Virus record (IMG/VR): IMGVR_UViG_3300030116_000368
Span: 1-24,087 of that record
DNA from: a virus
Length of the DNA: 24,087 nucleotides
Strand: one strand, 5' to 3'
Below, piece after piece: positions 1 to 24,087 of the stretch (position 1 is its first letter; the number at the start of each line of letters is the position of its first letter). Below the pieces are notes generated by a model. It worked only from the letters and a program-made list of their open reading frames with translations. It had not been told where the DNA came from and did not search any database. A program made the position numbers and the translations under genes.

Positions 1-1
1 G

Positions 2-85
2 ATGGAAGGACAGTACGGAGTATTTGGCAACATTAATCCACAGAAGATAGAAAACGCACCTTCTACTGACGAGTTACCTTTCTAA
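2..85 (+). CDS. 3' end of a gene ending in DELPF, possibly an ssDNA-binding protein (partial)
   Basis: An open frame runs from the window edge to a TAA at 83-85 and encodes 27 residues. The only ATG in view is the first codon, so the true start probably lies outside the window. The visible end is hydrophilic and finishes with STDELPF. Single-stranded DNA-binding proteins of bacteria and phages commonly end in an acidic tip of the D-[DE]-[IL]-P-F type, which docks partner replication proteins. That tip is the only basis for the suggestion, because no OB-fold is visible here. It is followed by a gene-free stretch of about 57 bases with a long T run and no clear hairpin. Confidence 0.45.
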   Translation: MEGQYGVFGNINPQKIENAPSTDELPF

Positions 86-142
86 TTAAGAGGCATTTGG
101 TTTTGTAAGATTTGTCAATGTAAGTCCTCACTTTTTTTTACT

Positions 143-256
143 ATGCAAAAAGCTAAACAATACTTAGTAAAAGATCCTTTACTAAATATCCATTTTAAAA
201 TTATTAATGGTGTACGTTATTGGATTACACCACCACCTTCTACATACGAAAAATGA
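143..256 (+). CDS. small hypothetical protein, 37 residues
   Basis: ATG at 143 opens a 37-residue frame closed by TGA at 254-256. It overlaps the next start as ATGA (253-256), the usual signature of translational coupling, and this is the main reason to accept so short a gene. The product is basic, with a central hydrophobic patch (HFKIINGVRYWITPPP) and no recognisable domain. No convincing Shine-Dalgarno sequence precedes it; a T run lies directly upstream. The function is unknown. It could instead be a leader whose translation drives the next gene. Confidence 0.5.
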   Translation: MQKAKQYLVKDPLLNIHFKIINGVRYWITPPPSTYEK

Positions 257-540
257 AACCAGTAAGAAAATCAGTAGAAAAATTACGCAAACTAAAAGAT
301 ATAAGACGTAAAAATTTAGAAAAGAATTTCCTGGAAATACAAATGAAAGGTCAGGATCATTATGTTTTTATCAAAGAAAATGGTAAGGCTCAAGTTGTTT
401 ATGATGAAGGTCGTTGGGTTACAGAGCATATAAGAACTGCAATCCTTAAATACAATTATGAGATTGACAAGATAGATAAGTTATTTATCAGAGATTTTAC
501 TGATGAAGAACTTAATGAATACGAAAGAACTTTGCAATAG
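253..540 (+). CDS. hypothetical protein, basic N-terminus, 95 residues
   Basis: I place the start at ATG 253 and not at the TTG at 220, because the ATG overlaps the stop of the preceding 37-residue frame (ATGA). The first 30 residues are very rich in Lys and Arg (KLRKLKDIRRKNLEKNF) and probably helical. The middle has a mixed beta-like stretch (QDHYVFIKENGKAQVVYD) and the end is acidic and helical. There are no cysteines, no membrane segment and no motif I can assign. The last 29 bases overlap tail to tail with the gene on the other strand that ends at 512. A basic N-terminus could mean nucleic-acid contact, but that is a guess. Confidence 0.6.
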   Translation: MKPVRKSVEKLRKLKDIRRKNLEKNFLEIQMKGQDHYVFIKENGKAQVVYDEGRWVTEHIRTAILKYNYEIDKIDKLFIRDFTDEELNEYERTLQ

Positions 541-787
541 GGTTTCTTGGTTTTCTTTTTCTCATCTCTACTACAACACGATCAGCTTCTAATTCTATAA
601 GTCTATTTAGTAAAGAAGCCATAAAAACATCTTGGTCAAATTTTTTTCTGACCATATGTGTGCAATATCTTTTTACATTATCCAAATCATTACTTTTCAT
701 TATTTCTCTACATTGCATTTCAATTTCTAGCTCTAATTCTGGAGGTGCTGGTTCTATATCAATGTTGAGAAACTTAGTAATTTTCAT
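512..787 (-). CDS. hypothetical protein, 91 residues, possibly helical
   Basis: Read on the minus strand from ATG at 787 to TAA at 512-514. Its ATG overlaps the stop of the small upstream gene as ATGA (784-787), so the two form one translational unit. The product starts with MKITKFLNIDIEPAPPELELEI and continues as a charged, helix-prone chain. It ends in a basic tail (RKRKPRNPIAKFFRIH). I recognise no domain. The 3' end overlaps the plus-strand gene by 29 bases, so the two cannot both have independent terminators here. It is probably a small cytoplasmic accessory protein of unknown role. Confidence 0.6.
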   Translation of the reverse strand: MKITKFLNIDIEPAPPELELEIEMQCREIMKSNDLDNVKRYCTHMVRKKFDQDVFMASLLNRLIELEADRVVVEMRKRKPRNPIAKFFRIH

Positions 788-945
788 TTCATTGGAAAAA
801 GTTGTTTTTCTAACAAATCAACTGCTCTATCATCTAAAGTGTTTGTAGTTTGTTTACAAATTGCACGAAGCAAATCTACAATAAGTCTCTTAACAGCAGT
901 AGTAGTTAAAAAGGTTAATAAGATTGGTTTTAGAATCTTATACAT
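784..945 (-). CDS. small hypothetical protein with hydrophobic N-terminus, 53 residues
   Basis: ATG at 943-945 opens a 53-residue frame that ends with TGA at 784-786 and shares ATGA with the next start at 787. The N-terminus (MYKILKPILLTFLTTTAVKR) is hydrophobic and looks membrane-associated, though too short and too polar for a certain transmembrane helix. The rest is an amphipathic, mildly acidic chain ending LLEKQLFPMK. I cannot assign a function. The ATGA coupling to the 91-residue gene and the protein-like composition support it as a real gene. It is divergent from the membrane-protein gene at 1013; the 67 bases between should hold promoters for both. Confidence 0.6.
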   Translation of the reverse strand: MYKILKPILLTFLTTTAVKRLIVDLLRAICKQTTNTLDDRAVDLLEKQLFPMK

Positions 946-982
946 AGAAAAAATATGTGTTACTTCCCAAACATAGCTAAAA

Positions 983-991
983 TGCTAGTAT
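983..991 (+). promoter_or_regulatory. possible extended -10 promoter for the plus-strand membrane and exported gene block
   Basis: In the 67-base divergent region there is TGC followed by TAGTAT (986-991). This fits an extended -10 element (TGn plus a 4-of-6 match to TATAAT) about 20 bases before the ATG at 1013. I see no good -35 hexamer at the usual distance, so the call rests on the -10 alone and is weak in such A+T-rich DNA. Confidence 0.25.
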
Positions 992-1012
992 TAGACAAGA
1001 ATCTTAACTTTT

Positions 1013-1423
1013 ATGGCCGAACAGGAGAAAAAAAATCCTCTTCAAAAATTAAAAGAAAACATCACAGATAAAGAAGAGCAATTAGCTTTTATCTCAGTTG
1101 TGGTAAGGCTTATCGTTGTTGCTTGGAGTGGATTTATAGTTTCTCTAAACTATATATCAATCCCAGGATATAGTAACGAACCCAAAGATATAACTTTTCC
1201 TGCTTCTTTGTTAACTGGTGCATTAGCCAGTTTTGGTTTAGAAGGTGCTAAAAAAAGAGGTGACGGCACATTTAAACCAGAGGACAAACCACTTAACAAA
1301 AAAGAAGTGGAAGAGTTACTAGCATCACAGTCAGGAAATTATCAAACAATTAGAATAGAAACACCCATCAAAATACTTGGTGCGGAAGTTGTTGATCGTG
1401 ACCGCACACCACCTAAAAAATGA
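1013..1423 (+). CDS. two-helix membrane protein, possible holin
   Basis: 136 residues. A charged N-terminus (about residues 1-23) is followed by a clear membrane helix (about 24-45, LAFISVVVRLIVVAWSGFIVSL). A short loop follows, then a second, weaker hydrophobic segment (about 62-77, FPASLLTGALASFGLEG), and a long charged cytoplasmic-type tail from about residue 78. Small size, one or two helices and charged ends are typical of holins, and it heads a block of membrane and exported proteins. No endolysin is visible in the window to support a lysis cassette, so holin is only one option; a membrane accessory protein is equally possible. Its stop overlaps the next ATG as ATGA (1420-1423), giving translational coupling. 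Confidence 0.6.
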   Translation: MAEQEKKNPLQKLKENITDKEEQLAFISVVVRLIVVAWSGFIVSLNYISIPGYSNEPKDITFPASLLTGALASFGLEGAKKRGDGTFKPEDKPLNKKEVEELLASQSGNYQTIRIETPIKILGAEVVDRDRTPPKK

Positions 1424-1938
1424 AAAAACTAATTCCATTTTTATTTTTAATTTCAGCACCAGCTTATGCTGATATAACTTCAAAATTTACATCGAGCGTC
1501 AGTGTAAAAGTTGACGCTGCTATGACACAGGCCACAAGAATTGGTGCGTCATATAGTGCTTCTGGAAGCAATATCGGAACAAGTGATACAAACGATCAGA
1601 TCGGAGGACTAACTGTAAGTAATGGTACAGTTACTCTTAATGCTGGAGATTATTCTATCAATGGATGCGGAGCAACACCATCTAACTGTGCAAGTACATG
1701 GTCACTAACAGAATCATTCACAGCAGCAGATACGATTCCGTCAAACAATGGAACAGAGAATACAACAATAACTGCTGGTACAGTTCCTAACTTTGGTAGT
1801 GTAATTTCAACTTCGGCTGGAAGTGGAGATGGTTTTTCTGGATCTATAACATCAGGTCACGGGATTACAGGATTACATGAAGGAGGAGCAGGATCTACTG
1901 TTACAGGACAGTTTGTAACGGAGTTAACTATAAGATGA
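1420..1938 (+). CDS. exported protein of unknown function, signal peptide and two cysteines
   Basis: 172 residues beginning with a textbook signal peptide: a KK n-region, the hydrophobic core LIPFLFLIS, and an A-Y-A site for signal peptidase I near residue 17. The mature part is rich in Ser, Thr, Gly and Asn with little charge, as in beta-rich secreted or surface proteins. It has two cysteines about seven residues apart (NGCGATPSNC), which could form a disulphide. No lipobox is present. It is coupled to the upstream membrane protein by ATGA and followed three bases later by another exported protein. The function is unknown. A role in the host envelope during infection or a virion decoration are both possible, and nothing in the sequence decides between them. 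Confidence 0.7.
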   Translation: MKKLIPFLFLISAPAYADITSKFTSSVSVKVDAAMTQATRIGASYSASGSNIGTSDTNDQIGGLTVSNGTVTLNAGDYSINGCGATPSNCASTWSLTESFTAADTIPSNNGTENTTITAGTVPNFGSVISTSAGSGDGFSGSITSGHGITGLHEGGAGSTVTGQFVTELTIR

Positions 1939-1941
1939 TAT

Positions 1942-2382
1942 ATGAAAAAGCTCTTATTGTTGCTTTTGCTGTATGCCATACCTGTTAAATCACAGCCTGT
2001 TGTCCCAAACTTCACAACGGGTACACTCAGTAGCACCACAAATACGACAACCTCAATCAGTGAGACTATTACTTCAACAGATTATTTTGGTAATTCTTAC
2101 GAGTATTCTGTTACTGGATTGGGAGTCACAACCGATGGATCAGTCGCTCCAAATACAACAAATGTTAATGGGTCAGTAAACGGAGAGAGTCAGACATGGA
2201 CAGGATTAGATTTATCGACAAACAACAAACCAGTATTTACCCTAGCCGATCAAACTTCTGGAAACGCATTTCAATTTACGGAAACTTATCGTGGCCCAGG
2301 TGGAGTTTCAAACGTAACAGTAATTCAAAGAAATATAGAGTCAACAAGCGTAGTCACAAGTACCTCAGTGTTCTCTCAATAA
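1942..2382 (+). CDS. exported protein of unknown function, poly-Leu signal peptide
   Basis: 146 residues. The N-terminus is two lysines, then seven leucines and YAIPVKS. This is a signal peptide with probable cleavage near residues 18-19, before QPVVPN. The mature part is Thr/Ser/Asn-rich, weakly acidic and probably beta-structured (TSISETITSTDYFGNSYEYSV and similar), with no cysteine. It resembles the preceding gene product in composition but not clearly in sequence. The last 187 bases are also open in the -1 frame, where the following exported protein begins, so the end of this gene is an overlapping-reading region. The function is unknown. Confidence 0.7.
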   Translation: MKKLLLLLLLYAIPVKSQPVVPNFTTGTLSSTTNTTTSISETITSTDYFGNSYEYSVTGLGVTTDGSVAPNTTNVNGSVNGESQTWTGLDLSTNNKPVFTLADQTSGNAFQFTETYRGPGGVSNVTVIQRNIESTSVVTSTSVFSQ

Positions 2383-2981
2383 TCCTGCTATCTCCCACGC
2401 AGGTTTTAGCTAATGCTGTTTCGCAATCAAATAATGGTTCCGTTACGAATATGGCTGTACAAACTTTGACGGGTAATATGACAACTAATCAATATGGTGG
2501 AAATATTGTATGCCAAGGGCCAACCCTTTCTATCAGCCCATTTACCACTTTTGGAGCAAATTACCTTAAACCTTATCGCGATTATTATGAAACACCTTTT
2601 TACGATCCAACAGATGCTAATGACGATGGTGTACCAGATAATCCAGGGAATGTACTTTTCAATCAAAAGAATTATTCTGGAACCAATAAAGATAGTTATG
2701 CTTTGAACTTTGGAATATCTGCAACATTTAGTATTCCGTTAGATCGTGGTTTACAGAATCAATGCAAGTCTGCTGCTGATACACAGATTTCTATACAAAA
2801 GCAAGTGCTGGAGAACAAAAGACTAGATTGGCAGATAGCAAGAATCCGTGAATGTGGAAAGCTAAAACAGGAGGGTATAATGCTGGCTACGGATAGTCCT
2901 TTCTTTAATATCTGTAAAGATGTTTATTTAGTGCCAAAAGCAAATCAAGTTATCCCACATACTCATAAATTAAAGCAGTAG
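2196..2981 (+). CDS. exported protein of unknown function with unusual start, four cysteines
   Basis: The frame is open from ATG 2196 to TAG 2979-2981 (261 residues). A signal-peptide-like stretch (KYLSVLSIILLSPTQVLA, then NAVSQSN) sits at about residues 57-74 and not at the N-terminus. No ATG, GTG or TTG lies in this frame between 2196 and that stretch. ATG 2196 has a fair Shine-Dalgarno, GGAG at 2182-2185, ten bases upstream, so translation could start there inside the previous gene. The mature part has a beta-like half and a DANDDGVPDNPGN loop that could bind calcium. A helical, basic C-terminal half follows, and four cysteines are spread along the chain. The conserved-looking body suggests a real exported protein; the start is unsettled. 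Confidence 0.65.
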   Translation: MDRIRFIDKQQTSIYPSRSNFWKRISIYGNLSWPRWSFKRNSNSKKYRVNKRSHKYLSVLSIILLSPTQVLANAVSQSNNGSVTNMAVQTLTGNMTTNQYGGNIVCQGPTLSISPFTTFGANYLKPYRDYYETPFYDPTDANDDGVPDNPGNVLFNQKNYSGTNKDSYALNFGISATFSIPLDRGLQNQCKSAADTQISIQKQVLENKRLDWQIARIRECGKLKQEGIMLATDSPFFNICKDVYLVPKANQVIPHTHKLKQ

Positions 2982-3050
2982 GCAAGCACGGTTAGACTTG
3001 CCCACCTAGACGCCCTATCCATCGCCATGTCGAATAGGGTTCTTTTATTC
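2981..3050 (+). terminator. hairpin pair between convergent gene blocks, probable intrinsic terminator
   Basis: Two hairpins follow the last plus-strand stop. The first pairs GGCAAG (2981-2986) with CTTGCC (2997-3002) around a ten-base loop. The second pairs CCCTAT (3013-3018) with ATAGGG (3034-3039) and is followed directly by a T-rich run, TTCTTTTATTC (3040-3050). That arrangement fits termination of the plus-strand block. The minus-strand gene ends within the T run, so transcription from the right must also stop at or beyond these hairpins, and the element may serve both directions. Confidence 0.55.
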
Positions 3051-3689
3051 TACCTTATCTTTTTTCTTTGTTAGTCTTTTTACAATATTTTTTATAGCTG
3101 GTTTGATTATATTGAGAATAAGAGGGCTACTCGCAGCCACAAGGCCAATAACAGCAGTAGATACAATAGTGCTCGGTTCTGGGATGTATTGATCCACAAA
3201 AGAAACGTTTTCATATAGAGTGATGCACTCAATCCCATCATCACCTCTTTCATGCCCAATGACACGCTCTAATCTTTTTTCGTTACGAAAATCTCCAACT
3301 CGCTGATCTTTGTTACCTGGACATGGTTCTAATTTTATTTCTTTCTTTTCTTTTGGAATATCGGGAATATCAGGTGTTGTAGATTCTGGAACATTAGGTG
3401 TATTAATTGGTTTTTCTTCTTTTTGCTCAACTATCTGTATTTTTTTCCTGTCATAATTTATTGGAACGAATGATGGTATTTTGCCTTCTGGACAACTATA
3501 AAACGCTCCATTTACATCATCTTCAATAATCTGTGTATTTTTTATACTTGCATCTCTATGAGTTTTAACGCATCCAGGTAAATCAATATTAGGTAGCGGT
3601 ACATTTAAAATAGGTAAAGGAGTAGAAATATAGCTATTAATTGTTGGAATCTCTGGAATTATGATCTCAGGGATTTCAGTCATAAGCAT
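3045..3689 (-). CDS. proline-rich protein with C-terminal membrane segment, unknown function
   Basis: 214 residues from ATG 3689; an alternative ATG two codons on, at 3683, is equally possible. The first 40 residues are a run of Pro and Ile units (IPEIIIPEIPTINSY, then LPILNVPLPNIDLPGC). A compact part with LPGCVKTHRDAS and FYSCPEGKIPSFVPINY follows, then a Pro/Glu/Lys linker (about 88-120). After that comes a charged stretch with further cysteines. A hydrophobic C-terminal segment (about 173-195, STAVIGLVAASSPLILNII) ends in a strongly basic tail, consistent with a membrane anchor or a helix buried in a virion. I know of similar undescribed proteins in marine cyanophages but can name no function. 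Its 5' end overlaps the zinc-ribbon gene by 14 bases. Confidence 0.65.
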   Translation of the reverse strand: MLMTEIPEIIIPEIPTINSYISTPLPILNVPLPNIDLPGCVKTHRDASIKNTQIIEDDVNGAFYSCPEGKIPSFVPINYDRKKIQIVEQKEEKPINTPNVPESTTPDIPDIPKEKKEIKLEPCPGNKDQRVGDFRNEKRLERVIGHERGDDGIECITLYENVSFVDQYIPEPSTIVSTAVIGLVAASSPLILNIIKPAIKNIVKRLTKKKDKVE

Positions 3690-3843
3690 CTCTTGGTAAA
3701 AATACTTCTACAAAAGAATTACATTTAGGACAGGAAAGATTAGTAACCATACTATATTCTCCTGATCTTAATGGATAATCTTCGCCATCCATATCGTGAT
3801 CTCCACCCCAGATCAATTCAGTTTTACAGTGCCAGCAGTTCAT
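3676..3843 (-). CDS. small zinc-ribbon protein, 55 residues
   Basis: ATG at 3841-3843 opens a 55-residue frame ending with TGA at 3676-3678. Two CxxC pairs, CWHC at residues 3-6 and CPKC at residues 38-41, about 31 residues apart, form a complete zinc-ribbon ligand set. Between them is an acidic loop (GGDHDMDGEDYP), and the end is short and beta-like (FVEVFLP). The start overlaps the stop of the upstream membrane-protein gene as ATGA, and the end overlaps the next gene, so it sits inside a coupled operon. Small ribbons like this can bind nucleic acid or protein; the partner is unknown. Confidence 0.8.
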   Translation of the reverse strand: MNCWHCKTELIWGGDHDMDGEDYPLRSGEYSMVTNLSCPKCNSFVEVFLPRDAYD

Positions 3844-4157
3844 TTTTTAGGAATTGGAATAGAAGGACCAGATATGTCAGGCATGGTGTTATCTAATATT
3901 TTGGGCATCATTCCTTGAACATTACCAAGGATTTCATTCATAACTTTTGATTTAAACTGTTCTGAAGTTACATACTTGTAACCAAAATACGCTCCACCAC
4001 TCATGGAAGCTACCATAAGAAAAGAAACAATGCTCAAAACATTTGCTATTTTTTGAAACATGATTAAGTTTGCAATATTGAAAGCACTATCTTTTACAAG
4101 TGTGCTTGTGTTACTGCTTATTGTAGCTCTCTCTCCTTTATACGTCACTATGGGCAT
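3840..4157 (-). CDS. small membrane protein, single central helix
   Basis: 105 residues from ATG 4157, but ATG 4061 (residue 33, MFQKIANVLSIVSFL) may be the true start and would give 73 residues. The shorter form has a conventional layout: a short n-region, one membrane helix (about residues 40-63 of the long form, VLSIVSFLMVASMSGGAYFGYKYV), then a soluble tail ending in a proline-rich tip (PDISGPSIPIPKK). Neither start has a good Shine-Dalgarno. The stop overlaps the zinc-ribbon start as ATGA. The role is unknown. The small size would allow a holin or an envelope protein, but no motif supports either choice. Confidence 0.65.
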   Translation of the reverse strand: MPIVTYKGERATISSNTSTLVKDSAFNIANLIMFQKIANVLSIVSFLMVASMSGGAYFGYKYVTSEQFKSKVMNEILGNVQGMMPKILDNTMPDISGPSIPIPKK

Positions 4158-4183
4158 AATGACTAGACAAATGCAAGAAAAGC

Positions 4184-4405
4184 CTAACTAGATTTTTGTG
4201 CGTCAGAAGGTTTTAATTCTTCTTCTTGAGCTTTAGTAGATAACAATTGTGCTTGTGCATCTTTTACACCAATAATCGCACCTTGATACCTATGCTCATT
4301 TTGGCACTCTAATTCGTAAGACCTTTTTGCCTGTTCCTTACGATTTTGTATAGCAATAAGCTCTTGTTCGTATCTTTTTAAAAGATCATCTAATGGATTG
4401 GTCAT
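4184..4405 (-). CDS. small coiled-coil protein, 73 residues
   Basis: 73 residues, almost wholly charged and helix-prone (LLKRYEQELIAIQNRKEQAKRS near the start, then QLLSTKAQEEELKPSDAQKSS at the end). It is likely a short coiled coil. There is one cysteine and no membrane segment. Its ATG overlaps the stop of the upstream adhesin gene as ATGA (4402-4405), so it is co-translated with the host-recognition cassette. A structural or chaperone-like role for the adhesin genes is an inference from position only. Confidence 0.65.
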   Translation of the reverse strand: MTNPLDDLLKRYEQELIAIQNRKEQAKRSYELECQNEHRYQGAIIGVKDAQAQLLSTKAQEEELKPSDAQKSS

Positions 4406-4998
4406 GCTCCTACCTCCATAACTGTTATGTGACTCGGTTGTCTACCAACATAGGCATCATTACTGCTATAAGAACCACGATTTATATAATAAGTACTTCC
4501 CGAAGTTCTAGCGTGAAGTTGTAATTTATATGTTGTTGCACTTGTTGTACTTGGTGAATCTAAGAATTGTCCGTTTAAATCTGTAGACCTAGCACCACCA
4601 ACACCATCATTCCCAGTAATTAAATGATTAGAACATCTTATTTGATTAGTTTGTCCAGAATCTTGATCTCCAATATAAATATCTGAAGAACCTCTCATTA
4701 AATGGATCATTACCCTGTAAGCTCCATTTGGACCGTGTGCATTAACACGATAGTCGACTAAAATTTTATTAGATGCAGATGAAGGAGTTATATCTATAGT
4801 TAAACCTGTTATATCAACTCTTTGATTAGTAGAACTAGCTGCCAAACTAAAAGTATCAGTTTTAACTACTTGTTTTACTTGTAAAATTTTTCCAGCACCA
4901 CCATTGGGAAAGGAGCATTTACCAGCCGAATCTAAAGTAATAGCATCACTAGATGCTCCAGTGTGCCTAATACTATTAACAATTAACCTACTGCTCAT
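4402..4998 (-). CDS. small tail adhesin paralogue 3
   Basis: 198 residues. The N-terminal 35 residues (RLIVNSIRHTGASSDAITLDSAG) are of a kind that opens many marine phage fibre proteins. The rest is the same domain found in the two genes upstream. It begins GKILQVKQVVKTDT, continues through ITGLTIDITPSSASNKILVDY, FLDSPSTTSATTY and YINR, and ends AYVGRQPSHITVMEVGA. This shared domain is probably a trimeric beta-rich tip that contacts the receptor. Its ATG overlaps the stop of the preceding gene and its stop overlaps the next ATG (both ATGA). It is separated from its two paralogues by a 107-residue gene. The function as a virion adhesin is inferred from domain kind and position. Confidence 0.7.
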   Translation of the reverse strand: MSSRLIVNSIRHTGASSDAITLDSAGKCSFPNGGAGKILQVKQVVKTDTFSLAASSTNQRVDITGLTIDITPSSASNKILVDYRVNAHGPNGAYRVMIHLMRGSSDIYIGDQDSGQTNQIRCSNHLITGNDGVGGARSTDLNGQFLDSPSTTSATTYKLQLHARTSGSTYYINRGSYSSNDAYVGRQPSHITVMEVGA

Positions 4999-5318
4999 GG
5001 CTTGGGATTAGCATCTTTAACCGCTTTAATGTGGGTAGCCCATGTTCCAGTTGTATCTAGTTTACCCGCCTTCATATCGGCATACAACATATCAAGTTGA
5101 TCTCCAAAAGAAGCATAGATTGTAGAACCATCAGTTGTTCTATCAGTTTTGTATTTAACAGCAGCAGCTTCAGAATTTAGCGTGGTTCGTGCAGCATCTA
5201 TCTTGCTTTGCTCAAGAGTTACAGACTTGCCATCTTTATCAAAAGCACCAGTACCATCATCAATGGTCACAACAGTACCAGCGTATGCTTTATAAATGGC
5301 TTCGTGGTCTAAGGACAT
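4995..5318 (-). CDS. tail-fibre-associated hypothetical protein, 107 residues
   Basis: Starts MSLDHEAIYKAYAGTVVTIDDGTGAFD, has a helical middle, and ends with ASFGDQLDMLYADMKAG, followed by THIKAVKDANPKP. The GDQLDxLYxDM and KAVKDANPKP signatures recur in small proteins next to tail fibres in marine phages, where they are thought to be virion or fibre-assembly proteins. No enzyme motif is present. A reasonable ribosome-binding site (GAGG about ten bases before ATG) marks a fresh start after a 32-base gap. This is one of the few non-overlapping junctions in the cassette, so it may be translated independently of the paralogue upstream. Confidence 0.65.
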   Translation of the reverse strand: MSLDHEAIYKAYAGTVVTIDDGTGAFDKDGKSVTLEQSKIDAARTTLNSEAAAVKYKTDRTTDGSTIYASFGDQLDMLYADMKAGKLDTTGTWATHIKAVKDANPKP

Positions 5319-5350
5319 AATAGTTTTTCCTCAATTATATAAGATGGTCA

Positions 5351-5965
5351 TTATCCTGCCACCTCCATAAGAGTGAGAGAAGAAGGAACTCTACCTCTTG
5401 ATACATCAGTTGAACCTTGTTCATCTCTTCCAATATAACTCGTAAATCCACCAGAATAACCTTGTTTCCATTGTATTTTATAAGTATGCGAACCAGCACC
5501 ACTTGGAGTATCTAAGGCATGAAATGCACTATATTCTGATTGGTAATTGTAATAACCACTATAATTACCAGCACTTGCACGAGTTACACTACCATCTGCA
5601 TCACCGAGCCAAGGATAATTTGTACTTCCGTCTACATCTACTCTTACTAATCTAAACCAAGTGCTATATGCAGCAGATGATCCAAAAAAGACATTTCCTA
5701 AACAAAGAACTTTACTACCAGCAACAGTAGTTATTGCCTGTGATAAACCAGTAACATCTCCAAAGGTAGTAGATTGTGTAGATTGTGTGTCTGTTTTAGC
5801 TACTTGAACAACTTGCAGAATCTTACCTGCATTTGCAGTTGTAGCTATCGTTCCATCTGCATCACCAGGTAATGTAAGAGTTCTGTCTGCTGCTGGATTA
5901 GAACTTGGTGCAGATAATATAACTGCATTACCACCAGAATGTACAAGTTTAATTTTTCCTGTCAT
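5351..5965 (-). CDS. small tail adhesin paralogue 2
   Basis: 204 residues. The N-terminal module (about 1-45, GKIKLVHSGGNAVILSAP, then DRTLTLPGDADGTIATT) is a recurrent cyanophage fibre unit. The C-terminal domain matches the neighbouring paralogues: GKILQVVQVAKTDTQS, DVTGLSQAITT, WLGDADGSVTR, LDTPSGAGSHTYKIQ and YIGRDEQGS, ending PSSLTLMEVAG. The middle carries extra aromatic residues (NYSGYYNYQSEYSAFHA), suggesting a divergent binding surface. Its ATG overlaps the preceding gene's stop as ATGA (5962-5965). It probably forms a trimeric tip protein on the tail or on a fibre; the receptor is unknown. Confidence 0.7.
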   Translation of the reverse strand: MTGKIKLVHSGGNAVILSAPSSNPAADRTLTLPGDADGTIATTANAGKILQVVQVAKTDTQSTQSTTFGDVTGLSQAITTVAGSKVLCLGNVFFGSSAAYSTWFRLVRVDVDGSTNYPWLGDADGSVTRASAGNYSGYYNYQSEYSAFHALDTPSGAGSHTYKIQWKQGYSGGFTSYIGRDEQGSTDVSRGRVPSSLTLMEVAG

Positions 5966-6492
5966 CCTACTACCTCCATTGCTGTTATTGTAGATGTCGC
6001 TCTACCTACATAACTTGAATTATTATCAGTTTTATATCTATTTATAAATAGTTCTGAACTTGAACTATCAGGAGTTGCACATTGGATGTCATACGTTAAA
6101 GCACTTGTTGATGAGGGAGAATCTAAAAATGTTCCACTACATATTTGCATCTCGTATTGATTCATAACTCCACTCTCAAAAGTACATCGTGTTCTATTGC
6201 CATCAGCATCACCTCTTAAAATTTCAGTTCCAGCCCTTCTCAAGTTAAACATTCCATAATTATTACAACTGACTGAAACAGAATAATGTACAAGTACTTT
6301 ATTTGATGAAGAACTTGGAGTGATTGAAACAGATAATCCAGATATAGTTTGAAAACTTTGTGATTGAAATGATTGAGTATCTGTTTTAGTATCTGAAACA
6401 ATTTGAATAATAGATCCACTAGCCATTGCTGAATCTGGCAAGGCTGCTAAACCTGTAACTACTCCTGTGTTTCCGTTGATTGATACTGGCAT
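5962..6492 (-). CDS. small tail adhesin paralogue 1
   Basis: 176 residues. A short N-terminal tail-fibre motif (SINGNTGVVTGLAALPDSA) leads into the domain shared with the genes at 5351 and 4402. That domain has SIIQIVSDTKTDTQS, TISGLSVSITPSSSSNKVLVHY, ILRGDADGNRTR, FLDSPSSTSALTYDIQ and LFINR, and closes with SSYVGRATSTITAMEVVG. Four cysteines lie in the core. The start overlaps the previous stop by one base (TAATG). Likely a receptor-contacting virion protein. Having three linked copies with different N-termini and variable loops suggests duplication and diversification of adhesins. Confidence 0.7.
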   Translation of the reverse strand: MPVSINGNTGVVTGLAALPDSAMASGSIIQIVSDTKTDTQSFQSQSFQTISGLSVSITPSSSSNKVLVHYSVSVSCNNYGMFNLRRAGTEILRGDADGNRTRCTFESGVMNQYEMQICSGTFLDSPSSTSALTYDIQCATPDSSSSELFINRYKTDNNSSYVGRATSTITAMEVVG

Positions 6493-6788
6493 TAGACTAC
6501 TGTAAACACCGATCCAGAAGGTATAGTTAAAGTATAAGTCCCCATTGAAAAAGGGCCAGCTACCATACCATTTTTGTTAGTGCCAACTGTAATATTTCCT
6601 GCTGCTGCTATTGGATTTTGAAATATAGAATCTGTTTCACCCCCAGCAGATATTGCATTGGTAGATGCAGCAGTTATTCTTCCCTGAGCATCAACTGTGA
6701 TTGCTGGTATTGCAGTAGCAGAACCGTAACTTCCTGCACTTACAGAAGTATCAGCTAATCCTTGAGCTTGTGCTTTAGTTAGTCCCAT
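6492..6788 (-). CDS. short tail-fibre protein, 98 residues
   Basis: The sequence is repetitive and beta-like. GLADTSVSAGSYGSATAIPAIT followed by VDAQGRITAASTNAI is a fibre-shaft motif common in phage tail fibres. The end (AAAGNITVGTNKNGMVAGPF, then YTLTIPSGSVFTVV) looks like a small globular tip. Compared with full fibres it is very short, so it may be a tip or adapter subunit, or a remnant of a longer fibre. It starts one base inside the previous gene's stop (TAATG) and ends one base inside the next gene, so it belongs to the same translational chain. Confidence 0.6.
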   Translation of the reverse strand: MGLTKAQAQGLADTSVSAGSYGSATAIPAITVDAQGRITAASTNAISAGGETDSIFQNPIAAAGNITVGTNKNGMVAGPFSMGTYTLTIPSGSVFTVV

Positions 6789-7309
6789 TAGTTAAAAACC
6801 TCCTCTGGATACTGTGTCATATTATATTTCTCAAAATTACCATCTTTATCATAAGTTGCACCATAAAGAGTAACTAAATCTGCTGTATCTTTACACGCAT
6901 CTATTTCTTTTTCACGAGTATCACAAGCTGTCCGCACTTGGTCACGAAATGTTTGAACTGTTGTTGGGATTGCTGTAGATTTTTCTACTTTTCTCACAAC
7001 ATACCAATCGTATTTTGCTAACAAGCTACCAGCTGTTTCTTTCTCCTTGGCCTTTAATACTGATTTAACACCTTGAGTGGTGTATTCAACTCCATCAATA
7101 GTTTCTGTTTTATCATCAAGTGCTTTAGCAGTTCCATCTCCCCAATAAAAACGTGAGTCGTATATTTTTGGATCATCAACTTCTTTTATACCAATCGCTT
7201 CTTTTTCTGCTTTGCTTGTTAATCTTAACCAATTTGCAGGGTAATTTGTTTCCCCTACTGTAAAGGGTACATCAACTGCTAAAGGTTTTCCGTTTAGTAA
7301 AAAAGCCAT
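6788..7309 (-). CDS. tail-fibre-associated protein, possible fibre assembly chaperone
   Basis: 173 residues starting MAFLLNGKPLAVDVPFTVG. It contains YPANWLRLTSKAEKEAIGI, KIYDSRFYWGDG, a helical middle, and LLAKYDWYVVRKVEKSTAIP before a long helical C-terminal half. This pattern recurs in proteins encoded beside tail fibres of marine phages. The conserved W/Y-rich segments and the helical end resemble fibre-assembly proteins more than fibres. The exact role (chaperone or virion hinge protein) cannot be told from sequence. It starts nine bases after the large LamG/SPRY fibre gene, so it is probably the partner of that fibre. No strong Shine-Dalgarno is seen; the upstream bases are nearly all A and T. 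Confidence 0.6.
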   Translation of the reverse strand: MAFLLNGKPLAVDVPFTVGETNYPANWLRLTSKAEKEAIGIKEVDDPKIYDSRFYWGDGTAKALDDKTETIDGVEYTTQGVKSVLKAKEKETAGSLLAKYDWYVVRKVEKSTAIPTTVQTFRDQVRTACDTREKEIDACKDTADLVTLYGATYDKDGNFEKYNMTQYPEEVFN

Positions 7310-7318
7310 ATTTATATA

Positions 7319-9721
7319 TTACCTTGCCCTTGCATTTTTGAAAGGAGATTCCGCAAAACATAAATATATATAAGTGTTTCCGCTTGTATTAAATGCACTA
7401 TTACTTGTTCTTATTTTAAAACCATTAGAAAGAAAATCTACTGTAGTAAATGTTGCCTCTGCTGAACTAGCATCTGCTTTTAAATTCAAATCAACTACAT
7501 TAAAAGTATTTCTTTTATTATCATAAATATACCAAGCTGCACTATTACTTATACGCTTCAAAATTAAGAAAGCTGGTCTAAACGAGGTGAAGACAAACGT
7601 ACCATTAGAATTGCCGTTGCCTGTATATTTTCCAAATTTGCTATACCCATCTACTCCGCTGAAACAGTAAGCTATATAATTATCACCACTTTTGTTAACA
7701 CTTAAATTGCCATTAGCGTCAACATCTCTAACAGTAAATGTAGATGAAGAATAATCTCTTATTTGAGAACCATATGCAGATTCCCCATTGGTACTATTTA
7801 CACGAATATTTTTAATGTTATAAGTACTATCAGAACTTAGACCTACATGCCAAGCTCTGTCCAAAGCAGAAGATGATCTATTTTTTATCCAAACAAAGTC
7901 AGGTGAAACGCCTAGTCCATGACCCATAGTAACATTTGTATTATCAGCACCAGTGCCTGTATAACCTACTATTGAGAACCCTGCAGAAGTATTAGCTCTA
8001 ACTTGTGATGTATTATTGCCATCATTATTAGTTACCGTAGACCCACCAGCGTTCCAGTTCCATGCAACAAAAGGTCTGCCGCCACTCCAGTTCGTATCAC
8101 CATCAGTTCCTGATTCAAAACCATTCTGTATAAAAGCTCTAATTTTATCAGTATCAGTTTGTTCAGCATAGTTCTCACTACTTACAAGATATTTATTACC
8201 ACCTCTTACAGCGTCAGACAAAATATGATCGTTTGTTACATCTCTAGTTTTTACCCAAACAAAATCAGGAGTAAAATCTACATCTGAATTTGTAATATTA
8301 ACAACGTCACCACTAGATCCTGTCCCTGTATAAGTAAAAGCTGCAAAATGTTTGTTAGGTAGCTTTATTGTTGGGTTGGGTAAGTTTGCTGAACATAATG
8401 CTTTATATCCACTAGGGACTGAGTAATAAAAATCTCCTTTTCCGTTTGCATCTGTATTTCCTTGTGCTGTTTTTTCTCCATCAAATGAACTATCTTGTCC
8501 AAAATTTGCTATAGCATCTGTGCTTCTACCTCCAGAGGTATCTTCTATAAAAGGAAAATACTCCGCATCCGTTGTATAAGTTGCGGAATAAACACTAGAG
8601 CCATTCCTAAAAAATTCTATACTTTTTGCATCTATATCAACTTTTACACCCATTATATCGCCAGAAGAAAATTGTCCTGTACCAGATTGTGCTGAACCAT
8701 CTATTCTTGGTGTTCCTTGGTAGAAATCTAAACTTTGATGAGTACCTCTATCTATTTCACAAATACCAACAAAACCACTATTGCTTTTATTAAGAACTTC
8801 AAAATATATCTTTCCTTGTGCTTTCATAGTTCCAGTTGTAAAACCTCTATTTCCTGATGATGAGGTCATTCTTAAATTAGCTCTAGAAAAACTTGCTTGA
8901 CCTCTATTTTTATTTGTATTTAAAGGATTGAGTGTACAAAAATTATTGGTAGGAGTATCTTTTACCGCATCACCAACGACTATTCCATTAGGTGTCCAAT
9001 TATTACCATTGCCACTTGAATCTTTACCGATTGTTGCAGCCGTATTGCTTGAGTTGTCTTCAAACTTGAGGTAGAACCCATTAGTTCCATAATTTATATT
9101 TACCTCTTCCTTTGGAGACCATACACCAGTTTCAGAATTTATTTCACCGAAATCTGATGCTGCATATTTATAACCATCACTATAATGACACTCTGCAAAA
9201 TACATATCCGCTCTATAAGTATGACCATCCCATCCTTGAGATCCCATTGCTTGAACATACCCTGACCTATTCATTGCAAACTCATAATCTGGTGGCTGAC
9301 CGCCTGTTATATTTTCCTCGACTCCATTAACCCATATTCTATGTGTGGTATTACCTGCATCAACTTGCCAGACAATATGATACCAAGCACCTACATCTCT
9401 ATAATCACGATCATTAACATCCCCATAAGGGTTTGCACCGCTAGTATCAAAATAAAACTGAAGTTTGTTATTACCACTTTTCCAATACAAAGCTGCTATA
9501 CCATCATTACCTGATTGTGCATTACAACTAAAAATATAATCATTATTATTAAGTTTGCCACGTTTAACCCAACCACTCCAAGTCCAAATTTTTCTATTAC
9601 CAGTAGATGTTGGAGTCCTTGTTAGATAGCCATTACTACCATCCATTTTTAAACTTCTCTCTATTTGATAACCTGTAGAAACCCCAGAAGAACCAAGTCG
9701 AATCGAATCAAATATAGTCAT
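7319..9721 (-). CDS. large tail fibre with LamG-like and SPRY-like domains and three C-terminal repeats
   Basis: 800 residues. Residues about 20-225 look like a concanavalin/LamG-type sandwich (WTWSGWVKRGKLNNNDYIFS, WYHIVWQVDAG, RIWVNGVEE). Residues about 280-410 look like a SPRY-type domain (GKIYFEVLNKSNSGFVGICE, GDIMGVKVDIDAKSIEFFRNG). From about 455 there are three related units of roughly 110 residues, each opening with Y-TG-[TN]-G and V-DF-PDFVW-K-like strands (about 458, 584, 698). The second and third units also share the ending YI-(3)-CF. Both named folds bind glycans or proteins, so this is a likely receptor-recognition fibre. The gene begins directly after the stop of the other 800-residue fibre (TAAATG) and is followed nine bases later by a probable assembly partner. 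Confidence 0.75.
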   Translation of the reverse strand: MTIFDSIRLGSSGVSTGYQIERSLKMDGSNGYLTRTPTSTGNRKIWTWSGWVKRGKLNNNDYIFSCNAQSGNDGIAALYWKSGNNKLQFYFDTSGANPYGDVNDRDYRDVGAWYHIVWQVDAGNTTHRIWVNGVEENITGGQPPDYEFAMNRSGYVQAMGSQGWDGHTYRADMYFAECHYSDGYKYAASDFGEINSETGVWSPKEEVNINYGTNGFYLKFEDNSSNTAATIGKDSSGNGNNWTPNGIVVGDAVKDTPTNNFCTLNPLNTNKNRGQASFSRANLRMTSSSGNRGFTTGTMKAQGKIYFEVLNKSNSGFVGICEIDRGTHQSLDFYQGTPRIDGSAQSGTGQFSSGDIMGVKVDIDAKSIEFFRNGSSVYSATYTTDAEYFPFIEDTSGGRSTDAIANFGQDSSFDGEKTAQGNTDANGKGDFYYSVPSGYKALCSANLPNPTIKLPNKHFAAFTYTGTGSSGDVVNITNSDVDFTPDFVWVKTRDVTNDHILSDAVRGGNKYLVSSENYAEQTDTDKIRAFIQNGFESGTDGDTNWSGGRPFVAWNWNAGGSTVTNNDGNNTSQVRANTSAGFSIVGYTGTGADNTNVTMGHGLGVSPDFVWIKNRSSSALDRAWHVGLSSDSTYNIKNIRVNSTNGESAYGSQIRDYSSSTFTVRDVDANGNLSVNKSGDNYIAYCFSGVDGYSKFGKYTGNGNSNGTFVFTSFRPAFLILKRISNSAAWYIYDNKRNTFNVVDLNLKADASSAEATFTTVDFLSNGFKIRTSNSAFNTSGNTYIYLCFAESPFKNARAR

Positions 9722-12124
9722 TTATTTTACGTCTAAGGTAACTACGCAATGTACATTATCTGAAGCACGAACAACATAATCTAATCTATCTACTGCGTTA
9801 GCTGCTGTTGATAAAGTTGGTGCTGTACCTCCAGCAAATTTGTAGTCAGAATGAAATGATGCTGTTCTACCGCCTGTACCGTCTTGAATAATAAAGATAG
9901 ATCCGCTAGAACCTATAGCACTTGATGTGCTGCTTGGATCTCCAAATGTTCTATTACCTCCAAGAGTTACAGTAAAGTGTGAAGCTGTTGTAAAATTAAC
10001 AGTTATCGTTGCACCGTCTGAAAGTGTTGAGACTGCGGAAGTTATATTTCCTGTGAAAGCTGTTCCAGCATTTGTGGTTTCTATTTTTTTACTGTTATTG
10101 TAATATAGCTCTACTGCTCCATCAGGAATAAATTTAGCAATATCTTCTGAACTACCTTTAGTAATATTAATAGTAGTATCAGTTTTTATTTTAAAATCAC
10201 TTGTGCTTGTACTTTCAATAATATTCTCATTACTAGCATGATATATTGCTAAATCATTTCCAGTTCCAAATATTGCCTTATCATTATCAGCAAAATCAAT
10301 ATCATTACCATTACTCTGTAAATCACCACCAAGTTGTGGTGATGTGTCATCAACAACATCTACGTTTGCAAGTTTTGTCCTTGCTATTGCTGCACTACTT
10401 GAAATATCAACATTAACAATAGTTCCATCAACTATCTTTGCACTTGTTACTGTGTTATCACCAGGAGTTCCAATGGCGATTGTCGCACCCATATTAATAA
10501 TGAAATATGTAGACCCACTAGGAGGAGCAGAATCAAAAATTATATCTGTACCACTAACAACATATCCATCTGTCATATCTCCCTGTCCAGATCCATCATT
10601 GGGTTGCTGCATAACACCATTGATAGATACTCTTAATATTTCTGCATTAGCTGGTGTTACTGCATTACTTGTACCTTTGGTAACAAGCTTAAATCTGTAA
10701 GCAGATCCATTAAATGTAGCCGATCCACCACCCGTTCCAGAGGATGAGGCAATATCTAATAAGTCTGCTGTTCCTGTAGCTGCTGATCCACCTATCTCTC
10801 CCCAAGCACTACCATCGTACCCTTCAAATTCTGATGTCTGACTATTGAATCTGAACATACCAGCAGAAGGAGAGCCAGGTCTTTGTGCTGTAGTTCCAGA
10901 AGCAACATCAATAGCTCCTGTTCCTGTCATCAAAATATTGTCGCTGACAGTAAATGTGCCAGTAACATCCATATTCCCACTAACACTTAGGCTAGACAAT
11001 AAAGTTCCTGTAGCTGTTGCAGAGTTTGTCTGGATCGCATTACCCATCAACGCATGAGATGAACATTGATAATGAATAACCATCGGAGTAGTATCTCCTA
11101 TGACAATCTGCACATATGCACCACTTTGACCTGCTGTGCCATTTACAGTTACGTTTGTTGTATAAGCTGTAGTTTTATTTGCTTCAAGATAAAAACGTAA
11201 AGGATGACCAGTATTACTTGAATCTGATTGATCAAATTTATAAGTACGACCAGGTGTAAGAGTTAAAAATGGTGCTTCCTTACCATCTATTACATATCCA
11301 TTACTAGAGCCACTTCCGTTATATCTATGTGCTGCGGTCTTAGTTGCGACAGTAACAGTAAAAGTTTTGACAGATCCAGTATATGTAGCCTGAGTAGAAG
11401 CAAATCCTCTAATATTCCCATCATCAGTAAGAGTTAGCGTACCAGTAAAGTTAGGATCTGCATTCTGTCCAGGAGCCACCCAACTAAGAACTCCAGAAGC
11501 ATTACTTGATAAAACATATCCACTTACAGAAGAATCAGCAGAAGGTAATGTCCAGACTACATTAGATGAGACTGTTGCAGGAGATTTAAAACCAACATAA
11601 TGAGATGAGTCTGCATCTAAATATCTAACTTCTTTTTGACCAGAAACAGATAAATGTTCACTACTTGTCCATGAATCTGTTGCATTTACCCAATTAAATG
11701 TCTTATCAGATGCACCTTTAAGAGTTAAACCACCGCCATCGGCAGTTGTATCAGTCGGAGTTGAGACTTTTCCAAGAGTAATATTTTTATCTTCGACATC
11801 AAGTGTGGTTGTATTTATTGTGGTAGTCGTTCCACCAACAGTTAAATCTCCTACGATATTTACAAGACCAGCAGAACTGATAGACATTCTGCCAGTTCCA
11901 CCTGTGCTAAAGGTTAGAGTATCCGATCCTCCACTTATTCCTGTATTTGGATCGGAATTAAAACTAAATGCAGGAGCAGAAGTAGATCCATCTGGAGCTT
12001 TACTTAATAAATTTGCATAACTTATCTTCTTGTTACTTGTATCACTTGCATCAATAATCGGTAGAACATCAGTGCTCGCTGGTGCGGTGAGCTCTTGAAA
12101 TTCAGTTATCTTTTTATTTGTCAT
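9722..12124 (-). CDS. large modular tail fibre with a cupredoxin-like domain
   Basis: 800 residues built of modules common in marine cyanophage fibres. The N-terminus is MTNKKITEFQELTAP. At about 104-150 is a DVEDKNITLGKV unit with GGLTLKGASDKTFNWVNATD. Residues about 247-370 resemble a cupredoxin, with GHP at 306-308 and HYQCSSHALMGN at 351-362. A motif around EGYDGSAWGE (about 434-443) is shared with the collar fibre. An INGVMQQPN unit follows at about 500, then PQLGGDLQSNGNDIDF and ELYYNNSKKIETTNAG units. The end is a FAGGTAPTLSTAANAVDR tip. It is probably a trimeric side or tip fibre. It begins two bases after the collar-fibre gene and joins the next fibre without a gap. Confidence 0.8.
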   Translation of the reverse strand: MTNKKITEFQELTAPASTDVLPIIDASDTSNKKISYANLLSKAPDGSTSAPAFSFNSDPNTGISGGSDTLTFSTGGTGRMSISSAGLVNIVGDLTVGGTTTTINTTTLDVEDKNITLGKVSTPTDTTADGGGLTLKGASDKTFNWVNATDSWTSSEHLSVSGQKEVRYLDADSSHYVGFKSPATVSSNVVWTLPSADSSVSGYVLSSNASGVLSWVAPGQNADPNFTGTLTLTDDGNIRGFASTQATYTGSVKTFTVTVATKTAAHRYNGSGSSNGYVIDGKEAPFLTLTPGRTYKFDQSDSSNTGHPLRFYLEANKTTAYTTNVTVNGTAGQSGAYVQIVIGDTTPMVIHYQCSSHALMGNAIQTNSATATGTLLSSLSVSGNMDVTGTFTVSDNILMTGTGAIDVASGTTAQRPGSPSAGMFRFNSQTSEFEGYDGSAWGEIGGSAATGTADLLDIASSSGTGGGSATFNGSAYRFKLVTKGTSNAVTPANAEILRVSINGVMQQPNDGSGQGDMTDGYVVSGTDIIFDSAPPSGSTYFIINMGATIAIGTPGDNTVTSAKIVDGTIVNVDISSSAAIARTKLANVDVVDDTSPQLGGDLQSNGNDIDFADNDKAIFGTGNDLAIYHASNENIIESTSTSDFKIKTDTTINITKGSSEDIAKFIPDGAVELYYNNSKKIETTNAGTAFTGNITSAVSTLSDGATITVNFTTASHFTVTLGGNRTFGDPSSTSSAIGSSGSIFIIQDGTGGRTASFHSDYKFAGGTAPTLSTAANAVDRLDYVVRASDNVHCVVTLDVK

Positions 12125-12126
12125 AA

Positions 12127-13101
12127 TTAAAACTTGATTATGTACATTAAAGCAAGGTTTGTGGGTCTTGCCTCAGTTCCACCACCACTACTTGATATTG
12201 TATGAGTGTGAGTACCATCAAAATCTACACCACCCACATTGCTAGTCGAAGAACTACCTGTAATAGTGTTAGTTCCATCTGCTGTTTTTGTAAATACACC
12301 AGATGCAGAACCGTTAGCACCAAAACCTTCTGATATTTTTCTAATACCACCAGTTAAAGTTGTTGAATCTGTTGTATGAGTATGGTTCTTGTTTTGATCT
12401 GTTTGTGTCGAACCAAAAACTCTACCTGCATCAGTGCTACCAGTATTAGCCCAACCTCTAACAAATTGACCTCTTAGGTCAGGCAGATTAAAAGTAGAAG
12501 AACCATCCCCTGCTCCATGTGTGGTTGATAGGATAGAAAATAATGAAGCATATGTAGATCGACTAATAGCACTACCATTACATTCTAAAAACCCAGAAGG
12601 GGGAGTAGAAGCTCCAAAAGTTAATATTGTTCCTACTGGCACACCAGCAGCAAGTTCTCCCCATGCCGATCCGTTATAACCCTCGAAACTTGTTGTAGTT
12701 GAATTAAATAATATATCTCCTGTAGCTGCTGTTAAACCATCTCTTTCAGTTGTAGTAGCAACAGGTAATTTTAATTTTTTACCAGTACCACTCATTATTA
12801 AACTACCATTAGAAAGAGTAACATCTCCTGTTAAAGTTGGAGATGCTTTTGTTGCTAATCCAAAGTTATTAGTATGTGCTGCATCTGTCAGACTTCCTAA
12901 AACCAACCAGCCATTATTTGAACTATTCCTAATTTTTAGTAAGTTTGTTGAAGTATCTACCCATATCTTGTAAGCAACAGTAGTTGTAGGATCTGACGAT
13001 CCACTATTTAAAGACTGAACATCTCCTAATACAGTATTAAGTTCGGCTCTAAAAGAAGAACCCACTTGGTTAGCTAAATTATAATCTGACGTATTACTCA
13101 T
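12127..13101 (-). CDS. tail fibre with phage tail-collar domain
   Basis: 324 residues. The N-terminus (about 7-70, YNLANQVGSSFRAELNTVLG through YKIWVDTSTNLLKIRNSS) is a widespread fibre attachment unit. A shaft and an EGYNGSAWGEL unit follow (about 140-150). A tail-collar domain comes at about 152-215 (GTILTFGASTPPSGFLECNG, FNLPDLRGQFVRGW). The C-terminal tip has two HxH pairs, H240/H242 and H298/H300, and ends TEARPTNLALMYIIKF. In T4-type fibre tips, HxH pairs bind iron along the trimer axis, and the same is plausible here. The start has an excellent ribosome-binding site, GGAGGT six bases before ATG, and overlaps the J stop by one base (TAATG). It is thus well placed for strong translation. 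Confidence 0.85.
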   Translation of the reverse strand: MSNTSDYNLANQVGSSFRAELNTVLGDVQSLNSGSSDPTTTVAYKIWVDTSTNLLKIRNSSNNGWLVLGSLTDAAHTNNFGLATKASPTLTGDVTLSNGSLIMSGTGKKLKLPVATTTERDGLTAATGDILFNSTTTSFEGYNGSAWGELAAGVPVGTILTFGASTPPSGFLECNGSAISRSTYASLFSILSTTHGAGDGSSTFNLPDLRGQFVRGWANTGSTDAGRVFGSTQTDQNKNHTHTTDSTTLTGGIRKISEGFGANGSASGVFTKTADGTNTITGSSSTSNVGGVDFDGTHTHTISSSGGGTEARPTNLALMYIIKF

Positions 13102-16100
13102 TATGTGACCTCCTTACCAAAACCTGATGCTGCCCATACAAATGATCTTGCAACTGCTGAACTGCCATTTTTAAAAGTGACTTGGAAACCTGTCCTACTT
13201 ATATTAGCAAGTTCGTGGAAATCTCCAGATTGTTGATTGGTCGGAGTCACTACTACAGTTGGTGTTTGCTTAAATGGATTAGTAAAAGAAACAGTATATT
13301 GAGATGATCCAGTAGTAACTGGAGTCGAAATAGATTCTGTTCTTCCCTGTAATTCTAATTTAGCACCTAATTTAGTGACAGCTATATTTTGGTTAGTGTC
13401 ATTACTTGTTAATATTGCTTTAAATTGAAATGCTCTACCTGTAATTAGGACATTACTAAACTCTTTATAAGAACTCCATGTTGGTGAACCTGATGGGTCA
13501 TCATCTGTTGATCTTACATAAACAGCAGCATTACATTTCGTAGCTTCAGTTACACCACCAACTTGGTCTATATATCCCCAATCATCTATTAAATCAACTC
13601 TATCATCCCATAAATTATTTAAATTAAAACTAGATGCTTCAAGAACTTTTCTTAAATTCACATCATAAGGTTGACCCAAATCTATCGAATTAGCAAACTC
13701 ATATTCTCCCGAAGTATTTACAGCATTATTAGCAATAGCAAGTTTTAAAGCATCTAAAGAAGAATCATAAACAGTCTTATTATTAGGTTTGTTTCCTGTG
13801 AAGTTTGCTGTATGTTCATCAATATTACCTACTAATAATCTTTCAGATGGTGCTGGTAAATTAGTAGTGACTCTAGTATTATTCCAAGCAGAATCCTGTG
13901 AGCCTGGTGATGGACTTTCCCGTCCACCATCATCTTCAAACTTAATCAAATAAGTTCCTGCTAACAAAGGAACAATCTTCTGTGTTTGGTTTCCAGCAGC
14001 AGCTACAACAATATTCTGTCCATCCTTCCATTGTGCACCTGTTGTCTTGCTAGAGTGTCTGATCAAAGTCTTACCACCTAACAACACATCAAGTTCTGTA
14101 GCACGATCCCAACTTAATATCGCACTTGTCTCATCAATCGGTAATAAACTAACACCAGTTACATTTGACGGTAAAGCAGTTTTTCCTACAGCTACAAATG
14201 GATTTAATGAGTTAGGTAATGTTGATCTTAGACCAGAAGCACTAACGCTATAAACTTCAATCGTATAATTTCCAGCAATCGTATCTTGTATTTCATAACT
14301 TTTAGCACCTTCAACAGAACGAGAAGTATAGTTACCTTGTTCATATCTCCATCTGACATAAACATTATCAGTAGAAGTAGTCCAACTTACAATAATTTTT
14401 ACTCTTGCAATACCTGTGTTTTCATAAATAACTTCCTCTGCTGTAATACCAGTTGGAGAGGGAGGTGGTACATCTAAATTAGTAACATCTCTCGATGTTA
14501 AAGCAATTCCACTTTCAATATGATTATATTTACCAGCATTATATTCACTCGCTGTAATAACATGATTTGTTCTATTTTCTTCACTAATAGTTAAAACTCT
14601 CCAAGTAGATGTAAGAATATCTGTTGTCTGATAAATCCAAATACTATTAACATTAGGAGCAGAACTAAAGGCTTGTGAAACTGTTATAACACTTCCAGAT
14701 ATACCACTAACAGGTTTATTTTCTACGGAACCATCAGGAAGAATAACAGATAAAGTCGAGTTAGAAGAGAAAGAAAGTCCTGTTATATCATCTACAGTTA
14801 TAGCAGTGGTTGTAGCAGCACTTATACGACCACCTCTTCGTTCTCCAGCCCTTACAGGATCAGCTATCTCTATTATTTGTCCAGGTCTAACAACAACTCC
14901 TGCATCTATTGAAGTAGAAAATGTTACCACTTCACGCTCCACATTCTCCATGTAAAGCAACCACTTTGCTAAACGATTTGCTTGCCCTCTACTTGTACAG
15001 GCAAAAGCATCTATAGTTTTTACAACACTTCCATATCGAGCTTGGTTTGCTGTATCTATAACTTGTTCATAATTAATATCTCTCAGTTCTAAATCCATGT
15101 ATTTAGCAACTACAACTGTAGGTCTGGTTCTTTGAGATGTATTTTGATAACTAAATCCTGGTGGCAATACATTACCTAAAGTAAATAAATAACTAGAATC
15201 TTTTGGTGAATCTTGTGTAATAGTCAAACTACCAGACTCATAATATGGCATAGCTCTAAAAACAGAACACATCTGATTTATTACGTTGTATGCTTCCTGT
15301 TGATTTTGAATTGCTACATTACAACTAAATCTGGGTTCAGTTGTTCCTGCACCAGTACCATCATCTACTTGTTGGGAACAATAAACTGATGCTGCATAAA
15401 AACTAAATTTATCTAAACCCGACTCCTGTAAATGATCTCCTAATCCATACCTAGATGACGTTAGAAGGTCGTATAAACACCAAGCAGGATCATTTGTATA
15501 TTGTGCAGCACCAAGTGTTCCATTGAATATTCCTGCATAAGATAGGCTTCCATCTGCATTGACTGTTGCATTATGAGGAATTTTTACTTTTATACCTTTT
15601 ACTAAATATTTTCTGGTGGGAATTGATGAAAATTGTTCTGCATCAACTTTTAAACCCACTAATGCACTATTAGGATAAGTTCTTTGATCATATTTAATTT
15701 CTACATAACTGTTAAATTGAATTTCATTGGCTAATTTAGCTGACGCACTATCAGCAGTTATTCTTGTAACTTTAATATTTACAGGAAAAGCACCACTTAA
15801 ATTTATTAAATAATCTCTTTGATAAGTGTCAGGAGTTCTACCTGTAATAGTTCCTGCATTACCAGAAACAACAGTTGAATATGATCCACCACTATATTGA
15901 ACAGCTATCTCTAACTGAACCTCTGTACCAAAAATATCTCCTTTTTCACTGACAGATTGTAAAGATGGAACAGTAATAGTTAATGAAACCGCATCAACAC
16001 TAGAATCTGTTATCTGAACAACTCTAGGCTGTGCCTGTTCTACTGTAGAAAATCCTGTAGATTTTGTAGTTTCTACATTTTTTGTTATTGGAATATTAGT

Positions 16101-16358
16101 TTGACTAGAAGTACCAGTTCTGGCTTCAAAAGTTACGTCTTTAAAATTAAAAGTACCATCAGCAGCTTGTAGTGGTGTGTTGTTTAAAAATATAGATTTT
16201 GCACCATCTACTAATCCTTCAATCTCCCCTTCACTTATTAAATCTAAAACTTTGGCAAATTGTTTTGAATCAAGATTATCTTTAGCTTCGGTAGGAGTAC
16301 CACCTCCACCACCTCCACCTTTTCCGCCACCACCACCAGAACCTATAACTTTACTCAT
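13101..16358 (-). CDS. J: tail tip attachment / host specificity protein, lambda J-like
   Basis: 1085 residues, close to lambda J. It starts with a glycine-rich tract (residues 7-20) and the family signature FAKVLDLISEGEIEGLVDGAKSI at about 34-56. A conserved hub region follows (about 210-620, with DPAWCLYDLLTSSRYGLG and RPGQIIEIADPV). Two fibronectin type III-like domains come next (about 630-720 and 728-815). The C-terminal 80 residues (about 1005-1085) look like a small beta-sandwich and resemble H-type lectins. In lambda, J forms the tail hub and the central fibre that binds the receptor. It follows I with a 4-base ATGA overlap and precedes the collar fibre, as expected for the end of the tail operon. 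Confidence 0.9.
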   Translation of the reverse strand: MSKVIGSGGGGGKGGGGGGGTPTEAKDNLDSKQFAKVLDLISEGEIEGLVDGAKSIFLNNTPLQAADGTFNFKDVTFEARTGTSSQTNIPITKNVETTKSTGFSTVEQAQPRVVQITDSSVDAVSLTITVPSLQSVSEKGDIFGTEVQLEIAVQYSGGSYSTVVSGNAGTITGRTPDTYQRDYLINLSGAFPVNIKVTRITADSASAKLANEIQFNSYVEIKYDQRTYPNSALVGLKVDAEQFSSIPTRKYLVKGIKVKIPHNATVNADGSLSYAGIFNGTLGAAQYTNDPAWCLYDLLTSSRYGLGDHLQESGLDKFSFYAASVYCSQQVDDGTGAGTTEPRFSCNVAIQNQQEAYNVINQMCSVFRAMPYYESGSLTITQDSPKDSSYLFTLGNVLPPGFSYQNTSQRTRPTVVVAKYMDLELRDINYEQVIDTANQARYGSVVKTIDAFACTSRGQANRLAKWLLYMENVEREVVTFSTSIDAGVVVRPGQIIEIADPVRAGERRGGRISAATTTAITVDDITGLSFSSNSTLSVILPDGSVENKPVSGISGSVITVSQAFSSAPNVNSIWIYQTTDILTSTWRVLTISEENRTNHVITASEYNAGKYNHIESGIALTSRDVTNLDVPPPSPTGITAEEVIYENTGIARVKIIVSWTTSTDNVYVRWRYEQGNYTSRSVEGAKSYEIQDTIAGNYTIEVYSVSASGLRSTLPNSLNPFVAVGKTALPSNVTGVSLLPIDETSAILSWDRATELDVLLGGKTLIRHSSKTTGAQWKDGQNIVVAAAGNQTQKIVPLLAGTYLIKFEDDGGRESPSPGSQDSAWNNTRVTTNLPAPSERLLVGNIDEHTANFTGNKPNNKTVYDSSLDALKLAIANNAVNTSGEYEFANSIDLGQPYDVNLRKVLEASSFNLNNLWDDRVDLIDDWGYIDQVGGVTEATKCNAAVYVRSTDDDPSGSPTWSSYKEFSNVLITGRAFQFKAILTSNDTNQNIAVTKLGAKLELQGRTESISTPVTTGSSQYTVSFTNPFKQTPTVVVTPTNQQSGDFHELANISRTGFQVTFKNGSSAVARSFVWAASGFGKEVT

Positions 16359-16972
16359 ACTTCCACCTGTGCAGTTTCAATACCAGCAGATATTACTACT
16401 GATCCAGTTAATACTTCACCATAAATAACAGGAACAGCAACACCAGCACGACTTGTATTTTGTATTCCACTAAAATTAAAAGATAATCTAGGATCTTGTT
16501 CTGTTTCTGAAACAGTGGGAACAGGAGTTAACATCTCACTAATTCCACTTAAAACCAATGCACCACCTATGGCTATAGTAGCTTTTGTTAATGCTCCTGC
16601 GGAAGCAAAACCTGGTGCATAAGGAACTACAGCAGGATTAAAAAAACTTGCAAAAGTTATTCCACCACTTGCCATTCCTATACCAATTAATGCAGCACCA
16701 AGTAATATTTTTCCTGTACTACCACCAGCACCACCGACTACAGGGATGATTTTTATATCTTCCTGTCCATTTGGATAATGTAATTCTTCTTCTTCTAACT
16801 CCCAACTGTCAACAGCAACTTTATAATATCTATCTGCCATATGTTTTTCTAACTGTGGAAAGTTAACAACTAAAAATCTTATAGCTTGAGCAGCACTATG
16901 CACTTCAGCTTCAAAAGTCTTTTGACCTAAAAACTTTGCCAGTTCTCCGTATAGCTTAATTTTACGCAGCAT
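16355..16972 (-). CDS. I: tail tip assembly protein, lambda I-like
   Basis: 205 residues. The N-terminal 80 residues form the ubiquitin-like domain typical of the family (MLRKIKLYGELAKFLGQK, then VNFPQLEKHMADRYYKVAVD, with EDIKIIPVVGG at its end). A long glycine- and alanine-rich hydrophobic middle follows (about 82-150, GKILLGAALIGIGMASGG and similar), then a C-terminal segment ending NTSRAGVAVPVIYGEVLTGS. Lambda I is needed for assembling the tail tip but is not found in mature tails. The start overlaps the K-like gene by 11 bases and its stop overlaps the J start by four, matching lambda order K-I-J. I see no sign of truncation. Confidence 0.85.
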   Translation of the reverse strand: MLRKIKLYGELAKFLGQKTFEAEVHSAAQAIRFLVVNFPQLEKHMADRYYKVAVDSWELEEEELHYPNGQEDIKIIPVVGGAGGSTGKILLGAALIGIGMASGGITFASFFNPAVVPYAPGFASAGALTKATIAIGGALVLSGISEMLTPVPTVSETEQDPRLSFNFSGIQNTSRAGVAVPVIYGEVLTGSVVISAGIETAQVEV

Positions 16973-17663
16973 AACGAATCCTTTTACCTATACATTTTAA
17001 CAGCCATTCATCTAATAGATCACGACTTGATAACCTATTTTGTAGATGATGCAAAACTGTTTGTTGTCCTAAGTAAACACCAATATGATTTAATCCGCTA
17101 CTACTTATTGACATTAATAATAAATCTCCATATCTTAAATCCTCTGTTGGTAATAATTCTCTGAATCCTGTTTTTGCAAAACAATCTACAAACATTGGAT
17201 TTTTTATAAAATCTTCTGGATTATTTGGTCTGATCCAATCAATAAGTTCTATTCCCAACTCTTGTTTATACCAATCTCTACACAAACTCCAACAGTCAGT
17301 AACACCCCAAACCCATGTCCTACCAATTAAAGGAGCTTCATAACCACAAGGTTCACAATAACCCCATTGTTTTAAATTAGGTTGAATTATCCACCATTTT
17401 AAATCTGATTTTTCACAAGCAACTCTATCTGCCTCACTTGGCTTTTCACTTGTAACAGGATGACTATGAACAACAGCAACTATTTCACCTTCATCTTCCG
17501 CTTTTACCCAATCATCTGCGTCAATAATAAATTGATCTTTTGGATCAAAAGCTAAATTTTTACAAGGAAAATATACTTCTTTCCCTTTTTTAATTATCAA
17601 AAGACCACACGATTCCCTTGGATCTTCTTTTATTGCGTGTTCTAGTGCATCATCTCTCCACAT
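16962..17663 (-). CDS. K: tail tip protein with JAMM and NlpC/P60 domains, lambda K-like
   Basis: 233 residues. The N-terminal JAMM/MPN+ domain is complete: E17 in ESCGLL, then the HxHx7Sx2D motif with H66, H68, S76 and D79. The C-terminal NlpC/P60 domain has C124 in VTDCWSLCRDWY, H193 in LNHIGVYLG, and H205/H206 as the likely third residue. A CEPCGYEAP segment (103-111) links the two. Lambda K proteins act in tail tip assembly, and the NlpC/P60 part is a predicted peptidoglycan hydrolase that may help DNA entry. Both active sites look intact, so real enzyme activity is likely. It begins one base inside the L stop (TAATG) and ends inside the I gene. Confidence 0.9.
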   Translation of the reverse strand: MWRDDALEHAIKEDPRESCGLLIIKKGKEVYFPCKNLAFDPKDQFIIDADDWVKAEDEGEIVAVVHSHPVTSEKPSEADRVACEKSDLKWWIIQPNLKQWGYCEPCGYEAPLIGRTWVWGVTDCWSLCRDWYKQELGIELIDWIRPNNPEDFIKNPMFVDCFAKTGFRELLPTEDLRYGDLLLMSISSSGLNHIGVYLGQQTVLHHLQNRLSSRDLLDEWLLKCIGKRIRYAA

Positions 17664-18289
17664 TATGAGAAAAAAGTACCAATTCCAGGAAAATCTGCTG
17701 GTAATACTTGTCTTTTAGGTAATCTAACACCTTGTATATCATAAGTAGCAGCTAATTCAAATTCAACTATGTCTCTAGTTTCTGTAGATTTTCGATCAAT
17801 TATAAACACTTGTTCATCAAATGTAGCAGTAGGATCAGGCGTACCAAATGGATTTATACCAGCCTCCATATCTATTAAACTTCCATTTTCCTGCACTAAA
17901 AAATTACCATCTTCTAACAAAATATCACCACCAAGAAAATTAACATTATCAATATATCTACTTAAAGTTCTAATACGAGTAACTTTTGCTCCTTCTAATC
18001 CTTGAGGTAAAGTTAAAATTATTGTTGTAAAAGTTCCTAATATATTAGATATTCTTAAACGTGGTCTAGGAGTCTGTTTACCATTAAATTCAAAACCTTC
18101 AGCTTCTATTGGCATCTTTGTATATTCGATATTATTAAAAATTACATTGCTATTTTCATTAGTATTTACTCCGTTATGAAAATAATATTTTGTATTAGAA
18201 CCATGAATAGCAGTTATCAGTTCAAGTTGAAAAAGCTCGATAATACTACTTGGATTTACTTTTTGTAACTCAGATACAGGGCTAGTCAT
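17663..18289 (-). CDS. L: minor tail protein, lambda L-like, lacking the cysteine cluster
   Basis: 208 residues. The family core is present: SIIELFQLELITAIHGSN near the N-terminus, then RPRLRISNI, RTLSRYIDNVNF, PFGTPDPTATFDEQVFIIDR and FELAATYDIQGVRLPKRQVLP. Lambda L is a tail tip protein of about 232 residues whose C-terminal part binds an iron-sulphur cluster through four cysteines. This protein contains no cysteine and ends soon after the core at PGIGTFFS, so that cluster is absent. There is also an insert of about 25 residues (121-145) of the form LLEDGNFLVQENG inside a region usually continuous in the family. It meets M by one base (TAATG-type) and K by one base, consistent with the lambda order. 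Confidence 0.85.
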   Translation of the reverse strand: MTSPVSELQKVNPSSIIELFQLELITAIHGSNTKYYFHNGVNTNENSNVIFNNIEYTKMPIEAEGFEFNGKQTPRPRLRISNILGTFTTIILTLPQGLEGAKVTRIRTLSRYIDNVNFLGGDILLEDGNFLVQENGSLIDMEAGINPFGTPDPTATFDEQVFIIDRKSTETRDIVEFELAATYDIQGVRLPKRQVLPADFPGIGTFFS

Positions 18290-18630
18290 TAAGGTTCAAA
18301 TACTTGCTGAAACGTCATATTTAAACTAGCTCGATTTACATAAGGAATTGTTTTATCCCAACTAAGACATATCCATTTATAGGCAGCACCACTTCCAGGA
18401 GGTTGCCAATCAAAAGATTCACGATCTAAGGCTCTTGCCTCAAGAAATGCCTCTATAACATCAGAATCTGCTTCGCTTACTTCAAAATTAAGTGACCAAA
18501 CATAAGGAATTGTATTTAATCCAAACGCAATTCTATGTTGGTAACCATCATTAAACTGAGTAATATTTATTTCTGGTATTGTAGTCTTACGAGCATTGTA
18601 AGTAGGTTGAATTGATGGAAAAGTAGCCAT
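18289..18630 (-). CDS. M: minor tail protein, lambda M-like
   Basis: 113 residues, about the usual length for the family. It has the typical N-terminal pattern TTIPEINITQFNDGYQHRIAFG, the beta-strand VWSLNFEVSEADSDVIEAFL, and a closing strand set FDWQPPGSGAAYKWICLSW and NMTFQQVFEP. Lambda M is a small tail tip protein between the tape measure and L, and the position here is the same. Its ATG overlaps the tape-measure stop by one base (TAATG) and it runs into L with the same kind of overlap. Nothing looks broken. It should sit in the tail tip ring near the distal tube end. Confidence 0.85.
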   Translation of the reverse strand: MATFPSIQPTYNARKTTIPEINITQFNDGYQHRIAFGLNTIPYVWSLNFEVSEADSDVIEAFLEARALDRESFDWQPPGSGAAYKWICLSWDKTIPYVNRASLNMTFQQVFEP

Positions 18631-21011
18631 TAGCTTAATAAACCTCCTGGTCTTCTTTGTTTAATTAATTCTGATTGTATTGCTGCTGATAACATTTGTC
18701 CTAATTCCTTACCTCTTTCTTGATCACCTTCAACAGAAGATCCAGAAGCATCCACATTTACTACAACATTAGTTGAACCACCCATATCAGAGTTAGGAAC
18801 TATACGACCACCTGCATTTGGAACAAACATTTCTGGCCCACGTTCTCCAACCATGTAACTTTTACCAGCACTAACAGGACCTCCATTTGCTCTGAAAAAT
18901 CCACCGACTCCAGGCAAGGAGCCAAGAAAAGCATTTACACCGAATCTAATTAATGATCTTTGTATTTCTGCAAAAACACTACGAGCAACATCTCCAAGGG
19001 TTTTAGTACCATTTATAGCACCTTCAATAGCAGTAACAATTCCATTTTCGATACTAGAAGCAATATTATTATAAAGATCCAAAGTTATTTTTAATTGATG
19101 ATTTTCAATTTCTAATTTTTCATTTAATTTTAACTGTTTTCTTGCTTTATTTTCTAAATCGGTTAATGCTTTATCATCAAGATGACTATTATTTTGTTTA
19201 ATAACAGCTATTGCAGATTCAATTCCAAACGAACTTTTTAAAGCATCTTGTTTTTTTCTTAAATTACCCTCTTCAGTTTGCAGCACTTCTAATACCTTAT
19301 CTGCATCATTACCACCAAGACCTAAATTATTACCTATTCCTAAACTTTTTGATAATCCACTTAATGAATTTGAAAGAGCATTTAATTCTTCATCACTTCT
19401 TCCAGCAAAATTAAAACCACCTGGACCTATATCAGTATCTACTAAACCTAAGGGAGTTTGTTGTTTTAATATTTGAGATAACAAACCCAAACCGATTTCT
19501 TTTGCAGTTCTTGGATTATCTTTAATAAATTGGCTAAAGGCTTCAGGATTATTTCTTTGTAAAGCTCTTAACTGATTTCCAACTCTTGATTCTAAAACTT
19601 GTCTACCTACTACTTTATTTATTAAATCAATAACTTTTGCTAATGGACCTGCTGCTAATATTTGAAATTGAGTTGTTAAAATACCAAACTGTCTTGATAA
19701 TTCTTCCATTTCAGAACTAAATTTCTGCACATCTTCTACAGCAATTGCACCTAATGTATTACCTAAATCTCTAGTAATAAGTTCATTTAATTCAGATTGT
19801 CTACCTTGTCTTTTCAATGCTTCTGCTTGTTTTTGTATAGCTTTACTACTAAATAAATTACGATCTGTTATTAATTTTAAAGCACCATCAGTTGTTTCTA
19901 ATGCTTTACCAAAATCATTTAAACTTTTAATAAGTCTATCTATTGCAGCACCAACAGATGTACCAACAAGAGATAATGCAAAACCAAATTGACCTCCCAA
20001 TAAACCACCTGCACCACCACCTAAACCACCACCAGCAGCAGCACCTAATCCTTGACCAAATAATAAAGGAAAAGCTCCACCAATAAGTGCATTTGAAACT
20101 GCTTGACCTCTTCTGGCTCTGGCTGTACGACTACGACCTGTTAATCCTTGTCTAATTCTGTTAAAAGGATTGTCTAAAATACGTTGCCTTCTTCTTCTAC
20201 TTGATTGTGAAAGCATTAATTCTCTACTTGTTTCAAGTTTGGTCTGTTGTTCTATATTTCTAGTTATTAATTCTTCAAAAGTTAAATCTTTACGTTTATT
20301 TCTTAAACTTCTTATTTCCATCTGTCCTAATTTTGATTGCAACTCAAATTCTTCTCTTTGAATTCTTAAACTTCTTCCTTCTACATTGACGCTTTGACCA
20401 AATAAACTCTGTCCAGGTTCTATTGATGATCTTGGTGGTAATGGAGATCTAGGAGGTAATGGGGAAGATAAGGCAATATCTGATCTAGGAGGTAGTCTCG
20501 AAAATAAATTAGAAGGAACCGCTTGTCCAGGTCCAATCGGACCGCTATACGCAGTTGCACCTGTAATTGATCTACTAAAAGCAGCAAAAGAATTACCAGC
20601 AACAGGATTTAATGGCTGTACTGGTTTACGTTGTCTTAATTCTTGATTTCTTCTTATAGATTTTTCAATAGGACTAATTCCTTTACCTATATTTCCAAAT
20701 TGATTTAATAATTTATTTCCAATTATTAACTCTTTATTTAATTCTCTTTGTGCTACAACTAACTCTTTTGCAGCTTTTCTTTGGACAGATGTGCCCACAG
20801 CAGCATCATTAAAATTTTTTTTTGCTTCACCTACGGCTTTACTTAAAGTATTAAAACTTTTAACAACTAATTCATTTTCTTTAGCTAACAATTGCATATT
20901 TTTATTTACTACCTTACTTATCTCTTCTGTCTCTTTTATTTGCTTATTAAATGCTTGTAATTTCTGAGCACCTTTAAGTGCAAGTAAAATATCAACAGTA
21001 TAACTAGCCAC
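18630..21011 (-). CDS. H: tail tape measure protein
   Basis: 793 residues from a GTG at 21009-21011. The first 130 residues are coiled-coil-like. A Pro/Ser/Arg linker with three PPRS units follows (about 160-200). An Arg-rich patch (SSRRRRQR, about 270-277) precedes a glycine/alanine-rich hydrophobic stretch (about 303-360), the usual membrane-active segment of tape measures. Long helices follow, and the end carries VGERGPEMFVPNAGG, a common tape-measure C-terminal motif. By the rule of about 0.15 nm per residue the tail would be roughly 115-120 nm long. A weak AAGAAG lies just before the start. The gene follows the G/T frameshift pair and precedes M, exactly as in lambda-type tails. Confidence 0.9.
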   Translation of the reverse strand: MASYTVDILLALKGAQKLQAFNKQIKETEEISKVVNKNMQLLAKENELVVKSFNTLSKAVGEAKKNFNDAAVGTSVQRKAAKELVVAQRELNKELIIGNKLLNQFGNIGKGISPIEKSIRRNQELRQRKPVQPLNPVAGNSFAAFSRSITGATAYSGPIGPGQAVPSNLFSRLPPRSDIALSSPLPPRSPLPPRSSIEPGQSLFGQSVNVEGRSLRIQREEFELQSKLGQMEIRSLRNKRKDLTFEELITRNIEQQTKLETSRELMLSQSSRRRRQRILDNPFNRIRQGLTGRSRTARARRGQAVSNALIGGAFPLLFGQGLGAAAGGGLGGGAGGLLGGQFGFALSLVGTSVGAAIDRLIKSLNDFGKALETTDGALKLITDRNLFSSKAIQKQAEALKRQGRQSELNELITRDLGNTLGAIAVEDVQKFSSEMEELSRQFGILTTQFQILAAGPLAKVIDLINKVVGRQVLESRVGNQLRALQRNNPEAFSQFIKDNPRTAKEIGLGLLSQILKQQTPLGLVDTDIGPGGFNFAGRSDEELNALSNSLSGLSKSLGIGNNLGLGGNDADKVLEVLQTEEGNLRKKQDALKSSFGIESAIAVIKQNNSHLDDKALTDLENKARKQLKLNEKLEIENHQLKITLDLYNNIASSIENGIVTAIEGAINGTKTLGDVARSVFAEIQRSLIRFGVNAFLGSLPGVGGFFRANGGPVSAGKSYMVGERGPEMFVPNAGGRIVPNSDMGGSTNVVVNVDASGSSVEGDQERGKELGQMLSAAIQSELIKQRRPGGLLS

Positions 21012-21042
21012 TTCTTATAAAAATTAAAACATTTTCTCTATA

Positions 21043-21237
21043 TTACCTCTTTTTACCTTTTAAAGCACTAGATCTTTGAGTTTGATCTCTTTGTTTTTCA
21101 TAATCTTCTCGTTCTAAATCGTTATAAGCAATCCAACCTAGTAATTCTTCTACTGTAAGTTCTTCGCATAATTGATTTACAGTTTTACCAAGTTCTTTTG
21201 CTAATGAATATATAAATCGCCAATCATTATTTGCTTT
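21043..21237 (-). CDS. T: T extension of the tail assembly chaperone, reached only by frameshift
   Basis: A 64-codon frame without any ATG, GTG or TTG near its beginning follows G in another frame. Its upstream limit is a TGA at 21238-21240 and it ends with TAA at 21043-21045. The product begins NDWRFIYSLAKELGKTVNQL and continues CEELTVEELLGWIAYNDLER. This matches the T-domain pattern of phage tail chaperones (DWR.I..LA..LG.T...L......E..GW.AY), ending in a charged tail. In lambda, G-T is made as a fusion by frameshift and binds the tape measure during tail assembly. Because no start codon is available, this part must be made as a G-T fusion of about 179 residues. Confidence 0.85.
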   Translation of the reverse strand, partial: KANNDWRFIYSLAKELGKTVNQLCEELTVEELLGWIAYNDLEREDYEKQRDQTQRSSALKGKKR

Positions 21238-21583
21238 TCAAATCAGCTTTCGCTGTTTCAACCTCTCTATTTATTCCAGCTTCTATCATTGCTAACTGTA
21301 TTTCTTGTAAAACATTTGCTTCTATCTCTCTTCTTAAAGAAGCCTTATCTCCATCTGAAAATAATCTATTACCATCTTGATCTAATGCTTTTTCTATCAT
21401 TAACTGAAGAGCATAATTATTAGCATCTTCAGAACCACTTTTTTTCTGTATTGATTCTCGTTCCGCAATAGTTAAAGGATGCCAATAAACAGTAAGGATG
21501 ATCTCATCATTCTGTTTTACATCATGTTTGTAAAGTTGAGAAACTCCAAACTTGTTTCTTAAAAGATCAACTGCTCTTGTCAT
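21227..21583 (-). CDS. G: tail assembly chaperone, lambda G-like
   Basis: 118 residues, between the tail terminator and the tape measure. The product has a short N-terminal beta part (DEIILTVYWHPLTIAERESI) followed by helices rich in Glu and Lys. The WHPLTIAERE pattern and the size fit the G family of tail assembly chaperones. In lambda, G and the frameshifted G-T coat the tape measure and recruit the tube protein, and neither is in the finished tail. Here G ends KADLKSK and TAA at 21227-21229, and the T extension continues in the +1 frame. It begins 26 bases after the tail terminator gene. The start codon is ATG at 21583. Confidence 0.8.
   Translation of the reverse strand: MTRAVDLLRNKFGVSQLYKHDVKQNDEIILTVYWHPLTIAERESIQKKSGSEDANNYALQLMIEKALDQDGNRLFSDGDKASLRREIEANVLQEIQLAMIEAGINREVETAKADLKSK
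21233..21239 (-). promoter_or_regulatory. probable +1 programmed frameshift site in G/T
   Basis: In G the mRNA reads UUG AAA AGC AAA UAA. The T frame is +1 relative to G and is blocked upstream by TGA (21238-21240). G stops at 21227-21229, so the shift must occur within about ten bases. The Lys tRNA on AAA (21236-21238) can move one base forward and pair again with AAA (21235-21237), after which the next codon is GCA instead of AGC. The joined sequence reads ADLK then ANNDWRF. A -2 shift would also reach the frame but shows no good re-pairing. Confidence 0.65.
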
Positions 21584-21609
21584 GTTAATATGTAGCTATT
21601 ATTAGTATA

Positions 21610-22038
21610 CTAAGCGTTGGCGGTAAATTGGCAAGATATTAAGCCAAGAAAGTGTGAGGAATCATCTAATTCAATAGGAGCAGGGCCAACAACATCAAGC
21701 ACTCTAGGATCACAACTAAACGTATCACTATAACCAGGAGCATTAACAGAAGTAAGCCCATCAATAACAGCTTCTCCTAGTGCAGATAAAGTTGCAGTAC
21801 CTTTTCCTCTTGGAACATAAATATTGCATTGAATAACACCAGAATAAAAATCCTGTGATGCACCTTGAGTTTGAGTTGTTGCCTGTGCAAAATCTACTGA
21901 CATAAGAATATATTTTTTTGTTTTGCCTGGTGTTTTATAAACCATATTGTCATAGACCATTTCAACAGTAGCATCTACTGCTGCAACTGCGTCTGTTACT
22001 GCTTTTTCAAAAGCTGCTCTTGTGTTAACTAAAGTCAT
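21610..22038 (-). CDS. tail terminator protein
   Basis: 142 residues. The N-terminal helix (TRAAFEKAVTDAVAAVDA), the central strands (KKYILMSVDFAQATTQTQ), the pattern GVIQCNIYVPRGKGTATLSALG, and the ending FLGLISCQFTANA match the tail-terminator fold, which caps the tube by forming a hexamer and joins it to the head. Its length is normal for that family. The ATG overlaps the previous gene's stop as ATGA (22035-22038). By lambda order a tail-tube gene should follow it, but the next gene is the chaperone G only 26 bases on. Confidence 0.75.
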   Translation of the reverse strand: MTLVNTRAAFEKAVTDAVAAVDATVEMVYDNMVYKTPGKTKKYILMSVDFAQATTQTQGASQDFYSGVIQCNIYVPRGKGTATLSALGEAVIDGLTSVNAPGYSDTFSCDPRVLDVVGPAPIELDDSSHFLGLISCQFTANA

Positions 22039-22601
22039 GGAGTTTCATAATCAACAAATACAGAACTAGGATCACTAAATGAACCAATACCACCTCCTGT
22101 AAATCTAACATTTTCAGATTTACCTCTAACACCAGTACCAAAAGCAGCAACACCAAGTTTTGGTTTATCTGTAAACATTTGATTTATAAGATTTCTTAAA
22201 TCCCCTTGAACATATTGAGGTATTTTACTCCTTGGAGAAGCTAAAGCTCTAGCTGCATATTGTGATCTATTACCAATAAATACTTTAGAAAAAGGTTTAA
22301 AATTTGGTATTGAATTTATAAATCTAGGTTTAATTTTTGCTTGAGAAGATCTTTGACCTCTTCTTGTTGGTTTAATATTGCTCCACGGAGCTACTGACTC
22401 TCTAGCTTCATTAGGTATAGGTCTTTGCGTAGAAGCTGTCCAATTAGAAGCAAAAAAACCAGTATCAACAGGGCTATTTTCCTCTGTAGACAAATCAGCA
22501 ATAATAGCTTTTACTAATTTATTTAAATCTCTTTCTAAATTATTTTCTAAATCTTTTTTAATTTGATTTATATTTTTAGTAAAAGGTTTAGGTTTAGCCA
22601 T
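22035..22601 (-). CDS. tail completion / neck protein, HK97 gp10-like
   Basis: 188 residues. A lysine- and asparagine-rich helical N-terminus (INQIKKDLENNLERDLNKLV) leads to the family signature SPVDTGFFASNW at about residues 43-54. A basic segment follows, then NRSQYAARALASPRS, and the end is less conserved. This motif is typical of HK97 gp10-like proteins, which sit at the neck or upper tail and complete head-tail joining. The gene overlaps the next one as ATGA and starts near the previous stop with a GAGG ribosome-binding site. It is somewhat longer than the most compact members, with the extra part in the C-terminal Gly/Ser-rich region. Confidence in the family is good, in the precise role moderate. 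Confidence 0.75.
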   Translation of the reverse strand: MAKPKPFTKNINQIKKDLENNLERDLNKLVKAIIADLSTEENSPVDTGFFASNWTASTQRPIPNEARESVAPWSNIKPTRRGQRSSQAKIKPRFINSIPNFKPFSKVFIGNRSQYAARALASPRSKIPQYVQGDLRNLINQMFTDKPKLGVAAFGTGVRGKSENVRFTGGGIGSFSDPSSVFVDYETP

Positions 22602-22984
22602 CAGAACCTCACTAATAAAGTAAACAGATAAGTCTGTCCACCCTGTCTTGTATCTATATTAACTATCTGTCCTACTCTTGTAGATCCAGCATAAGTTAAT
22701 GTAACTTCATCTTGAAAATCTGGTTGATTATCTCCTATTAAATCAGGTGTAATATAAACTTTAGCTTCTCTTCTTTCCCTACCATCATCTTCAGTAGATT
22801 GAACAAACTCAACAGGAGCTTTGATACTGTAAGTTGTATCGCTCGTAGAATATGCACCTGTAGCTGTGTTATAACTGCCAGATGCTTTTCTTGTATAAAC
22901 AATAGAAGAATCCAAAGAAGATCCAAGATCAGCTACAACCTGTTTAGCAACACTTTTCAATAATGTATCAAGTTGACCTGCCAT
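22601..22984 (-). CDS. head closure / head-tail joining protein
   Basis: 127 residues. The N-terminal helix (LDTLLKSVAKQVVADLGSSL) is followed by a beta-rich domain: YTRKASGSYNTATGAYSTSD, then YSIKAPVEFVQS, KVYITPDLIG and DEVTLTYAGSTRVGQIVNID. This layout is that of head-closure proteins (stoppers), which seal the connector after DNA packaging. The position between the connector and the HK97 gp10-like gene fits exactly. The start ATG has AGAGGA close upstream and touches the previous stop (TAATG-type junction). There is no cysteine and no sign of damage. The call relies on fold-type pattern and synteny more than on a specific motif. Confidence 0.7.
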   Translation of the reverse strand: MAGQLDTLLKSVAKQVVADLGSSLDSSIVYTRKASGSYNTATGAYSTSDTTYSIKAPVEFVQSTEDDGRERREAKVYITPDLIGDNQPDFQDEVTLTYAGSTRVGQIVNIDTRQGGQTYLFTLLVRF

Positions 22985-23514
22985 TATCCTCTAACTACCC
23001 TCATTTGAAAACTACCTGCTCCACCAAGCATATATGCTCCAAGATAACTTTGTAACCAAGGGTAAACATCTAAAATATTATTAACAGAACCAGTGCCTTG
23101 ACTTGCAGTATTGTACTTAACTTGAATATCTCCTAGCTTTACTTCTTCAAAATTACCATCTTTACCAGTAGTACCAGTAATAGCATCAGTATCATTTGCC
23201 AAAGCTCTAGCTAATTCGTATTGTGCATACTTAATTCCATTAGGAATTTTGGAACAAGCTAATTCAACACCATCTACCTGATAATTATTTCTTGGAAATT
23301 TTAATGCCTGTCCATCATCACATCTATCTCCATAGAAAACTAAAGTATCAATCCATCTTGCAGCAGATATTAATGATCTTTTCTTTTGATCGTCTGTCTT
23401 ATTTGTCCAAGTAGAAGAATCTGGAGAAGTATCAAAATAATCATTAGCTTCTGTCAATGTGACATAACTATTGGCATTTTCTCCTTTTATTGTTGCGTCT
23501 ATAGTAGCTGCCAC
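22984..23514 (-). CDS. head-tail connector / adaptor, DnaT-like phage family
   Basis: 176 residues from a GTG at 23512-23514. The product opens with ANSYVTLTEANDYFDTSPDS and continues SLISAARWIDTLVFYGDR and QALKFPRNNYQVDG, then helices and a flexible end. ANSYVTLxEAxxYF with AARWID is characteristic of a phage protein family annotated as DnaT-like, whose members sit after the capsid gene and are thought to be gp6-like connector adaptors. That annotation name does not mean DNA replication here. The upstream 40 bases hold no Shine-Dalgarno, so translation from this GTG may be weak. It is the first gene of the neck-tail operon after the terminator. Confidence 0.75.
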   Translation of the reverse strand: MAATIDATIKGENANSYVTLTEANDYFDTSPDSSTWTNKTDDQKKRSLISAARWIDTLVFYGDRCDDGQALKFPRNNYQVDGVELACSKIPNGIKYAQYELARALANDTDAITGTTGKDGNFEEVKLGDIQVKYNTASQGTGSVNNILDVYPWLQSYLGAYMLGGAGSFQMRVVRG

Positions 23515-23537
23515 GATTATTAAAGTAATTTAGTTTT

Positions 23538-23566
23538 ATTGTAGCGTAAAGAAAAAACCCCACCAA
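23538..23566 (-). promoter_or_regulatory. possible promoter for the neck-tail operon, overlapping the terminator
   Basis: On the minus strand TTGGTG (23561-23566) lies 17 bases before TACAAT (23538-23543). The -10 is a 5-of-6 match to the consensus and the spacing is ideal. The -35 is weak, matching three of six. The -35 bases form one side of the terminator stem, so reading through the hairpin and starting anew would share DNA. The predicted start would be about 15-20 bases before the GTG at 23514. Confidence 0.35.
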
Positions 23567-23580
23567 TAATTGATGAGGTT
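23551..23580 (-). terminator. intrinsic terminator after the capsid gene
   Basis: On the minus strand an 11-base-pair stem (AACCTCATCAA with TTGGTGGGGTT, two G-U pairs) encloses a TTA loop (arms 23570-23580 and 23556-23566) and is followed by a T run (23552-23557). It lies about 20 bases after the capsid stop at 23603. It would limit transcription into the neck and tail genes, helping keep capsid product in excess. Confidence 0.85.
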
Positions 23581-23602
23581 TAATGACCACAACTTAATGA
23601 TA

Positions 23603-24087
23603 TTAAGGATTGGTTCCAGTATCAAGTGGTGAATTAACGATTAGCTCGACTATAGGGATTAAATCAGCATCGTATGTGATTGCCCAGTTGTTATCGTTAG
23701 CTAACTGTGCGTTAGTTGGGTTGTCAGTAGCAGATGTCCACTTAGTTCCCATAACGTGATAAGCAGTATGGTAGTCAACAGACATAACATCTTGCTTAGA
23801 TAAGATGTTTCTATCTGATTCAATGCTTAGAGGAGATTGCTCACCTTCAAGAATTGTTCCTGACTTAATTAAGTAGCAACGGAACTCTTTTTGATGACCT
23901 GTTGTACCAGGTTGAACTGTATTAACTTGAGAGTCAATAACAACATTCATTCCAGCAAACTGACCAATACTTCTATCTGTGATACCAACACCACCGCCAC
24001 CCCATTGGATGCCAGTTCCAGTTGATAATGCAGAAGTAGAGAAAGTTAACATACCAACCTGATATAGGTAATAAGCAACAGTTGGAT
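23603..24087 (-). CDS. major capsid protein, C-terminal part (partial)
   Basis: The frame is open from the window edge to the stop at 23603-23605, so the gene starts outside. The ATG at 24052 is internal, because the upstream codons continue in frame (YLYQVG before it). The visible part, about 160 residues, has GIQWGGGGVGITDRSIGQF, EFRCYLIKSGTILEGEQS, SIESDRNILSKQDVMSVDY and HTAYHVMGTKW, with an acidic and proline-rich end. The YH-AYHV-G-W and ESDR elements are of the kind seen near the ends of phage coat proteins. A terminator directly after it and the connector and closure genes beyond fit a capsid gene. The precise coat family cannot be fixed without the rest. Confidence 0.7.
   Translation of the reverse strand, partial: PTVAYYLYQVGMLTFSTSALSTGTGIQWGGGGVGITDRSIGQFAGMNVVIDSQVNTVQPGTTGHQKEFRCYLIKSGTILEGEQSPLSIESDRNILSKQDVMSVDYHTAYHVMGTKWTSATDNPTNAQLANDNNWAITYDADLIPIVELIVNSPLDTGTNP

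Follow-up and report, generated by a model that had tools for sequence, protein, structure and literature searches.

Phages lambda (G/GT) and HK97 (gp13/gp14) extend their tail assembly chaperones by a -1 frameshift, and phage Mu shifts by -2. In lambda and HK97, a short T frame that has no start codon lies at the end of G, and the two precede the tape measure gene in the order G then T. Across the tailed phages, the two chaperone products arise through -1, -2 or +1 shifts depending on the phage, and the haloarchaeal HSTV-2 is described as very likely +1 (PMC5009743). The Listeria phages PSA, A118 and A500 shift +1 at CCC_UGA in another tail gene, that of the tail shaft (PMC5009743). In PRFect, a run of four identical bases ahead of a less used codon counts as a forward motif of tail chaperones (PMC10885494). 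Forward shifts in tail chaperones are, as such, already known.

We analyzed a stretch of viral DNA of 24,087 nucleotides, referred to as the window, in which the chaperone gene has the layout of lambda and HK97 but appears to shift +1 at AAA_AGC instead of -1. As in HSTV-2 and the Listeria phages, a forward shift would extend a tail-related protein; the Listeria sites place a proline CCC before a stop, whereas here the site is AAA_AGC and the stop lies at a variable distance. AAA_AGC is a simple candidate forward site outside the usual CUU_UGA and CCC_UGA types. A search of the open literature, limited to openly accessible papers, returned nothing on AAA_AGC in these phages; what is new is this site, its scale, its upstream elements, and the apparent switching of direction among relatives.

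The G and T frames

The genes and codons at the junction, with positions counted in the window, are as follows.

21610-22038: tail terminator (phrog_179)
21227..21583, minus strand: G, tail assembly chaperone, 0-frame product of 118 aa (phrog_20784, phrog_344, fold, gene position)
21236..21238, minus strand: candidate slip codon AAA (P site) in the G frame, which would re-pair on the AAA at 21237-21235 (AAA in 305/305 +1 loci)
21233..21235, minus strand: A-site codon AGC; the +1-frame codon GCA is 21234-21232
21041..21237, minus strand: T extension, +1 frame, 64 codons plus stop, no start codon (translation, phrog_337, homologous T frames)
18630..21011, minus strand: tape measure protein, directly downstream of T (phrog_167, 6e-14)

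The gene order is thus tail terminator, G, T and tape measure, G and T immediately preceding the tape measure gene. Read on the minus strand, G ends in GCT GAT TTG AAA AGC AAA TAA, its stop being the TAA at 21229-21227. The T frame lies at +1 relative to G, opens inside the slip AAA and runs, without its stop, from 21237 to 21044 (translation KANNDWRFIYSL...KGKKR). It is bounded upstream by a TGA at 21240-21238, after which its 64 open codons read KANNDWRFIYSLAKELGKTV...KGKKR, and it is closed by a TAA at 21043-21041. Position 21043, at which the sequence-only reading began the locus, is the first base of this stop codon in the minus-strand reading. That reading had put the stretch available for the shift at about ten bases, close to the 11 nt found here.

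G is a tail assembly chaperone of the lambda G/HK97 gp13 type. It matches phrog_20784 (3.8e-25) and the tail assembly chaperone family phrog_344 (1.2e-5), and the best solved match of its AlphaFold2 model (pLDDT 79) is the HK97 tail assembly chaperone gp13, 2ob9 (Foldseek prob 1.00; VIA Z 8.4, rmsd 4.0, 100 residues). The sequence profile alone matched no solved structure. A profile search with T had been expected to reach known T or G-T families: it found the tail protein family phrog_337 (4.3e-7) and, weakly, HK97-type T, while none of G, T and GT had a Pfam match above the cut-off. Bacterial genomes scanned with G yielded no relative, and hence no host is indicated.

Joined by the +1 step, G and T form a protein of 179 residues. 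Residues 34-153 of this GT align to residues 37-153 of phrog_16513 (tail assembly chaperone), across the junction, with an E value of 1.5e-6, as compared to 0.1 for G alone. The fused protein likewise matches phrog_14766 across the junction.

Elsewhere in the window, at 7319-12124, we note two adjacent tail-region open reading frames of identical length (800 aa each) and different sequence.

The candidate slip site across homologous loci

Searches with G and T as queries yielded several hundred IMG/VR loci plus seven phage records, and 494 homologous loci were sorted by the frame of T. T lies at +1 in 305 of these, and AAA_AG is present at the junction in all 305, followed by a third base that makes the next codon AGC in 297, AGT in 5 and AGA in 3. 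The +1 loci fall into the window's own group (161), the L191 group (89) and the L203 group (55), the G proteins of the latter two being only ~35-40% identical to that of the window. The phage of this window is probably marine, because a seawater single-cell record belongs to its group (a literature search on that record, AG-345-A17, returned nothing); the L191 and L203 groups probably come from fresh water or estuaries.

Read alone, a single window might owe such a frame relation to a sequencing or assembly error or to a broken gene. The same relation recurs, however, in 161 close loci, the single-cell record included, and in a further 144 from the two distant groups, and T carries synonymous changes. 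The number of independent contigs refutes an error, which we regard as the least probable of the explanations considered here.

The invariance of AAA_AG goes well beyond codon usage. In the non-redundant sets of the window's, L191 and L203 groups, the slip Lys is AAA in 99/99, 52/52 and 34/34 sequences, although AAA accounts for 76, 53 and 38% of the other Lys codons of the same genes; AAG, which makes up 24-62% of these, never occurs at the slip. The following codon is AGC in 98/99, 52/52 and 29/34, as compared to an AGC share of 6, 16 and 33% among the other Ser codons. Simple probabilities from such counts would overstate the case because the sequences are related. The AGC is also partly fixed by the T-frame Ala codon that overlaps it, but L203-group members with AGT/Val or AGA/Glu at this point indicate that AAA_AG itself is the conserved part. 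In the window's group, two loci (L238 and L213) carry AGA or AGT in place of AGC after AAA and represent natural mutants of the A-site codon.

T opens inside or before the slip AAA in every +1 locus. In the window's group, 98/99 sequences encode Ala at the first T codon after the slip and all four Ala codons are in use; T-frame reading therefore starts exactly at the slip. A conserved Trp follows four codons later. No ATG, GTG or TTG occurs in the T frame before codon 6 in 252/252 +1 loci, and mostly none before codon 12. These observations bear on the proposal that T is translated separately, by ribosomes that reinitiate past the G stop on a non-standard start. The proximity of that stop to the opening of T and the Shine-Dalgarno-like sequence upstream would suit reinitiation, but the conserved Ala and Trp precede any start codon, the distance to the stop varies while AAA_AG is constant, and the fused protein matches contiguous chaperone families. 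We consider separate translation of T very improbable.

A shift of -2 would lead into the same frame, and the window alone is compatible with it; the sequence-only reading had left this option beside +1. Among the relatives, the codon before AAA may be TTA, TTG, ATG, CTG, TCC, TCT, AGC, GCC, ATC, CTC or ACG, and it is especially variable in the L203 group. For a -2 step after AAA, tRNA-Lys must pair with the last two bases of this codon plus an A, and a freely varying codon prevents such re-pairing; a -2 step after AGC would place tRNA-Ser on AAA. We therefore set the -2 shift aside as highly unlikely.

Slippage of the RNA polymerase on the A run could also, in principle, join the two frames, and an A run is indeed present at the site. 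The run is only 4-5 A in 305/305 loci, whereas the slippage runs that have been described are longer than 7 A (PMC3711429), and we give this explanation even less weight than the preceding two.

From the start of the slip codon to the end of the G stop, the distance is 9-30 nt among the +1 loci, and the upstream T-frame stop is missing in 25/55 L203 loci. The upstream stop is not part of the signal. Taken together with the free preceding codon, these variations reduce the core signal to AAA_AGN. Of the features that the sequence-only reading proposed to test in alignments, the AAA-A site is kept and the stop limits vary. Its start-less T frame at +1 of G holds in the 305 +1 loci, relatives show neither an in-frame T start nor a sequencing error behind the frame, and the conserved slip site lends support to the putative LK-ANND junction.

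A probable forward slip and candidate upstream RNA elements

Our preferred reading, to which we assign a probability of about 0.9, is programmed +1 frameshifting in which the peptidyl-tRNA-Lys moves off AAA onto the AAA that overlaps it, with AGC waiting in the A site. Some fraction of the ribosomes, having translated TTG AAA, would pause at the A-site AGC; the P-site Lys-tRNA would release and re-pair fully one base forward, and GCA would be read next to give the G-T fusion (...DLK-ANNDWRF...). The minor GT product would then link the tape measure and the tail tube protein, as in lambda. Because the distance to the G stop varies, the pause is not set by the stop codon and is more likely to be set by AGC. 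The idea that AGC is very rare was not borne out: at 6.5 per 1000 it ranks 27th in rarity among the window's 61 codons, a moderate value (GCA and GCT stand at about 35 per 1000), and its slowness is therefore an assumption. In yeast, AAA-AGG-C shifts +1 at 1.2%, as compared to 0.02-0.05% with faster A-site codons (PMC4627075 Table 3), which supports slippage at AAA while an AGN codon waits. At the +1 sites of Ty1, Ty3 and prfB, too, the P-site tRNA slips while a codon waits in the A site; their codons differ from AAA_AGC.

Two candidate RNA elements lie upstream of the slip codon.

21261..21268, minus strand: Shine-Dalgarno-like sequence AGAGAGGU, its end 22 nt upstream of the slip codon
21244..21255, minus strand: mini-hairpin CAGC-GAAA-GCUG near the E site (alifold energy, pair conservation)

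In the window's group, the sequence is constrained at the RNA level. The five most synonymously biased codons of G, counted from the slip codon, are -10 AAG, -9 GAG, -6 GAG, -3 GCC and +1 AGC, all within 10 codons of the slip. Codons -10 and -9 plus the next codon spell AAGGAGGU, a perfect Shine-Dalgarno sequence that is carried by most of the group, the window itself having the weaker form listed above. Matches of >=8 nt are found in 73/99 non-redundant sequences vs 1/495 control stretches, and the mean anti-Shine-Dalgarno duplex at this point, -12 kcal/mol, is the strongest within 180 nt. Codons -6 to -3 form the hairpin, which reads GGC-NAAA-GCC in most of the group; its alifold energy is lower than in column-shuffled alignments, with z between about -4 and -21 according to the stretch taken. 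At the third base, G pairs with C in 144/161 loci and A with U in 17/161, with no mismatch. The A-U form is confined to one lineage, so that the covariation amounts to one event, and the hairpin is small. Both upstream signals are weaker in the L191 and L203 groups than in the window's group.

No downstream structure was predicted in any of the three +1 groups. In vitro, +1 shifting is stimulated by a Shine-Dalgarno duplex or by a hairpin next to the E site and is opposed by downstream structure (PMC6321510). These results are in line with the upstream elements and with the lack of any predicted downstream structure, though the Shine-Dalgarno sequence here is more distant: like prfB, the window's group has an upstream duplex, here a predicted one, but at 22 nt it lies farther from the slip codon than the E-site-adjacent one of prfB, and also farther than the 8-11 nt of -1 sites (PMC6321510). 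The sequence evidence for the Shine-Dalgarno-like sequence and the hairpin is strong in the window's group, where the two would probably assist the forward slip from behind. We speculate that the folded hairpin shortens the path.

Relatives with T at -1

The AAA_AG site is widespread, and related phages shift -1 at the same place. T lies at -1 in 189/494 loci, of the KBS-S-2A, S-H1, MED4-184 and HTVC types, with the cyanophage isolates KBS-S-2A, S-H1 and MED4-184 and the pelagiphages HTVC026P/202P among them. These phages have the same G and T families and the same junction position in the protein but, unlike the window, shift -1 at A_AAA_AAC/AAA (108 loci) or A_AAG (81 loci, assigned by scan and less sure). 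In the KBS group, two strong conserved stem-loops lie downstream of A_AAA_AAC, about 13-78 nt past the slip codon (alifold z of -8.7 in one tested stretch and -15 in the other; L083 and L169-L189); they are a likely -1 stimulator. A weaker downstream stem-loop is found in the S-H1 group. Upstream and downstream RNA elements are present or absent in step with the direction of the slip, and these homologous genes, with the same protein junction and opposite slips, offer a natural experiment on the direction of programmed frameshifting.

On a tree of 43 joined proteins labeled by direction of shift, the label requires 4 changes, and at least 3 of these are forced by well-supported branches. When the junction is taken out and the long branches and outgroup are dropped, 3 changes are required. 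The L191 +1 group is nested within the KBS -1 group (support 98/98 and 99/98), and KBS-like and L191-like sequences, on either side of one switch, show a net length difference of 2 nt at the site. The AU test does not firmly reject a single +1 clade (p = 0.052), and the three changes could represent a gain plus two losses. Several switches of slip direction seem to have taken place within a single gene family. We put at slightly below even odds the fuller proposal that the direction flipped several times through small indels at the junction and that the stimulatory RNA was replaced at the same time (stem-loops downstream for -1; a new upstream module of a distant Shine-Dalgarno sequence, a hairpin near the E site and AAA_AGC for +1 in the window's group).

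The start-less nature of T explains how gene finders have overlooked it in common aquatic phages. In the phage records of KBS-S-2A, MED4-184, S-2L and HTVC026P, the -1 T frames (L083 3322-3497, L085 3340-3521, L086 3382-3506 and L087 3244-3410) have no annotated gene of their own, and the extended chaperone is therefore missed in those annotations too. In one MED4-184-like contig (L142), the T frame ends early, about 104 nt past the G stop, probably owing to a sequencing or assembly slip.
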